A DNA stretch of 64,000 nt. It comes from Frankiaceae bacterium. Lineage in GTDB: Bacteria > Actinomycetota > Actinomycetes > Mycobacteriales > SCTD01. A program made the position numbers and the translations under genes. Positions 1 through 64,000 of this stretch are shown here, one piece after another. Under the pieces are notes generated by a model, which had not been told where the DNA came from, searched no databases, and saw only the letters and a list, made by a program, of their open reading frames with translations. The stretch's first letter is position 1, and each line of letters starts with the position of its first letter. The stretch is from NCBI GenBank assembly GCA_016650445.1, contig JAENVS010000034.1:1-64000 (forward strand). Reading direction: 5' to 3'.

Positions 1-305
1 CACCCCGCCACGTCGCCAAGGGCCTGCTCTACCTCGGCCTCGCGCAGGTCAGCGGGGACGACCCCGACGCGGTCCAGACGCTGCGACGGGCCGCGACGCT
101 CGCCGAGTCGCTGGGCACGATCCCCCTCATCTGGCCGGCGCGGGCGCTGCTCGGCGCGCTGGTGGCCGACGAGGACCGCACCGAGAGCGACCGCAGTCTG
201 GCCGCCGCCAGGTCCGCCGTCCTCGCCATTGCCGGCGACCTGCCCCCGGGCGTGCGGGCGGAGTGGCTCGCCAGACCGGACATAGCGGCCCTTCTGGGGG
301 GCTGA
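1..305 (+). CDS. C-terminal end of a TPR-type (regulator-like) protein, partial
   Basis: The reading frame is open from the window edge (first full codon at base 3) to a TGA at 303-305 and gives about 100 residues. It is an alpha-helical, Ala/Leu/Arg-rich segment with a TPR-like helix pair (GLLYLGLAQ, then ATLAESLG and LIWPARALLGALV). Such repeats are typical of the C-terminal part of large ATPase-containing transcriptional regulators (MalT/LuxR or SARP-type) and of adenylate-cyclase-like regulators in actinobacteria. The effector domains lie outside the window, so the function cannot be assigned. The next gene starts 178 bp downstream after a region with tandem palindromes, so it is probably a separate transcription unit. 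Confidence 0.55.
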   Translation, partial: PRHVAKGLLYLGLAQVSGDDPDAVQTLRRAATLAESLGTIPLIWPARALLGALVADEDRTESDRSLAAARSAVLAIAGDLPPGVRAEWLARPDIAALLGG

Positions 306-325
306 CCGCCCGGGTGTCGGGATTC

Positions 326-360
326 ACCCACCCGGGTGAGACCGATAACCCACCCGGGTG
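326..360. promoter_or_regulatory. Tandem palindromic operator candidate (two ACCCACCCGGGTG copies)
   Basis: The 13-mer ACCCACCCGGGTG occurs at 326-338 and again at 348-360. Each copy contains the perfect 10-bp palindrome CACCCGGGTG, and the copies are 22 bp apart, two helical turns. A half-like CCCGGGTG also lies at 309-316. The pair sits about 125 bp upstream of the kinase-like gene, in the only gap before the bldM-like operon. That arrangement suits cooperative binding of a dimeric regulator. The cognate protein is unknown. Confidence 0.5.
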
Positions 361-483
361 GGCGGCCGGATCTGGTCATGACGGGCCAGAAGCGCGGATT
401 CGGCTCACGTCCAGGCTCCCGGGTGCCGATGCTGACGGTGAGAGCGCACCGTCGGCGTGCGCCGAGCCGCAGCGGAGGTGGGG

Positions 484-1467
484 ATGGGCCGGACCGCTCC
501 GCCCCCGCTCGCCGACGCCGTCCTGCCCGGTCGGCTCGCCGAGCTGCTCGGCGACCACGGCGAGGCCGCACTCACCGAGGCGCTCGACCTCGTCGTGACG
601 GAGCTCGGCCTGCGCAGCGCCGTCCTCCGCGAGACCGACCCCCACGGCGGCTCCGTCCATCGGGCTGGGCGCCTTCGGGCCGTTGCCGGCGATGCCGTCG
701 CGGCAGTGCCGGCCATGCGCGTCGTGCCTTCCGGCGGTGCGGCTCCGGCGACCGTCGAGCTGCCCGTGCGTTCGGGTGGGCGCGACGCGTGCGTGCTGTC
801 CGTCCTGGGTGCGCGCCCGTCGCAGCTGCCGGTGCTGCGGGCTGTCGCGGCCGTTCTCGGGCTCGCGCTCTTCCGCCCGAGCCGCCTGCCCCTCGCCGAC
901 GCCGCCGCCGACCTGGTCGCCGCTGCCGATGCCGAGGCCGATGCCGCCGCGGATCACCTGCACGACGGCCCCGTCCAGGCGCTCGTCGTCGCCCACTACG
1001 CCGCCACGGCGGCGGCTCGCGGCGGCGACCCCGTCGCCGCTCGGGACGCCGTCCAGGCCGCTCTCGTAGAGCTCCGTCGCGCGCTGTGGCACCTGCGTCC
1101 CCGTGGCGACGGCGGCCTCGCCGCCGCGCTCGGTCTGCTGTCCGACCGTCTCGAGGAAGCCGGCGGTGCGCCCCTCGGCTTCGTCCTCGACGAGCCGCTG
1201 TCCGCGGCGCTGCCCAGCGCGGTCGTCTCGACGGCGTACCGGCTCGTGCAAGCCGCCGCGGTACCGCCCGACGCGGGTCCGGTTCGCGTGACGCTGCGAC
1301 GAGAAGGCGGCACGGCCGTGCTCGACATCGACGGCGGTACGCCGCTGGCCGACGTCGCTCGCTGGACCGCGAAGGCTCGCGCCCTCGGCGGCTCTCTCAC
1401 CTCGACCGAGGCGCGTACTCGCCTCGCCGTACCTCTCACCACACCACGACCGAAGGCGACCTCGTGA
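484..1467 (+). CDS. NarL-family sensor histidine kinase-like protein, degenerate ATPase domain
   Basis: This 327-residue protein has an H-box with the sequence HDGPVQAL (His160) characteristic of HisKA_3/NarL-type kinases, after an N-terminal GAF-like stretch (about residues 20-130). The C-terminal region has the length of a HATPase domain, but the conserved features are eroded. The N-box position reads AYRLVQAAAV without the usual Glu/Asn, and the G-box reads DIDGGTPL instead of a D-x-G-x-G motif. Active autophosphorylation is therefore doubtful. No membrane segment is evident, so it should be cytoplasmic. ATG 484 is chosen because GGAGG lies 5 nt upstream. Its stop overlaps the GTG of the response regulator by 4 bp, so the two are translationally coupled. 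It may work as a pseudokinase or phosphatase partner. Confidence 0.7.
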   Translation: MGRTAPPPLADAVLPGRLAELLGDHGEAALTEALDLVVTELGLRSAVLRETDPHGGSVHRAGRLRAVAGDAVAAVPAMRVVPSGGAAPATVELPVRSGGRDACVLSVLGARPSQLPVLRAVAAVLGLALFRPSRLPLADAAADLVAAADAEADAAADHLHDGPVQALVVAHYAATAAARGGDPVAARDAVQAALVELRRALWHLRPRGDGGLAAALGLLSDRLEEAGGAPLGFVLDEPLSAALPSAVVSTAYRLVQAAAVPPDAGPVRVTLRREGGTAVLDIDGGTPLADVARWTAKARALGGSLTSTEARTRLAVPLTTPRPKATS

Positions 1468-2096
1468 CCACCACCGTGTTGATCTGCGACGACCACCGCA
1501 TCGTGCGGGAGGGCCTGCGCCAGTTCGTCGCCGGCGTCCCCGGCGTCGACCGCGTCGACACCGCGGCCAGCGGCGAAGAGGTCCTTGCCCGCTATCCGCA
1601 CGAGAAGCCCGACCTGGTCCTGATGGACGTGCGGATGCCCGGCCTCGGCGGCCTGGAGGCGACGCGGCGGCTCGTCAACGAGCACCCGGACGCGAAGGTC
1701 ATCATGCTGACCGCAGCCGACGATCGCGACCAGGTCGCCGCTGCCGTCTCGCACGGCGCCCGGGGCTACCTGCTCAAGGACGTCAGTCATGAGGAGCTGT
1801 GCGCGGCCGTGGCGCACGCGCTGCAGGGGGCCGATCTGGTCGAGCCGTCGCTGCGGCGCGCGCTCGCCGGCCAGCAGGCCGTGCGGAGCGCTGCCCCCGG
1901 CACCCAGCTCACCGAACGGGAGCTCCAGGTCCTGACCGGGATGAGTCAGGGCAAGTCGAACAACCAGATCGGCAAGGACCTCTACCTCAGCGAGGACACC
2001 GTCAAGACCCACGCCAGGCGGCTGTTCCGCAAGCTGGGCGTCAACGACCGGGCGCAGGCGGTCGCGCTCGGTTTCCGGCGGGGCCTGGTCAGCTAA
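1464..2096 (+). CDS. bldM: BldM-like NarL/FixJ-family response regulator
   Basis: The 210-residue protein has a receiver domain at residues 4-120 and a LuxR-type helix-turn-helix at 149-207. The phosphorylation pocket is complete: Asp9/Asp10, the acceptor Asp55 in LVLMD, Thr83 and Lys105. The recognition-helix region (DTVKTHARRLFRKLG) and the tail AVALGF closely match Streptomyces BldM as I recall it. Location also supports this, since bldM lies beside the sigma factor gene shbA and guaB in Streptomyces. BldM controls sporulation-associated genes, but which genes this protein controls is not visible here. The GTG start overlaps the stop of the kinase-like gene (GTGA). In Streptomyces BldM is an orphan regulator, so a coupled kinase-like partner is unusual. 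WhiI is an alternative family member. Confidence 0.7.
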   Translation: MTTTVLICDDHRIVREGLRQFVAGVPGVDRVDTAASGEEVLARYPHEKPDLVLMDVRMPGLGGLEATRRLVNEHPDAKVIMLTAADDRDQVAAAVSHGARGYLLKDVSHEELCAAVAHALQGADLVEPSLRRALAGQQAVRSAAPGTQLTERELQVLTGMSQGKSNNQIGKDLYLSEDTVKTHARRLFRKLGVNDRAQAVALGFRRGLVS

Positions 2097-2150
2097 CGCG
2101 TGGCTGCGCGGACCGGGCTGTCGCCTGTAACGCTTGCATCGTCGGTCACG

Positions 2151-2722
2151 ATGTCGACTGTGACGGACGAGATGTCTCCTCTCGTCGCCCGTGCCCAGTC
2201 GGGCGATCGGGTGGCGCTCGAGGAGCTTCTGGTCCGTCTGCGACCTGGCGTCCTGCGGTACTGCCGCGCCCGCCTCGGCCGTAGCGCCGGCTCCTTCGGG
2301 TCGGCGGACGACGTGGCACAGGAGGTGTGTGTGGCGGTCATCACCGCCCTGCCTCGCTACGTCGATCAAGGACGTCCGTTCGCCGCGTTCGTCTACGGAT
2401 CGCCGGCCACAAGGTCGCCGACGCGCAGCGCGCCGGGTTCCGCGACCGTAGTGACGTCACCGATGAGCTGCCTGACCACGCCGATGGCCGGCCGGGACCC
2501 GAGGAGACGGTCGTGGCAGCCGCCGAGGCGCAGGTCGTCGCCGAGCTGCTCGACCGCCTGGCTCCGGCGCATCGCGAGCTCTTGCTGCTGCGCGTCGTCG
2601 CCGGCCTGAGCGCCGAAGAGACCGGATCCGCGCTCGGCATGAGCCCGGGCGCCGTTCGCGTCGCCCAGCACCGGGCCCTCGCCCGGTTGCGCACCCTGTC
2701 GGCTGAGAGCACCGCGCCATGA
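2151..2722 (+). pseudogene. sigD: ECF sigma factor, SigD/ShbA type, interrupted by a -1 frameshift
   Basis: Two overlapping frames together encode a 190-residue group IV sigma factor. Region 2 (LVARAQSGDRVALEELL ... DDVAQEV) is in the first frame. The second frame carries the end of region 2 ([11 protein letters not shown]) and region 4 ([18 protein letters not shown]). The junction is at 2398/2399, where FAAFVYG must continue as IAGHK. One base is missing, so the frame leaves the sigma reading there. No slippery heptamer is visible. The gene order sigma - RsdA-like - DUF5319 - guaB - guaB3 matches mycobacterial sigD and Streptomyces shbA loci. The start is either ATG 2151 or GTG 2160, without a clear ribosome binding site. 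The stop overlaps the anti-sigma ATG (ATGA). A sequencing or assembly error is as likely as true inactivation, because the downstream frame has no other damage. Confidence 0.75.
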
Positions 2723-3597
2723 GCCTGTACGACGGCACGCTCGACGACGAGCCCGTTGACGTGGCTGCGGTCAACGCCGACAACGAGCTGCTCGAGCAGC
2801 TGCGACACGCGCTCAGCCCCGACGCCGCCGTCATCTGGGATGACGACGACGACGAGCTCGACCCTGCGCTTGGCCTGCTGCGCTCGCTCCAGCGCGACGT
2901 GTCCGCCGACCTGCCCAGCGAGTCGGTGCTCCCGCCGCGCATCACCGAGCTGCTGCCGCGCCGTCGTCACCTCGGCCGGGGCGCGACCGTGGCCCTCGTC
3001 ACCGCCGGTGTGCTGTCGATCGGTGGCGTCGCTGCCGCGTCCGCACCGGGGCAGCCCCTGTCCGGCGTGCGCTCAGCTGTGTCCTCCGCGGTTTCCGACG
3101 TTGTCAGCGCCATCACGCCGGACGCACCGGTCGGTCCCGATCTCGTCAAGCCCAGCCTCAGCCCGCGTCCGACCGTTACGCCGACTCCTCCCGGTCAGCT
3201 GGTCAGCGCGGCCGCGCGGTCGGCCTCGGCGGCGTTGCAGATCGAGGCCAATCTCGACCGCGCCGAACGGCTCCTCGACGACGGCAGGTACGCCGCGGCG
3301 GAAGCCCAGCTCGATGCCGCGGTGCACAAGCTGCCGTTCCTGCTGCCGGGTGCGGACCTGGACCGCCTCACCTCTCGGTTGATCGACCTGCAGACGCGGT
3401 TCGCGAACGGTCCCGACCCGAAGGCGTCGCACAAGCCTGACGACAAGGGCGCACCCGAGGGCAAGGGCAAGAGCGCCAGCAGCAGCCCGCGCTCGGACAG
3501 CAGCGGGCGGGGCAGCGACCCTTCACCCGGCGCCCGGCCGACCGCGCTCCCCAGTGGTAGCGCACGCTCGGGCGAGTTCCCTGGCGAGGCCCGCTAG
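2719..3597 (+). CDS. rsdA: Membrane-anchored anti-sigma-D factor, RsdA-like
   Basis: The 292-residue protein has an acidic cytoplasmic N-terminus containing [14 protein letters not shown] (about residues 19-32), resembling the short sigma-binding helix of mycobacterial RsdA. A run of Asp residues follows at 41-46. One membrane segment lies at 88-108 ([20 protein letters not shown]). The rest is a long external region that is Pro/Ser/Lys rich at its end, with a helical stretch at about 165-230. In Mycobacterium, RsdA holds SigD at the membrane and is released by regulated proteolysis. The ATG overlaps the sigma-factor stop by 4 bp, the usual layout for a sigma/anti-sigma pair. Its TAG shares a CTAG tetranucleotide with the stop of the convergent DUF5319 gene. 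Confidence 0.75.
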
Positions 3598-3977
3598 CCG
3601 TCCAGCGCGGCGTCCGCGAAGCCGCGGGCGTACTCCCAGCTGACGTAGTCGGCGGGATCCGGCGAGAACGCCGGCTCGTGCACGCGCGTTGTGCCTTGGT
3701 CGAGCAGGTGGCGCAGATTGCCCCTGAGCAGGTCCCAGGCGAAGTAGTGCGGCTCGCGGCAGTCCTCGCAGTCCACCACCAGGCCCTTGATGCCGCGCGG
3801 CGACAGCAGGGCCTCGAAGACCTCGAGGTCCTCGAGGTCCTCGAGCACGTCCTCGCGCTCCAGCGGCGAGAGCGGCTCCAGCGCGGCGTCCGGGTCCCCG
3901 TCCAGGGCGGCGAGCTCCTGGGCAGGGTCGTCGGGATCGCCGCTGAACGGGTCGACGGGGTCCGCGGGTGGCGTCAT
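3594..3977 (-). CDS. DUF5319 family protein
   Basis: This 127-residue soluble acidic protein has an N-terminal Pro/Asp/Glu-rich half. The conserved C-terminal half has a CxxC pair (Cys70, Cys73 in VVDCEDC) followed by HYFAWDLLRGNLRHLL. This matches the DUF5319 family, which sits next to sigD/rsdA and guaB in many actinobacteria (Rv3412 in M. tuberculosis). The function is unknown. ATG 3977 is preferred over upstream in-frame codons because a TACGCT -10 element lies only 7 nt before it, and the extra N-terminus would be low-complexity sequence antisense to the guaB leader. Its stop overlaps that of the RsdA-like gene tail to tail. Confidence 0.75.
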   Translation of the reverse strand: MTPPADPVDPFSGDPDDPAQELAALDGDPDAALEPLSPLEREDVLEDLEDLEVFEALLSPRGIKGLVVDCEDCREPHYFAWDLLRGNLRHLLDQGTTRVHEPAFSPDPADYVSWEYARGFADAALDG

Positions 3978-3984
3978 CCCTGTC

Positions 3985-3990
3985 AGCGTA
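3985..3990 (-). promoter_or_regulatory. -10 element (TACGCT) of DUF5319, leaderless type
   Basis: Read on the minus strand, TACGCT ends 7 nt before the ATG at 3977. That spacing would place the transcription start at or next to the start codon. No Shine-Dalgarno sequence is present. This is an inference from spacing only. Confidence 0.45.
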
Positions 3991-4077
3991 GGCGAGCGGG
4001 GTGCGTCGCAACACCAGCGTGAGCGCGTTGCGTCGTACGATGACTCTTTTCCCCGAGGCTCGCGCCGGGAAGGTGAC

Positions 4078-6753
4078 ATGGACCCCTTCGAAGACGCCGC
4101 CACGGACACGCGGGACGCCTACGCAGCGAAGTTCCCCCTGCTGGGCCTGACGTTCGACGATGTGCTGCTGCTGCCTGGCGAGACCGACGTCATCCCCAGC
4201 GAGGTCGACACGACGACCCGGCTGACCCGGGGGATCTCGCTGCGCGTGCCGCTCATCTCCAGCGCGATGGACACCGTCACCGAGTCGCGCATGGCGATCG
4301 CGATGGCCCGCCAGGGCGGCCTGGGCATCCTGCACCGCAACCTGTCGATCGAGGACCAGGCCTACCAGGTCGACCTCGTGAAGCGCACGCAGACGGGGAT
4401 GATCAGCAACCCGATCACGATCGGCCCGAAGGCGACGCTGGAGGACCTCGACGAGCTGTGCGGTCAGTACCGCGTCTCCGGGCTGCCGGTGGTCGACGAC
4501 GACACGACGCTGATCGGCATCATCACCAACCGCGACCTGCGTTTCGTCCCCGTCGCCGACTGGGCGTCGACGCACGTCGCCGACGTCATGACGCCGATGC
4601 CGCTGGTCACCGCGCCGATCGGCATCTCGCGCGAGGACGCGACGGCGCTGCTGCGCAAGCACAAGCGCGAGCGGTGGCCGAGCGTCGACGCCCAGGGCCG
4701 GCTCGCGGGGCTCATCACCGTGAAGGACTTCGTGAAGTCCGAGCAGTTCCCCGACGCGACGAACGACAGCCACGGCCGGCTCATGGTCGGTGCGGCGGTC
4801 GGCTACTTCGGTGACGCATGGGAACGCGCCACGACCCTTGTCGAGGCGGGCGTCGACGTGCTCGTCCCCGACGTCGCCAACGGCCACGCCCGCCTGATGC
4901 TCGACATGATCCGGCGGCTGAAGAAGGACTCCGCGACGCGGCACGTTCAGGTCCTCGCCGGCAACGTCGCCACGCAGGCGGGCGCACAAGCACTCGTCGA
5001 CGCTGGTGCCGACGGGGTAAAGGTTGGGGTCGGGCCTGGATGCTTCGGCGCAGGCACGCGCATCCTGATGGCTGACGCGACGTACAAGAACATCGAGGAC
5101 GTCGAGGCCGGCGACCGTGTCATCACGATGTACGGCAAGCCCGCAACGGTGCTGAAGAGCTGGTGCACCGGCACCCGCGAGGTCATGGCCGTCCGCCACG
5201 TGGCCTCCGGCGCCGAGACCGTTGCGACGCCGGACCACCGCTTCTTCGTCGGGGACCTGTCCACCGTCTCGCCGGCTTCGGTGCTCTCCAGGGGCTATGC
5301 AAAGGCGCTAGCGCAGCCGACTCGCTTCGGTCTCTCCAAGCTCGGCTGGAAGGACATCGGACAGGTCGACCGCGATGTGCTCCTCATGCCGCGCCACGTT
5401 CACTTCGAGCTCCCCGAGTTCCTCGAGTTCAACCTGGAGGACTTCGCTGTACGCCGTGACAAGCAGCTCGCCCGCTACGAGCGCACGATTCGGGACAGCG
5501 AAGACCTCGGATTCCTCATTGGAACGTTCCTCGGCGATGGCCACGCCTTCCTCAACACGGTTCGAAACTCCGACATCGGTCGCGTGACCTGGTACTTCGG
5601 TGCGCACGAGACCGAGCTCGCGGAGAAGCTCTGCGATGTGGTCGAGCGGGTCACCGGTGTCCGGCCGACCGATGGAGGGACCAAGGCTGGTTGCCGTCAC
5701 CTGCACCTGTACTCGTTGCAGTGGGCTCGGCTCCTGGCCCAATGCGGCAAGAAGACAGACAAGCACCTTCCGGCGGGCTGGCTGACGGAGAACCCGGACT
5801 ACCAGCGCGGGCTCCTGGACGGGCTCGTCGCATCCGACGGCTTCGTCGATGGCAGCGGCCGGGTCTGCTTCAAGAACACCTCCCGCGCACTGTCCGAGCT
5901 GTTCGGCGTTCTCTGCCTGCTCGTTCACGGCGCACTGCCCAATGTTGAGACCGAGGCGGGGTCTGCCGGCGGCCTGAAGGGCGTCCGTGACGAGGATTGC
6001 GCCACGTCGTACAAGTCCCGTTTGAACGTCACGCACGCCAAGCGGCATCTCGACGAGCACAGCGTCGTGAAGCTCCTGGGCACCCGCTCGATTGATGGGG
6101 CCGTTCCCGTCTACGACCTGGAGATCGACGACGACAGTCACAGCTTCATCGCTGACAACGCCATCGTGCACAACTCCATCTGTACGACGCGCGTCGTCGC
6201 TGGCGTGGGTGTCCCACAGGTGACGGCAATCTTCGAAGCAGCTCGTGCATGCCATCCGGCCGGCGTACCGGTGGTGGGTGATGGCGGGCTGCAGTACTCC
6301 GGAGACATTGCTAAGGCGCTCGTCGCCGGCGCCGACTGCGTGATGATCGGCTCGCTGTTCGCCGGTTGCGACGAGAGCCCCGGTGACCTGATCTTCGTCA
6401 GCGGCAAGCAGTACAAGGCCTATCGCGGCATGGGCTCGGTCGGCGCGATGGCCTCACGGGGCAAGCGCTCCTACTCCAAGGACCGCTACTTCCAGGCTGA
6501 CGTCGCCTCCGACGACAAGATCGTGCCGGAGGGCATCGAGGGTCAGGTGCCGTACCGCGGGCCGCTGTCCGCGGTGACGCACCAGCTCGTCGGCGGGTTG
6601 CACCAGTCGATGTTCTACGTCGGCGCGCGCACCATCCCCGAGCTGCAGGAGCGCGGCCAGTTCGTGCGCATCACCGCTGCCGGGTTGAAGGAGAGCCACC
6701 CGCACGACATCCAGATGACCGTCGAGGCGCCCAACTACACCGGCGGTCGCTGA
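4078..6753 (+). CDS. guaB: IMP dehydrogenase GuaB containing an intein
   Basis: GuaB oxidises IMP to XMP with NAD+, the committed step to GMP. Removing the intein (5041-6174) leaves a 513-residue enzyme, a normal length. The N-terminal barrel begins with [10 protein letters not shown] and has the conserved SSAMDTVTE. Two CBS domains lie at about residues 115-235. The barrel resumes with the active-site loop GPG|SICTTR, whose Cys is the catalytic thiolate. The intein separates GPG from SICTT, so unspliced protein cannot be active and splicing is essential. ATG 4078 has GGAAGG upstream and a TACGAT -10 candidate at 4036-4041. guaB3 starts 3 bp after the stop, and guaA lies 4.7 kb downstream. 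Codons bordering the intein on both sides are unusually A/T-ending (see findings). Confidence 0.96.
5041..6174 (+). other. Intein with LAGLIDADG homing endonuclease, inserted in the GuaB active-site loop
   Basis: This 378-residue in-frame insert starts with Cys1 ([10 protein letters not shown]) and ends with His377-Asn378, followed by extein Ser. These are the residues needed for canonical class 1 splicing. Block B shows TPDH (63-66). The endonuclease motifs are [12 protein letters not shown] (156-167) and [12 protein letters not shown] (256-267), each retaining an acidic Asp (166 and 266), so both splicing and homing nuclease activity look intact. Block F is [17 protein letters not shown]. 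Third codon positions carry visibly more A/T than surrounding genes, consistent with horizontal arrival. The insertion point is two residues before the catalytic Cys of IMP dehydrogenase. Confidence 0.95.
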
Positions 6754-6756
6754 CGC

Positions 6757-7932
6757 ATGGCAGACGTCGAGATCGGCATCGGCAAGTCCGGTCGTCGTGC
6801 GTACGGGTTCGACGACATCGCCGTCGTCCCGTCCCGGCGCACCCGCGACCCGGAGGACGTCTCGATCGCGTGGGAGATCGACGCCTACCGGTTCGAGCTG
6901 CCGCTGGTCGCGTCGGCGATGGACGGCGTCATGTCACCGGACACCGTCGTCACGCTCGGTCGTCTCGGCGGTCTCGGTGTCCTCAACCTCGAAGGCCTCT
7001 GGACGAGGTACGACGACCCGGGGCCGTTGCTGACGGAGCTGGCCGAGCTCCCGCCCGAGCGCGTCACCGCGCGGATGCGCGAGATCTACGCCAAGCCGAT
7101 CGAAGGCGGGCTCATCAAGGACCGGATCTCGCAGATCCGCGATGCCGGCGTCACTGTCGCGGCATCACTCACGCCGCAGCGCACCGTGCAGTTCGCGCAG
7201 ACGGTCATCGACTCGGGTGTCGACATCTTCGTCATCCAGGGCACGGTGGTCTCCGCGGAGCACGTGTCGTCCCGCGCGGAGCCGCTCAACCTCAAGCGCT
7301 TCATCGCCGAGCTCGACGTGCCGGTGATCGTCGGCGGCTGCGCGACGTATCAGTCGGCGCTGCACCTGATGCGCACGGGCGCCGCCGGCATCCTCGTCGG
7401 AGTCGGCCCGGGGCAGGCCAACACGACGCGCGCGGTCCTCGGCATCGGCGTACCGATGGCGACGTCCATCGCCGACGCGGCCGGAGCCCGCCGTGACTAC
7501 CTGGACGAGTCAGGCGGTCGCTACGTGCACGTCATCGCCGACGGGGGCATGCGCACCGGCGGCGACATCGCGAAGGCGATCGCGTGCGGCGCCGACGCGG
7601 TGATGATGGGCAGCCCGCTCGCGCGCGCGACCGAGGCGCCCGGTCGCGGGTGGCACTGGGGCCACGCCGCGCACCACCCGGTGCTCCCGCGCGGCACCCG
7701 GCTCAAGGTCGAGCAGGTCGGCACTCTGGAGCAGGTGCTGCTCGGTCCCGCCTGCACCGACGACGGCTCGACCAACCTGTTCGGCGGGCTGCGCCGCGCG
7801 ATGGCGATGACCGGCTACTCCTCGATCAAGGAGTTCCAGAAGGTCGAGGTCATGGTGGCGCCGTCGCTGCGGACCGAGGGCAAGGACCTGCAGCAGGCGC
7901 AGGGGACCACGACGGGCGCAGACGCGCGGTAG
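6757..7932 (+). CDS. guaB3: GuaB3-family IMP dehydrogenase-related protein
   Basis: This 391-residue protein is a single TIM barrel without CBS domains, as in GuaB3 proteins of actinobacteria and cyanobacteria. Family features are FDDIAVVPSRRTRDPEDV near the start and DESGGRYVHVIADGGMRTGGD. Where GuaB has GPGSICTTR, this protein has GPGQANTTR (7408-7428), so residue 222 is Asn in place of the catalytic Cys. The covalent IMPDH/GMP-reductase mechanism therefore cannot operate in the usual way. The biochemical role of GuaB3 is unsettled, and GMP reductase activity has been reported for some members. The ATG starts 3 bp after the guaB stop, so the two are almost certainly cotranscribed and possibly coupled. 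Confidence 0.85.
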   Translation: MADVEIGIGKSGRRAYGFDDIAVVPSRRTRDPEDVSIAWEIDAYRFELPLVASAMDGVMSPDTVVTLGRLGGLGVLNLEGLWTRYDDPGPLLTELAELPPERVTARMREIYAKPIEGGLIKDRISQIRDAGVTVAASLTPQRTVQFAQTVIDSGVDIFVIQGTVVSAEHVSSRAEPLNLKRFIAELDVPVIVGGCATYQSALHLMRTGAAGILVGVGPGQANTTRAVLGIGVPMATSIADAAGARRDYLDESGGRYVHVIADGGMRTGGDIAKAIACGADAVMMGSPLARATEAPGRGWHWGHAAHHPVLPRGTRLKVEQVGTLEQVLLGPACTDDGSTNLFGGLRRAMAMTGYSSIKEFQKVEVMVAPSLRTEGKDLQQAQGTTTGADAR

Positions 7933-7992
7933 GGAGGAAATGACCGCCCCGCGGCGAAGTCAGGGGGACTGCCCGAGTCAGGAGCCTCAGCC

Positions 7993-8637
7993 ATGCGCCT
8001 CGTCCGCCCAGCACTCGTTGCCCTGTCGATCGCCGGCATCGCGATCGCATCCACGGCGTCGGCCGGCGGTCCGGCTGCGCCGAACGCGCTGACGTACAGC
8101 GACCCCGCTGGCGATCACGTCCCGACCGCCGGCGGCAACGACATCCTGTCGGTGACCTACACGACCAGCGGCACCATCGGCCCGAAGGGCAACGGCAAGG
8201 GCGGTGGAAAGGGCAACCAGGCCTACACGCCGAAGGCGCTCGTGGTCACGATGAAGCTCGCCGGTCCGCCCTCTGACGTGCCCGGAACGCTGTACGAGGT
8301 CGACGCGGTGACGTCGGGCTGCGGTGACCTCCTGCTGTACTTCACGCCGGGCGTCGATGGCAGCGGTGGGCTCGTCGACTGCGGCTCAGCACCGGACGAG
8401 CTCGGCAGCACGACGACGTCGCTGGATGTCGAGCCGGAGGTCCAGGGCAGCACGATCACCTGGACCCTCCCGTTCTCCATGCTGCCGAAGGAGGTGTCCG
8501 TCGGCTCGAGGATCAGTGAGTTCGTCGCGTACTCGACGCAGACCGATCCGCTGACCGGTGTTGTCGGGCCGTATCTGTTCACGAGCGACCTGAACTACGA
8601 CAACGCGACGTCGGACGCGACGTACAAGATCGGCTGA
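7993..8637 (+). CDS. Secreted protein with a DPxGD module
   Basis: This 214-residue protein has a signal peptide (MRLVRPALVALSIAGIAIAS, cleavage probably after ASAG). The mature part starts with YSDPAGDHVP, followed by a Gly/Lys-rich insert (GNGKGGGKGN) and a beta-strand-rich region. Two cysteines (in SGCGD and VDCGS) could form a disulfide. The DPxGD opening and the spacing to a strand ending LSVTYTT recur in two other secreted proteins of this window. No enzymatic motif is seen, and I do not recognise the family. ATG 7993 has AGGAG about 9 nt upstream. It lies 60 bp after guaB3, so it may be a separate unit. Confidence 0.6.
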   Translation: MRLVRPALVALSIAGIAIASTASAGGPAAPNALTYSDPAGDHVPTAGGNDILSVTYTTSGTIGPKGNGKGGGKGNQAYTPKALVVTMKLAGPPSDVPGTLYEVDAVTSGCGDLLLYFTPGVDGSGGLVDCGSAPDELGSTTTSLDVEPEVQGSTITWTLPFSMLPKEVSVGSRISEFVAYSTQTDPLTGVVGPYLFTSDLNYDNATSDATYKIG

Positions 8638-8756
8638 CAAGAAACGGACACCGCGGACACTTGAGTCCGTTCGGCAGGAAGTCCCGTGGGCTGCGTCGAA
8701 TCCCCCGGACACCCAGCAGTCCCCCCTTGCGGCGTACCCCGCCATCAGGAGCTCTC

Positions 8757-10622
8757 GTGACCACGTTCTCGTTGCCGCGCCGCGCCATTGTCGGCTCGGT
8801 CCTCGCCGCCAGCCTCATCGGCACCGGCCTCGTCACCGCCTTCGCAGATGACGCCCCTGCCGGGGGATGCCCCGCCTGGACCGACCCCAAGGGCGACTCG
8901 ACGACCGCACAGGAGCCGTCGGGCAATCTCACGGATGCCAACCTCGACATCGTCGCGGCGACGGCGTCGACGACCGCGGACAAGGTGATCGTCACGATCA
9001 CGACCGACGGAATGGCCGCGGGTGCCAGCGACGCCGGCGACGAGTTCGGTCTCGATCTCACCATCGGCGACGCGGACCTCTTCATCGCGGCCGACCGGCA
9101 GGTCGACGACACCTCGACGGCCCACGTCGGCAGCTACGCCGACCCGACGATCTTCGAGGACGCCACGGCCGCGTTCGACGTCAAGGCGAAGACCGTCACG
9201 ATCACCGCCCCCGTCGCGTCCCTCAAGGCTGCGGCCGGTGCCGACGTCGCGGGCAAGCCGGCCACCGCCCTGTCCGCCTACACCGCCAACGCCATTCCCT
9301 TTGCGGAGTTCGGCTTTCTCCTCTACGACGACGCCGAGAGCAAGGCCACACTGACGATTGGCACCGACTGCGCCGGGGGCGCTCCGGCTCCGGCACCCGC
9401 GCCGAGCGCGAGCCCCTCGCCCGAGCCGTCGCCGACCGCAGCCCCCGCGCCGCCGGTGGCCGGTGGTGGCGACCCGTCGAAGCTGCCCACCGCCGACTGC
9501 CTCCTGGCCAAGGACCCGAAGGGCGACGCGCACGTCATCAACGCGAACGTCCCCAACGACCCCGACGTCGACCTGACCGGCCTGACGCTGGGCAGCGACG
9601 CCAAGAACCTCTACGCCTACATCAAGGTCGACAAGCTCGCGGCGGGCCCGCAGATCCACGACGGGCACCGTTTCTACGTGAACTTCACGCACAACAAGCA
9701 CACGTTCACGATGGCCGGCTCGGCCTTCAAGAACGGCGGCAGCGCCCAGTTCAAGGACGGGTTGGCCCAGACCGGCCAGGTCGCGCACGTCACGCAGCTC
9801 GCGGTCGACGGCGTCAGCAACGCGGCGGACCCGGAGCGGGTCACAGGCAACGGCCCCGGCTTCGTCGAGTCGGGCCTGAAGTACGTGTTCGACGAGAAGA
9901 CCAGCACGGTCACGGCGATCCTGCCGATCGCCGACGTCGAGAAGTACGGCAAGGCTCCCGCTGCCGGTGCGGTCCTGACCGGCGTGTACGCCGGGGCCTA
10001 CGGCGACGCCTACGCAGTCGCCCAGCCGGCCGACACCGTCCCGGACGGCGCGACGACGCCGGAGACCAGCAAGGTGACCTACGCGCTCGGCGACAACCAC
10101 TGCTTCGGTGTTCCGACGCCGCCGTTGTCGAGTGTCGGTGCGGTCAAGGCGCAGTACGGCGACATCGCGGCGGTTGCAGCCAAGCTCGTCGACGCGGCCG
10201 GAGCGCCGGTCGCCGGCAAGACCGTCACGTTCGCGCTCGGCGCGTCCAAGGCCACCGCCGTCACAGGTGCCGACGGCATCGCGAAGGGCGCGCTGACCGT
10301 GAAGGACAAGGCGGGCACGCGGAAGCTGACCATCACGGCTGAGGGCGCGACCGCGTCGGTGAGCTTCACGGTGCTGGTCGAGAAGACGGCGCTCAAGGCT
10401 GTGAACAACAAGGGCACGATCAACGCGACCCTGACCGATGACGACAGGAAGCCGGTGACCGGCCAGGTCGTCACGTTCACGTCCGGCAGCAAGAAGGTCA
10501 CGGCCCGCACGGACGCCAAGGGCGTCGCGAAGGCCGCCGGCCTCCCCGCCGGAAACATCAAGGTGACCTACGCCGGAGCCGCGGGGATGTACACCGCGGC
10601 CAGCACGACCACGAAGGCCTGA
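8757..10622 (+). CDS. Large secreted protein: two DPxGD modules plus two Big-like domains
   Basis: This 621-residue exported protein starts at GTG 8757 (AGGAG 6 nt upstream) with a signal peptide (RRAIVGSVLAASLIGTGLV). The first DPxGD module (TDPKGDSTT) spans about residues 38-195. A Pro/Ala/Ser linker follows (about 210-245), then a second module opening KDPKGDAHV. The C-terminus has two consecutive bacterial Ig-like repeats (AAGAPVAGKTVTFAL ... and DDDRKPVTGQVVTFT ...), as in invasin-type Big domains. It has no LPxTG or membrane tail, so it is probably released or non-covalently surface bound. The role is unknown. Together with the 7993 gene it looks like a locally expanded family. Confidence 0.65.
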   Translation: MTTFSLPRRAIVGSVLAASLIGTGLVTAFADDAPAGGCPAWTDPKGDSTTAQEPSGNLTDANLDIVAATASTTADKVIVTITTDGMAAGASDAGDEFGLDLTIGDADLFIAADRQVDDTSTAHVGSYADPTIFEDATAAFDVKAKTVTITAPVASLKAAAGADVAGKPATALSAYTANAIPFAEFGFLLYDDAESKATLTIGTDCAGGAPAPAPAPSASPSPEPSPTAAPAPPVAGGGDPSKLPTADCLLAKDPKGDAHVINANVPNDPDVDLTGLTLGSDAKNLYAYIKVDKLAAGPQIHDGHRFYVNFTHNKHTFTMAGSAFKNGGSAQFKDGLAQTGQVAHVTQLAVDGVSNAADPERVTGNGPGFVESGLKYVFDEKTSTVTAILPIADVEKYGKAPAAGAVLTGVYAGAYGDAYAVAQPADTVPDGATTPETSKVTYALGDNHCFGVPTPPLSSVGAVKAQYGDIAAVAAKLVDAAGAPVAGKTVTFALGASKATAVTGADGIAKGALTVKDKAGTRKLTITAEGATASVSFTVLVEKTALKAVNNKGTINATLTDDDRKPVTGQVVTFTSGSKKVTARTDAKGVAKAAGLPAGNIKVTYAGAAGMYTAASTTTKA

Positions 10623-10637
10623 CGGACGGCTCCACTA

Positions 10638-10667
10638 CCGGCGCGGCAGGACTCACTGCCGCGCCGG
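10638..10667. terminator. Bidirectional terminator hairpin
   Basis: A perfect 12-bp stem, CCGGCGCGGCAG (10638-10649) with CTGCCGCGCCGG (10656-10667), encloses a 6-nt loop. It sits between the stop of the secreted protein gene and the stop of the convergent GNAT gene. There is no T-tract, which is common for actinobacterial terminators. Confidence 0.7.
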
Positions 10668-10687
10668 CGAACCTGCCGGTGAGCGCG

Positions 10688-11425
10688 TCAGTCCGGCACC
10701 CAGATCCGCATCGGCGTCGCGTCGACGAACCCGAGTGACGCGTACACGGCATAGCCCAGCTCGCTCGGGTTGAGATACGCGAGGTCGCACCCTGCGCCGC
10801 GGGCGTTGTCCAGGCACATCGCCGTCAACGCCGTACCGATCCCGCGCCGCCGCCACGCCTCACGGACCGCAACGCCGTAGATCGCGACGACCCCGTCCAT
10901 CCGTACGGCGGTCGCGCAGCCGACCGGCTCGACCCCGTCGTACGCCGTGATCGTGGTCTGCGGGGGAGTCGCGGCAGGCCCCACCGTTGGGGTGACGAAG
11001 GCGAGCGCCACGTCATAGGGATCGCCGAACGCCTCGCTCTGCACCCGCGCCACGTCGGCTGCCGGCGCCCGGTCCGTGACGGTGAACCCCGCGGGCACGA
11101 CCGACGTCACAGGGGACTCGAGGCGCCGCAGCATCATCCGCTGGTCGGCCGCGTAGCTCAGACCGGGCGGCACGAGCTCGAGCTCGGCCGGCACGAGCAG
11201 TCCCCACGGCTTGCGCCGCTCCTGGAACCACTCCGCGACCAGCGGCACGACCGGCCCGAGATCGGTCGCCCGCGTGACGTGCGCGCCGTTCCAGTGCCGC
11301 GGCGCGAGCCCGGTGGTGTGCAGCTGGACGCCGTCGATCTGCGTCCACTCGCCGGCCGGTCGGACGCTGACGTCCTCACGCCAGAAGCGGAACGTCGCGG
11401 CGCGCTGACGGGCCAGGTCGTCCAC
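10688..11425 (-). CDS. GNAT-family N-acetyltransferase
   Basis: This 245-residue protein has the GNAT acetyl-CoA motif at its C-terminal half ([19 protein letters not shown]) followed by YAVYASLGF, the usual beta-strand and helix near the CoA pyrophosphate. The N-terminal half is a second, degenerate domain of similar size, suggesting a tandem-GNAT layout. The acceptor substrate cannot be predicted. The GTG at 11425 is chosen because longer reading frames would run into the guaA promoter and start. It is divergent from guaA, with 31 bp between start codons, so the two promoters overlap. Confidence 0.75.
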
Positions 11426-11443
11426 GCGGCCATGCTGCCGTAA

Positions 11444-11449
11444 TACGCT
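11444..11449 (+). promoter_or_regulatory. -10 element (TACGCT) of guaA
   Basis: TACGCT lies 7 nt upstream of the guaA GTG at 11457, compatible with a leaderless transcript. The divergent GNAT start is only 19 nt to the left. Confidence 0.4.
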
Positions 11450-11456
11450 GTCGAAG

Positions 11457-13010
<1,554 letters not shown>

Positions 13011-13018
13011 GCCCGCCG

Positions 13019-13035
13019 TTATCCGATGGGATAAT
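13019..13035. promoter_or_regulatory. Inverted repeat overlapping a -10 element of the HTH/nucleotidyltransferase pair
   Basis: TTATCC (13019-13024) and GGATAA (13029-13034) form a perfect 6-bp inverted repeat with a 4-nt spacer. The right arm contains GATAAT (13030-13035), a good -10 hexamer 8 nt before the ATG at 13044. An operator covering the -10 box would allow autorepression by the HTH protein, as in toxin-antitoxin operons. Confidence 0.55.
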
Positions 13036-13043
13036 CTCCGTGC

Positions 13044-13373
13044 ATGGAAGACGCTGACCAGGTCGCTCGCACGCTGCTGCTGCGCGCGCGGCGACGGCGC
13101 CAGTGGTCCCAGGCGGAGCTGGCCCGGCGGGCCGGCCTGCCACCCAGCCAGCTCTGCGCCTATGAGACGGGGGCCAAGCAGCCCGCGGTCGCCACGTTGG
13201 CGAGGATCCTGGCCGTCGCGGGCGTGGACCTCGCCAGCGCCGGCACCACCTCGGAGCGCGAACGTCAGGCCCGCGAGCTCGAGGACGTGCTAGGGCTGGT
13301 CGACGCCATGCAGGTCAGACCTCCGTCGGAGCGGCCTCGGTTCGGGCCGTTCAAGCAGCTCATCTCGCCGTGA
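13044..13373 (+). CDS. XRE-family helix-turn-helix protein (putative antitoxin)
   Basis: This 109-residue protein has a HTH_3 domain at about residues 8-65 (RRRRQWSQAELARRAGLP, then LCAYETGAKQPAVATLARIL). Its C-terminal tail ends RPRFGPFKQLISP. It is likely a DNA-binding autorepressor. The stop overlaps the GTG of the nucleotidyltransferase-like gene (GTGA), and a palindrome covers its -10 element. Small HTH genes coupled to AbiEii/MNT-like nucleotidyltransferases form type IV-like toxin-antitoxin pairs in many bacteria. That role is inferred here from context. Confidence 0.75.
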   Translation: MEDADQVARTLLLRARRRRQWSQAELARRAGLPPSQLCAYETGAKQPAVATLARILAVAGVDLASAGTTSERERQARELEDVLGLVDAMQVRPPSERPRFGPFKQLISP

Positions 13374-13933
13374 GCGTCGCACCCACCTTCGTCGAGAAGA
13401 TCGTGCTGGTGCACCGGCGGCTTGCCGATGCAGACGTTCCACACGCCTTCGGGGGTGCGATCGCGCTCGGCTTCCACATCGAGTCCCCGCGCGCCACGGC
13501 CGACATCGACGTCAACATCGCCATGTCCACCGACCGCGCCCGCACGGCTCTGGCGGGTCTGCCACCTGAGGTGGGTTGGGGCGACGCTGACATCACGGCG
13601 GTCGAGAGGGACGGCCAGGTCCGCCTGTTCTGGGACCGCACGCCCGTGGATCTGTTCTTCCCACAGCACGTGCTGCATGACGTGGTCGCGGCACGGGTGC
13701 TGACAGTCGCCTTCGGCGGCACGTGGATCCCCATCATCAGCGCCACCGACCTCACGATCTTCAAAGCGCTGTTCGCCCGCCCTCGCGACTGGGTCGACAT
13801 CGAGGCAATGCTCGAGTACGGCGAGGTGGATCGGCGAGAGGTGCAGCGTTGGCTTGTCCGACTGCTCGGTGACGACGATGCGCGGATCGCTCGCTGGAGC
13901 TCCCTGTCGTCAGGGCCATCGCCGGGACACTGA
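13370..13933 (+). CDS. Nucleotidyltransferase-fold protein (putative toxin partner)
   Basis: The 187-residue protein contains the nucleotidyltransferase signature GGAIALGFH followed by TADIDVNI (residues about 28-50). This corresponds to the GG..A....R.T.DID pattern of AbiEii-like and related minimal nucleotidyltransferases. The later part reads WIPIISATDLTIFKALFARPRDWVDI, also typical of the family, where a Lys and an acidic helix follow the core. A substrate cannot be assigned. Known relatives modify tRNA or partner proteins. The GTG start overlaps the upstream HTH gene by 4 bp, making a compact two-gene module. Confidence 0.7.
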   Translation: MSVAPTFVEKIVLVHRRLADADVPHAFGGAIALGFHIESPRATADIDVNIAMSTDRARTALAGLPPEVGWGDADITAVERDGQVRLFWDRTPVDLFFPQHVLHDVVAARVLTVAFGGTWIPIISATDLTIFKALFARPRDWVDIEAMLEYGEVDRREVQRWLVRLLGDDDARIARWSSLSSGPSPGH

Positions 13934-14014
13934 AGGAGAGGTCGTCGCAGCGCCGGTGGCACGGCGCGCAGAATGAAGGACGAGCACCGCGCCCCCGCAC
14001 CCTCTGGAGTCCGC

Positions 14015-15625
14015 ATGCCACGCCCAGCCGTTGCCGTCCCCGCTGGACTGGCCTGCCTCGCTGTCGCCCTCGTCGCCATCGCCGGTGCCTCCGTCGCCGC
14101 GGACGCGCCGTCGCCGCCGTCCACCCCGCGCGCCGTGTGCGGGCCGGGCTCGATCCCGGAGCCCGGCATCCAGGGACGGGTGCCGGCCGACGACGTGGCC
14201 AAGGGCGGCGCGGCGAAGGGCTACCTCTGCAACGTGGAAGTTCTGGGGACCGAGGGGAAGACGGCGGGCTTCAAGGTCGAGCGGTACGTCGACCCGGCCG
14301 GGCACGAGTGCGCCTTCTACGACTCGACCGCGGTCTTCCCGACGGACGCCGCCCAAAGCCCCGCCGGCGTCGGCGTGCTGGACATGTCGAACCCACGCCA
14401 GCCGAAGCGGACGGCGACCCTCACCAGCCCCGCGATGCTCACGCCGCACGAGTCGCTGCTCGTGAACGCGAAGCGCGGCCTGCTCGTCGCGGTCTCGGGC
14501 AACCTGGCCACCGAGCCCGGCATCCTGGACGTGTACGACGTCAAGACGGACTGCCGCACCCCCATCCGGCGCTCCTCGACCCCGTTCGGTGTGCTGGGCC
14601 ACGAGAGCGGGTTCGCGCCGGACGGGAAGACCTACTACTCGACGTCTCTCGGGGGCGGCACGCTCGCCGCGATAGACCTGACGGACCCGGCTGCCCCGAG
14701 CCTGCTGTACGTGGGCAACTTCGACACCCATGCCGTCACGATCAGCGACGACGGCAACCGGGCGTACCTGGCGGCGGGAGCCGGGTTCCCCCGCAACGAG
14801 GTCGGGCTCGGCGGGCCGGTCGACGGGCTCATCGTGCTCGATGTGAGCGAGATCCAGGCGCGCAAGGCCAACCCGGTCATCCGTCAGGTGTCCAGCCTCA
14901 CCTGGCCGATCGTGACGATCCCGCAGGCCGCGCTGCCCATCACCATCAAGGGGCGGCCTTACCTGTTCGAGGTCGACGAGTTCGCCTACGACGACAGCTT
15001 CCGCATCCAGTCCAACGGACCGCGCGTGGGTGCCGCCCGCATCATCGACATCGCGGACGAGAAGGCGCCGCGGATCGTGTCCGACGTGCGGCTGGCGGTG
15101 CACCAGCGGGAGGTCCGGCCGATGCTGGCGAACGACCCCGGCGCGACCGAGTCCGGCGCCGGCTACGCGGGGCACTACTGCAACGTGCCCCGCCGCAACG
15201 ACCCGCAGATCGTGGCCTGCGGCTTCCTCGCATCAGGGCTGCGCGTGTTCGACATCCGCGACCCGGTCAAGCCGAAGGAGATCGCGTACTACGTCGCCCC
15301 GGTCCAGCCCGGTGGCCCGGCCAACCTCTCCTACGCCAGCCCGGCCTTCGCCCCCGAGCGCAACGAGGTCTGGTACTCCGACGCGGACCGTGGGTTCATC
15401 GCACTGCGGCTGACGAATGGCGCCTGGCCAGTGGCGGGGCCGTCGGCCGCAGCCCCGCCCGCTCGTGCTCCCCGCACTGCCCCGACCAGGCCGGCTGGCG
15501 GGGGCGGAAGTCTTCCGACCACCGGGCTGGGGGCCCCGGTCGGTGCCGCCGCTGCGCTGCTCCTCGCGATGGCTCTGGTGGTCCGGCGCAGGGCAGGAAG
15601 CCGGGCGCGGAGCGCGAACACCTAA
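14015..15625 (+). CDS. LPxTG-anchored surface protein with LVIVD/beta-propeller-like repeats
   Basis: This 536-residue exported protein starts at ATG 14015 (GGAG 5 nt upstream) with a signal peptide (AVPAGLACLAVALVAIAGASVA). The body has repeated strand motifs of the LVIVD type (VGVLDMSNPRQPKRTATL, AAIDLTDPAAPSLLYVGNF, LRVFDIRDPVKPKEIAYY), which suggest a beta-propeller. Cys pairs may form disulfides. A Pro/Ala/Arg spacer leads to LPTTG, a hydrophobic stretch and Arg residues, a complete cell-wall sorting signal. A paralogue without the anchor is at 40988-42421. The function is unknown. The fold often serves in protein-protein or ligand binding. Confidence 0.8.
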   Translation: MPRPAVAVPAGLACLAVALVAIAGASVAADAPSPPSTPRAVCGPGSIPEPGIQGRVPADDVAKGGAAKGYLCNVEVLGTEGKTAGFKVERYVDPAGHECAFYDSTAVFPTDAAQSPAGVGVLDMSNPRQPKRTATLTSPAMLTPHESLLVNAKRGLLVAVSGNLATEPGILDVYDVKTDCRTPIRRSSTPFGVLGHESGFAPDGKTYYSTSLGGGTLAAIDLTDPAAPSLLYVGNFDTHAVTISDDGNRAYLAAGAGFPRNEVGLGGPVDGLIVLDVSEIQARKANPVIRQVSSLTWPIVTIPQAALPITIKGRPYLFEVDEFAYDDSFRIQSNGPRVGAARIIDIADEKAPRIVSDVRLAVHQREVRPMLANDPGATESGAGYAGHYCNVPRRNDPQIVACGFLASGLRVFDIRDPVKPKEIAYYVAPVQPGGPANLSYASPAFAPERNEVWYSDADRGFIALRLTNGAWPVAGPSAAAPPARAPRTAPTRPAGGGGSLPTTGLGAPVGAAAALLLAMALVVRRRAGSRARSANT

Positions 15626-15651
15626 GGGCAGTCCATCCCGAGGAGCCCCGA

Positions 15652-16614
15652 GTGCGTTCGAAGAGTGCTGTCGTGATGTTGGCTGCAGCCGTGCTGCTGC
15701 CGGTCCTCGGCCATGCGGCCGTTGCTGCGCCGGCCGCGAAGGGGCCCAAGACCCTGCGGGACTACCCGACTCCGGCGGTCTCGGGCAAGCAGATGCTCGA
15801 CGGAGTCGACTCCTTCGCGTCCGCGCACCCGCTGCGCATCACGGGTACGCCGGTGCAGCTCGCCGCGGCGGACGCCATCGCGACAGAGGCGCGGTCGCTC
15901 GGCTACACGGTGGCCATGCAGTCCTACAAGGGAGCGCTCACCGCCGTCACGGCGACCAAGCTCGGCGCGACGCGCCCCGGCGAGGTCATCGTCTTCGGCG
16001 GCCACTTCGACAGCATGGTCGGGACCATCTACGGCACCTACGACAACGCCACTGGGGTTCGCACGGTCATGGACCTGGCGCGATCGTTCGCCAAGGTCAA
16101 GACGCACCGCACGATGGTCTTCGCCTGGTACAACGGCGAGGAGGAAGGTGCCCTCGCGTCCGAGGAGATGGCCAACGACTACAAGGCCCGCGGCGTCAAG
16201 GTGACGGCGTACCTCGGTTTCGACATGGTGGGCATCGCCTACCCCGTCGGTGGGACGCGCACGGACAAGAACTGCCTGTGCATGTGGCGTGGCGCTCGCG
16301 ACGAGGCGTTCGACCAGCTGCTCGCCGACGTCAACTACGGGTTCCTGCGCTTCCCGCGAGGTCGGCAGACCGTCAGCATCGAGGGGCGTAACGTCCGCAA
16401 CTCCGACGAGGCGTCCTGGGCCGCCGCGGGCTACCCCACGCTTCGGTGGGCCGGCCTGCGCAAGGCGGCTGACTACCCGGAGTACCACCTGCCCAACGAC
16501 AACCTCGCCACGATGGTGAGCGTCGCCGGCGGTCGCTCGTTCGTGGAAGCGGGTCTGCGCAACACCTTGCTGTCGGCGTACTACACGGCCGCCGCGCTTG
16601 ACCTGCGGGCCTGA
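15652..16614 (+). CDS. Secreted M28-family zinc aminopeptidase
   Basis: The 320-residue protein starts at GTG 15652 (AGGAG 6 nt upstream) with a signal peptide (AVVMLAAAVLLPVLGHAAVAA). The M28 zinc ligands and catalytic residues are all recognisable: His118 and Asp120 in GGHFDS, Asp131 in YDNATG, Glu163/Glu164 in NGEEEG, Asp191 in GFDMVG and His279 in EYHLPNDN. It should remove N-terminal residues from peptides outside the cell. It lies 26 bp after the LPTTG protein gene and is probably cotranscribed with it. Confidence 0.87.
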   Translation: MRSKSAVVMLAAAVLLPVLGHAAVAAPAAKGPKTLRDYPTPAVSGKQMLDGVDSFASAHPLRITGTPVQLAAADAIATEARSLGYTVAMQSYKGALTAVTATKLGATRPGEVIVFGGHFDSMVGTIYGTYDNATGVRTVMDLARSFAKVKTHRTMVFAWYNGEEEGALASEEMANDYKARGVKVTAYLGFDMVGIAYPVGGTRTDKNCLCMWRGARDEAFDQLLADVNYGFLRFPRGRQTVSIEGRNVRNSDEASWAAAGYPTLRWAGLRKAADYPEYHLPNDNLATMVSVAGGRSFVEAGLRNTLLSAYYTAAALDLRA

Positions 16615-16623
16615 CCGGCGCGT

Positions 16624-17163
16624 GCCCGTAGCTCGCCGGCCCTCCCTCGTCGTCCTGCTCGTCGGTCACACCAACAGCCGCATCGCGCTCGCCCTGCCGC
16701 CGGGGTTCACCCCCAAGAGCTGCCGGTCGCCGATCGGGTGGCGCTGCGCGACCGCCGACAAGGGCTTCTCCTGGGAGCGGGTCACCGGCCTGGTCGCGGC
16801 CGAGGACTTCGACCTGACGATGCAGGTCGCCGCCGGGCACCTACCTGCTGCCGCTGTCGCAGACGTACGACGACAACGAGACCCGCACCTTCACCAGCCC
16901 CCGGCAGCCGCGACGAGGCGCCGCTGTTCACGGTCAGCGGCGCATCCGCAGCTCCCGCGGCCACGTCGACGACCGCGCCCGGCTCCTCTGCCGCGCCGGC
17001 GGGCGCGGACCGCGGGCTCGCTGCGCTGCCGACCGGCCGTCGCCTCGAGCCGGCCTCCTCGGAGGGTGGGCCGGCGGCGCTGCTGGCACTTGGCTTCGTC
17101 GGCCTCACCGTCCTGGCGGGGGCCGTGCTCGTCGTCCGCGGCCGACCGGCTGTTCGCGGGTGA
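16624..17163 (+). pseudogene. YcnI-like (DUF1775) protein remnant, N-terminally truncated, two frameshifts
   Basis: Three frames must be joined to read a YcnI-like protein. The first (to about 16836) gives HTNSRIALALPPGF ... GWRCATADKGFSWERV ... LTMQVAAG. The second (16839-16900) gives TYLLPLSQTYDDNETRTFTSP. The third (to TGA 17161-17163) gives DEAPLFTVSG, a Pro/Ala/Thr linker and a C-terminal membrane helix with Arg. These match the end of the DUF1775 copper-associated domain and its tail. The usual signal peptide and the histidine that starts the mature protein are absent. The gene is decayed, or less likely hit by two assembly errors. No intact gene occupies these 550 bp. Confidence 0.65.
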
Positions 17164-17286
17164 GGAGCCCTAGCGGCACGTCGTTCTGGATGGCAATGTC
17201 CGCTTTTGGGTGTTACACCTCCCTGGCATGAAGGGGGCAAACGCGTCATTCTGGGTGCCAACCCAGCTGACCGGAGTCCTTCACCC

Positions 17287-19470
17287 ATGCGCGCTCGCCA
17301 TCTCGCTCTGCCCGTACTCGTCCTCGCCCTGACCACGACGCCCATGGGCGTAGGCATCGGCGTCAGCCCGGCCGCAGCCACCACCGTCGCGACGGGGACG
17401 AACGGCTTCGCGCCGGCGGTCCCGCTCTACGACGCGGCCGGCGCCTCGACCCTCGGGTCGGAGCCGTCGATCCACATCGACAGCAAGGACAACGTCTACG
17501 TCAGCGCTCCGGCCGGCGTACCGACTGGGGGGTGCCCGTTCTGGGACGTCCACCCGGACCGTACGAACGCTGCCGGTCGTATCTACGACTACCGCGGCAC
17601 CATGGACGTCGACCAGGGCTCAGTCGGCGGCGGGGACTGCGACATCTCCAGCACCCCGTTGGCCGGCCCTCACGACAGCGTCTCGGTGACCAGCCTGTCG
17701 CTGGCCAACCTGACCTCGAACGTGACCACCGACGGTGGCGAGACGTGGCGACAGGTCGCCAACACCGTGAGCCAGCAGATCTTCGGCGTCGACCGGCAGT
17801 GGCAGGCGGCTGACGCGACGTTAGACCGGCACTACTTGAGCGTCCATGACCTCGCGACCTCCAACATCCAGGTCAGCGTTGCCACGGACGGTGGCTACCA
17901 GTACATCCAGAACACCCCGGCGCTGAGCCACACGACCAACAGCAAGGCGCTGTCGACCGGCGTGGTCGCGATCGGCCTCGTGAGCGGCAGCAACCACTTC
18001 GGTCCGACCGTGGTCGACCCGACGACCCACAAGCTGTACATCCCCTTCCTCGCGCCACTGGAAGGCACGACCGGCTACAACCAGCACGCTCTCTACGTCG
18101 CGGAGGGTGACCCGTGCGCGACCTTGCCCTGCACCGTCGGCGAACCGGTCGGCCCGATCACGTGGACCTCACACCTGGCCTTCACGGCGCCGGACACCGT
18201 CAACCTGTCCAACGACTTCCCGACGTTGACCATGGACCGCAACGGCACGCTGTACGCCGCGTTCACCGGTGACGTCGGGCTGCCGGCGTCGCCCAGCGGG
18301 AGCTACGACACGAACCGCATCTTCGTGACGCACTCCCAGCCGGGCAACGCCGCGGTCTGGTCGACGCCTCAGGCGATCGACCCCGGTACGGCGAACTCCA
18401 ACGTGTTCCCGTGGCTCGTTGCAGGGAGCACGGGCCGCGTCGGCGTGGCGTGGTACGCCTCGACCCTCGCCGCGCCAGGGCCGTGCCCCGGCGCGGGCGA
18501 GGCCACGAACAGCCCGGTGAGCGACAACTGCCTCAACCTCTGGCACCTCGCCTACGCGCAGAGCGCCGACGCCGACACCGCCAGCCCGACCTGGGACGTC
18601 ACCGACGCCTCGGGGCTGATCCACCGTGGGCCGATCTGCAACCAGGGTCTGGCCTGTGCCGACGGCACCCGCACGATGCTCGACTTCTTCGACATGGACA
18701 TCGACAGCCAGGGTCGCCCCAACATCGCCTACGTCAGCGACACCCGCGCGCTCAACACCGCCGACGTCCAGTACACCCGCCAGTGCAGCGGGACGACGCT
18801 GACCGGCGTCGCGCTGACGGCGCCGTGTGGTCCCCTCGGTCAGCCGCCGGTGTGCACCGCCAACGGCGCCTACACCGATCCGGCCGGCGACGCGACCAAC
18901 GTCCTTGGCGCGCAGACACCCGCGCCGAGCGATGACGTGTTCGACATCCTGGGAGGCTCATTCGCCACGACCGCGAGCCACGTCGTCCTCTCGGTGAAGC
19001 TCAAGAACCTCTCCAACGCGCCGGACGGCCAGATCATCGAGCAGCACTTCAAGATCGCCGGCAAGGAGTACTACGTCATGGCGACCCGCCCGACCGGCGG
19101 AGGCGCGATCACGTACGTGTACGGCGATATGACGACTGGCACCGTGCCGGGACGACGCAAGCTCGGCAACACGACCGGCTCGTTCGACGACACCACTGAC
19201 GTCGTGACGACGGCCTTCCCGCGCACCGTGACGACGCCCGCACTGCTCGACGGGACCCTCATCACCGGACTGGCCGTCACGACCAGGCGCGATGGCAATG
19301 CCGTTATCCCCGACGTCGACACCGCTGCGGGCACGTGCCCCTACGCGGTAGGGGCCGTCGCAGAGCCGGTCGTGCCGGAGGTGCCGGTCGCGCTCCTGCT
19401 GCCGGTCGTGGGCGTGGCGCTGTTCGGGTTCCTGCACTACCGGCGCCGTCGCGCGCTGCCGATCGCCTGA
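17287..19470 (+). CDS. Surface protein: sialidase/BNR-like propeller, DPxGD module, VPEVP-type C-terminal anchor
   Basis: This 727-residue protein has a signal peptide (LALPVLVLALTTTPMGVGIG). The first about 510 residues are rich in Asp-box-like stretches (NVTTDGGETW, SVATDGGYQY, LTMDRNGTLYAAFTGDVG), as in sialidase/BNR propellers. No full catalytic sialidase triad can be assigned. A DPxGD module (YTDPAGDATN) follows at about 535-690. The C-terminus is VPEVPVALLLP, a hydrophobic helix and RRRR, the same tail pattern as the esterase at 52550-53689. It is probably exported, cleaved and surface retained. A perfect 13-bp hairpin terminator follows at 19483. Confidence 0.7.
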   Translation: MRARHLALPVLVLALTTTPMGVGIGVSPAAATTVATGTNGFAPAVPLYDAAGASTLGSEPSIHIDSKDNVYVSAPAGVPTGGCPFWDVHPDRTNAAGRIYDYRGTMDVDQGSVGGGDCDISSTPLAGPHDSVSVTSLSLANLTSNVTTDGGETWRQVANTVSQQIFGVDRQWQAADATLDRHYLSVHDLATSNIQVSVATDGGYQYIQNTPALSHTTNSKALSTGVVAIGLVSGSNHFGPTVVDPTTHKLYIPFLAPLEGTTGYNQHALYVAEGDPCATLPCTVGEPVGPITWTSHLAFTAPDTVNLSNDFPTLTMDRNGTLYAAFTGDVGLPASPSGSYDTNRIFVTHSQPGNAAVWSTPQAIDPGTANSNVFPWLVAGSTGRVGVAWYASTLAAPGPCPGAGEATNSPVSDNCLNLWHLAYAQSADADTASPTWDVTDASGLIHRGPICNQGLACADGTRTMLDFFDMDIDSQGRPNIAYVSDTRALNTADVQYTRQCSGTTLTGVALTAPCGPLGQPPVCTANGAYTDPAGDATNVLGAQTPAPSDDVFDILGGSFATTASHVVLSVKLKNLSNAPDGQIIEQHFKIAGKEYYVMATRPTGGGAITYVYGDMTTGTVPGRRKLGNTTGSFDDTTDVVTTAFPRTVTTPALLDGTLITGLAVTTRRDGNAVIPDVDTAAGTCPYAVGAVAEPVVPEVPVALLLPVVGVALFGFLHYRRRRALPIA

Positions 19471-19482
19471 TCGCACTACGCC

Positions 19483-19514
19483 GGGACCCCGTCAACGGAT
19501 CTTGACGGGGTCCC
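19483..19514. terminator. Hairpin terminator after the VPEVP surface protein
   Basis: GGGACCCCGTCAA (19483-19495) pairs perfectly with TTGACGGGGTCCC (19502-19514) around the loop CGGATC. It lies 12 bp after the stop of the surface protein gene. Confidence 0.75.
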
Positions 19515-19554
19515 AGGCCTAGGCGGCACGCTCGTCCCCTACCAGGGAGACGAC

Positions 19555-20028
19555 ATGACCACGCGCCGCTGCCTCACTGTCCTCGCCGTGCTCGTCGCGC
19601 TCGCCGGCTGCGGTGGGTCGAGCGGCGGTGCAACCGCGCCACCCGCGAGCCCGTCTCCGACGATCGACACCGGCCCGGCGGCGCAGGCCGCTGTCACCGC
19701 CGCGTGGGAGGGCTTCTTCAAGGCGGGTGGCTCCGTCGACAACCACATCGCGCTGCTCGAGGAGGGCGAGAAGTTCCGAGCCGAGCTCACCAAGCAGGCC
19801 AGCGACCCGGCCAGCAAGGACCTCAGCGTGAAGGTCACCGGGGTCGTCGTCAGCGGTACGACGGCAGCGGTCACCTACGACCTGCTCGGCAAGGGCGGTG
19901 CGGTGCTGCTCGCGGGGTCCACCGGCGAGGCGGTGTACGTGGGCGGCGCATGGGTGGTCTCGAAGAAGACGTACTGCGGACTGGTCAGCCTGCAGGACCC
20001 GAACGGTGCGCACCCGGGCTGCGCCTAG
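19555..20028 (+). CDS. Small secreted lipoprotein, function unknown
   Basis: This 157-residue protein has a lipoprotein signal with lipobox LAGC (CLTVLAVLVALAGCGG) and a Ser/Pro/Thr linker. An alpha+beta domain follows that resembles a small NTF2/DUF4878-like fold (AVTAAWEGFFKAGG ... LLEEGEKFRAEL ... VSGTTAAVTYDLL ... GAWVVSKKTYCGL). Two cysteines near the C-terminus may pair. GGGAG precedes the ATG. Its TAG overlaps the stop of the convergent Rieske gene in a shared CTAG. Confidence 0.7.
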   Translation: MTTRRCLTVLAVLVALAGCGGSSGGATAPPASPSPTIDTGPAAQAAVTAAWEGFFKAGGSVDNHIALLEEGEKFRAELTKQASDPASKDLSVKVTGVVVSGTTAAVTYDLLGKGGAVLLAGSTGEAVYVGGAWVVSKKTYCGLVSLQDPNGAHPGCA

Positions 20029-20450
20029 GCCTCGACGACGTCCGGGCCCGAGATCCTTACCGCGAAGGCCCGCAACGGCCTCGGTGCGGGCCCGCTGATG
20101 TTCTTGCCGGTGAACGCGTCGTAGACCGAGCCGTGACACGGGCAGGCCAGCCGCTTGCCGTCGGGCTCGACGGTGCACCCCCGATGCGTGCAGACCGAGC
20201 TGAACGCGACCACCGTCGCCTCGTCCGGTCGCGCGAGCAGGAGCTTCGGACCGGACGGTGCGCGCCCGGCCACGGAGCCGCCCACCGGGATGTCGGCAAG
20301 CTTGACGATGGCGTCGCTCGCCGCCGGGCCCGTCGGCGAGGCACCCGCTGCCGGTTCCGGCTCCGAGCCGCCTGCGCAGGCCGCCAGGCCCACCGCTGCA
20401 CAGCTTGCACACGCCGCACGCAGGAACGCGCGCCGGTCGAGTGCCGTCAC
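20025..20450 (-). CDS. Tat-exported Rieske [2Fe-2S] lipoprotein
   Basis: The 141-residue protein begins with a twin-arginine signal (DRRAFLRAAC) and a lipobox-like LAAC around Cys25. The Rieske cluster motifs are complete: CTHRGC (ligands Cys87, His89) and CPCHGS (ligands Cys103, His106), with Cys92 and Cys105 placed for the stabilising disulfide. It should be a small extracytoplasmic electron carrier. The GTG at 20450 overlaps the stop of the upstream DUF2231 gene (GTGA), so the two are coupled. DUF2231 membrane proteins with Rieske partners recur in actinobacteria, but the redox partner is unknown. Confidence 0.85.
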   Translation of the reverse strand: MTALDRRAFLRAACASCAAVGLAACAGGSEPEPAAGASPTGPAASDAIVKLADIPVGGSVAGRAPSGPKLLLARPDEATVVAFSSVCTHRGCTVEPDGKRLACPCHGSVYDAFTGKNISGPAPRPLRAFAVRISGPDVVEA

Positions 20451-20953
20451 CTGGTCACCACCGTGCCCTTCCACACTGCTTGGGCTCCCGAATCACCGAT
20501 CCGGGCTGTCTGGACCACCGCGCCGACGGCGGCGACGGTGGCGAGCACGGCGACCACGACCTGCACGGCGACGGCGCCTCCCGCCGAGGGCAGCACGACG
20601 GTCTCGTCGCCCTCGGGTGTCCGCCGGCCGAGGTACCAGACCGCGACGGACAGCACGAACATGGCGATGACCCAGGGCAGCAGCTGGCCGCCGAGGTCGG
20701 CGTGCTTCCTGACGGGCTCGCTCGCCGCCAGCTGGGGGTTCAGGTGGTCGCGCAGCCACTCACCCGTGCTGGTCGTGATCGGGACCAGCACCAGTGCGCC
20801 GAGGCAGAGCAGCGGCCCCAGCGCGCCGGCCCACCGGCGTACCCGCTGGGACCAGGCCTGTCCGACGAGCACAAGGGCCGCAACGGGCACCAGGATGACG
20901 ACCGCGTGGATGAGCAGGACATGGGCCGGCAGGCCGTTGATCTGCGTGGGCAT
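20447..20953 (-). CDS. DUF2231 family integral membrane protein
   Basis: This 168-residue protein has four predicted membrane helices. It starts MPTQINGLPAHVLLIHAVV, with the His-containing first helix typical of DUF2231 (HPxxvHfpi-like), followed by segments at about 45-60, 90-108 and 125-147. The histidines in or near the membrane could bind haem or metal, but this is inference. It is the first gene of a two-gene unit with the Rieske lipoprotein. Confidence 0.75.
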   Translation of the reverse strand: MPTQINGLPAHVLLIHAVVILVPVAALVLVGQAWSQRVRRWAGALGPLLCLGALVLVPITTSTGEWLRDHLNPQLAASEPVRKHADLGGQLLPWVIAMFVLSVAVWYLGRRTPEGDETVVLPSAGGAVAVQVVVAVLATVAAVGAVVQTARIGDSGAQAVWKGTVVTR

Positions 20954-20976
20954 GGCGTTCCTCCTCGGCGCCCACC

Positions 20977-21489
20977 CTAGGAGGACGGCGTACCGAAGTC
21001 CTCGGTGGACCAGATGCGGCCGTCGGCGCCGCGGACGACCGCGAACCCGGCCACCCGAAAGCTCCTCGACACGATGTTGGCCCGGTGACCGGGGCTGTTC
21101 AGGAAGGCGTCGTGCTGCGCGGTGACGCTGTAGTTCCAGCCGACGTTCTCACCGAGGGCCTTCATTCCCAGCGTCCGGTGAGAGGCCGGCGTGAACAGCG
21201 CGTCGTTGTGCCGCAGGATGCCCGAGGCGGCCATGCGCTCGGTGTGCGCGCGGGCCGCGGAGGCGAGCCGGTTGTCGATGACGAGGGCGGACAGCCCCAT
21301 GCCGCGACGGGTCTTGTTGACCAGGGCGAGCAGCTGCCAGGTCCCCGTCGCCGAGTAGCCGGCAGCCGGCGCCGGACTGGGCGCGGCGGTCGGGCTGGGA
21401 GTCGGTGTATCGCCGGCGTACGACGTCGATCCGGTCGCGAGTGCGAAGGCAGCCGCCGCGACTGTCACCCACCGTGTGGTGCGCTTCAT
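20977..21489 (-). CDS. Secreted CAP-domain (SCP/PR-1-like) protein
   Basis: The 170-residue protein has a signal peptide (MKRTTRWVTVAAAAFALATGS), a Pro/Thr/Ala linker and a bacterial CAP domain. The domain shows LLALVNKTRRGMGLSAL, AARAHTERMAASGILRH, ALGENVGWNY, and FLNSPGHRANIVSRSFRVAGFAV. The CAP cavity residues (two His, two Glu) are plausible. Bacterial members are extracellular and of unclear function. ATG 21489 is chosen because it begins the signal peptide. Upstream in-frame codons add a non-hydrophobic extension. Confidence 0.85.
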   Translation of the reverse strand: MKRTTRWVTVAAAAFALATGSTSYAGDTPTPSPTAAPSPAPAAGYSATGTWQLLALVNKTRRGMGLSALVIDNRLASAARAHTERMAASGILRHNDALFTPASHRTLGMKALGENVGWNYSVTAQHDAFLNSPGHRANIVSRSFRVAGFAVVRGADGRIWSTEDFGTPSS

Positions 21490-21633
21490 GTCCGTCTCCC
21501 CCTGGTCGTGACGGGGAGATCGGTCCGCGGCCTGCACGATCTGCAGCAATGCGGACAGAACAGGTAAATCGTGCGTTCGCGACTAGGGAGGCCGCACTAC
21601 CCGGACGGAGCCGAACGGCCTAGCGCGGAGTAG

Positions 21634-22251
21634 TCAGACCGGGTCGACGAGGGAGATGCGAACGGCTCGGAACAGGTCTGGCGTCTGCTCGAGCACCTTC
21701 AGGCGGGGGTCGGGGACGTCCAGCAGCCGCCCGGTCACGAGGGGGCACAGCGCCGCGAGCCTGCGGTCGGTCATCACCTCGTCCACGGCGGACCGGTCGC
21801 CGCCGAGGACCACCGCGTCGAGCCGGGCGGCCTCCGGGACGAGGATGCGCACGGCGTTGTCCGCTGCCGCACCGAGCGCGACCCGTGCCTGCCCTTCCCG
21901 CCGCCTTGCGAACCGCTGCTGCGACTGGCCACCGGCGGCCGACCGGCCGTGCACCTGGCGGCTGCCGACCTTCGACGCCACCAGGCGCCGACCTTCGAAG
22001 ACGCCGGCGGCGTACCCACCGAGGCGCACCAGCAGCACTCCCACCCGCCGGTCGATGAGGGCGTGCTCCACCAGCGATCCGGTCAGCGGCGGGAACGGCG
22101 CCTCGCAGTGTGCGGTGGCCCCGTCCGCCGCGGTCAGCAGCACGGCGTTCGGGCCGGTCACCGAGGCGACCGGCCCGTGCCGTTCGGCGAAGCCGGCGAC
22201 CCACCGCTCGATGCGCTCGGGCGGGACCGTGACGACGCGGGGTTGGCTCAT
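21634..22251 (-). CDS. acVLRF1-family peptidyl-tRNA hydrolase (Vms1/release-factor-like)
   Basis: This 205-residue protein carries the signature VGSRQVHGRSAAGGQSQQRF (residues 95-114) followed by a basic helix (ARRRE). The Gln of GGQ (Gln109) is the expected catalytic residue of the Vms1/ANKZF1-type VLRF1 domain, related to eRF1. The actinobacterial family is predicted to free nascent chains from tRNA on stalled ribosomes. Its ATG overlaps the stop of the small membrane protein gene (ATGA), so it is the last gene of an operon starting with the PspC/LiaF-like protein. This links ribosome rescue with envelope stress. Confidence 0.85.
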   Translation of the reverse strand: MSQPRVVTVPPERIERWVAGFAERHGPVASVTGPNAVLLTAADGATAHCEAPFPPLTGSLVEHALIDRRVGVLLVRLGGYAAGVFEGRRLVASKVGSRQVHGRSAAGGQSQQRFARRREGQARVALGAAADNAVRILVPEAARLDAVVLGGDRSAVDEVMTDRRLAALCPLVTGRLLDVPDPRLKVLEQTPDLFRAVRISLVDPV

Positions 22252-22484
22252 GGGGGTGGCCGTCGTCGTACCGATGCGGCGAGGCCGGCAACGCCGATCG
22301 CGATGAGCGCGGCAGGCCCGACCCAGCGCAGGTCGACGTCGGGTCCGGTGAGGTCGTGCGCCAGGTAGAAGCCACCCAGGGCCATGAACAGAAGGCCCAT
22401 CACGAGGGAGAACGCGTCCGACTGGTGCCGCCGGCTCCCGCGCGTGCGTGCGCCATCAGTGATGTCGCCGCTGATGTCAGCCAT
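22248..22484 (-). CDS. Small two-helix membrane protein
   Basis: This 78-residue protein has a polar N-terminus (MADISGDITDGARTRGSRRH) and two membrane segments (FSLVMGLLFMALGGFYLAHD and WVGPAALIAIGVAGLAASV), ending in Arg/Pro. It overlaps the PspC/LiaF-like gene by 8 bp upstream and the acVLRF1 gene by 4 bp downstream, so all three are coupled. No family name is recognised. Similar small proteins accompany PspC genes in actinobacteria. Confidence 0.7.
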   Translation of the reverse strand: MADISGDITDGARTRGSRRHQSDAFSLVMGLLFMALGGFYLAHDLTGPDVDLRWVGPAALIAIGVAGLAASVRRRPPP

Positions 22485-23604
22485 GCCGCACCTCGATCTG
22501 TCCGGAGCCCATGGATGCCTCGACCTCGACGCGCGGGTCGCCCGGGGGTCCGTAGCTCCTCGTGCGCTCCATTCTTCCGTTGCCGTCGACCAGGGTCGTG
22601 CCGAACTCGTCGATCTCGCCGATCCGCAGCGTCGCGTGCAGGCGGATCGGCACGTCGTCGGGGACGAGGACGACGAGGTGACCGAGGCTGACCGTGCTGC
22701 GCACGACGATGTGCGGGCCGTCGGTGGGCAGCTGCGTGAGGTCGAGGATCGCCTCACCGACCCCCAACGTGAAGCTCTGCTCGGTGCGAGCCTCGTTGAC
22801 GACCCAGGTGCGCTCGCCCACCCCGCCGCGCAGCGTCGCACCGGTTGCGTCGGCCGCGAAGGCACCGCCCACGGCGACCGACAGCAGCAGCCCGATCGCG
22901 ACGAGCCAGCGGGCTCTGCCGAACCACGTCCCGACGACCAGTCCGGCGCCGATCATCATCAGGGAGATCGCCGTGATGCGCCCCGGCGTGAGGCCCTCGG
23001 CGCCCTCCAACGACGTCCACACGAGGATGCCGGTGACGACGGCGGTGGCGCTGATGGTCGCCAGGCCGAGGCGCGAGCGCTCCCGGGGTGCCCGCACCAG
23101 AGGCGGCGGTGCCGACCAGGCCGGCACGGCCGGTGCTCCGGGTGCAGGTTCGCCCGAAACCGGCGAGTACGGCGCGAGCGGCCGGCCCTGTCGCTCCCGG
23201 TAGACGAGGTAGCCGACGGCAGCCAGCACGGCGGCAGCCGCGATGCCGCGGCCGTCGCTGAGCCCGAAAACGACGATGAGGAGAGCGATGACGGCGAGGG
23301 CGATCGTCTTGGCCGTCATGTGGCCGTCACCCTCACCACGGCGGAGCCAGGAGTCGGCGATCGAACGGTCCTCGCCGAGCTTGGGGATGAGGATCCAGCC
23401 GAGCACGTAGAGCGCGATTCCGCTGCCGCCGAAGATGGTGAGGACGACGGTGGCGATGCGCCAGATGACGGGGTCGGTGTCGGTGTAACGCGCCAAGGCG
23501 GCGCAGACGCCGGCGAACATGTCGTCGTCGGGGTCGCGGACGAGGGGCCGGGTGGCACCGAGGGGACTCGGTGCGGTGGTGCCAGTGCTCATGTTTTCGG
23601 TCAT
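22477..23604 (-). CDS. PspC-domain membrane protein with LiaF-like C-terminus
   Basis: The 375-residue protein has a PspC domain at about residues 15-75 (MFAGVCAALARYTDTDPVIWRI ... YVLGWILIPK). Several more membrane helices follow (about 95-130 and 200-265). The C-terminal domain (DLTQLPTDGPHIVVRSTVSLGHLVVLVPDDV) resembles the LiaF/DUF2154 fold that regulates cell-envelope stress kinases. It is divergent from a PspC-fused histidine kinase, with 134 bp between starts, so it is probably a regulatory partner. The start is ATG 23604; ATG 23592 is an alternative. Confidence 0.8.
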   Translation of the reverse strand: MTENMSTGTTAPSPLGATRPLVRDPDDDMFAGVCAALARYTDTDPVIWRIATVVLTIFGGSGIALYVLGWILIPKLGEDRSIADSWLRRGEGDGHMTAKTIALAVIALLIVVFGLSDGRGIAAAAVLAAVGYLVYRERQGRPLAPYSPVSGEPAPGAPAVPAWSAPPPLVRAPRERSRLGLATISATAVVTGILVWTSLEGAEGLTPGRITAISLMMIGAGLVVGTWFGRARWLVAIGLLLSVAVGGAFAADATGATLRGGVGERTWVVNEARTEQSFTLGVGEAILDLTQLPTDGPHIVVRSTVSLGHLVVLVPDDVPIRLHATLRIGEIDEFGTTLVDGNGRMERTRSYGPPGDPRVEVEASMGSGQIEVRHG

Positions 23605-23738
23605 GGCATCGACGATGCTGCCGCAACGGGGCCCCGGCATCGGGGATGCACCCCGGTCGACCCCTGATCCGCGGGGTCAGGGACGCGCCGGGGTCCGACC
23701 CTGAGCCGCGAGCGCGGCAAGCGTGTGACGCTGTGCCG

Positions 23739-24914
23739 GTGAGCTCCGCCGTAGCTGTTCCCGCCGCGCACCGGCGGCTGTACCGCGCGACGCGGGGCCG
23801 CGCGTTGGGCGGGGTGGCTGCCGGCCTGGCCGAGCACCTGGGCATCTCGCCTGTCGTGCTCCGGGTGGCCTTCGCGGCGCTGACGCTCGCGGGCGGGGCG
23901 GGCGTCGTCATGTACGCCGCCTTCTGGGTCTTCGTGCCGCAGCACGACGACGCCGGCGGCGAGGGCAACGAGGGACGTGGGCAGCTGCTGGCCCTGGGGG
24001 CGATCGCCGTGGGCGGCCTGCTGCTACTCAGCCACCTCGGCGTGGTCGCCGCATCGTCGACACTGCTGCCGGTCGCGCTCGCCCTGGCAGGGCTGGCGCT
24101 CGTCTGGCGTCAGGCGGACGAGTCGCAGCGCTCGCGCTGGCGCGCTTCCGCCACGGGGCCCCGCGGTCTCACCCGCACCGTTGCCGGAGCTGCGTTGCTC
24201 GCCGCCGGGCTGGCCGGCTTCCTGGCGACGCGCGGCCAGCTCGGCGAGGCCCGACAGGGCCTGGTCTTCACCGTGGTCGTCGTCGTCGGGCTCGCGGTCC
24301 TCACCGCGCCGTTCTGGCTGCGGCTGACCGGCGACCTGCGCGACGAGCGCCGCGAGCGGATCCGGTCGCAGGAACGCGCCGAGGTGGCCGCGCACGTGCA
24401 CGACTCGGTGCTCCAGACGCTCACCCTGATCCAGAAGGCCGCCGACGACCCACGGGAGGTGTCGCGCCTGGCCCGCAGCCAGGAGCGTGAGCTCCGCAGC
24501 TGGCTGTACCGCCCGCCGGGCGACGCGGGCGGCCAGTTCGCCGCCGCCCTCGAGCAGGCGGCTGTCGAGGTCGAGGAGACCCACCGGGTGGCGGTCGATG
24601 TCGTCGTCGTCGGCGACAGAGCCGCGGACTCGCGCGGCGGTGCGGTCGTTGCGGCGGCGCGCGAGGCCATGGTCAACGCGGCCAAGCACTCGGGCGCCGA
24701 CCGCGTGCAGGTCTACGCCGAGGTCGAACCGACGCGGCTGGTCGTCTTCGTCCGCGACCGGGGCACCGGGTTCGACCCCGCGCTCGTGCCTGCCGACCGC
24801 TTCGGCCTGGCCCAGTCCGTGATCGGCCGGATGGAGCGCAACGGCGGCTCGGCCGAGGTCCGCAGTGCTCCCGGTGAGGGCACAGAGGTCCGCCTGGAGG
24901 CACCCCATGAGTGA
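23739..24914 (+). CDS. PspC-fused sensor histidine kinase (NarL family)
   Basis: The 391-residue protein has an N-terminal PspC domain (residues 12-68: RALGGVAAGLAEHLGIS ... MYAAFWVFVPQ), then membrane helices at about 82-123 and 147-194. A HisKA_3 domain follows with phospho-acceptor His221 in HVHDSVLQTL, then a HATPase with a complete N-box (AAREAMVNAAKHSGA) and G-box (VRDRGTGFDP). It should sense envelope stress and phosphorylate the overlapping response regulator. GTG 23739 is the likely start, with GTG 23733 possible. The stop overlaps the regulator ATG by 8 bp. Confidence 0.88.
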   Translation: MSSAVAVPAAHRRLYRATRGRALGGVAAGLAEHLGISPVVLRVAFAALTLAGGAGVVMYAAFWVFVPQHDDAGGEGNEGRGQLLALGAIAVGGLLLLSHLGVVAASSTLLPVALALAGLALVWRQADESQRSRWRASATGPRGLTRTVAGAALLAAGLAGFLATRGQLGEARQGLVFTVVVVVGLAVLTAPFWLRLTGDLRDERRERIRSQERAEVAAHVHDSVLQTLTLIQKAADDPREVSRLARSQERELRSWLYRPPGDAGGQFAAALEQAAVEVEETHRVAVDVVVVGDRAADSRGGAVVAAAREAMVNAAKHSGADRVQVYAEVEPTRLVVFVRDRGTGFDPALVPADRFGLAQSVIGRMERNGGSAEVRSAPGEGTEVRLEAPHE

Positions 24915-25572
24915 TTCCACATCCAGCGAGACGAAGGGCCCCCGTGTCGTGCTCGTCGACGACCACCGGCTGTTCCGCTCCGGCGTACGCGCGGAGCTCG
25001 GCGATGCGGTCGACGTCGTCGGCGAGGCCGAGACCGTCCAGGAGGCCGTCGCGCTGATCCGACGCACGCTGCCCGACGTCGTCCTGCTCGATGTGCACAT
25101 GCCCGACGGGGGCGGCCAGGCCGTCCTCGCCGGTGTCGGCGGGGACGCCCCGTCCACGCGGTTCCTGGCGCTTTCCGTGAGCGACGCCGCCGAGGACGTC
25201 ATCGGCGTGATCCGGGCCGGCGCCCGTGGCTACGTCACCAAGAGCATCTCCGGTGCCGACCTGGCCGACGCGGTCCGGCGCGTCGCGGAGGGCGACGCCG
25301 TGTTCTCACCCCGGCTCGCGGGGTTCGTCCTGGACGCCTTCTCCACGGCCGGGGACGCTCCGGTCGCCGACGAGGAACTGGACCTGCTCACGGCGCGGGA
25401 GCAGGAGGTCATGCGCTTGATCGCCCGGGGTTACGCCTACAAGGAGGTGGCCAAGGAGCTGTTCATCTCGGGCAAGACGGTCGAGACGCACGTGTCCTCC
25501 GTCCTGCGCAAGCTCCAGCTGTCCAACCGGCGGGAGCTGACGCGCTGGGCGACGGCCCGCCGCCTCATCTGA
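24907..25572 (+). CDS. LuxR/NarL-family response regulator
   Basis: This 221-residue protein is the partner of the preceding PspC kinase. The receiver has Asp18/Asp19, acceptor Asp62 (VVLLDVHMP) and Lys112. The LuxR-type HTH is at about residues 157-215 (LTAREQEVMRLIARGY ... GKTVETHVSSVLRKL). The ATG lies 8 bp inside the kinase gene, showing translational coupling. The probable targets are the divergent PspC/LiaF-like operon and its own promoter, as is usual for such clusters, but no binding site is identified. Confidence 0.88.
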   Translation: MSDSTSSETKGPRVVLVDDHRLFRSGVRAELGDAVDVVGEAETVQEAVALIRRTLPDVVLLDVHMPDGGGQAVLAGVGGDAPSTRFLALSVSDAAEDVIGVIRAGARGYVTKSISGADLADAVRRVAEGDAVFSPRLAGFVLDAFSTAGDAPVADEELDLLTAREQEVMRLIARGYAYKEVAKELFISGKTVETHVSSVLRKLQLSNRRELTRWATARRLI

Positions 25573-25683
25573 ATCGGACATAAACCCCCAACCTCCCTAG
25601 CGCCTTTGGCGCCCGACAGGCACTCTGTGTGCAGGTTGTGAACCAGCTCACAGCCGGTCCCAGACGCGTCCCGGAGGCTTCCC

Positions 25684-27522
25684 GTGAACCGCAGTTCGGC
25701 CCTGGGCAAGTTCGCACCCCTCGCCGCGATCGCGGTGGTGCAGTTGCTTGTCATCCTGCTCGTCCCCTCCGTGGGACGGAGCGATGGAGCCGGACTGGAC
25801 AGCGCGGCCGGCTTCGGAACCCCCGGCGCGCCGGGCAGCGTCGCTCAGGGCGCGGTCGGCGGCACCACCGGCGGCGCGGCGGGCGCTCCTGGCGCGGTCG
25901 GAGCGGGGACGGGTACCACCGGCGGTGGAGCCGCCGCGGGCACGACCGGGGCGGTCGGCGGCAGCGGGACCGGCGCGGCGGCGGTGCCTCCGGGTGTCTC
26001 GGGTCAGACGGCGGCCGTCGCGGGCAGCACCGCGCACTGCGTCGCCGGCCGCCAGTTCGACCCGGCGATCGACTACTACGCGCCGCCGTGCGTGCAGGGC
26101 GTGCCCGGCGCGGACTTCGCCAACAACGGCGGCACCACCTGGCAGGGCGTCAGCAAGGACACCATCCAGATCGTCCAGTACGTCCCCGACTACGGCGCCG
26201 CGGTCAACACGATCTTGAAGGCGCAGGGGCTGTTCTACGACGCCAACGACGCGACCGTTGTCGACAACGCCTTCGAGAAGTTCCTCAACAAGACCTATCA
26301 GCTGTACGGACGCAAGATCAAGATCGACACCTTCCAGGGCAAGTGCCAGACGGTGCCACCGAACCTGGCGTGCCTCATCCCCGAGATGAACGAGATGGTC
26401 CAGAAGTACAAGCCGTACGCCGTGCTGTTCTCCACCGCCTCGATCTGCTCGAAGTGCTTCGCGGAGCTGGCGCGGCTCAAGGTCATCTCGACCGGGGGGT
26501 CGGGTTTCTCCGATGAGTTCCAACGCGCGAACGCGCCGTACGTCTACGACGTGTCGATGAACTCCAGCCGGATGGCGCTCCAGTTCGCGGATTTCTGGTG
26601 CAAGCAGATGACGAGCAAGCGCAACTCGGGACGCACCGCCGCCTTCGCAGGGACGCAGAACCCTCAGCAGAACTTCCGCAATACCCCGCGTCAGCTCGGT
26701 GTGATCTCCACGAACGACGAAGACAACATGGCGACGGTGAAGAACGTCCTCTACCCGGCGCTCCAGCGCGGCTGCGGTGACAGCACGAACGGCCACGAGT
26801 ACTTCTACGCGCAGGACATCAGCACTGCGCAGGCGCAGTCGCAGGCCGGCACGGCCGCGATGAACACGGCGCAGAACCCGGCGACGAGCGTGCTCTGCCT
26901 GTGCGACCCGGTCGCGCCGCAGTTCGCCTACAGCGCCGCCTCGCAGAACAACTACTGGCCCGAATCGCTCATCGCGAGCAACCAGTCGATGGACTTCGAC
27001 TCGTCCGGCCAGACCTACGTCGACAAGGGAGGCGAGCCGACGCTGGCCTGCCCGAGCCCGACGCGTGGCTGCCCGTTCGACAACGGCATCGGTCTTGGCT
27101 CAGCCAACGCGCAGGTCGCGCCGGACAAGATGGCCGGCGTCAAGATCTTCAAGCAGTACGGCGGCGGAGCAGCGCTCCCGGTCGAGCCACCGACCGCGAA
27201 CATCTTCTGGGAGAACTTCAACCTGCTCGCCAGCCTGATCCAGAACACCGGGCCGTTCCTCACCCCGGCCCGCATGGCGGCGGCGGCGCCGTCCTTGGGT
27301 GCACGTGGCGGTGGGGCGACGGGCTACGCGCTCCGGCAGTTCCTCAAGGACAGCTACGGCTGGACCCTGGATACGCGCGTCATCTACTACAACAAGCACA
27401 AGGTCAGCCCGTACAACACGGTCAGTGGCAAGTACGTCCAGATCGAGGGCAGCCGCTTCGGGCTCGGGCAGTTCCCCATCCTGAAGCAACCACCCGCACC
27501 CCCGGCTGAGGGTCGGACCTGA
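25684..27522 (+). CDS. ABC transporter substrate-binding protein, branched-chain amino-acid type
   Basis: This 612-residue protein starts at GTG 25684 with GGAGG 5 nt upstream. An uncleaved-looking N-terminal helix (residues 9-28) is followed by a long Gly/Ala/Thr-rich low-complexity linker (about 36-112). The periplasmic-binding-fold domain follows (DTIQIVQYVPDYGAAVN ... YGRKIKIDTFQGKCQ ... PYAVLFSTASICSKCF). It fits type 1 binding proteins of Liv-like transporters, but at over 600 residues it is longer than the usual 380-450. Many cysteines in the domain suggest disulfides. The substrate is unknown. The permease gene begins 3 bp downstream, so the operon is tight. Confidence 0.8.
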   Translation: MNRSSALGKFAPLAAIAVVQLLVILLVPSVGRSDGAGLDSAAGFGTPGAPGSVAQGAVGGTTGGAAGAPGAVGAGTGTTGGGAAAGTTGAVGGSGTGAAAVPPGVSGQTAAVAGSTAHCVAGRQFDPAIDYYAPPCVQGVPGADFANNGGTTWQGVSKDTIQIVQYVPDYGAAVNTILKAQGLFYDANDATVVDNAFEKFLNKTYQLYGRKIKIDTFQGKCQTVPPNLACLIPEMNEMVQKYKPYAVLFSTASICSKCFAELARLKVISTGGSGFSDEFQRANAPYVYDVSMNSSRMALQFADFWCKQMTSKRNSGRTAAFAGTQNPQQNFRNTPRQLGVISTNDEDNMATVKNVLYPALQRGCGDSTNGHEYFYAQDISTAQAQSQAGTAAMNTAQNPATSVLCLCDPVAPQFAYSAASQNNYWPESLIASNQSMDFDSSGQTYVDKGGEPTLACPSPTRGCPFDNGIGLGSANAQVAPDKMAGVKIFKQYGGGAALPVEPPTANIFWENFNLLASLIQNTGPFLTPARMAAAAPSLGARGGGATGYALRQFLKDSYGWTLDTRVIYYNKHKVSPYNTVSGKYVQIEGSRFGLGQFPILKQPPAPPAEGRT

Positions 27523-27525
27523 CCC

Positions 27526-29898
27526 GTGCCCATCGCCAGCCCGTACGCGCCCCCGCCACCGGTGCGGCAGGCCGAGCCGCCGCGTGAGCCCGGCCGGCTC
27601 GCCGAGCTGGCCAACACCAACGCGGGTCGGCGTACGACGGCCTTCTTGCGCAGCGGGGCTCGTGGGCCGGTGGCCATCCGCTCCACGGTGTACGGCGGGG
27701 CGTTCCTGCTGTTCATGACCCGTGGCGTCGGCATGTCGGCATCGGACACCGTGAACGGGCTGGCACTCGGAGCGCTCTACGGCATCATCGGCGTCGCGCT
27801 CGTGCTGATCTACCGGACGACGCGGATCATCAACTTCGCGGCCGGTGCGCTCGGCGCGGTCCCCGCGATCACCGCGCTGATGATGGTCACCCAGTCGGGC
27901 GTCAGCTACCTGGTCGCGCTGCCGATCGCCGCGTTTGGCGGCTTCCTCATCGGTGGTCTGACCGACCTGGTCGTGATGCGCCGGTTCTCGAAGTCCCCAC
28001 GGCTCATCCTGACCGTGGTGACCATCGGCGTCGCGCAGAGCTTCGCGGTCCTCGGGGTCTTCATCCCGGTGTGGTTCGGTGCCAACGCCACCCAGGTCCC
28101 CAGGGTGGTCACGCCCTGGGGCGACCTGTCTTACGACAGCTCGCGTGGTCAGCCGATCCTGACCGGCGACCAGATCTTCGCCTTCATCGTTGTCCTCGCC
28201 CTGACCGTCGGCCTGTCGGTCTTCCTCAGGCGGTCGCGGATGGGCATCGCCCTGCGAGCGTCGGCGGAGAACGCCGACCGCGCTGCGCTGCTCGGCATCC
28301 CGGTCAAGCAGGTCAGCACGCTGGCGTGGTCGCTGGCCGGCCTGCTGTCCGGCCTGGCGATCTTCGCGCAGGCGCCGCTCATCGGCGTGCCCGGTGATGC
28401 CACGCTCGGCTTCGACGCGCTCCTCTACGGCCTGGCCGCGGCGGTCGTCGCGCGCATGGACCGGCTGGGCGTCGCCCTCGGGGCGGGCGCGGGGATCGGG
28501 CTCATCATCTTCGCGTCGGTCAGTCGCACCGGGAGCAACAACGTCGCGTCCGCGCTGATGCTCGCCATCATCCTGGTGGCGCTGCTGGCGCAGCGTGGCT
28601 CGATGTCGCGGGCGATGGACACCGGCGTCGCCACCTGGCAGTCCGTGAAGGCCTTCCGGCCGATCCCGACTGAGCTGCGCAACGTGCGCGAGGTCGTCGT
28701 CGCCCGCTACTCGCTCTACGGCGTCCTGCTCGCCGTTGCGCTCCTGACGCCGTTCCTGATCAACAGCACCAAGCTGGCCAAGCTGGAGACGTTGCCGCTG
28801 TTCGGCATCGTCGGTGTCTCGCTCGTCGTGCTGACCGGGTGGGCCGGTCAGATCAGCCTCGGCCAGTTCGCCCTCGTGGGCATGGGCTCTGCGGCAGCGG
28901 GTGGGCTGATCGCCAACCACAACATCGACTTCTTCGTGGCGCTCACGATCGGCATCGCGGCGGGGGCGCTCACCGCCGTGGTCGTCGGCCTTCCCGCCGT
29001 ACGGATCCAGGGGTTGTACCTCGCGGTCACGACCCTGGCGTTCGGGTACGCCGTGCAGAACTACATCCTCAACACCAACTACTGGATCGGCGAGCACCTG
29101 CTGCCGCGCGGGCAGGCAGCCAACATCCTGCGGCCCGTCGTCTACGGGCGCATCAGACTCGAGGACCAGCGCAACTTCTACTTCTGCGGCTTGGTCTTCT
29201 TCTTCCTCTCGGTGCTCGCGGCACTGGCGTTCCGCCGCAACCACAGCGGGCGGGTGCTCATCGGCATGCGCGACAACCAGCGCGCGACGTCGTCGTACTC
29301 CGTCAACCCGGTCCGCACGAAGCTCGCCGCCTTCGCGGTGTCGGGTGCCTTCGCCGGCCTCGCCGGGGTGCTGTTCGCCTACCAGCAGCACAACGTCATC
29401 CCGCAGACGTACAGCGTGCTCAACTCGATCACGATCTTCCTTGCCGCCTGCATCGGCGGCTTGACCTCGGTGTGGGCAGCCGCACTCGGCGTCGTCGGCT
29501 TCCAGGCGTTCGTCCTGTTCTTCCCCGACCTCTACCAGCCGCTGCTGACGGATCACTCGACCATCAGCTCGGTCATCCCGCTGCTGCTCACCGGGCCACT
29601 GCTCATCCTGAACCTCTACTTCAACCCGGGTGGTCTCGCCGAGCAGGGGTTCGCGATTCGCGACAAGTTCCTGCGCCGGATCGCGAACAAGCACGGGATT
29701 CACGTCCCGTCGCTGGTGGCGGATCGCCTGTTGGAGGAGGAGCAGCAGCGCACGATCGTGCAGCACGCCGAGGAGGCGGCGGAGCACGTCGAGGAGCCCG
29801 CGCCGTACACCTGCCCTGCCTGTGACGCGGCGCTTACGCTCGAGGAGCTGCAGACTCACGAGCACCTGCTGGGACGTACACCGGAGGTGGCCCGATGA
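27526..29898 (+). CDS. Fused LivH-LivM-type permease with a C-terminal C2H2-like tail
   Basis: The 790-residue protein joins both Liv-type membrane subunits. Residues about 70-360 resemble LivH (NGLALGALYGIIGVALVLIY ... RIINFAAGALG), and about 380-735 resemble LivM (FGIVGVSLVVLTGWAGQISL ... FAVSGAFAGLAGVLFAYQQH). Both subunits are normally separate genes of about 300 residues. A soluble tail (about 740-790) contains Cys763, Cys766, His778 and His780 (C-x2-C-x11-H-x-H), a zinc-binding-like arrangement not expected on a permease. The GTG start is 3 bp after the binding-protein stop. The stop overlaps the ATPase ATG (ATGA). Confidence 0.85.
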   Translation: MPIASPYAPPPPVRQAEPPREPGRLAELANTNAGRRTTAFLRSGARGPVAIRSTVYGGAFLLFMTRGVGMSASDTVNGLALGALYGIIGVALVLIYRTTRIINFAAGALGAVPAITALMMVTQSGVSYLVALPIAAFGGFLIGGLTDLVVMRRFSKSPRLILTVVTIGVAQSFAVLGVFIPVWFGANATQVPRVVTPWGDLSYDSSRGQPILTGDQIFAFIVVLALTVGLSVFLRRSRMGIALRASAENADRAALLGIPVKQVSTLAWSLAGLLSGLAIFAQAPLIGVPGDATLGFDALLYGLAAAVVARMDRLGVALGAGAGIGLIIFASVSRTGSNNVASALMLAIILVALLAQRGSMSRAMDTGVATWQSVKAFRPIPTELRNVREVVVARYSLYGVLLAVALLTPFLINSTKLAKLETLPLFGIVGVSLVVLTGWAGQISLGQFALVGMGSAAAGGLIANHNIDFFVALTIGIAAGALTAVVVGLPAVRIQGLYLAVTTLAFGYAVQNYILNTNYWIGEHLLPRGQAANILRPVVYGRIRLEDQRNFYFCGLVFFFLSVLAALAFRRNHSGRVLIGMRDNQRATSSYSVNPVRTKLAAFAVSGAFAGLAGVLFAYQQHNVIPQTYSVLNSITIFLAACIGGLTSVWAAALGVVGFQAFVLFFPDLYQPLLTDHSTISSVIPLLLTGPLLILNLYFNPGGLAEQGFAIRDKFLRRIANKHGIHVPSLVADRLLEEEQQRTIVQHAEEAAEHVEEPAPYTCPACDAALTLEELQTHEHLLGRTPEVAR

Positions 29899-31544
29899 GG
29901 TTCGGTCGCAGGGCGACGCAGCTGCCGGCTGAGCCCGGCGCGTACGACGGTGCGTTGCTGAGCTGCACCGGTGTCGATGTCGCCTACGACAAGGTGCAGA
30001 TCCTGTTCGGCGTCGACCTCGACGTCGAGGAGGGCGAGATCGTCGCTCTGCTCGGGACCAACGGCGCCGGCAAGTCGACGCTGCTCAAGGCGGTGTCGGG
30101 GCTCGTCGATCCCACCGCCGGTCGGATCCTGTTCGGCGGTGTGGACATCACGCATGCCGACGCCGCGACGACGGCCAAGATGGGCATCATCCAGGTGCCG
30201 GGCGGCAAGGCGGTCTTCCCGACCTTGACCGTGGCGGAGCACTTCAAGGCCGGCTGCTGGCTGTTCACGGCCGAGGACCCGGCCGAGGTGACGACCCGCA
30301 CCGAGCTGGTCCTCGACATGTTCCCGCGGCTGCGCGAGCGCTGGGACCAGATGGCCGGCAACCTGTCCGGTGGCGAGCAGCAGCAGCTCGCGCTGAGCAT
30401 GGCCTTCGTCGCCAAGCCGCGGCTGCTCATCATCGACGAGCTGTCTCTCGGGCTGGCGCCGGCGATCGTCGCGCAGCTGCTCGACATCGTCCGCCAGATC
30501 CACGCCGACGGGGCGACGGTGATCCTCGTCGAGCAGTCGGTCAACGTCGCGCTGACGATCGCGACCCGCGCCTACTTCATGGAGAAGGGAGAGGTGCGGT
30601 TCTCCGGGCCGACCGAGGAGCTGCTCGGGCGCGACGACATCCTGCGGTCGGTCTTCCTGCAGGGTGCGTCCGACGGCATGGGCGAGTCGACGGCGATCGC
30701 GACGACCGAGGAACGCGACGCGCCGGTGGTCTTCGACACCCCGGTGCTCGAGGTGTCGGGCCTGACGCGGCGGTTCGGCGGCATCACGGCCGTGCGCAAC
30801 GTCGGCTTCACCTTGTACGAGGGGCAGATCCTGGGCTTGATCGGGCCGAACGGTGCGGGTAAGACCACGATCTTCGACCTGATCTCCGGGCACCTGCCGA
30901 GCGACGGCGGGCGGATCGTGCTGCAGGGGATCGACGTCACCGACTGGCCGGCCGACCGCCGGGCCGGGATCGGTCTGGGGCGCTCGTTCCAGGACGCCCG
31001 CATCTTCCCGTCGCTCACGGTCGCCGAGAACATCGCGCTCGGCCTCGAGCGGCACATCGACGTGCGCGACCACGTGTCCGCGCTGTTCGCCACGCCGGCG
31101 ATGCGCGAGTCCGAGGCCGACGTCGCCTACACCGTCGACGACCTCATCGAGCTGATGGCACTGCAGGCCTACCGCGACAAGTTCGTCTCGGAGCTGTCGA
31201 CCGGCTCGCGACGCATCGTCGACCTGGCGATGTCGATCGCACATGACCCGTCCGTGCTGCTGCTCGACGAGCCGTCGAGTGGCATCGCGCAGCGCGAGAC
31301 CGAGGCGCTCGGTCCGCTGCTGCAGCGGATCCGGACGGAGACCGGGTGCGCGATGCTCGTCATCGAGCACGACATGCCGCTCATCACCGCGCTGTCGGAC
31401 GAGATCCTCGCCCTCGACCTGGGCTCGGTCGTGCTGCAGGGCACCCCCGACGAGGTGATGACCGACCCGCGGGTCGTCGCGTCGTACCTCGGTGGCGACA
31501 TCTCCACCATCGAGCGGTCCGGAGTGAAGGCAGGTGTGAGATGA
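29895..31544 (+). CDS. Fused LivF-LivG-type ATP-binding protein
   Basis: The 549-residue protein contains two ABC ATPase domains. The first is LivF-like (Walker A GTNGAGKST at about 54-62, signature LSGGEQQQLALSMA, Walker B LLIIDELSLGLAP). The second is LivG-like (Walker A GPNGAGKTT from about 317, Q-loop SFQDARIFPSLTV, Walker B VLLLDEPSSGIA). The second signature reads LSTGSRRIVDLAM, so the usual second Gly and following Gln are changed. The two ATP sites may not be equivalent. It overlaps the permease by 4 bp and the next secreted protein gene by 4 bp, giving a tight four-gene operon. Confidence 0.87.
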   Translation: MRFGRRATQLPAEPGAYDGALLSCTGVDVAYDKVQILFGVDLDVEEGEIVALLGTNGAGKSTLLKAVSGLVDPTAGRILFGGVDITHADAATTAKMGIIQVPGGKAVFPTLTVAEHFKAGCWLFTAEDPAEVTTRTELVLDMFPRLRERWDQMAGNLSGGEQQQLALSMAFVAKPRLLIIDELSLGLAPAIVAQLLDIVRQIHADGATVILVEQSVNVALTIATRAYFMEKGEVRFSGPTEELLGRDDILRSVFLQGASDGMGESTAIATTEERDAPVVFDTPVLEVSGLTRRFGGITAVRNVGFTLYEGQILGLIGPNGAGKTTIFDLISGHLPSDGGRIVLQGIDVTDWPADRRAGIGLGRSFQDARIFPSLTVAENIALGLERHIDVRDHVSALFATPAMRESEADVAYTVDDLIELMALQAYRDKFVSELSTGSRRIVDLAMSIAHDPSVLLLDEPSSGIAQRETEALGPLLQRIRTETGCAMLVIEHDMPLITALSDEILALDLGSVVLQGTPDEVMTDPRVVASYLGGDISTIERSGVKAGVR

Positions 31545-32521
31545 GGCGACGTCAGTGGGTGGCTGCGGCGACGGCGTTGGCCCCGCTGCTGCTGGGGGCA
31601 GCGCCCGCGTGGGCCGACGCGCCGTCGCGCACCGGCTGGTGGAACGTCATCAGCGCGGGCGGCATGGCACTGCCGCTGCCGACGACCGCTGCCGACGACC
31701 TGCACGTGTCGCAGGGACCCAGCGGACCCGCGGCGTTCTCGGCAGTTGCCTACGACCTGTTCGGTCAGGCGGTCTCCGGCGCGACCCTGCAGCTCAAGAT
31801 CACGCCCAACAGCACGGTCGGCACGGTCGCGGTCCTCGCCTGTCCGACGAAGGACGCGTCCTGGAAGGCGGGCGGCAACCAGCCGTACGACGCGGCGCCC
31901 GAGTACGACTGCGTCAACGGCGAGCCGGGCATGGTGGCGGCCGACGGGAGCGGCATCACGTTCTTCCTCGACGCCCCGACCGGCGCCACCGGATACAGCC
32001 TCGCGATCGTGCCGGCTGCGGATGCCACTGCGTTCAGCGTCGACATCATCAAGCCGGACGCCGCGTCGCTGGTCGTGCAGCTCGCCGAGGCTGCGGTGGA
32101 GCCGGGCCCGGTCGCGGCTCCTGTCGCGGCGCCGCCCGCGACGACGACGGGTGCCGGCTCGGCGCCGCTGGGTACCGGCACTGCCCCCCTTGCGCCGACA
32201 GCGGCACTGCAGGCACCGGCCGTCGCCGTACCCGCCGTACCTGCTCCGCAGGCGGCACCCGCGCCGGCCGCCCTGGCTGCCGCGTCGTCGCGCCCGATCG
32301 AGCCGGTGAGCAACCGCGAGCGGTACATCGCCGGCTCGATGCTCGCCCTGCTGTCCGGGCTCATCGTCTGGCTGGCGCAGCAGCCGTCGCCGCAGCCCCG
32401 GCTGCTCGGCGGGATGGCGCGCAAGGCGGGGCCCGTCGCCGTACCCGTCGTCGACCCGAACCCGCGCGGCATCGGTCGCTTCGCGACGTTGCGCACCGCA
32501 CCCGCACGGCCGCTCGTCTGA
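31541..32521 (+). CDS. Secreted, membrane-anchored accessory protein of the ABC operon
   Basis: This 326-residue protein has a signal peptide (VAAATALAPLLLGAAPAWA), a beta-rich domain (about residues 25-190), and a Pro/Ala/Thr linker (about 190-255). A membrane helix follows (RYIAGSMLALLSGLIVWLA) and a short cytoplasmic Arg/Pro tail. The ATG overlaps the ATPase stop (ATGA), so it belongs to the transporter operon. The family is not recognised. It could help present substrate at the cell surface, which is inference from context. Its tail lacks LPxTG. Confidence 0.65.
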   Translation: MRRRQWVAAATALAPLLLGAAPAWADAPSRTGWWNVISAGGMALPLPTTAADDLHVSQGPSGPAAFSAVAYDLFGQAVSGATLQLKITPNSTVGTVAVLACPTKDASWKAGGNQPYDAAPEYDCVNGEPGMVAADGSGITFFLDAPTGATGYSLAIVPAADATAFSVDIIKPDAASLVVQLAEAAVEPGPVAAPVAAPPATTTGAGSAPLGTGTAPLAPTAALQAPAVAVPAVPAPQAAPAPAALAAASSRPIEPVSNRERYIAGSMLALLSGLIVWLAQQPSPQPRLLGGMARKAGPVAVPVVDPNPRGIGRFATLRTAPARPLV

Positions 32522-32541
32522 GTGCCGGTGCCGACAGCGCC

Positions 32542-32547
32542 TAGCGT
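32542..32547 (+). promoter_or_regulatory. -10 element (TAGCGT) of the UbiA-family gene, leaderless type
   Basis: TAGCGT is 6 nt before the ATG at 32554, with no Shine-Dalgarno sequence between. A start of transcription at the ATG is inferred. Confidence 0.4.
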
Positions 32548-32553
32548 TGGATC

Positions 32554-33591
32554 ATGAGCGACACGAGGTATCTGGCAGCACCAGGCACCGGACGTCGCGT
32601 GGCGTGGGCCTATGCGCTGCGCACGACGAACCCGCCGCCCGGTGTCGAGCCGGACGCGATCACCCGCTGGCTGGTGGTGACGCGCGCCGCGGTGCTTCCG
32701 ATGACGGTGTTCGCGGGGCTGGTGGCGGGGCTGCTCGCCGTCCGCGCCGACGGCTTCTCCTGGCTCGACTTCCTGCTGGCGCTGCTCGGCATCACGGTCG
32801 CCCACACCGCCAACAACCTGATGAACGACCTGGCGGACACGCAGGTCGGCACCGACACGGCGGCGTACCCGCGGGCCCTCTACGCGCCGCACCCGATCTT
32901 GTCCGGGCTCGTCACGAAGAAGCAGCTCGTCACGGCCGTGCTGCTGTGCCAGGTCGTCGACCTCGCCATCATGCTGGTGCTCTGGGAGCGCCGCGGCTGG
33001 CCGGTGGTCGCGTTCGCTCTCGCCGGGTTGTTCCTGTCCTACGCCTACACCGCGCCGCCGCTGCGGCTGAAGAAGATCGGTCTCGGCGAGCCCGATGTCT
33101 TCCTGACATGGGGACCGCTGATGGTCGCCGGCACGTACTACTCGGCCGTCGGCAACCTGCCGTGGCAGGTGTGGGTAGCGAGCGTGCCCTACGGCCTGCT
33201 CTGCACGACGGTGCTCATGGGCAAGCACATCGACAAGATCCCGTACGACGCCCCTGCGGGGACGCGCACGCTGCCGGTGCTGCTGGGCGAGGCGCGCGCA
33301 CGCGTCGTGACGAAGGTGCTGCTCCTAGGCTTCTACGTGACCACGCTCGCCGCCGTCGCGGTCGGTGCGCTGCCGTGGCCGGTCGTGGCTGTGCTGGCCG
33401 CGGCTCCGGTGCTGATCAAGGCCCTCGGCTCGCTGTCACGGCCTCGTCCGGATGAGCCCCCGGCGGGGTTCCCGGTCTGGCCGCTGTGGTTCGCCGCGAT
33501 CTGCTTCGTGCACACCCGGCGCGCGGGCGCGCTTCTCGTGCTGGGCCTCGCGGTCGCCGCGGTGTTCGAGCTGGGTCTCCCTCTAGGCTGA
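32554..33591 (+). CDS. UbiA-family prenyltransferase
   Basis: This 345-residue protein has eight or so membrane helices. It carries the two Asp-rich prenyl-diphosphate motifs of the UbiA family: NNLMNDLADTQVGTD (about 89-103) and DKIPYDAPAGTRTLPVLLG (about 228-246). The second, with GTRTLPVLLG, resembles the MenA type. It may prenylate an aromatic ring for a quinone or related lipid, but no other menaquinone gene is nearby, so the acceptor is open. It lies 32 bp after the ABC operon with its own leaderless-type promoter. Confidence 0.82.
   Translation: MSDTRYLAAPGTGRRVAWAYALRTTNPPPGVEPDAITRWLVVTRAAVLPMTVFAGLVAGLLAVRADGFSWLDFLLALLGITVAHTANNLMNDLADTQVGTDTAAYPRALYAPHPILSGLVTKKQLVTAVLLCQVVDLAIMLVLWERRGWPVVAFALAGLFLSYAYTAPPLRLKKIGLGEPDVFLTWGPLMVAGTYYSAVGNLPWQVWVASVPYGLLCTTVLMGKHIDKIPYDAPAGTRTLPVLLGEARARVVTKVLLLGFYVTTLAAVAVGALPWPVVAVLAAAPVLIKALGSLSRPRPDEPPAGFPVWPLWFAAICFVHTRRAGALLVLGLAVAAVFELGLPLG
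33584..33589 (+). promoter_or_regulatory. -10 element (TAGGCT) of the 33596 gene
   Basis: TAGGCT overlaps the last codons of the UbiA-family gene and ends 6 nt before the ATG at 33596. It matches the leaderless spacing seen at folD and elsewhere in the window. Confidence 0.4.
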
Positions 33592-33595
33592 CGCC

Positions 33596-33919
33596 ATGGT
33601 CGGTCTGATCGTGTCGACGGTGACGTTCACCGTCATCGTCGTGCTTGTCCTCGCCGTGCTGGTCGCGCTGACGGTCGGGCCGGTGTTCATCGCGCTGCAG
33701 ATGGCGTACACCCGTCGGTTCTCGACGGGACGATGGGCTGCGTTCTCTTGTGTCGCCGTGGTCGTCGGGCTGGGACTTGCGTACCTGGTGCACAAGCGCG
33801 ATGTGCCCGGCTTCGTGGCCGTGATCCCGCTGTTCCTGACTTGGGCAGGCCCGGCGGCGCTGTGGTTGCTCGAGGAGGGGCAGACCCGCGTCGGCGGCCG
33901 CGCCGGCGTGCACGAGTAG
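33596..33919 (+). CDS. Small three-helix membrane protein, unknown function
   Basis: This 107-residue protein has membrane segments at about 4-36, 46-66 and 72-92, with a positively charged loop (YTRRFSTGR) between the first two. It ends in a soluble tail (EEGQTRVGGRAGVHE). No family is recognised. It follows the UbiA-family gene by 4 bp and could be cotranscribed, although it also has its own -10 element. Confidence 0.6.
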   Translation: MVGLIVSTVTFTVIVVLVLAVLVALTVGPVFIALQMAYTRRFSTGRWAAFSCVAVVVGLGLAYLVHKRDVPGFVAVIPLFLTWAGPAALWLLEEGQTRVGGRAGVHE

Positions 33920-33998
33920 TACTTCGGCCGACTTCTCCCCAGACTCAAAGTCCTTTCCACATAAGGGTTTCGCCTGTCCTTCTGTCGGAGGGCGCGGC

Positions 33999-34004
33999 TA
34001 GGTT
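33999..34004 (+). promoter_or_regulatory. -10 element (TAGGTT) of the DUF222/HNH gene
   Basis: TAGGTT ends 7 nt before the ATG at 34012, with no Shine-Dalgarno sequence, consistent with leaderless expression. Confidence 0.4.
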
Positions 34005-34011
34005 CGTTGTC

Positions 34012-35940
34012 ATGGCGAACGGGCAGGCGGTGCTTCCCTCGGCGCTGCTTGACGTGGGTGAGGTCGATCGGTTGACCGCCCGGTTGGAGACTCGCGAGGT
34101 CGATCGTCATCGTCAGCACGCCGAGCAGCTGATCGATGCGCTCGCCCTGGATGCTGTGTATGCCGATGCGGGGATGGCCTTGCAGACCGCTGCGGTGCTG
34201 GCGTTGACGTGGCACTGCTCGGAGCAGCTCGCGGCGGTGCGGTTGCATGAGGCGCACACGTTGCGTCGGCTCGGTGCGCTCGAGGTGATGCGCGACGGGT
34301 TGCTGACCGTCGAGCAGGGCCGGGTCCTCGTCGATGTCCTGGGTCGGGTCGACGACGAGGACCTTGCCGCCGGGGTGTGGGAACGACTCCGGGCCCGGCT
34401 CGAGCAGAACGCGCTGCATGGCGCGGTGCTGCCGCCGGCCCGCACCGCGGAGCTGCTGCGTCGCTGGCTGCTCGAGGCCGACCCGCAGGGCGCCATCGAC
34501 CGGCGCCGTGAGGCGGAGGACTCCACGGCTGACGTGGACCTTTGGCGCCGCGACGACGGGCTGAACGACCTGGCGATCCGCGGCCTGACCGGACCCAACG
34601 CGCAGGCCTGCGCGCAGACGATCCGGGACCATGCCGACCCGATCGGATCGCAGGACCAGCGCCCGGTCGGGCGGCGAATGCGCGACGCCGCGGTCGACCT
34701 CATCCTGGGCCGCACGACGCTGCCGTTCCCGACCGACCTGGTCGAGTTCGCCGCGGAGAACGGTCTTGTGGTGCCTGGCCGCTGCGGCCGACCGGGCTGT
34801 GGTTGCGCGCAGGGCCAGCCGGTCCCGTGCGGCGTCAACGTCCAGGTCCTCGTCCCGCTCACCTCCGCTCTCGGGGCCTCCGATGCGCCGGCGGAGCTGG
34901 TCGGGCAGGGCCCGATTGATCCGGACCTGCTCCAGGCGCTGCTGCTCGCCGACCCGGTCCTGACCAGGGTCTGGGTCGATCCCGACACCGGCACCCCCAT
35001 CGCCGTTGATGATCGGACCTGGACCCCCGGCCGCGCCGACCCCCAAGCCCTGCGTGACGCGCTGCTCGACATCGCGTCCGGCGACCCACCCACCGAACGC
35101 ATCCCGATCCATCCCGACGATCACCCACTGCCTGCCGAGCCGATCGCGCCCGACCCGGTCGACGTTGACCACGACAGCCATGGCTGCGGTCGGCACCGTG
35201 ACGGTCCGGCACCGCCGGACGACCTTGTCCTGGCTGTTGCTGCTCTCGGCGGCCCTGAGCTGCGCACCCACCCCCACCCCGCGGGCACCCCCGGCCCGTA
35301 CGTGCTGCCCCGGCGGCTGCGGCGGCTCGTCCTGGTCCGCTCACCGCGGTGTGAGTGGCCCGGCTGCGGCCGCCCCGCCCTGACCGGCAACGCCGCCGGG
35401 TGCGACGTCGACCACGACCTGGCCTGGCCCGCCGGACCGACCTGCGGCTGCAACACCGGGCCGCTGTGCCGCCGGCACCACCGGATCAAGCAGCTCGGCT
35501 GGACCAAGGAACGCCGACCCGGTGGGCACCTGTGCTGGATCAGCCAGACCGGCCGGCGCTGGCTGTCCCGCAACCAGCACCAACCCCCGACCCCGCCGGT
35601 CCGGCCACTTCCACCCGTGCCACGACCGCACCCCCTCGACGACCTGAGCGACCTGCAGCTGGTCGACGAGCTCTGGCACGCCGACCCCGCTGACTCGATC
35701 TTCGACACCTACCCGTTCGACCGTCCCACCCCTGAGGACATCGAACCCCTCGATGAGGACATCCTCGGCGCCCGCTACGACACCCGCAGCCTGTGGGCCC
35801 GCCTCGACGACCCCACCGCCGGGCACGAACCCCCGCCCACTCCGAGATCCACCGGACTACACGTAACCGGTCTCTCTGGTGGCCGACATTCCGCGGAGTC
35901 ACTGGCCCCCGGGAGTGATAGCCGGCTGCACGTTCGTTGA
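34012..35940 (+). CDS. DUF222 / HNH endonuclease-domain protein (13E12 type)
   Basis: The 642-residue protein has the actinobacterial DUF222 region in the N-terminal half (LALTWHCSEQLAAVRLHEA ... LTVEQGRVLVDVLG ... LDRRREAEDS-like). At about residues 445-500 it has an HNH motif with C-x4-C (CEWPGC), VDHDLAW, a further Cys pair, and PLCRRHHRIKQLGW. Zinc-binding and metal residues are all present. Such genes are abundant in actinobacteria and mycobacteria (13E12 repeat family) and are of unknown role, often multi-copy and mobile-like. The last residues extend into the toxin-antitoxin promoter, whose -35 overlaps the stop codon. Confidence 0.8.
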   Translation: MANGQAVLPSALLDVGEVDRLTARLETREVDRHRQHAEQLIDALALDAVYADAGMALQTAAVLALTWHCSEQLAAVRLHEAHTLRRLGALEVMRDGLLTVEQGRVLVDVLGRVDDEDLAAGVWERLRARLEQNALHGAVLPPARTAELLRRWLLEADPQGAIDRRREAEDSTADVDLWRRDDGLNDLAIRGLTGPNAQACAQTIRDHADPIGSQDQRPVGRRMRDAAVDLILGRTTLPFPTDLVEFAAENGLVVPGRCGRPGCGCAQGQPVPCGVNVQVLVPLTSALGASDAPAELVGQGPIDPDLLQALLLADPVLTRVWVDPDTGTPIAVDDRTWTPGRADPQALRDALLDIASGDPPTERIPIHPDDHPLPAEPIAPDPVDVDHDSHGCGRHRDGPAPPDDLVLAVAALGGPELRTHPHPAGTPGPYVLPRRLRRLVLVRSPRCEWPGCGRPALTGNAAGCDVDHDLAWPAGPTCGCNTGPLCRRHHRIKQLGWTKERRPGGHLCWISQTGRRWLSRNQHQPPTPPVRPLPPVPRPHPLDDLSDLQLVDELWHADPADSIFDTYPFDRPTPEDIEPLDEDILGARYDTRSLWARLDDPTAGHEPPPTPRSTGLHVTGLSGGRHSAESLAPGSDSRLHVR

Positions 35941-35972
35941 CATCGCGCCGGACTGGTACCATAATTCGGTAC
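35937..35972 (+). promoter_or_regulatory. Sigma-70-type promoter and palindromic operator of yefM-yoeB
   Basis: TTGACA (35937-35942) and CATAAT (35960-35965) are separated by exactly 17 bp, a near-consensus housekeeping promoter. GTACC (35956-35960) and GGTAC (35968-35972) form an inverted repeat flanking the -10. GTAC cores are typical of YefM-type operators. The promoter overlaps the stop of the DUF222 gene. Confidence 0.7.
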
Positions 35973-35989
35973 GAGTCAGAGGAGGTCCG

Positions 35990-36235
35990 ATGGTGATCAC
36001 GGCAAGCGAGGCGAGAAAGAACCTGTTCCCTCTCATCGAGCAGGTCAATGAAGACCGCACGGCCGTCGAGATCACCTCTCGCCGCGGCGATGCTGTGCTC
36101 CTCTCCCGCGAGGAGTACGACGCGCTGCAGGAAACAGCACACCTGCTGCGCGGACCGAAGAACGTGCGACGCCTCTTGGAGAGCCTCGATCAGGCGCTGG
36201 CCGGTAAGCGCGAGGAGCACGAGCTGCAGCGGTGA
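35990..36235 (+). CDS. yefM: YefM/Phd-family antitoxin
   Basis: This 81-residue protein starts MVITASEARKNLFPLIEQV and has the Phd/YefM fold (AVEITSRRGDAVLLSREEYDAL), where the N-terminus binds DNA. The C-terminal helix (LLRGPKNVRRLLESLDQAL) should wrap the toxin. AGGAGG lies 6 nt upstream of ATG 35990. It overlaps the toxin gene by 4 bp and probably autorepresses the operon at the GTAC palindromes over the promoter. Confidence 0.92.
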   Translation: MVITASEARKNLFPLIEQVNEDRTAVEITSRRGDAVLLSREEYDALQETAHLLRGPKNVRRLLESLDQALAGKREEHELQR

Positions 36236-36486
36236 GACTCGTCTTCACGCCACATGGCTGGGACGACTACCAGCACTGGGTGCAGACCGACCGAGCGACG
36301 CTCAAGCGGATCAACCGCCTGATCGAGGATGTCCTCCGCGACCCGTTCAATGGCATCGGCAAACCGGAACAGCTCCGCCACGTCCTGTCCGGCGCATGGT
36401 CGCGCCGCATCACCGAAGAGCACCGGCTCGTGTATCTCGTCGACGGCTACGACGTCGTCATCCTGCAGGCTCGCTACCACTACTAG
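36232..36486 (+). CDS. yoeB: YoeB-family mRNA interferase toxin
   Basis: The 84-residue protein matches the RelE/YoeB ribosome-dependent RNase. It has FTPHGWDDYQHWVQTD, the helix LIEDVLRDPF, GKPEQLRHVLSGAWSRRITEEHRLVY with the conserved Glu and Arg residues, and the C-terminal RYHY with the catalytic His-Tyr. Length and terminus are normal, so the toxin looks intact. The GTG overlaps the antitoxin stop (GTGA). A hairpin follows at 36501. Confidence 0.92.
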   Translation: MRLVFTPHGWDDYQHWVQTDRATLKRINRLIEDVLRDPFNGIGKPEQLRHVLSGAWSRRITEEHRLVYLVDGYDVVILQARYHY

Positions 36487-36500
36487 GGACGTCAGGGGGG

Positions 36501-36519
36501 AGCCGGTACATCACCGGCT
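36501..36519 (+). terminator. Hairpin after the toxin-antitoxin operon
   Basis: AGCCGGT (36501-36507) pairs with ACCGGCT (36513-36519) around a 5-nt loop, 15 bp after the yoeB stop. The stem is perfect but short. Confidence 0.45.
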
Positions 36520-36531
36520 TACCCTCGGCGA

Positions 36532-37014
36532 ATGCGTGCGTGCGGTGTGCTGCTCCTGCTCTTACTGAGTGCCTGCAACGTCGGCCGCTCTCCGTCCGAT
36601 CCTGTCACCGCAGAACAGATGGCGGCGCTGCACGCAGACCTCAAGAGCCGTCAGTTCCCGGAGCACTTCGGGCCAAGGCCGGGAGCCAACGTCACGGGAT
36701 GCGCCGAGCGCCGCCTTGGTGCCGAGCGTTCCGGCGGGCTGACGGTGGTCTACCTGCGCGTCCATTGCGGCTGGTGGCCGACTCGTTGCGAGGTCAGCAC
36801 CGCAGAGAGCGCTGGCGAGTCGGTCCCGGCCGTGGCGCATCTGCAGGGGGTGAAAGTCCAGCGCTGGCAGTTCCCGGGTGATGGCGACCTGTACAGCCGC
36901 GACATCAACGCTTGGTTCCCGAAGTCGCTCCGGGACGCGGCGACTTTCCCTGGCAACAGTTTTGTCGACGCGATGCAACGGGCAGCCCGGCAAGATGCGG
37001 GGTGTAGCGGGTAG
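36532..37014 (+). CDS. Putative small lipoprotein
   Basis: This 160-residue protein has a short signal with lipobox LSAC (VLLLLLLSAC). The mature part has four more cysteines (in TGCAERR, VHCGWW, TRCEV, DAGCSG) that could form two disulfides. It contains the stretches TVVYLRVHCGWWP and VKVQRWQFPGDGDLY. No family is recognised. The next gene starts at the base after its stop. Confidence 0.6.
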   Translation: MRACGVLLLLLLSACNVGRSPSDPVTAEQMAALHADLKSRQFPEHFGPRPGANVTGCAERRLGAERSGGLTVVYLRVHCGWWPTRCEVSTAESAGESVPAVAHLQGVKVQRWQFPGDGDLYSRDINAWFPKSLRDAATFPGNSFVDAMQRAARQDAGCSG

Positions 37015-37392
37015 GTGCCGCTCTTGCCCTACGCTCCGCCTGTGAGCGACCGAGGCGCCCCTGTGGCTACGAGGCGTCAACTCGCAGATGCGGGCTATTG
37101 GTTCGGCCCGCGAAGTGGCCGCTTGGGATGGGGCTGGACCCCTGTCTCCTGGCAGGGCTGGGCAGCGGTTGCGGTGGTCGTAGCAGTTGGTATCGCGGCC
37201 CAGATCGTGGGCCACGGTGAACGGCACGGCGCGCTGTATGTCGTCCCAGTCGTCGCGGCGGTACTCGGCGTCTGTCTCTGGAAGGGGACCGCTCCCGGCC
37301 CGTCAAAGCGCGCGACAAAGCAACTCCAGGAGATCGCCCGCCAACAGCAGCGGTCCCTGCCGTTGCGCGCGGTCACTGGCCATTACTGCTGA
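37015..37392 (+). CDS. Small membrane protein, unknown function
   Basis: This reading frame of 125 residues starts at GTG 37015, immediately after the preceding stop; GTG 37042 is an alternative. It has two membrane helices (about residues 46-66 and 73-90), a basic cytoplasmic tail (PSKRATKQLQEIARQQQ) and no recognisable domain. It could be cotranscribed with the lipoprotein gene. Confidence 0.5.
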   Translation: MPLLPYAPPVSDRGAPVATRRQLADAGYWFGPRSGRLGWGWTPVSWQGWAAVAVVVAVGIAAQIVGHGERHGALYVVPVVAAVLGVCLWKGTAPGPSKRATKQLQEIARQQQRSLPLRAVTGHYC

Positions 37393-37423
37393 TGCGGAGC
37401 GAGTGGTTGCGGAACACCCACGA

Positions 37424-37452
37424 AGCGGAAGTCCTCACGGTCGAGGACCGCT
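37424..37452 (+). terminator. Stem-loop between the small membrane protein gene and the IS element
   Basis: AGCGG with GTCCTC (37424-37436) pairs with GAGGAC and CGCT (37443-37452), with a 2-nt bulge. It lies about 30 bp after the membrane protein stop and before the IS target duplication, and is probably a terminator. Confidence 0.4.
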
Positions 37453-37457
37453 CGAGA

Positions 37458-37463
37458 GCTAGT
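37458..37463. repeat. Target-site duplication, left copy (GCTAGT)
   Basis: The 6-bp sequence GCTAGT directly abuts the left inverted repeat. The identical hexamer abuts the right end. The core CTAG is the known preferred target of IS481-type elements. Confidence 0.9.
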
Positions 37464-37485
37464 TGTACTGACCAGGCACGTTGGT
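37464..37485 (+). repeat. IS left inverted repeat
   Basis: Its first 12 bases, TGTACTGACCAG, are the exact reverse complement of the right end. The next 10 match at 7 positions. Confidence 0.9.
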
Positions 37486-37525
37486 CGAGGTCGTGTGACG
37501 ACACGATCTGAGTGATCTTGAACGG

Positions 37526-37587
37526 CGAAGACCTCCTGTCGTGAAGTGGAGCTGTCTAGGAACCGCTCCACGACCAGGAGGTCTTCG
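37526..37587 (+). promoter_or_regulatory. Long hairpin sequestering the transposase ribosome binding site
   Basis: CGAAGACCTCCTG (37526-37538) is perfectly complementary to CAGGAGGTCTTCG (37575-37587), and pairing extends 5 bp further inward past one bulged C. The right arm contains the AGGAGG Shine-Dalgarno sequence and reaches the GTG start. A transcript entering from outside would fold and block translation, whereas one starting between the arms would not. Confidence 0.65.
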
Positions 37588-38603
37588 TGTCCCACGCTAA
37601 CGCTGCCCTGACCCCGATCGCCCGCTTGAGGCTCGGGAAGCTCATCGTCCAAACCGGCTGGTCGATCAGCGCCGCCGCCGACTACTACCGAGTCTCGTGG
37701 CCGACCGCGAAGCGGTGGGCGGACCGATACCTCGAGCAGCAGCTGGTCACCGCCGGCCCGGTCGTGAGCAGCCAGTTGCAGGACCGTTCCAGCCGGCCGC
37801 TGCGCAGCCCACGCAAGACCCCGCAGCCGATCGTCCGCAAGATCGTGCACCTGCGCTGGAAGAAGCGCCTCGGGCCGGTAGCGATCGCGGAGAAGCTCGG
37901 TATGCCGCCCTCGACGGTCCACGCGGTCCTGGTCCGGTGCCGGGTTAACAAGCTCTGGCACGTCGACCGCCGGACCGGTGAGCCGATCCGCCGCTACGAG
38001 CACCCGCACCCGGGATCGCTTGTCCACGTGGACGTCAAGAAACTCGGGAACATCCCCGCCGGCGGTGGCTGGCGCTACGTCGGCAGGCTGCAGGGCGACC
38101 GTAACCGAGCAGCGACCCCCGACGCCGGCAAGAACAAATACCTCCAGCCCAAGCTCGGCCATGCGTTCATCCACAGCGTCCTCGATGACCACAGCCGGGT
38201 CGTCTACTCCGAGATCCACAACGATGAGAAGGCGCTGACCGCCGCCGGTGTATTGCGCCGAGCGACGGCCTGGTTCAAGGCCCGCGGCGTCCGCGTCGAA
38301 CGGGTCCTGAGCGATAACGGCTCGTGCTATCGAAGCCTGCTCTGGCGCGACACCTGCGCAGAGCTCAGCATCACGCACAAGCGCACCCGCCCCTACCGGC
38401 CGCAGACCAACGGCAAGATCGAACGGTTCCACCGCACCCTCGCCGAGGGATGGGCCTACAGCCGCCTCTACGGCTCCGAATCAGCCCGCCGCAACGCTCT
38501 GCCAGCATGGATCCACCACTACAACCACCACCGGCTCCACACCGCGATCGGCAAGGTCCCGCCCATCACCCGCTTAACCAACCTCTCTGGTCAGTACAGC
38601 TAG
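37587..38603 (+). CDS. IS481-family transposase
   Basis: This 338-residue DDE transposase has an N-terminal HTH region (WSISAAADYYRVSWPTAKRW), a second HTH-like part (GPVAIAEKLGMPPSTVHAVL) and an rve integrase core. The catalytic residues are Asp149 (HVDVKKLG), Asp243 (LSDNGS) and Glu279 (NGKIERFHRTL), with the D-x35-E spacing expected. The GTG start follows AGGAGG. The TAG stop (38601-38603) lies outside the element, inside the target-site duplication. The gene looks functional. Confidence 0.94.
   Translation: MSHANAALTPIARLRLGKLIVQTGWSISAAADYYRVSWPTAKRWADRYLEQQLVTAGPVVSSQLQDRSSRPLRSPRKTPQPIVRKIVHLRWKKRLGPVAIAEKLGMPPSTVHAVLVRCRVNKLWHVDRRTGEPIRRYEHPHPGSLVHVDVKKLGNIPAGGGWRYVGRLQGDRNRAATPDAGKNKYLQPKLGHAFIHSVLDDHSRVVYSEIHNDEKALTAAGVLRRATAWFKARGVRVERVLSDNGSCYRSLLWRDTCAELSITHKRTRPYRPQTNGKIERFHRTLAEGWAYSRLYGSESARRNALPAWIHHYNHHRLHTAIGKVPPITRLTNLSGQYS
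38577..38598 (-). repeat. IS right inverted repeat
   Basis: It ends CTGGTCAGTACA, the exact complement of the left terminus. It overlaps the last codons of the transposase gene. Confidence 0.9.
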
Positions 38604-38604
38604 T
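38599..38604. repeat. Target-site duplication, right copy (GCTAGT)
   Basis: It is identical to the hexamer at the left end. Its TAG serves as the transposase stop codon. Confidence 0.9.
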
Positions 38605-38612
38605 GGTCGCTG

Positions 38613-40172
38613 CTACCGGGTCAGGACGGGGACGTCGACCATGGCGTCGGACAGCGTCATCAAGCCCGGGACGCGACTGGTGGCGCCGCCGTACATCTCG
38701 GCGAACGGCGTCACGGCGAGGAACAGCTGCTGCCCGGCCGGCACCTTGATGGCCACGGCGGGAAGCTCGATCCGGCGAGGGGCAGCGGACACGGCGACCG
38801 CCTCCCGGAGCGGCAGCACGTTGCTGTCGACGATCGTCGCGTCCGCGGGCGACGTGCCCACGGCGAGCGCGAAGAAGGCGCGCGCATCCGGGGTGAGCGT
38901 CGTGACCTTCGCCCGGACGTACGGCGTTCCGGCGATGTCGACGGGTCCCGTGCCCAACGGCACGAACTGCGTCGGACCGGACGCTGCGACAGGGGCGTTG
39001 ATCGTCCCGGCGGAGTACGACTTGTTCTTGCCGAGCTGGGTTGTCTGCAGGCAACCGCCGTCCGGCGTGATGAGGGCGTAGCGGCCCTCGCCGGGAACGA
39101 TGCCCTTCATCTTTTTGAGGTGCACGTCGAAGAAGCGCACCTGCAGCGACGTGTAATCGCCCTTCCCGCCCTGCAGCTCGGTCGAGCACGGGTCGGTGCC
39201 GTCCTCGCCGAGCGCCGCAGGCTGGCCGGCGTGCGAGCCGCGCGGCAGCAAGGCCGGCAGCGCGTGCCCGCCGTGGAAGCCGACCACGACGCTGCGGGCC
39301 CGGGCTCGCGGCGTCAGTCCCGTGAGGTTCTTGAGCGCGTTGTTGAAGTTGAACAGGTTGTCGCTGATGCCCTGCCGGACGAGCACCGGGATGTCGAGAC
39401 GCCGGCCCTTCGCGATGTGGAACGCCGGCCCGTTGTTGGCGTAGAACGCGCGCTGGGACTCGGGGTAGCCCCCGGTTGCCGTCCCCTCGGCGAACGACTG
39501 CATCACGTGGTCGGGGAGCGCCTGTGACGGCTGTGCGACCGCAACCAGCACGGCCAGCCACTCGCTGCGCGGCACGCCCTGCGGCGCCAGCGCCTCGTTG
39601 ATGTCGAACCAGGTGTACTGCGGCGCCAGGGCGTCGAACCGGGTGCGGCCGGTGGCGGCGATCTCGCTGAACGCACCGACGTACTGGTAGCCGCCGCCGT
39701 ACGAGCCGCCGATGGCGCCGATGCGCGGGTCGCCCGGGCGGTCCTTGAGGACCCAGGGCTGCGCGGCTGCCAGGTCGATGAGCTTGCGGACGTCGACGCC
39801 CTCGACGTCGGGGTCCATCGTCTGCGCCTTGCCGCCGGAGTCCCCGAAGCCGCGCTGGTCGAAGGAGATGACGCCGTAGCCGTGCGACAGGTACGGCGCG
39901 AAGACCGCCGGGTCGGTGGTGCGGCTGCCACCCCAGCCGTGGCCCTCGAGCAGGATCGGGACCTGCTGCTTGGCGGTGGCTCCCGCCGGCTTGAACATCG
40001 TGTAGCAGATCTGCACCGGGCCGGGCGTGTCCGGGTCGCTGACGCTGGTCACGCAGCCGTCGGTGACGGTCGCCTCGGACTCGGCGGCAGATGACATCGG
40101 CGCGAGCAGCCCAGCCGTGACGGCGAGAGCGCTGATCGAGGCGTACAGCGAGGTACGACGCAAAGAAGCCAT
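38613..40172 (-). CDS. Secreted CocE/S15-type alpha/beta-hydrolase (X-Pro dipeptidyl-peptidase-like)
   Basis: This 519-residue protein has a signal peptide (LYASISALAVTAGLLAPMSSA). The hydrolase core includes ISFDQRGFGDSGG, the nucleophile Ser157 in GGSYGGG, an acidic residue in QGISDNLFNFNNA and His in HGGHALP. A C-terminal jelly-roll domain (about 370-515) follows, as in S15 peptidases and cocaine-esterase relatives. It has no sorting signal. A paralogue with an LPATG tail lies at 50543-52528. The substrate is unknown. The gene ends 14 bp from the IS right end. Confidence 0.82.
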   Translation of the reverse strand: MASLRRTSLYASISALAVTAGLLAPMSSAAESEATVTDGCVTSVSDPDTPGPVQICYTMFKPAGATAKQQVPILLEGHGWGGSRTTDPAVFAPYLSHGYGVISFDQRGFGDSGGKAQTMDPDVEGVDVRKLIDLAAAQPWVLKDRPGDPRIGAIGGSYGGGYQYVGAFSEIAATGRTRFDALAPQYTWFDINEALAPQGVPRSEWLAVLVAVAQPSQALPDHVMQSFAEGTATGGYPESQRAFYANNGPAFHIAKGRRLDIPVLVRQGISDNLFNFNNALKNLTGLTPRARARSVVVGFHGGHALPALLPRGSHAGQPAALGEDGTDPCSTELQGGKGDYTSLQVRFFDVHLKKMKGIVPGEGRYALITPDGGCLQTTQLGKNKSYSAGTINAPVAASGPTQFVPLGTGPVDIAGTPYVRAKVTTLTPDARAFFALAVGTSPADATIVDSNVLPLREAVAVSAAPRRIELPAVAIKVPAGQQLFLAVTPFAEMYGGATSRVPGLMTLSDAMVDVPVLTR

Positions 40173-40239
40173 GCCGGATCACTTCGCGCCCCGCCCGGAT
40201 TTTCCTGCAACGGCCGCGCAAACTCTGGCGACCAGTCCC

Positions 40240-40962
40240 TCAGCGGGTGTCGATGACCCGGAAGGCCTCGGCCAGCCTGCCCTCGGGGTAGCCGGCGGCG
40301 TGCGCGTTCATCCCGAGCCAGCCGCGCAGCATGCCGTCGAGGTCCTCCATGTGCCCGGTCTGTGACTCGTGCGCGAGGAGTGCCTCCACCTTGCGCGGGA
40401 AGACGTCGGTGACGTCGATGTAGCGGTTGGCACTCGCGCCGGTCGACATCACCCAGGTCTCGCCAACGGTCCACGCCTCGAGCCCCTCCTCGGCGAGCTC
40501 GAGATGGGTGAAGGGGTTGCGGGCATCGGGGTAGATCGCGGACATCGTCGCTTCGCCGGCGGCCAGGTGGTCCGGGTGCGAGGCGTGGATGCGCTCCCAG
40601 TTGCGCTCCGGCGACTGCAGCAGCACCCGGTGCGGACGCCGTTGCCGGATGACACGGCTGATGTCGCGCCGCAGGTCGAGGGTCACCTCGAGCTGCCCGT
40701 CCGGGTAGCCGAGGAAGACGACGTCAGCGACGCCGACCGCCTTCGCGGCAGCGCGCTGCTCCTGCTGGCGGATGCCGCCGATCTCACTTCGCGGTACGTC
40801 GGGGTCGAAGCCGCCGGCATCGCCGTCGGTGACGATGCAGTACGACACCTCGAGGCCGGCGTCGGTGAACGTGGCGATCGTGCCGGCGGCGCCGAAGTCG
40901 GCGTCATCGGGATGGGCAACGACGACGAGCACCCGCTCGACGACGTACTCGTTGTCTGTCAC
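40240..40962 (-). CDS. LmbE/PIG-L-family zinc deacetylase
   Basis: The 240-residue protein has the LmbE signature VVVAHPDDADFG (His17, Asp19, Asp20) and the downstream zinc ligand in HPDH (ASHPDHLAAGEATM). The general base Asp of AHPDD is present. Family members remove acetyl groups from amino-sugar conjugates. In actinobacteria these include MshB (mycothiol) and Mca. The sequence diverges from both at the termini, so no symbol is given. GTG 40962 is chosen, with a CACAAT -10-like hexamer 6 nt upstream. It is read in the same direction as the LVIVD protein gene downstream of 42421. Confidence 0.87.
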   Translation of the reverse strand: MTDNEYVVERVLVVVAHPDDADFGAAGTIATFTDAGLEVSYCIVTDGDAGGFDPDVPRSEIGGIRQQEQRAAAKAVGVADVVFLGYPDGQLEVTLDLRRDISRVIRQRRPHRVLLQSPERNWERIHASHPDHLAAGEATMSAIYPDARNPFTHLELAEEGLEAWTVGETWVMSTGASANRYIDVTDVFPRKVEALLAHESQTGHMEDLDGMLRGWLGMNAHAAGYPEGRLAEAFRVIDTR

Positions 40963-40987
40963 CCCGCCATTGTGCGGGACGGCCGGG

Positions 40988-42421
40988 CTAGTGAGCGGTG
41001 ACGTGGTCGACCATGACGCTGCAGGCCCAGCCCCACGTCGAGCTCTTCTTGATGATGTCGACCCTCGGCTCGGCGCCGAGCCAGGAGCCGCGGATCGGCG
41101 CGACGACCGGGGCGGTGGCCTTGCGGTCGACGCGGAGCACGTCGATGCCGCGACCGACGTCGGCGGTGTAGACGAGGTCGTCAGTGATCCAGTACGCGCC
41201 CCACGTGACGGCATTCGGAGGCAGCCAGTAGCCGATCTGCTTGATCTTCTTGGGGTTGCGCACGTCCAGCAGACGCGTGCCCTGCTCGTACCAGCCCACG
41301 GCCGCGATGCCCTTGTCCTCCTGGAACCAGTGCGAGGAGCAGTTGGCGGTGACCGGTGCCTTGTTGCCGGACACGAACGGAGCGCCCTGCACCTCGGTCT
41401 TCCACTGGTTCTGCAGCTTCATCGTCCGGCCGGTCCGGTGTCCGGTGATGTCCCAGGTCTGGAACTTGCCCTGGCCGTTGCAGCTGCCCGGCGCGTACTT
41501 GTCCTGGTGCCGGTCGTCGACGTAGTCCTCCTCGGTCACGAGCAGCGTGTTGTTGCCGACGCTGGACCGCTTGGAGTTGTGGAGGATGAAGTCGTTGACG
41601 TCGGCCTTCGTGCCTTCCTTGCCTGAGCCGGCCAGGAGCTTCGGCTTGAGCGGGTTGCTCGTCAGCGTGTAGCCGAAGGCACCACCCGACCCGGTCACCC
41701 AGAGGGTGCCGGTGCGGTCGCGCTCGACGTCATGCGTCGCGCCGGTGCGGATCTTGCCTGGCGTACCGAAGCCGGTGCTGCCCATGCTCGCGGGGGTGTC
41801 GAACGCACCGAGCAGCTTGGGGGCGGCCATGTCCTTGAGGTCGACGACCCAGATGCGGTGGCCGCCGGTGAGCCACAGCTGGCTGCACGGGTTCGGACCG
41901 GGCGCCACGCAGTTCGTGGTGTGGCCGGGCCCGCGCTCGGTCCCGTCCGGACCCTCGATGTTGAGCGGCAGGACGGAGGCGAGCTTGGGGACCTGCATGT
42001 CGCGGACGTCGATGATGTAGAGGATCCCGCCGTTGCTGCCCTTCTCGCGGTCGTTGCCGACGATCGCGACGTTGTTGTCGGCGGCGACGTCCTCGTTCTC
42101 GAAGTGCGCGATCGGCAAGGTCGCCATCGGCTTCGGCAGCGCCGGGTCGCTGATGTCGAAGGTGGTGAAGCCGTCCGTCCCCGTGGCGACCAGGTGGTTC
42201 TTGCCCACCTGGTGCATCCCGATGTAGGTGCCGGGGATCGTCGCGACGAGCTCGACGTTGGAGCTCGTCAGCGGCTCCGGTCCGAGCACCAGGCTGGTCC
42301 CCAGCTTGGCGGCCGTCAGCCGGGCGAGCGAGACGGCGTCGGTCGGGGCCGCCGCCTGCGCGACCAGCGGCGCGGCGAGCGCGGCCGCGGTCGCGATCGT
42401 GAGAGCGGTGCGGACGCGCAC
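40988..42421 (-). CDS. Secreted LVIVD-repeat protein
   Basis: The 477-residue protein starts at GTG 42421 with GGAGG upstream and a signal peptide (ALTIATAAALAAPLVAQAAA). LVIVD-like repeats are visible (FTTFDISDPALPKPMATL, LYIIDVRDMQVPKLASVL, IWVVDLKDMAAPKLLGAF, TRLLDVRNPKKIKQIGYW), which together suggest a beta-propeller. It resembles the 14015-15625 protein but has no LPxTG tail, so it is likely released. Function is unknown. It is divergent from pcrA, with 89 bp between. Confidence 0.8.
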   Translation of the reverse strand: MRVRTALTIATAAALAAPLVAQAAAPTDAVSLARLTAAKLGTSLVLGPEPLTSSNVELVATIPGTYIGMHQVGKNHLVATGTDGFTTFDISDPALPKPMATLPIAHFENEDVAADNNVAIVGNDREKGSNGGILYIIDVRDMQVPKLASVLPLNIEGPDGTERGPGHTTNCVAPGPNPCSQLWLTGGHRIWVVDLKDMAAPKLLGAFDTPASMGSTGFGTPGKIRTGATHDVERDRTGTLWVTGSGGAFGYTLTSNPLKPKLLAGSGKEGTKADVNDFILHNSKRSSVGNNTLLVTEEDYVDDRHQDKYAPGSCNGQGKFQTWDITGHRTGRTMKLQNQWKTEVQGAPFVSGNKAPVTANCSSHWFQEDKGIAAVGWYEQGTRLLDVRNPKKIKQIGYWLPPNAVTWGAYWITDDLVYTADVGRGIDVLRVDRKATAPVVAPIRGSWLGAEPRVDIIKKSSTWGWACSVMVDHVTAH

Positions 42422-42498
42422 GGGAACCTCCAGGCTGGGTTGCTTCCTGGTCGGTTTCGACGTCGGTCGCGGGAGTCCTGCCCGTCGTACCCGCTCCC

Positions 42499-42504
42499 TA
42501 GACT
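42499..42504 (+). promoter_or_regulatory. -10 element (TAGACT) of pcrA
   Basis: TAGACT ends 6 nt before the pcrA ATG at 42511, with no Shine-Dalgarno sequence. A leaderless transcript is inferred. Confidence 0.4.
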
Positions 42505-42510
42505 GAACCG

Positions 42511-44733
42511 ATGGATCCGGAGCGCCTGCTGGAGGGACTCAACCCCCAGCAGCGTGCGGCCGTCGCGCACCAGGGCAGCCCCCTGCTCGTGGTCGCCGGA
42601 GCCGGTTCCGGCAAGACCAAGGTCCTCACCACCCGCATCGCCTACCTGCTCGGGGCCCGCAACGTCCAGCCCGGCGAGGTGCTGGCAATCACGTTCACCA
42701 ACAAGGCCGCCGGGGAGATGAAGGAGCGCGTCGCCGCGCTCGTCGGCGGCCGCGCTCGGATGATGTGGGTCAGCACCTTCCACTCCGCGTGCGTGCGGAT
42801 CCTGCGGGCGGAGGCGAAGAAGCTCGGCTTCACCAGCACGTTCTCGATCTACGACCAGGCCGATGCGCAGCGGCTGATGACGCTGGTGTGCCGCGACCTC
42901 GACCTCGACCCCAAGCGCTTCCCGGCCCGGTCGATGAGCAACCAGATCAGCGACCTGAAGAACGAGCTCGTCGACTGGGAGACTGCGCGCGACCGCGCGG
43001 ACAACGTCCACCAGAAGCAGGTTGCCGAGGTCTACGCGACCTACCAGGCGCGGCTGCGCGAGGCCAACGCCCTCGACTTCGACGACCTCATCATGACGAC
43101 GGTCAACCTGCTGCAGGCCTTCCCCGACGTCGCCGAGCACTACTGCCGCCGGTTCCGGCACGTCCTCGTCGACGAGTACCAAGACACCAATCACGCTCAG
43201 TACACGTTGGTGCGCCTGCTCTCCACTCCGGTCGGCAACCTGCCCGCCGCCGAGCTCTGCGTCGTCGGTGACGCCGACCAGTCCATCTATGCCTTCCGCG
43301 GCGCCGACATCCGCAACATCAACGACTTCGAGGTTGACTTCCCCGCCGCCGAGGTCGTGCTGCTGGAGCAGAACTACCGGTCCACCCAGACGATCCTGTC
43401 CGCCGCCAACGCCGTCATCTCCCGCAACCCGGAGCGCAAGGACAAGCGGCTCTGGACCGACTCGGGCGAAGGTGAAGCGATCGTCGGGTACGTCGCCGAC
43501 AACGAGCACGACGAGGCCGCGTTCGTCGCCGGCGAGGTCGACCGCCTGCTCGACGAGGAAGGCATCAAGCACTCCGACGTCGCGGTGTTCTACCGGACCA
43601 ACGCGCAGTCACGTGTGTTCGAGGAGGTCTTCGTCCGCGTCGGCTTGCCCTACCGCGTCGTCGGTGGCGTCCGGTTCTACGAGCGCAGGGAGGTGCGCGA
43701 TGCCCTCGCCTACCTGCGGGTGCTCGCCAATCCTGCTGACACGGTCAGTCTCCGGCGGATCCTCAACACCCCCCGCCGCGGCATCGGCGACCGCGCGGAG
43801 GCGTGCATCGAGGCGTTCGCGTCACGCGAGCGGATCGGCTTCGCCGCTGCCGTACGCCGGTGCGAGGAGGTGCCCGGCCTGGTGCCGCGCTCGGCCAAGG
43901 CCGTCACCGACTTCGCCGACCTCATGGACGAGCTGCGGGCGCTCGTCGAGGGCAACATGCCGCCGGCCGAGGTGCTCGAGGCGGTGCTCGACCGCACCGG
44001 CTACCTCGCCGAGCTGGCGGCCAGCACGGACCCGCAGGACGAGTCGCGGGTGGAGAACCTCGCCGAGCTCGTCGGTGTCGCGCGCGAGTTCAGCGAGCGC
44101 GTGCCCGACGGCGGCGTGCCGGAGTTCATGGAGCAGGTGTCGCTTGTCGCCGACGCCGACACGGTGCCCGGCGAGGGCGACGGCGTCGTGACGCTGATGA
44201 CCCTGCATGCGGCGAAGGGGCTCGAGTACCCCGCCGTGTTCCTGACCGGGCTCGAGGACGGCGTCTTCCCGCACCTGCGCACCCTCGGCGACGAGCGCGA
44301 GCTGCAGGAGGAGCGCCGGCTCGCCTACGTCGGCATCACCCGTGCGCGCCAGCGCCTCTACCTCTCACGCGCGCACATGCGCAGTGCCTGGGGGCAGACG
44401 ACGTACAACCCCGCTTCGCGCTTCCTCGAGGAGATCCCCGACGCGCTGGTCGACTGGCGACGTGGCGAGTCCAGCGTCACGGCACCGCCCGCGGCACTGA
44501 CCGCGGTGACGGCGCGGATCATCGGTACGGCGAGAGGCAGGACGGCCGGCCCCGGGCTGCGCCCGATCCCGGCGCTCGAGGTGGGCGACCGCGTCAACCA
44601 CGACGCGTTCGGCCTGGGGACCGTCACTGCGACGCGTGGTGCCGGCGACTCCACCCAAGCAGAGGTCGACTTCGGCGCCGGCACGGGCAGCAAGTGGCTG
44701 CTCCTGCGCTACGCCCCCCTGGAGAAGATCTAG
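42511..44733 (+). CDS. pcrA: ATP-dependent DNA helicase PcrA/UvrD
   Basis: The 740-residue SF1A helicase acts in nucleotide excision repair and in removing recombinase from DNA. Motifs in order: Q motif LNPQQRAAV, Walker A AGAGSGKT (30-37), AITFTNKAAGEMKER, DEYQDTN (motif II), GDADQSIYAFRGAD (III), QNYRST (IV), LMTLHAAKGLEYPAVFL (V) and YVGITRARQRL (VI). The C-terminal Tudor-like domain reads GDRVNHDAFGLGTVTA, typical of PcrA and used for RNA polymerase contact. The length is normal. A 13-bp direct repeat covers its last codons and the following 20 bases. Confidence 0.96.
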   Translation: MDPERLLEGLNPQQRAAVAHQGSPLLVVAGAGSGKTKVLTTRIAYLLGARNVQPGEVLAITFTNKAAGEMKERVAALVGGRARMMWVSTFHSACVRILRAEAKKLGFTSTFSIYDQADAQRLMTLVCRDLDLDPKRFPARSMSNQISDLKNELVDWETARDRADNVHQKQVAEVYATYQARLREANALDFDDLIMTTVNLLQAFPDVAEHYCRRFRHVLVDEYQDTNHAQYTLVRLLSTPVGNLPAAELCVVGDADQSIYAFRGADIRNINDFEVDFPAAEVVLLEQNYRSTQTILSAANAVISRNPERKDKRLWTDSGEGEAIVGYVADNEHDEAAFVAGEVDRLLDEEGIKHSDVAVFYRTNAQSRVFEEVFVRVGLPYRVVGGVRFYERREVRDALAYLRVLANPADTVSLRRILNTPRRGIGDRAEACIEAFASRERIGFAAAVRRCEEVPGLVPRSAKAVTDFADLMDELRALVEGNMPPAEVLEAVLDRTGYLAELAASTDPQDESRVENLAELVGVAREFSERVPDGGVPEFMEQVSLVADADTVPGEGDGVVTLMTLHAAKGLEYPAVFLTGLEDGVFPHLRTLGDERELQEERRLAYVGITRARQRLYLSRAHMRSAWGQTTYNPASRFLEEIPDALVDWRRGESSVTAPPAALTAVTARIIGTARGRTAGPGLRPIPALEVGDRVNHDAFGLGTVTATRGAGDSTQAEVDFGAGTGSKWLLLRYAPLEKI

Positions 44734-44750
44734 CGCCCGCGGGAGAAGAT

Positions 44751-45509
44751 CTAGAAGAAGATCCCGTGCTTCGCGAGCCACGGGATGGGGTTGATCGGAG
44801 CCCCGTTGATGCGGACCTCGAAGTGCAGGTGCGGCCCCGTCGAGTGCCCGGTGCTGCCTTCCTTGCCGATGACCTGGCCGGCCGTCACGCGGCCGCCGTC
44901 GACCAGGATCTTGCTCATGTGCGCGTAGTAGGTGACCACGCCGTTGTCGTGCTCGATCTTCACGAGGTAGCCGTAGCCACCCTCGCTACCCGCCTCGATG
45001 ACGTTGCCGGCAGCGACCGCGCGGATCGGTGAGCCGTACGGACCGGCGATGTCGATGCCGGTGTGCATCCGGCCCCAGCGCCACTTGAAGCTCGACGTCA
45101 GGCGACCGACCCCGGGACGGACGTAGTCCGGCACCGGCGGCGCGACGATCCGCCGTGTGCGCGACGCCCGCACCGGCGCACGCGTCGGAGTGGCCGACGG
45201 CCCATCCAACAGCGACATGTCGCGCGTGTTGGACACGATCTGCTGCTGCCCGGCGATGACCATCGGCGACGAGGCCGAGGCGGCGGTCAGCGAGACGGAC
45301 GCCGGCGCGTTGCCGGGGAGCACGGCGAGGCCACCGAGCGCGGCACCGACGCTGAGCAGCAGCACCGCCGGCACCATCGCCGTACGACGGCGTGACGGTG
45401 CCGGCGCGGCATGGCGCGGCGTACGGGACGGCGGCAAGTGTCTGGGCTCCGAAGATCGGGGACAGGCAGGTGCGCGAGGGCTGCTGACTGAACCCCCTGC
45501 GGCACACAC
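44751..45509 (-). CDS. M23-family peptidase, membrane-anchored (LytM domain)
   Basis: The 252-residue protein has a basic N-terminus and a membrane helix (MVPAVLLLSVGAALGGLAVL, about 45-64). A linker and a C-terminal LytM domain follow: zinc-binding HTGIDIAGPYG and HLHFEV, with GHSTGPHLHF, and the intervening VTYYAHMSKILV. It should cut peptidoglycan cross-links outside the cell or act as an amidase activator. The GTG at 45509 gives a 44-residue cytoplasmic arm. The ATG at 45377, which starts in the membrane helix, is an alternative. A hairpin and a GTTAT/GTTAC repeat lie just upstream. Confidence 0.85.
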   Translation of the reverse strand: MCAAGGSVSSPRAPACPRSSEPRHLPPSRTPRHAAPAPSRRRTAMVPAVLLLSVGAALGGLAVLPGNAPASVSLTAASASSPMVIAGQQQIVSNTRDMSLLDGPSATPTRAPVRASRTRRIVAPPVPDYVRPGVGRLTSSFKWRWGRMHTGIDIAGPYGSPIRAVAAGNVIEAGSEGGYGYLVKIEHDNGVVTYYAHMSKILVDGGRVTAGQVIGKEGSTGHSTGPHLHFEVRINGAPINPIPWLAKHGIFF

Positions 45510-45514
45510 GAAGA

Positions 45515-45551
45515 CCCGCTCAGAAGCAGCGGGCCGTTATCGGCACGTTAC
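45515..45551 (-). promoter_or_regulatory. Upstream region of the M23 gene: hairpin and GTAAC-type direct repeat
   Basis: On the minus strand, GTAAC (45547-45551) and ATAAC (45536-45540) form an 11-bp-period direct repeat, resembling sites bound by the actinobacterial regulator MtrA. Between it and the GTG is a 6-bp hairpin (CCCGCT/AGCGGG, 45515-45533). I looked for the c-di-AMP riboswitch often found at this position and did not see it. Confidence 0.35.
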
Positions 45552-45595
45552 AAGATCCCGAAGGGGCGGGGCAATGGGGGTGGGTCTGCCCCGGT

Positions 45596-46564
45596 TCAGG
45601 CAGGGGCGCTGGCGGAGGCGCGTCGCGCTCGCGCACGCGGGGGCTCAGGCGCGAGCCCGGCCGGCGTCGTGAGAGTTGTCACACCGGCTGTGTGGGTCCG
45701 GCCGTCCTCGTCGAGGTGCGCCAGGAGCGTGGCGATCTCGTGCACCACCTGCCCGGAGATCGGCAGCGACATGTGGCCGACCCCGCGGAGGGCGACGTTG
45801 CGCGCCTGCAGGTCGGGGTGGTCGATGGCCGCGGCGCGCTGGGGGACGATCAGCTGGTCGAGGTCGCTCCAGAAGGCGACGAAGCGGGTCCGGCAGCCGG
45901 GAGCCGGCGCCGCCAGCTCCTGCATCAGGTCGGAGCCGGGCCGCAGCTGCCGCACGACGCCACCGGGCCACAGCTTTGCGGCGTGGGTGCCGGAGTGCGG
46001 TGTGCCGAGCGTGCAGAGGGTGTGGACGCGGGCGTCGCCACCCATCCGCTGCACGTAGTAGCGCGCCACCACTCCGCCGAGCGAGTGCCCGACGACGTGG
46101 ACCCGCTCGTAGCCGGTCTCCTCGCAGGTCTGCTCGACGAGCTCCGACAACAGGGCGGACACCGACCGGATGTCCTGTGTCAGCGGGCTGTAGTTGAGGG
46201 TGATGACCCGGCCGAAGCCCCGCCGGCGCAGCGCCCGGCGCAACAACGTGAAGATCGACCGGTTGTCGACCAGCCCGTGCACGAGCAGGATCGGCGTCCC
46301 CGCGGCGACGACGTCGCCCATCAGCAAGCCGCGCTGGAGCGGCGGGAGGTCGCCGAGCGTGAATCGGCCCTGGTCCTCGCGGGCGGGTCCGCGGACCTTG
46401 TCGGCGCCCATGCCCAGCGGGTAGAGCGCGAGGTGCGCCGTGATCCACGCGAGCTCGGTCCCCGCGCCGCGCAGGCCGGCGGGGCTGCAGACGGCGCGGA
46501 GTCCCCGCCTCGTCGAGCGGCCGGCCGCTGACAGCTGCGCCAGAGCACGTCGGGGGTCGCGCAC
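45596..46564 (-). CDS. Alpha/beta-hydrolase (lipase-like)
   Basis: The 322-residue protein has the lipase oxyanion motif LLVHGLVDNRSIF and the nucleophile elbow GHSLGGVVARYY. An acidic residue lies around SDLDQLIVP and a His in GVGHMSLP. It resembles triacylglycerol lipases and other esterases of the class that acts on membrane or extracellular lipids. No cleavable signal is obvious. GTG 46564 is chosen because GGAGG is 5 nt upstream of it, rather than the TTG three bases earlier. The tail is Arg/Ala-rich. Confidence 0.8.
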   Translation of the reverse strand: MRDPRRALAQLSAAGRSTRRGLRAVCSPAGLRGAGTELAWITAHLALYPLGMGADKVRGPAREDQGRFTLGDLPPLQRGLLMGDVVAAGTPILLVHGLVDNRSIFTLLRRALRRRGFGRVITLNYSPLTQDIRSVSALLSELVEQTCEETGYERVHVVGHSLGGVVARYYVQRMGGDARVHTLCTLGTPHSGTHAAKLWPGGVVRQLRPGSDLMQELAAPAPGCRTRFVAFWSDLDQLIVPQRAAAIDHPDLQARNVALRGVGHMSLPISGQVVHEIATLLAHLDEDGRTHTAGVTTLTTPAGLAPEPPRARARRASASAPA

Positions 46565-46651
46565 CAATGCCTCCGCAGGGTCAGGGAGTCCGGAGAATCC
46601 GACGCTAGTGCGGTCCCTGCCCGCCGTGGCCCGAATCGCACAACGACACCC

Positions 46652-48019
46652 TCACGAGTGACCCGGTAGCGCCCCTCCCCATCGGGCCCGTCTGCGGACA
46701 AGTCGGTCGTCATCGGACATCTCGACCAGACCCGCGACGGAGGCCGACATCGCATCCGGCCAGACGACCGCGTCGGCGAACCCGAGCCGGACCAGGTCGG
46801 CCGGCGTGATGCGCATGAGGTCGGCGCACTCCTCCGGCGGAAGGCGCAGCGCCGCACTCGCGCCCTCCGGTCCGATCGCGGCGAAGTAGGCGTCGGGTGT
46901 CATCAGCACGACGTCCGCGGTCGCGGCGGCAAGCGCCCCGCCGGAGCCGCCTTCACCGTGCACGAGGGCGACCGTCGGCGTCGGGCACCCGAGCAGTGCC
47001 TCCATCGCCTCACCCATCGCGGCCGCGATGCCGTCGTCCTCGCTCGTCGTCCCGGGGTCGGCGCCGGGGGTGTCGACGAGCGAGACGACCGGCAGCCGAA
47101 GACGCGCGGCGAGCCGGTAGGCCCGGGTGGCGAGGCGGTAGCCGTCGGGTGTCGGTCGTCCACCGACCTCGGCAGCGACCGCGACGCCGACACAGGGTCG
47201 GCCCGCGACCCGGCCGACCACTGCCGCGACGGTCGTGTCTGCGTGCGGTGCGCGCATCGGCACAACGTCCGTCAGCAAGGAGGCGAGCAGCTCCCGTCCG
47301 CCTTGCGTGCGGCCGCGGGCGCGCGCGACCTGCACCCGACCCTCGACGTGGGCGGGCACTGTCGGCACTGACATCGGCACGTCCACCGGGTCGGCCGTCA
47401 GCGCAGCGAGCACCCCGGCGAGCCAGGCCGGCACGGCGTCGCCGGCAAGCAGTGCGTCGACGAGTCCGGCGGCGTACGCCGACTCCGCGGTGTGACTGCC
47501 GGGCGCCGGCAACGTGCCGGTGAACGCCTCGACGACGCGGGGTCCGGCGAACGCGACCGTCGCACCCTCCACCGCCACGCGCAGGTCCGCTGCGCAGGTG
47601 ACCCCGATCCAGACGCCCCCGGTCGTCGGCGCATCCGCGACCGACAGGTGCGCGAGCCCGGCGTCGGCAAGTCGTCGCAGGGCGAGGCGCGCACGTGGGA
47701 TGCCGACGAGGGCGGCCATGCCCTCCTGCAGGCGGGTGCCGCCGGACCGGACCAGCGTCAGCAGCGGGAGCCGCTCGGCGACGGCGGCGGCCGCAGCCGC
47801 CTCCAGCACGGTGGCGTCGTCCTCGCCGAAGCTGCCGCCGTACGCCGAGAAGTCCCATGCCGCCGCGATCGCGCGGTCGAGCCGCCATGCGGTGACCGCG
47901 GTGCGTGGTGCGTAGCCCGGCCACCGTGCGGGGTCGCGACCGGCGACCGCGACGTCGAGCCGGGTGCCGCCTGCCAGCAGCGGGCCCCGCCAATCCGAAG
48001 GCCAATCGCTGTCGTTCAT
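46652..48019 (-). CDS. Acyl-CoA carboxylase carboxyltransferase, fused beta/alpha type
   Basis: The 455-residue protein contains two crotonase-fold carboxyltransferase halves. The N-terminal half (about 25-210) has [19 protein letters not shown] and [16 protein letters not shown], the AccD-like CoA-binding core. The C-terminal half (about 255-430) has [31 protein letters not shown] and [10 protein letters not shown], the AccA-like biotin-site core. No CxxC zinc ribbon is visible. The biotin carboxylase subunit is not in the window. It is divergent from the B12-binding protein gene. Whether it acts on acetyl-, propionyl- or another acyl-CoA cannot be read from sequence. Confidence 0.8.
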
Positions 48020-48076
48020 GAGCCGCTCATGGCCGCGTACTCTTCCACTCATCCCGACGTTCCCTTGGAGACCCGC

Positions 48077-48499
48077 GTGACAAGTCCGGTCAGCACCGCC
48101 GGCCGCATCCGCGTCGTCGTCGCCAAACCCGGTCTCGACGGGCACGACCGCGGTGCGAAGGTCGTCGCGCGGGCGCTGCGCGACGCCGGCATGGAGGTCA
48201 TCTACACCGGGCTGCACCAGACGCCTGAGCAGATCGTCGAGACGACGATCCAGGAGGACGCCGACTGCGTCGGACTCTCGGTGCTGTCCGGCGCGCACAT
48301 GACCCTGTTCGCCCGCGTCATGGAGCTGCTGCGCGAGCGGGGAGCGGGCGACGTCGTCGTGTTCGGCGGCGGCATCATCCCGGAGGACGACATCCCCGAG
48401 CTGACCAAGATCGGCGTCGCCAAGGTGTTCACGCCGGGCGCCGCGACGATGGAGCAGATCGTCGACTGGGTGCGCGAGAACGTCGGCGTACCCGCCTGA
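48077..48499 (+). CDS. Cobalamin (B12)-binding domain protein, methylmalonyl-CoA mutase C-terminal type
   Basis: The 140-residue protein is a single B12-binding Rossmann domain with the base-off signature DGHDRG (Asp21, His23, Gly26). It also has [30 protein letters not shown] and [15 protein letters not shown], as in the small C-terminal domain of methylmalonyl-CoA or ethylmalonyl-CoA mutases. The mutase large subunit is absent nearby, so it must pair with a subunit encoded elsewhere. GTG 48077 is chosen, with GGAG 7 nt upstream. ATG 48029 would add 16 residues. Confidence 0.88.
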
Positions 48500-48558
48500 C
48501 CTGCAGGAGTCGGGACAGAAAGGGCGAAACCGGTCCTCACCGAGAGGGAGGGCCCATC

Positions 48559-50580
48559 GTGCAGATCGTCGTCCGCGTGCTCGCCGTCGTGATCCTGGCG
48601 CTGTCGCCGCTGGCCGTGCCGAGCCCCGCCTCCGCCGCACCCGTGAAGTGCGCGGCCGGCGACCTCACGCCGGACGGGCGGGTTTTCCCCGAGCCGATGG
48701 TCAGCCTCGGGTTCGTGAAGTTCACCGAGTTCGAGTGCGGCATGAAGCTTCTGGAGAAGACCTACCCGAACCTGCTGCAGATCACGACGGTCGGCACGTC
48801 GAAGGGCGGCCACCCGGTCTACGACGTGCTCCTCACGGACGAGACCGTCACGGCGCCCAAGCAGAAGCTGCTCATCGTCAACTCGATCCACGGCAACGAG
48901 CCCGGGGGTCGTGAAGGCGGCCTGCGCGTGCTCGAGGACCTCGTCGACCCGCAGTTCGAGGCGAGCAAGCCCTACGTGCAACAGGCCCTCGACCGCTTCG
49001 TCGTGCACTTCCTGTTCCCCAACCCGGACGGCTGGGTCGCGGGCGATGTCGAGCCCGGTGTCTTCTCGACCGCCAGCCGGGGCAACGACAACGGCCGCGA
49101 CCTCAACCGGCAGTTCCCGGTGAAGGGCTGGATCAACACGTCGAACGCGCCGCTTGCCGAGCCCGAGACCAAGGCGCTGATGCCGTTGCTCAGCAAGGGC
49201 GGCTGGTACCTCGGCACCGACAACCACGGGCAGGGCGCCGACACCTACGGCGCGGCCGGGCTGCAGATCGTCGGTCAGTTCGACTTCCAGAAGTCGGAGA
49301 CGCTCGCGCGGTACGCCGACGCGATCAGCGCGGCCTTCGCCGAGGTCGATGTCCTCTCGACGCTGCAGGCCATCGGCGCGTCGAGCGGGCAGGACGCCGG
49401 GGCGTACCACTGGGGGACGCTCTACGACATGCTCGGCTACTCCGCGTCGGGGTCGATGATCGACTTCTACAACACCTTCGACGGGTTGAACGGCACCGGC
49501 TACGCCACCGAGGTCACGGCCGGCCAGCACGTCAACACCGCGACGTACGGCGGCCTGCTGACGCAGATGTGGGTCGACTCGATGCGCGCCATCAACTTCA
49601 CGATGCTCAAGCAGGCCCTGGTCCAGAAGCGCTACACGTTCCCGATCGGCGGCGACGTCGGCTACGTCTACGACCCAGCCGTCGTGCGCAGCAGCGACGG
49701 CACCGGTGCGAAGACGTCGGCGGATGAGCAGGAGACGCCGTACGCCGTCTCGCGGATGCGCTTCTTCACCGACCTCGACACGTACGCCTCGCGCAGGCTC
49801 ACTCCCGTCAACGTCGCCGACGTGCTGTCGGGCAAGGTGCCGCTGGACCGCTTCGACTCGCTCGTGCTCGCCGACAACCCCAAGCCCGGACCGGGCACCG
49901 CCTCGACCTGGTACGCGAAGCTGCGGACGTGGGTCGAGAAGGGCGGCAACCTCGTCGTCACCGACGCCGCCGCTCCCGCCATCCCGCGCATCGGGGCCGT
50001 GCCCAACTCCGACAACCTCGTGCGCTCCGACAAGAAGTACGTCGGGTACGTCGACTTCACCGACCGGACGCACCCCCTCGCCAAGGGCCTGCGCGGTGTC
50101 GCGCGGCAGACCTACGACTCCGTGCCGATCGGCTACGCGTTCCCGCCCGCTGGCGAGAACTGCCCGAACTGGACGATCGACCAGGCCGCGTGGGAGAAGG
50201 CGGGCGGCAAGACGGTCGCGACCAACGGCACCGGCCGGACGGCGTACGGGGAGCTCGCGCTCGGCAAGGGCAAGGTGCGGTTCCTCGGGGCCTTGCTGCC
50301 CCAGCCGACGGAGGAGTTCTTCCACCCGTACGGCCTGCAGAACTACGCCGTGACCTACACCGGCTACACGCTGTTGCAGAACATGCTGGCCTACGACGCA
50401 GCCGGTCTGGGCGGGGGCGCCGCCGGCGGGTCAGCGAGTGCACCGGGAGGTGCCCGGTCCGCGCCGTCGGGCGCGCTGCCGTCGACGGGCGGGTTCCCGG
50501 AGGTTGCCGCGCTAGGGGCCCTGCTGATCGGTCTCTCGCTCGTCAGACGACGCGTCGGCGCAGCACGACGAACGAGGTGA
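48559..50580 (+). CDS. M14 zinc carboxypeptidase with LPxTG anchor
   Basis: The 673-residue protein has a signal peptide (VLAVVILALSPLAVPSPASA). A peptidase M14 domain carries zinc ligands His111 and Glu114 in HGNEPGGREG, and later DNHGQGAD (a probable third His). A second domain of unknown type follows (about 370-580; LRTWVEKGGNLVVTDAAA, AFPPAGENCPNWTIDQ). The C-terminus has a Gly/Ala/Ser linker, LPSTG, a hydrophobic stretch and basic residues, a sortase substrate signature. GTG 48559 has GGGAGG upstream. The gene end overlaps the convergent S15 gene by 38 bp. Confidence 0.83.
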   Translation: MQIVVRVLAVVILALSPLAVPSPASAAPVKCAAGDLTPDGRVFPEPMVSLGFVKFTEFECGMKLLEKTYPNLLQITTVGTSKGGHPVYDVLLTDETVTAPKQKLLIVNSIHGNEPGGREGGLRVLEDLVDPQFEASKPYVQQALDRFVVHFLFPNPDGWVAGDVEPGVFSTASRGNDNGRDLNRQFPVKGWINTSNAPLAEPETKALMPLLSKGGWYLGTDNHGQGADTYGAAGLQIVGQFDFQKSETLARYADAISAAFAEVDVLSTLQAIGASSGQDAGAYHWGTLYDMLGYSASGSMIDFYNTFDGLNGTGYATEVTAGQHVNTATYGGLLTQMWVDSMRAINFTMLKQALVQKRYTFPIGGDVGYVYDPAVVRSSDGTGAKTSADEQETPYAVSRMRFFTDLDTYASRRLTPVNVADVLSGKVPLDRFDSLVLADNPKPGPGTASTWYAKLRTWVEKGGNLVVTDAAAPAIPRIGAVPNSDNLVRSDKKYVGYVDFTDRTHPLAKGLRGVARQTYDSVPIGYAFPPAGENCPNWTIDQAAWEKAGGKTVATNGTGRTAYGELALGKGKVRFLGALLPQPTEEFFHPYGLQNYAVTYTGYTLLQNMLAYDAAGLGGGAAGGSASAPGGARSAPSGALPSTGGFPEVAALGALLIGLSLVRRRVGAARRTR

Positions 50581-52528
50581 GCAGCAGGAGCGCGCCGAGC
50601 GGGAGCATCGGGTCGGTGCCGGTCGCCGGCAGCTGACCGGTCGCGGGAGGCGCCGCGGGCGGCGGCACCGTCCGCGGTGGGGTCGCCGCCCGGGCGAGCA
50701 CGCCGGGCAACGTGAAGGTGGACCCGGCGCCGGTGGCGACCGTGATCTGGTCGGGCGTCTTGTTGTTGTACGACGTGGCGTCCGTGCTCGCCAGTGTCAG
50801 GCGGACCGCGTGACCCTTCGCGAACCGGTGCGCGAACCCGAGCAGCTTGATGTCGACCGGTGCCGACACCGCGCCGGCCGGCACGCGCACCGGGGAGATG
50901 AGCCGCCGGATCAGGGTCGCGCTGCCGTCGGGTGCGACGTCGAAGACCTTGCCGTAGAAGACGAGGTCGGTCGGTGCCAGGTGTGACAGGCGCAGCCGTG
51001 CCGACGGCACGCCGACGCTGATGACGTCGTCCGTGAACGGCGTCGACGTGAAGGACACGCTCTGCCCGGGCTGCTCGCTCGGCGGCAGCGGGTTCTGCGG
51101 GCTCGACGCGGGTCCGCTGAAGTTCGAGGTCTCGGAGTACGCCGGGGGGAGGCCCCCGGGCGGGTTGATGAAGCTGTCCGTGCCGGCCGTCGCGCCGGTG
51201 ATGGCGAGAGCGTTGCTGCCGGACAGCGTGAACGTCGTCGTGCCCGCGATGGGGAAGGCGGGTGCGTCGCCGTACTGCTCGTCGTTCGCGCCCTTGCCGC
51301 CGTACTGCACCCAGTCCCGGTAGAACGTGAAGCCCGGTGAGTCATCAGGAACACCGCGCAGCGCCTCGTCGAGGAAGGCCAGCGTGCGCAGCGTCAGGTA
51401 GCAGTCATCGAGGCCGGTGAAGTCGGCGCCGCCGGTGCCGCGACCGTAGACGTCGCACTCTCCGGGGCGGGAGTCGTAGCCGCCGTGCCCGCCGTCGTTC
51501 CAGATCATCTTCACCGGTACGCCGGCTCGTCGCAGCGCTGTGTAGGTGGCCGCGGCGTCGTTGAGGTTGAACAGCGTGTCGGCCTGACCTTGCAGCAGCA
51601 GAACCGGGATGCGCAGCGTGTCGATCTGCGTCGTCGCCGACGAGTCCGCCAGCAGCGCGCGGTCGACGTCCTGCGCGTCGCCGGTCGCAGTGATGGCCGC
51701 GTAGGTCAAGCAGACCTGCGCGTAGAAGCCAGGACACGGAGCGCCGGCCACGGTCGCGGGGTCACCACTGGCCAGCTTGTCCTGCGGGCAGCCGCCGGCC
51801 GGCTGCGGCGGGATGCCTGGCGGGGCGCCGCCGATGGGGTTCGCGTTGCCGGAGACGAAGAACAGCGTCGTCCACTGCTGCTTGAACACACCCTGCTTGT
51901 TCAGCGAGTGAGTGAAACCGGTGGGGTCGCCGGGCACGACGTAGTTGTTGGGGTCCAGCGAGTAGGCGAGATGGTTCCAGGTGCGGCTCGGCGAGATGGC
52001 ATGGATGCGCTTGTCGTTCTCGGCGACGTTGGCCTGGATGCCGCCGCCGTACGAGCCGCCGACCATCCCGACGACCGAGCCGTTCGCGTCGTGCTTCACG
52101 ACCGGCAGCGGGTCGAGCACCTTGGTGATGAGCTGCTGGGCGTCCTTGACGTCGTACGTACGGCTCTCCAACGTGACGCAGCCGCTGGAGGCACCGAAGC
52201 CCTGCGCGGTGTAGGTCAGGACCACGTACCCGTGCCGCGCGAGGAAGGTCGCGCTCGACACGACCTCACCGGCGAGCTTGGTCAGACCGAAGCCGTGCGT
52301 CATGAGGATCGCGGGCTGCGGGGTCGCGGTCGTGGCGTTGTCGGGGAGGTACAGCCGGGTGTCGATCGTGGCCTCGTGCGTCCCCGTCGGGCCGTCGGTG
52401 ACGGGGACCAGCGCGTCCTTCGTGGTGAAGGCGTGCGTCCCGGCCTGGGGAGTCACGGTGTCGGCGTACGACGGGGCGGCGGTGCCCACCAGCAGCAGCG
52501 GGGCGAGCAGGACAGCGAGAGCCTTCAT
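50543..52528 (-). CDS. Cell-wall-anchored S15/CocE-type hydrolase (X-Pro dipeptidyl-peptidase-like)
   Basis: The 661-residue protein has a signal peptide (LAVLLAPLLLVGTAAPSYA). The S15 core has the nucleophile Ser159 in GGSYGGG, the acid in QGQADTLFNLNDA and His in GGHGGYDS. A C-terminal jelly roll is followed by a Pro/Ala linker, LPATG, a hydrophobic helix and RRR. It is the anchored counterpart of the 38613-40172 protein. ATG 52528 starts the signal peptide. Its last 38 bp are antisense to the M14 gene tail. Confidence 0.83.
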   Translation of the reverse strand: MKALAVLLAPLLLVGTAAPSYADTVTPQAGTHAFTTKDALVPVTDGPTGTHEATIDTRLYLPDNATTATPQPAILMTHGFGLTKLAGEVVSSATFLARHGYVVLTYTAQGFGASSGCVTLESRTYDVKDAQQLITKVLDPLPVVKHDANGSVVGMVGGSYGGGIQANVAENDKRIHAISPSRTWNHLAYSLDPNNYVVPGDPTGFTHSLNKQGVFKQQWTTLFFVSGNANPIGGAPPGIPPQPAGGCPQDKLASGDPATVAGAPCPGFYAQVCLTYAAITATGDAQDVDRALLADSSATTQIDTLRIPVLLLQGQADTLFNLNDAAATYTALRRAGVPVKMIWNDGGHGGYDSRPGECDVYGRGTGGADFTGLDDCYLTLRTLAFLDEALRGVPDDSPGFTFYRDWVQYGGKGANDEQYGDAPAFPIAGTTTFTLSGSNALAITGATAGTDSFINPPGGLPPAYSETSNFSGPASSPQNPLPPSEQPGQSVSFTSTPFTDDVISVGVPSARLRLSHLAPTDLVFYGKVFDVAPDGSATLIRRLISPVRVPAGAVSAPVDIKLLGFAHRFAKGHAVRLTLASTDATSYNNKTPDQITVATGAGSTFTLPGVLARAATPPRTVPPPAAPPATGQLPATGTDPMLPLGALLLLTSFVVLRRRVV

Positions 52529-52549
52529 GCCCTCACTGTGCCCGCTGGG

Positions 52550-53689
52550 TCAGGAGCTACGGCGCCGGAGGACGACGAGTCCCGCCACGAGCAGCGCCGC
52601 GATGGGGAGAAGCGCGGCAAAAGGGACCTCGGGCACGACCGGGGTCGGGCCGTCGGGCATCGGGTGACGCAGGAAGAAGTCGTACGACGCCGCGGTGATG
52701 TCGGGGCCGAGCGGATCGGTGTAGGGGCCGCCGTCCGACGCGTGCGGCTGCGCGTGCGCCATTCCGTAGATCAGCCAGAGCTCGGCCAGGTCGTCGGCGT
52801 ACGTGCTCACGGTGTAGGGGTAGTCGGACAGACCGGCGGCGCCGCCCGGGCAGGTCCAGGTGTTGTTGTGCACGCAGGCGTCGCCGCCACCCGGGTTCGG
52901 CGTGCCGTCGGGGGCGTACGGCGTCGTCTCCCCGGTGCGCTCGACCGAGCCGTTGGCCGCGCCGTCATCGGCGAGGTCGTCGGCGCCGAGGTAGGACTGG
53001 ACGAGCGCCACGCTCTGCGCTGCCGGGTTGAGCGTGTCGGCGGTGCCGTTCTCCACGAAGATCGGGACGACCCGGGCCCGGGGGCCCATCGCGGCGTGGG
53101 TCAGGGCGCCGGTGTCGTCACTGCAGGCGCGGTACGAGCAGCCGGCCAGCGAGGCGACGGCGGCGAACACGTCCGGGTAGGTGGCGCCGAGGATGACCGA
53201 CATCGCGCCGCCGGCGCTGATGCCCTCCACGTAGACACGTGACGGATCGGCCTGCTGCGCTGCGGCGACGTGCCTGGCCAGTCCGGCGAGGACGGCGGGC
53301 TCGCCGCTGCCGCGCTCCTGGTGCTCGGGCAGGAACCAGTTCCAGCAGGCGATCCCGTTGCCGTCGGCGAGCGGCGCCGAGGAGTTCTCCGCCTTCACCT
53401 GCTTGGGATAGACCGCGATGAAGTCCCTCGCGTCGGCGAGCGCGCTGAACTGCGTGGCCGACTCGGCCTGCTCGGCCGTCTGGTTGCAGCCGTGCAGGAA
53501 CAGCACCAGCGGCCGGCCGGAGTGCGACGGGCCGGGCGGGAGGTGCACGAGGTACTGCCGCGTGAGTCCACCGGGCTCGGTGTAGCTGCCGGCCGTCGTC
53601 GTGCCCGTCTCGGTCGCGGCAGACGCAGGTGCCATGCCGACGAGGCAGACGAGCGGCACGAGGAGAGCGAGCAGACGCGCGCGGCGCAT
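52550..53689 (-). CDS. Secreted polyhydroxybutyrate-depolymerase/feruloyl-esterase-like enzyme with VPEVP-type tail
   Basis: The 379-residue protein has a signal peptide ([20 protein letters not shown]). The esterase domain contains the oxyanion HGCNQTAEQ, nucleophile Ser158 in GISAGGAM, an acid near [11 protein letters not shown] and His in YGMAHAQP. This is the pattern of PHB depolymerase and LpqC-type esterases. Cysteine pairs are likely disulfides. The C-terminus [11 protein letters not shown], hydrophobic helix and RRRS matches the tail of the 17287 protein, so it is probably membrane- or surface-retained. It is read toward the S15 gene, 21 bp away. Confidence 0.82.
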
Positions 53690-53841
53690 GGGGTGGGCTC
53701 CGAAGCTGTTGCTGGGTGCCTCAGACGTTCGACGGCGGCGGGCGCTCTCCTGCCCGATTCGCGGGCCGGCCCGCGCGGTCGTTACCCTCGCCCGGAACGC
53801 TGTCCCCTCTTTCTTTGGGGCTGAACAGGACAGGACCCCTC

Positions 53842-55014
53842 GTGGACCTCATGGAGTACCAGGCGAAAGAGCTCTTCGCCAAGCACGGCGTGCCCGTGCT
53901 GCCCGGCGAGACCGTCGACAACGCGGAGGCCGCGCGCGGCGTGGCCGAGCGGATCGGCAAGCCGGTGGTCGTGAAGGCCCAGGTCAAGACCGGGGGCCGG
54001 GGCAAGGCAGGCGGCGTGAAGCTGGCGGACACCCCCGACGAGGCCGTCGCCCGGGCAAAGGACATCCTCGGCCTCGACATCAAGGGACATCTCGTCCGCA
54101 AGGTGCTGGTGACCGAGGCCAGTGACATCGCCGCCGAGTACTACGTCTCGTTCCTGCTCGACCGCGCCAACCGCTCCTACCTCGCGATGGCCAGCGCCGA
54201 GGGCGGCATGGACATCGAGCAGCTCGCTGTCGAGCGCCCCGACGCGTTGGCGAAGGTGCCGGTCGACGCGGTGAAGGGCGTCGACGAGTCGAAGGCCCGC
54301 GAGATCGTCGCGGCCGCGAAGATCCCGGCCGACGTCGCCGACGAGGTGACGCAGATCCTCATATCGCTCTGGAAGGTGTTCGTCGAGGAGGAGGCCACGC
54401 TCGTCGAGGTCAACCCGCTCTGCCGCACACCTGACGGGCGCATCGTCGCCCTTGACGGCAAGGTCACCCTCGACGGCAACGCGGAGTTCCGGCACAAGGA
54501 CGTCTTCGAGACGTACGCCGACGTCGTCGCGGATGACGACCTCGAGGGCCGGGCGAAGGCGAAGGACCTCAACTACGTCAAGCTCGACGGACAGGTCGGG
54601 ATCATCGGCAACGGCGCGGGGCTGGTCATGTCGACACTCGACGTCGTCGCGTACGCCGGCGAGGCGCACGGTGGCGTGAAGCCGGCGAACTTCCTCGACA
54701 TCGGTGGCGGCGCCTCGGCGCAGGTGATGGCCGACGGGCTCGAGATCATCTTGTCGGACCCTGATGTGAAGTCGGTGTTCGTCAACGTCTTCGGCGGCAT
54801 CACGTCGTGCGATGCCGTGGCTGACGGCATCGTGCAGGCACTGGCGATGCTCGGCGACAAGGAGACCAAGCCGCTCGTCGTACGGCTCGACGGCAACAAC
54901 GTCGACGAGGGGCATCGGATCTTGTCCGAGGCCAACCACCCGCTGGTGACGGTCGTCGACACCATGGACGGCGCGGCCGACAAGGCCGCCGAGCTCGCCT
55001 GGAGCAGCAAGTAA
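53842..55014 (+). CDS. sucC: Succinate--CoA ligase (ADP-forming), beta subunit
   Basis: SucC and SucD interconvert succinyl-CoA and succinate with nucleotide phosphorylation in the TCA cycle. The 390-residue protein has the ATP-grasp N-terminus ([34 protein letters not shown]). The CoA-ligase C-terminus shows [26 protein letters not shown] and [19 protein letters not shown] 53842 gives the conserved [12 protein letters not shown] start. ATG 53851 is an alternative. A TACCCT -10 lies at 53783-53788, leaving a leader of about 50 nt. The stop overlaps the sucD ATG by 1 bp. Confidence 0.96.
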
Positions 55015-55901
55015 TGGCCATCTTCCTGACAGAGCAGTCGCGCGTGATCGTTCAGGGCATCACCGGGTCGGAGGGCACCAAGCACACCCGTCGCATGGTC
55101 GCGTCCGGCACCAACGTCGTCGGCGGGGTGAACCCGCGCAAGGCGGGCTCGGACGTGGACGGGATCCCGGTCTTCGCCACCGTCGCCGAGGCGATGAAGC
55201 AGACCGGCGCCGACGCCACCGTGGTGTTCGTCCCGCCGGCGTTCGCCAAGGACGCCGTCGTCGAGGCGATCGACGCCCAGATCGGGCTCGCGGTTGTCAT
55301 CACCGAGGGCATCCCGGTGCAGGACTCCGCGTGGTTCTGGCAGTACAACGTCAGTCTTGCGCAGGCTGCCGGGCAGACGACCCGCATCATCGGGCCGAAC
55401 TGCCCGGGGCTGATCAGCCCCGGCAAGTCCAACGCGGGCATCATTCCCGCGACGATCACCGGGCCGGGACGGATCGGACTGGTCAGCAAGAGCGGGACGC
55501 TGACCTACCAGATGATGTACGAGCTGCGTGACTTCGGCTTCTCGACCGGCGTCGGCATCGGCGGCGACCCGGTCATCGGCACGACGCACATCGACTGCCT
55601 GGCGGCGTTCGAGGCCGACCCAGAGACCGACGCGATCGTGATGATCGGCGAGATCGGCGGCGACGCCGAGGAGCGCGCGGCGGCCTACATCGCCGACAAC
55701 GTGAAGAAGCCGGTCATCGGCTACGTCGCCGGCTTCACGGCGCCGGAGGGCAAGACGATGGGGCACGCCGGCGCCATCGTCTCGGGCTCGTCGGGCACCG
55801 CCGCGGCGAAGCAGGAGGCTCTCGAGGCGGCCGGTGTCCGCGTCGGCAAGACCCCCTCGGCGACGGCCGAGCTCATGCGCGAGGTCATGAAGAACCTCTA
55901 A
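55014..55901 (+). CDS. sucD: Succinate--CoA ligase, alpha subunit
   Basis: The 295-residue protein starts [21 protein letters not shown] and has the CoA-binding Rossmann fold ([14 protein letters not shown]). The phosphohistidine site is GHAGAIV (His251), with SKSGTLTYQ upstream. All family landmarks are present. Translation starts on the last base of the sucC stop (TAATG), so the pair is coupled. A weak 5-bp hairpin lies just after the stop (around 55903-55915). Confidence 0.96.
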
Positions 55902-55975
55902 GACCTTCGCAAGGTGGGGGCGGCGGCGCGTTGGTCCCGGCGGGGGGCCTGCGCAGCGGCGACACTCGGGGTGCC

Positions 55976-57163
55976 ATGACCGACACCCTGAGCCGTCCTT
56001 CGCGCACGACGTCGCGGGGGCCGGCCCAGCCGGCCCGTCGACCGCTCGAAGCCGGTCTGCTCGGTGCGCTGTGGTCGGTCTGCGCCGGTCTCGTGGCCAT
56101 TGCCGTGCCGGTCCTGCTCGTCTGGGCGGCCGATGGGCGCTCGGGCTCGGGGGCGGCCGAGGCGATGCGTGCGGTCGGGCAGGTGTGGGTCATCGCGCAC
56201 GGCGCCGCCCTCGAGGTGCCGGGCGGCGTGCTCGGCCTCACCCCGCTCGGGCTCCTGGTCCTGCCCCTTGCGTTGCTGCTCCGGGCTGCCGGTCACGGAG
56301 CGCGCGAGTGCCGGGTGACCTCGCTGCGGCAGGCCGGGCAGCTCGCGGTCTCGATCGCGGTGCCCTACGGCGTCCTGGCAGCCGTCGTCGCGGCGCTGGC
56401 TGCGACGCCGGACGTGCGTCCGGTGCCGTGGCAGGCGCTGCTCGCTGGCTGGGCGGTCGGTGGGGTCGGCGGCTTCGCGGGCGCCGTCCGCTCGGCCCGG
56501 CTGTGGCCGGCGGTGCTGCCTGCGCTGCCGGCCCGCGCCGCGCGGCTCGTCACCGCCACGACCGTCGCCGTCGCGGTGGTGCTCGCCGGCGGCTCGCTGG
56601 TGGCCGCGGCCTCGTTGGCCAAGCACCTCGGCCGCGCCGGTGATCTGGCGGCCGCGACCGGGCCCGGCCTGGTCGGCGGAACAGCGCTGCTCCTGCTCGG
56701 CCTCGCCCTCGTGCCCAACGCCGCCTTGTGGGGTGCGTCGTGGCTGACCGGCCCGGGGTTCCACGTCGGCATCGGCACGGTCGTCGGCCCCTACGCCACA
56801 CACCTCGGGCCGGTCCCGAGCCTGCCGCTGCTGGCTGCGCTGCCGGGGCCCGTCCCCGGCTGGGTCGGCCTCGTCGCCATGGCGGTGCCTCTCGCCGCCG
56901 GCGCGGCGGCGGGCGTCGTCGTCGTGCGCCGGCTCCGCACGCCGACCTGGGCCGTCGCGTGCCGGGAAGCCGCGCTCGTCGGTCCCTGCGCGGGCGTCGT
57001 TCTTGCCCTTGCCGGCTGGCTCTCCGGTGGTCCCGCCGGCGGCCACCGGCTGGCCGACGTCGGCCCGTCGCCCTGGCAGCTCGGGCTCGCCGTCGCGGTC
57101 GAGACCGGGCTCGGGGCGGCGCTGGCGGCAGCTGTCGTCGTACGCCGCGTTACTTCGCGATGA
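55976..57163 (+). CDS. DUF6350 family multi-pass membrane protein
   Basis: This 395-residue protein has about eight to ten membrane helices and short loops (GLLGALWSVCAGLVAIAVPV near the start). Its position directly after sucCD and before purN matches the place of DUF6350 genes across actinobacteria. Sequence and length (around 400) fit. The function is unknown. Its last 14 bp overlap the convergent RDD gene. Confidence 0.75.
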   Translation: MTDTLSRPSRTTSRGPAQPARRPLEAGLLGALWSVCAGLVAIAVPVLLVWAADGRSGSGAAEAMRAVGQVWVIAHGAALEVPGGVLGLTPLGLLVLPLALLLRAAGHGARECRVTSLRQAGQLAVSIAVPYGVLAAVVAALAATPDVRPVPWQALLAGWAVGGVGGFAGAVRSARLWPAVLPALPARAARLVTATTVAVAVVLAGGSLVAAASLAKHLGRAGDLAAATGPGLVGGTALLLLGLALVPNAALWGASWLTGPGFHVGIGTVVGPYATHLGPVPSLPLLAALPGPVPGWVGLVAMAVPLAAGAAAGVVVVRRLRTPTWAVACREAALVGPCAGVVLALAGWLSGGPAGGHRLADVGPSPWQLGLAVAVETGLGAALAAAVVVRRVTSR

Positions 57164-57716
57164 CGACCGTCTTCAGGATCTTGTCCGCAAAGGTCTGACG
57201 CTTGGCGTCCCAGAGCGGCCACAGGTAGCCGATCAGGCACGAGATGGCGTCGACGAGGTGCAGGAACGCGCGACCGACCGACAGCCAGGGCCCGATGACC
57301 TGACCGTCCTGCTCGCGCAGCAGTCGCGTGCCCATGACGCTCTTGCCGATGGTCTGACCCGTGCGGCCCTGCCGGATCAGGTTCCAGATGGTGAAGCCGA
57401 ACGACGCCAGGTAGGTGATGACCACGATCAGCACGGCGGCGCCGCTGTCACTGCCGACGGCGGCCGCCAGGACCAGGCCGACCCCGTAGATCGCATACTG
57501 GGCAAGCAGGTCGATCAGTGCGCTGCCGACGCGGCTGATCCACGGGGCGAGCGGCGGACCGGCCCACCCGCCCGGCTGTCCGTACGCCGGAGGTTGGCCG
57601 TAGCCGGGTTGCCCAGCCGGTGGTTGGCCGTACGCCGGTGGTTGGCCGTACGCCGGGGGCTGGCTCGGGTCGGGCTCGCCGCCCGGGGCGGCGAACGGGT
57701 CCTGAGGGGTGGTCAT
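57150..57716 (-). CDS. RDD-family membrane protein with PPAYGQ repeats
   Basis: The 188-residue protein has an N-terminal Pro/Gly/Tyr/Gln-rich region with four near-repeats of QPPAYG/QPGYG (about residues 18-45). The RDD domain follows (WISRVGSALIDLLAQYAIYG) with three membrane helices and GRTGQTIGKSVMGTRLL, where the R and D residues of the name are visible. The repeat tract is encoded by direct DNA repeats at about 57590-57655. The function of RDD proteins is uncertain; ion transport has been proposed. ATG 57716 is used because it starts MTTPQDPFAAPG. Confidence 0.85.
   Translation of the reverse strand: MTTPQDPFAAPGGEPDPSQPPAYGQPPAYGQPPAGQPGYGQPPAYGQPGGWAGPPLAPWISRVGSALIDLLAQYAIYGVGLVLAAAVGSDSGAAVLIVVITYLASFGFTIWNLIRQGRTGQTIGKSVMGTRLLREQDGQVIGPWLSVGRAFLHLVDAISCLIGYLWPLWDAKRQTFADKILKTVVIAK
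57590..57660 (-). repeat. Short tandem repeat encoding the PPAYGQ tract
   Basis: Near-identical units of the form GGTGGTTGGCCGTACGCC recur at about 15-18-base spacing on the plus strand, and the minus strand encodes the N-terminal PPAYGQ units. Such tracts can change length by slippage. Confidence 0.6.
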
Positions 57717-57784
57717 GGGGCCTCCTGACGCGCCGCGGGCCGGCCCCGACATCCAACTCCACGCGACCCCTGTCGCGTGGGAGG

Positions 57785-58144
57785 TCACAACCAGTCGAAC
57801 CGCAGCAGCTGCCACAGCTCCGACGCCAGGACCGCGGTCGCGAGCACGCCGAGCCGGACGCTGCGCGACAACCGGGCCAGCCGGCCGCGGAGCAGCGGCA
57901 GGGCCGCGACGACGGGCGCGCCGACTACGGCGAGCGGCGACGCATGCAGTGCCCCGAGCAGGTCACCGGACCCGACCCGGATCGCGGCGGTCGTGCCGCC
58001 GCAGAACGGGCACGGGACACCGGTGACGCCGCGAAGCAGGCAGACCGTCGCCGGCCGGTCGCGGGGATGCACGTTGGCGAGGACGACGGCCAGCCCGAGC
58101 ATCACCGCCAGCCGGAGTCCGGACAGCGTGACGGCGCGGGGCAC
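57785..58144 (-). CDS. DUF2752 family membrane protein
   Basis: The 119-residue protein has the DUF2752 signature CPFCGGTTAAIRVGSGDLLGAL (CPxCGxTRA-like) after a first membrane helix (GLRLAVMLGLAVVLANVHPR), and two more helices. The CPxCG motif is the hallmark of the family, of unknown function and possibly metal-binding. GTG 58144 is the start. It is divergent from purN, with 70 bp between. Confidence 0.83.
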   Translation of the reverse strand: MPRAVTLSGLRLAVMLGLAVVLANVHPRDRPATVCLLRGVTGVPCPFCGGTTAAIRVGSGDLLGALHASPLAVVGAPVVAALPLLRGRLARLSRSVRLGVLATAVLASELWQLLRFDWL

Positions 58145-58214
58145 GCCGCCATGATGACGGCTGCGCGGCCGATACGCTGGGCGCATCAACCATCCGCGCG
58201 ATCCGGGGAGGACC

Positions 58215-58820
58215 GTGGCCGCCCGCCTGGTCGTGCTGGTCTCCGGTGGCGGGACCAACCTGCAGGCGCTCTTGGACGCGGCGCGCGATCCGGCGTACCC
58301 CGCCGAGGTGGTCGCGGTCGGTGCGGACCGCGACGGGATCGAGGCGCTCACCCGGGCAGAGCGGGCGGGCGTGCCGACCTTCGTGCTGCGCGTCGGTGAC
58401 TTCCCGAGCCGCGAGGCGTGGGACGCCGCCTTTGCCGACGAGACCGCGAAGCACGAGCCCGACCTCGTCGTCAGCGCCGGCTTCATGAAGCTGGCCGGCG
58501 CGTCGTTCCTCGATCGCTTCGGCGGCCGCTACATCAACACCCATCCCGCCCTGCTGCCTGCCTTTCCCGGCATGCACGGCGCGCGCGACGCGCTGGACTA
58601 CGGCGTGAAGGTGACCGGCTGCACGGTCTTCGTGGTCGACGCCGGCGTCGACACCGGGCCGATCCTGGCCCAAGCCGCCGTACCCGTCGTCGACGGTGAC
58701 GACGAGGCAACGCTGCACGAGCGCATCAAGACCGCCGAGCGCACCCTGCTCGTCGGCACCGTCGCGCGGATGGCGCGCGACGGCTGGACCGTCACCGGAA
58801 GGACCGTCTCGCTCCCATGA
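58215..58820 (+). CDS. purN: Phosphoribosylglycinamide formyltransferase
   Basis: PurN transfers a formyl group from 10-formyl-THF to GAR in purine synthesis. The 201-residue enzyme begins [19 protein letters not shown] (phosphate-binding loop). It has [15 protein letters not shown] (catalytic Asn and His) and DTGPIL (folate site). GTG 58215 follows a strong GGGGAGG, and a TACGCT -10 lies 36 nt upstream. purH starts 52 bp later, and FolD supplying its cofactor is 3 kb downstream. Confidence 0.96.
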
Positions 58821-58872
58821 ACGCACCCCAACACGTCGCTCGCTTGCGCTCACGACGCGCCGGGGACCCCGC

Positions 58873-60423
58873 ATGAGCACCATCCCCGTGAAGCGCGCGC
58901 TCGTCAGCGTCTACGACAAGACCGGCCTCGAGGAGCTCGGCCGTGGGCTCGCCGAGGCCGGCGTCGAGATCGTGTCGACGGGTTCGACCGCGTCGCGGCT
59001 GCGCGACGCCGGCGTGGCCGTCACGGCGATCGACGAGCTCACCGGATTCCCGGAGTGCCTCGACGGCCGGGTCAAGACGCTGCACCCGAAGGTGCACGCG
59101 GGCATCCTTGCCGACCGCCGCCTCGACGACCACGTCAAGCAGCTCGCCGAGCTCGGCATCGAGCCCTTCGACCTCGTCGTGGTCAACCTCTACCCGTTCG
59201 TCGACACGGTCTCGTCCGGCGCCGATCAGGACGAGTGCGTCGAGCAGATCGACATCGGCGGACCGACGATGGTCCGTGCCGCCGCGAAGAACCACCCGTC
59301 CGTCGCCGTGGTCGTGTCTCCCTCGTCGTACGCAGACGTGCTGGTCGCCGTACAAGCGGGTGGTACGACGCTCGAGCAGCGCAAAGCCCTTGCTGCACAG
59401 GCGTTCCGGCACACGGCGTCGTACGACATCGCCGTCGCGTCCTGGATGGGCAGTGTGCTGTCGCCCGACGGCGACCCGTGGCCGGGCTGGGTCGGCTCGT
59501 CGTGGAAGCGTGCCGACGTCCTTCGGTACGGCGAGAACCCGCACCAGGCGGCGGCGCTGTACATCGACGACCACTTCCCGGGCGGCCTGGCCGGTGCGCA
59601 GCAGCTGCACGGCAAGCAGATGTCCTACAACAACTACGTCGACACCGACGCGGCGCGGCGGGCGGCGTACGACTTCAGCGAGCCCTGCGTCGCCATCATC
59701 AAGCACGCCAACCCGTGCGGCATCGCGATCGGTGCCGACGTCGCCCAGGCGCACCGCAAGGCGCACGCCTGCGACCCGGTGTCGGCGTTCGGCGGCGTCA
59801 TCGCCGTCAACCGCCCGTTGTCTGTCGCGATGGCGGAGCAGGTCGCCGACATCTTCACCGAGGTCGTCGTGGCCCCGGCGTACGACGAAGGCGCTGTCGA
59901 GGTGCTGTCGCGCAAGCCGTCGATCCGGGTGCTGGTCGCGCCGCCGGTGCCCGCCGGGCAGCGGCTCGAGATGCGGCCGATCAGCGGTGGGCTGCTGCTG
60001 CAGCACGCCGACGTCTTCACGGCCGGCGACGACCCGGCGACATGGACGCTCGCGTCCGGCACCGCCGTGTCCGACGAGGTGCTGGCCGACCTGGCGTTCG
60101 CCTGGCGGGCGATCCGCGCGGTGAAGTCGAACGCGATCCTGCTCGCCTCCGGCGGTGCGACGGTGGGCGTCGGCATGGGTCAAGTCAACCGGGTCGATGC
60201 GGCCCGGCTCGCCGTTGCGCGCGCGGCAGAGCGAGCGGCCGGGTCGGTGGCAGCATCCGACGCGTTCTTCCCGTTCGCCGACGGGCTGCAGGTGCTCCTC
60301 GACGCGGGTGTCCGCGCGGTGGTCGAGCCGGGCGGGTCGGTGCGCGACGAGGAGGTCATCGCCGCAGCTGCGGCTGCCGGCGTACCGCTCTACTTCACCG
60401 GCACGCGGCATTTCGCGCACTGA
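58873..60423 (+). CDS. purH: Bifunctional AICAR formyltransferase / IMP cyclohydrolase
   Basis: PurH performs the last two steps of IMP synthesis. The 516-residue protein has the MGS-like IMP cyclohydrolase domain first (residues about 5-145; [31 protein letters not shown]). The AICAR transformylase domain follows ([34 protein letters not shown]), with the catalytic Lys/His present. It ends at the conserved terminal RHFAH. The ATG at 58873 has no strong ribosome binding site. Confidence 0.96.
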
Positions 60424-60946
60424 GCAGGACGACGCCGACTTCCGCGAGGCCGACCTCTCTGAGCAGAAGCTGCGCGGGCGCGTCTTCGAGCAGGCCGACT
60501 TCAGCGGTGCCGACCTGTCGTCGGCGGTCTTCGAGGACTGCGCCTTCTTGAACTGCCGCTTCGAGCGGACGCGGCTGTCATTCGCCCGGCTCGTCGGCTG
60601 CAAGCTGACCGGGTCGACGTTCCTGCGCTGCGACCTGCGTCCGCTGACGGTTGAGGGCGGCGACTGGTCGTACGCCGTGCTGCGCGGCGCCGACCTGCGA
60701 GGGGTGTCGTTGGCCGGTGTGCGGCTGGCCGAGGCCGACCTGTCCGACGCCGACCTGTCGGGTGGGTCACTGGCCGGCTGCGACCTGTCGCATGCGCGGC
60801 TGCGCGGCGTGAAGCTGCGTGGCGCCGACCTCCGGGGCGCCGTGATGGACGGCTGCGACGTCGACCTCGTCGACTGGACCGAGGTCCGCATCGACGTCGC
60901 CCTCGCCGTGCTGCTCGCGCAGGCCCGCGGTGCCCGGGTGGACTAG
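60410..60946 (+). CDS. Pentapeptide-repeat protein, start codon unresolved
   Basis: The frame encodes about 175 residues with A(D/N)LxX repeats ([69 protein letters not shown]). These form a right-handed quadrilateral helix, as in pentapeptide proteins that mimic DNA or bind gyrase. A few Cys replace the usual central residue. It overlaps the end of purH in another frame. No ATG, GTG or TTG lies near the start of the repeat region. The nearest possible start is ATT at 60410, so this is either a rare start, a truncated gene or a small indel. The function is unknown. Confidence 0.65.
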
Positions 60947-60953
60947 CGATGGT

Positions 60954-61370
60954 CTAGTCGCCGCGGGCAGCCAGCAGGACGACGCCGGCGACGACGAGCG
61001 CAACGGTCAGCACAGCGCCGTTGATGTTGCGCCGGTTGCGCTCGCTGTCATCGTCGAACCACGCTGCCGCTGCCTCGCCGTCCGGGGTGAGCCCTTGCTG
61101 GCGCAGCGCCCGCTCGCGCAGCGACTTGCGCAGGAAGTACGCCAGGACAAGGACGCCCACGATCGGCGGGATCGCCCGTCGGGGGTCGGAGCCCGCAGCG
61201 GCGAACACCGTGGCCAGCAGTGCACCGACGAGCAGCCCGACGGGCACCGCCTGGCGAAGGGTGTAGCCACGCCGCGTGATGTCGTCGTGCGTCCAGGCCT
61301 GGTACGCCGGGCCGAGGCGCCAGGCGAACAGCCGGTAGGCCACGAGCAGGAGGAGGGGTGGCCGGGTCAC
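60954..61370 (-). CDS. Small membrane protein, DUF5313-like
   Basis: This 138-residue protein starts at GTG 61370 and has membrane helices at about 42-60, 68-83 and 116-134. An N-terminal stretch (LGPAYQAWTHDDITRRGYTLRQAV) resembles DUF5313 proteins of mycobacteria. A charged loop (FDDDSERNRRNING) precedes the last helix. The function is unknown. It is divergent from folD with only 22 bp between start codons, and its -10 element (TAATCT) interlocks with that of folD. Confidence 0.55.
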   Translation of the reverse strand: MTRPPLLLLVAYRLFAWRLGPAYQAWTHDDITRRGYTLRQAVPVGLLVGALLATVFAAAGSDPRRAIPPIVGVLVLAYFLRKSLRERALRQQGLTPDGEAAAAWFDDDSERNRRNINGAVLTVALVVAGVVLLAARGD

Positions 61371-61376
61371 CTGGCG

Positions 61377-61386
61377 AGATTAGGCT
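61377..61386. promoter_or_regulatory. Interlocked divergent -10 elements (DUF5313-like gene / folD)
   Basis: On the plus strand TAGGCT (61381-61386) ends 6 nt before the folD GTG. On the minus strand TAATCT (61377-61382) ends 6 nt before the GTG of the neighbour. They share 2 bp (61381-61382). Both transcripts would be leaderless, and RNA polymerase could occupy only one promoter at a time. Confidence 0.6.
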
Positions 61387-61392
61387 GCCGCC

Positions 61393-62253
61393 GTGACCGC
61401 ACGCATGCTGCCCGGTGGACCAGTCGCGGAGGCCGTCCTTGCCGACCTGCGCCCGCGGATCGAGAAGCTCACCGAGGGCGGGCACCAGCCGGGGCTCGGC
61501 ACGGTGCTGGTGGGCGACGACTCCGCGAGCGCCGGCTACATCCGGATGAAGCAGGAGCAGGCGACCGCGCTCGGCTTCACGTCGCCGCACGTGCACCTGC
61601 CCGTCGACTGCACGCAGGCAGACCTCGTCGCGGCGATCCGGTCGATGAACGACGACGCGTCCGTCGACGGGATGCTCGTGCAGCATCCTGTGCCGGCGCA
61701 GCTCGACTACGAGGCCGCGCTGCTGGAGATGGACCCCGACAAGGACGTCGACGGGCTGCACCCGGTCAACATGGGCCGGCTCGCGCTCGGCATGCCCGGC
61801 CCGGTGCCGTGCACGCCGGCCGGGATCGAGGCGCTGCTGGCCTTCCACGGCGTACCGATCTCCGGTCGTGAGGTGTGCATCCTGGGTCGCGGCACGACGC
61901 TGGGCCGCCCGCTCGCGCTGCTGCTGACTCAGAAGCGCCCGACGGCCAACGCCGCGGTGACGGTGGTGCACACCGGCGTACCGAACTGGGCCGACTACAC
62001 GCGCCGGGCCGAGATCGTCGTCGCGGCCGCCGGCGTGCCCGGGATCCTGCAGCCCGAGCACATCACGCCGGGCGCGGTCGTCGTCGGTGGCGGTGTGCGT
62101 TACGAGGGCCGCAAGCTCCTGCCCGACGTCGACGAGGCCTGCAACGAGGTCGCCGGCGCGATCACCCCGCGCATCGGCGGCGTCGGCCCGACGACCGTGG
62201 CGATGCTCCTGCGCAACTGCGTCGAGGCCGCCGAACGCGCCGCCTCCTGCTGA
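61393..62253 (+). CDS. folD: Methylenetetrahydrofolate dehydrogenase / cyclohydrolase
   Basis: FolD makes 10-formyl-THF for PurN and PurH. The 286-residue protein has the catalytic Tyr49 and Lys53 (YIRMKQEQ), the loop VDGMLVQHPVP, DVDGLHPVN and the NADP-binding GRGTTLGRPLALLL. The C-terminal DVDEACNEVAGAITPRIGGVGPTTVAMLL is followed by a normal ending. GTG 61393 is preceded 6 nt upstream by TAGGCT, so it is probably leaderless. Confidence 0.96.
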   Translation: MTARMLPGGPVAEAVLADLRPRIEKLTEGGHQPGLGTVLVGDDSASAGYIRMKQEQATALGFTSPHVHLPVDCTQADLVAAIRSMNDDASVDGMLVQHPVPAQLDYEAALLEMDPDKDVDGLHPVNMGRLALGMPGPVPCTPAGIEALLAFHGVPISGREVCILGRGTTLGRPLALLLTQKRPTANAAVTVVHTGVPNWADYTRRAEIVVAAAGVPGILQPEHITPGAVVVGGGVRYEGRKLLPDVDEACNEVAGAITPRIGGVGPTTVAMLLRNCVEAAERAASC

Positions 62254-62259
62254 CGATCA

Positions 62260-62321
62260 GCTGATCTCGGAGCTACCGGGCCAACGCGCCGGCGTGTCCG
62301 CCCGCTAACTCCGAGATGAGC
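62260..62321. repeat. Long imperfect palindrome between folD and the FHA gene
   Basis: The arms 62260-62281 and 62300-62321 are complementary at 19 of 22 positions around an 18-nt loop. The outer parts include ATCTCGGAG and CTCCGAGAT as perfect complements. It is longer than a typical terminator and lies between convergent stops. It could be a bidirectional terminator or a dispersed palindromic element. Confidence 0.65.
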
Positions 62322-62346
62322 GGGGATGGCGGGAGGTCCAGAGGAC

Positions 62347-62961
62347 TCAGCCGGCGCGGCGGACGTCGGCGTCGGAGTCGGTGGGGAGGGGGCGGACGAC
62401 CCCGGCGCTGATGACCTCGTTGGCGAGCCGGGCCCGCCGGTTGACGCCCTCCGCGATGCGGAACTTCTGGTACAGCCGCAGCAGGTGCTGCTTGACCGCG
62501 GCCTCGGTGACGACGAGCTCGTCGGCGATCTCCCTGGCGGTGGCTGGTGCGACGAACGCGTCCTGCTGCAGCGCCGGCCGGCACAGCGACGTCAGCACCT
62601 CGACCTCGCGGCGGGTGAGGTCGGGTGCGGAGATGCGACGCAGCTCGACCGTGTCGTCGGTGTCCGCCTGCGCGGGGATCCCACTGACGCGGGTGCGCGC
62701 GACGCCGAACGACAGCACGTCGCCGTCGGCCAGCACGCGGCGCCCGACCGGGCGGCCGTTGACGCGGGTGCCGTTGATCGACAGTCCCAGGTCGGCGACG
62801 TAGAGGTGGTCACCGCGGCGGACGATCTCGGCGTGCAGGCGCGACACGGACGGGTCGTCGAGCGAGATGTCGACGCCGCCGCCCCGCCCCACGGTCGTGA
62901 CGTCCTCGCGTAGCGGGAAGACCTCGCCGGTCTCCTCCAGGCGGAGGTGAGGCGTGTCCAC
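62347..62961 (-). CDS. FHA-domain protein with LuxR-type HTH
   Basis: The protein, about 204 residues from GTG 62961, has a FHA domain at about 20-100 (TTVGRGGGVDISLDDPSVSRLHAEI, VADLGLSINGTRVNG) that binds phosphothreonine. A C-terminal helix-turn-helix (about 115-190; LTRREVEVLTSLC, AREIADELVVTEAAVKQHLLRLYQKFRI) is of the LuxR type. FHA fused to an HTH suggests a transcription factor controlled by Ser/Thr kinase signalling. Longer N-terminal readings would enter the divergent ACT gene promoter. Confidence 0.78.
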   Translation of the reverse strand: MDTPHLRLEETGEVFPLREDVTTVGRGGGVDISLDDPSVSRLHAEIVRRGDHLYVADLGLSINGTRVNGRPVGRRVLADGDVLSFGVARTRVSGIPAQADTDDTVELRRISAPDLTRREVEVLTSLCRPALQQDAFVAPATAREIADELVVTEAAVKQHLLRLYQKFRIAEGVNRRARLANEVISAGVVRPLPTDSDADVRRAG

Positions 62962-63053
62962 GAGTGCGCGCTCCTCGGAGTCGTCGAGCCTGGCGGTCAG
63001 GTCGATGTGTCTTCCTTGTCCGTACCCCCTGACCTCGAGATGACACCCCCGGC

Positions 63054-63059
63054 TAGGGT
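63054..63059 (+). promoter_or_regulatory. -10 element (TAGGGT) of the ACT-domain gene
   Basis: TAGGGT ends 7 nt before the ATG at 63067, with no Shine-Dalgarno sequence. It is a leaderless-type arrangement. Confidence 0.45.
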
Positions 63060-63066
63060 CGACGCC

Positions 63067-63488
63067 ATGAGCGAGAACCGGCTCGCGGACCTGCGACCGG
63101 AGCTCGATCCCACCCACCTGGCGGTCAGCAAGTGGCCCGTCTCGTGGCGACCGCCGTCCCTTCCCGACGGGTTCTGCGCCGTTGTCGTCGATGTCGACGA
63201 GGTCACGCTGGTCTGCAGCGAGGACCAGCTGGCGGGGTACGACGACGCGTCACGAGAAGCCGTAGAGGTCGGCTGGCGGCGGGTGACGTTCGCCGGCCCG
63301 CTGCCCTGGGAGCAGGTCGGCTTCCTCGCCGACGTGGCCGGGCGGCTCGCGGCAGCGCAGATCCCCTTCACCAGCCTGTCGGGGTTCACCACCGACCACG
63401 TGCTCGTGCGGGCGGCTCAGGCCGATCTGGCCGTCGCGGTCCTGAGTGGCGACGCGCCCCCCGAGCCGCGCTCGGGGACGACCAACCC

Positions 63489-63492
<4 letters not shown>
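63067..63492 (+). CDS. ACT-domain protein (ACT_7 type)
   Basis: This 141-residue protein has two ACT-like halves. The first covers WRPPSLPDGFCAVVVDVDEVTLVCSEDQ, and the second covers GWRRVTFAGPLPWEQVGFLADVAGRLAAAQIPFTSLSGFTTDHVLVRAAQADLAVAVL. It resembles the ligand-binding ACT_7 family, often with amino-acid ligands. The ligand is unknown. The stop overlaps the GTG of the DUF3017 gene (GTGA), so they are coupled. Confidence 0.8.

Positions 63493-64000
<508 letters not shown>

Follow-up and report, generated by a model that had tools for sequence, protein, structure and literature searches.

The window analysed here was a stretch of 64,000 nucleotides at the start of contig JAENVS010000034.1 from a Frankiaceae bacterium (assembly GCA_016650445.1). 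Its forward strand carried a guaB gene with an in-frame insert, the guaB3 gene immediately after it and, further downstream, the C-terminal domain of guaA (Table 1). The two halves of the GuaB protein that flanked the insert had the features by which an IMP dehydrogenase is recognised, namely a TIGR01302 match across both halves (554 bits vs the cut-off of 481.5), a CBS pair (66.9 bits) and the catalytic Cys loop. They aligned end to end with solved IMP dehydrogenases, and the gap in these alignments coincided exactly with the insert.

Table 1. Features of the guaB locus and of the neighbouring GMP pathway genes in the window
Feature	Position	Strand	Description
guaB precursor	4078..6753	+	891 aa; IMP dehydrogenase interrupted by the intein, with CBS domains; TIGR01302 (554 bits), PF00478, PF00571; AAGG precedes the ATG
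N-extein	4078..5040	+	321 aa; C-terminal GVGPG
A/T-ending codon patch, upstream part	4981..5040	+	codons -20 to -1
Intein	5041..6174	+	378 aa; Cys1 at the start, His-Asn at the end; full-length homologues share this junction
N-terminal splicing (Hint) part	5041..5415	+	Cys1; block B TPDH at 5227-5238; from PF05203 and alignments; domain end approximate
LAGLIDADG endonuclease part	5416..5997	+	D166 (5536-5538), D266 (5836-5838); LAGLIDADG_3; model helices 154-166 and 252-266; boundaries approximate
C-terminal splicing part	6073..6174	+	TIGR01443 above cut-off; invariant D359, H367, H377, N378
C-extein	6175..6753	+	+1 Ser is its first residue; 6181-6183 encodes the catalytic Cys
A/T-ending codon patch, downstream part	6175..6312	+	codons 0 to about +45
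guaB3	6757..7932	+	TIGR01304 (590 bits); next gene after guaB; no intein; GPGQANTTR, no catalytic Cys
guaA (GMP synthase), C-terminal domain	12060..13007	+	TIGR00884 (487 bits); intein-free, intact

An earlier note on this DNA had described an insert of 378 residues between GPG and SICTT, and its coordinates proved to be exact, with the reading frame kept and no stop. Removal of the insert from the precursor leaves 513 residues (891-378), the length that the note had given for the spliced product. The note had also placed the insertion beside the catalytic Cys of the enzyme. This Cys was residue +3 after the insertion, so the active-site loop was interrupted in the precursor, and GuaB would presumably be inactive before splicing.

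The genome (3.44 Mb in 50 contigs, 92% complete) had a single TIGR01302 enzyme, the only one recognised for the first committed step towards GMP; no second one and no GuaB1 appeared among the matches listed from the search of this assembly. A second IMP dehydrogenase that could rescue GuaB was considered and rejected, as none was found and the PF00478 matches besides guaB3 were weak (E 5e-10 and 3e-7). In Mycobacterium tuberculosis, GuaB3 likewise lacks the catalytic Cys, and GuaB2 is the only active, essential IMP dehydrogenase (PMC4594927). Since the enzyme was single, GuaB1 was not found and GuaB3 had no catalytic Cys, intein splicing is very probably needed for de novo GMP synthesis, as judged from the gene content. 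The earlier view that GMP synthesis as a whole depends on splicing was correct for this route but too strong overall, because the genome encoded the purine phosphoribosyltransferase gene hpt and guanine salvage is possible.

Splicing and endonuclease parts of the insert

The translated insert ran from CFGAG to AIVHN, without stops and in frame between GVGPG and SICTTR. It matched the Hom_end_hint, LAGLIDADG_3 and intein C-terminal (intein_Cterm) profiles above their cut-offs. All the splicing residues were present (Cys1, T63-P-D-H66, D359, H367, H377-N378 and Ser+1), among them Cys1, TPDH, the terminal His-Asn and the +1 Ser that had previously been listed as intact. Among 21 aligned homologues, T63, H66, D359, H367, H377 and N378 were invariant and Cys1 was nearly so. 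The features of a class-1 intein were all found: Cys1, the block B TxxH, the block F Asp and His, the terminal His-Asn, the +1 Ser and the Hint fold. We assigned 5041-6174 to a class-1 intein, whose splicing activity is predicted from these intact residues.

The AlphaFold model of the intein, made with 21 sequences, had a pLDDT of 93.0 and a pTM of 0.91; it superseded a poor first model made with 10 sequences (pLDDT 64.6). Its best match among solved folds was the TliVMA intein-endonuclease 7qsu (TM 0.70, E 3e-17), followed by PI-SceI, and the Mxe GyrA intein was matched as well.

The LAGLIDADG_3 score was 26.1 bits vs a cut-off of 22.5, and both catalytic Asp residues were kept, D166 in FLGDG and D266 in VASDG, as is required of a two-motif LAGLIDADG homing endonuclease. 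The second motif read LVASDG, with its first, non-catalytic Asp replaced by Ala, so that the earlier description of both motifs as intact held for the catalytic residues with this one qualification. The dN/dS values were 0.09-0.24 in the splicing and endonuclease parts alike, pointing to purifying selection on both. In two other GuaB inteins the splice residues were kept and the endonuclease had lost its catalytic Asp, in the second motif of L010 (SGG) and in both motifs of L104 (FLGGG and AGGG). Because of these two copies, mobility should not be assumed for every member of the group.

The same decayed relatives, the substituted residue of the LVASDG motif and the sister position of the window intein and that of genome G001 in the intein tree would suit an endonuclease that is now inactive in the window lineage, leaving a splicing-only intein that is inherited vertically. 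We consider this unlikely, since both catalytic Asp residues were present in the window intein, and in its comparison with the G001 intein dN/dS was as low in the endonuclease (0.09) as in the splicing part (0.13).

Distribution among bacteria and phages

Six of the 24 genomes of the window's own family had the same intein at the same GuaB junction (G000, G001, G008, G010, G014 and G017, the last copy being interrupted by a contig end), and 12 members of the family had a readable intein-free GuaB. Further carriers, which included other Actinomycetota, were found in two of 396 additional genomes of a phylum draw (G257, G519) and in three of 296 genomes of a class draw (G541, G626, G627), as well as in MAGs (L010, labelled Thermoleophilia; L009, Actinobacteria; L008, Myxococcales). 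The GuaB closest to that of the window, from the same genus (G003, 93% identical exteins), was intein-free. The Myxococcales intein was 58% identical to the window intein, and the corresponding exteins were 51% identical. In the intein tree, G010 and G014 from the window's family grouped with G541 from another family. Monophyly of the six inteins of the family was rejected (AU p=0.001), and the grouping of the inteins was rejected by the exteins (p 5e-5). We infer that the intein moves horizontally between lineages, because its distribution was patchy and the intein tree rejected family monophyly. The bacterial distribution, phylogeny, selection and decayed copies would together form the picture expected of a homing cycle.

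These data also bear on the idea that the insert was chimeric, created in assembly, or else a dead insertion inactivating GuaB. The assembly was a draft of 50 contigs and the interrupted gene was the only TIGR01302 gene found, both of which could raise such a suspicion. The same junction and frame recurred, though, in many separate assemblies, phage contigs included, and the insert was under purifying selection with its splice residues kept across the 21 homologues. The chimera, which the earlier note had named as one outcome that would overturn its reading, was thereby excluded by independent genomes, and artefact or dead insertion taken together seem exceedingly improbable.

Two intein-free GuaB sequences had Ala at +1, GAG/AICTT in L077 (genome G011) and GPG/AICTT in L036 (genome G037), where the slash is the insertion point. 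With Ala at this position splicing would not be expected, and such alleles may be protected from the intein. The window genome had other inteins as well, two in its DnaB (L087, contig C17) and one in RecA (L089, contig C1).

When phage and plasmid records were searched with the intein, the similarity found was weak and of the Hint or LAGLIDADG kind, and IMG/VR was the informative collection. There, contigs of 24-394 kb had relatives of the intein (25-43% identity) inside phage IMP dehydrogenase-like and GMP reductase genes. Genes near the phage copies included thymidylate synthases, an ATP-dependent DNA ligase and a tail-fibre match. The phage junction was GxG/S in the catalytic-Cys loop in all copies except L013 (3449-5536), in which the intein was placed two residues earlier (GIG/SGGLCTT), as though the insertion point had shifted to the next usable Ser. 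Three phage GMP reductases (L091, L092 and L093; ORFs from about 3400 to 5700) carried the same intein in the homologous catalytic-Cys loop, and L091 and L092 scored above the NCBIfam GMP reductase cut-off NF003470 (475 and 487 bits vs 397). In an unrooted intein tree the bacterial inteins formed one clade (100/98), placed beside the phage GMP reductase inteins. One more relative (34%) lay in a non-homologous protein of a phage contig (L168, 1711-4476) with the junction IPG/SMGAASYVL; from its motifs, this host protein is tentatively read as RtcB.

Codon composition around the insertion point

The guaB codons on both sides of the intein formed a patch rich in A/T-ending codons. GC3 was 62% between codons -20 and +39 vs 95% in the rest of guaB (Fisher P 7e-12), and none of 20,000 shuffles was as extreme. 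The intein itself had a GC3 of 85%. A matching patch was present at the empty site of the intein-free G003, G006, G020, G011, G022 and G004 (P<0.01), and the intein carriers G001 and G008 had none. Patches were found in six of 12 intein-free GuaB genes of the window's family vs four of 50 sampled from other families (Fisher P 0.002, in a post hoc comparison that ignored kinship). Co-conversion from one low-GC donor was unconvincing as the sole cause of the patch, given the GC3 of the intein and the patch-free carriers.

The patch is possibly a trace left by earlier homing, or by recoding that counters homing; local constraint or recombination might also have produced it. If the patch in intein-free relatives were confirmed, past occupancy by an intein could be read from empty sites. 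It is quite possible, if still tentative, that one intein lineage circulates between bacterial guaB and the IMP dehydrogenase or GMP reductase genes of large phages, crossing between paralogues at the catalytic-Cys loop, and that its repeated gain and loss left the codon footprint in intein-free alleles.

Proposed explanation and comparison with known systems

With high confidence, and from gene and model evidence, we interpret the insert as a class-1, endonuclease-bearing mobile intein in the catalytic loop of GuaB, predicted to splice itself out and to home. By the standard class-1 chemistry that its intact residues imply, Cys1 would take the acyl group of Gly(-1), Ser+1 would then attack this acyl group, and cyclisation of Asn378 would free the intein. 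An acyl shift would then give a normal 513-residue IMP dehydrogenase with GPGSICTT restored. The LAGLIDADG part would cut intein-free guaB at the conserved site, and the repair would copy the intein in. By such cutting and copying the element would continue to spread from lineage to lineage, and its relatives occur in large phages with IMP dehydrogenase or GMP reductase genes. The horizontal spread described above lends indirect support to the predicted cleavage. We regard the intein as a selfish mobile element lodged in a strongly conserved active site, and most likely it costs its host little or nothing and does not act as a regulator.

A regulatory role was nevertheless considered, in which redox- or temperature-responsive splicing would act as a post-translational switch that gates GMP synthesis. 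The interrupted active site of the precursor and the thiols of two residues, Cys1 and the catalytic +3 Cys, would be compatible with it, and mycobacterial DnaB inteins reportedly splice conditionally (PMC6195587). However, the patchy presence and the intein-free closest relatives indicated no dependence on the intein, selfish homing would explain both the horizontal movement and the upkeep of the endonuclease, and nothing measured pointed to sensing. Moreover, splicing by IMPDH-1, an intein of the same site, is rapid across 25-60 degrees C (PMC11766414). The switch therefore appears improbable, and the redox or temperature sensitivity that had been proposed from Cys1 was unsupported speculation, as Cys1 is usual in class-1 inteins.

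The host genes of the intein include that of GMP reductase, a paralogue whose reaction between GMP and IMP runs the other way. The full, endonuclease-dead and split forms at one site constitute a natural series for studying intein life cycles, and the phage relatives are a candidate route by which inteins could be brought into bacterial metabolism.

In the open papers searched, an intein was described for neither GuaB nor GMP reductase, and the NCBIfam matches listed included no model of a GuaB with an intein. A search for inteins at the same insertion point, which the earlier note had suggested as a check, led to the site being recognised as already catalogued through IMPDH-1. This is a natural split intein from metagenomes with the native junction GGG-SIC (PMC12350263, PMC11271493), belonging to class 1 with Cys1 and Ser+1 (PMC11766414). 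The window intein shares with it the class, both of these residues and the insertion between G and SIC (GPG/SIC in the window, GGG/SIC in IMPDH-1). The two differ in that IMPDH-1 is encoded by two genes without LAGLIDADG and resides in a phage IMP dehydrogenase without CBS domains, whereas the window intein is a contiguous protein of 378 residues with LAGLIDADG in a bacterial guaB. With a putative IMPDH-1 N-fragment sequence serving as a probe, we found four phage loci (L139-L142; L139 and L140 at 95% identity) that we take to be those of IMPDH-1. In these loci the phage IMP dehydrogenase was split, with the junctions GIGGG/C... and ...HN/SICSTR, and in L140-L142 a separate ORF resembling a freestanding endonuclease lay between the split-intein halves. 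Between the window intein and the N-part of IMPDH-1, identity was 29% across 77 residues (one comparison gave E 1e-5), which is within general Hint similarity, so that the two splicing domains may or may not share descent.

Two other groups of inteins offer more distant parallels. The VMA-type intein-endonucleases (PI-SceI, TliVMA and PhoVMA) similarly nest a two-motif LAGLIDADG domain in a Hint fold, but they occupy another site in another host protein and are 13-18% identical to the window intein. Replication proteins such as DnaB and RecA also have inteins in their active sites, at conserved catalytic motifs of essential genes (PMC5874633), whereas the host in the window is an enzyme of the purine pathway. 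The window intein is a real, intact and apparently mobile element at a known intein site; as a contiguous LAGLIDADG intein, it appears to be uncatalogued both in the guaB of bacteria and in the GMP reductase of phages. The site of IMPDH-1, known for a fast split intein used in biotechnology, is thus also occupied, in phages and on the chromosomes of bacteria, by an intein that is contiguous and bears an endonuclease.
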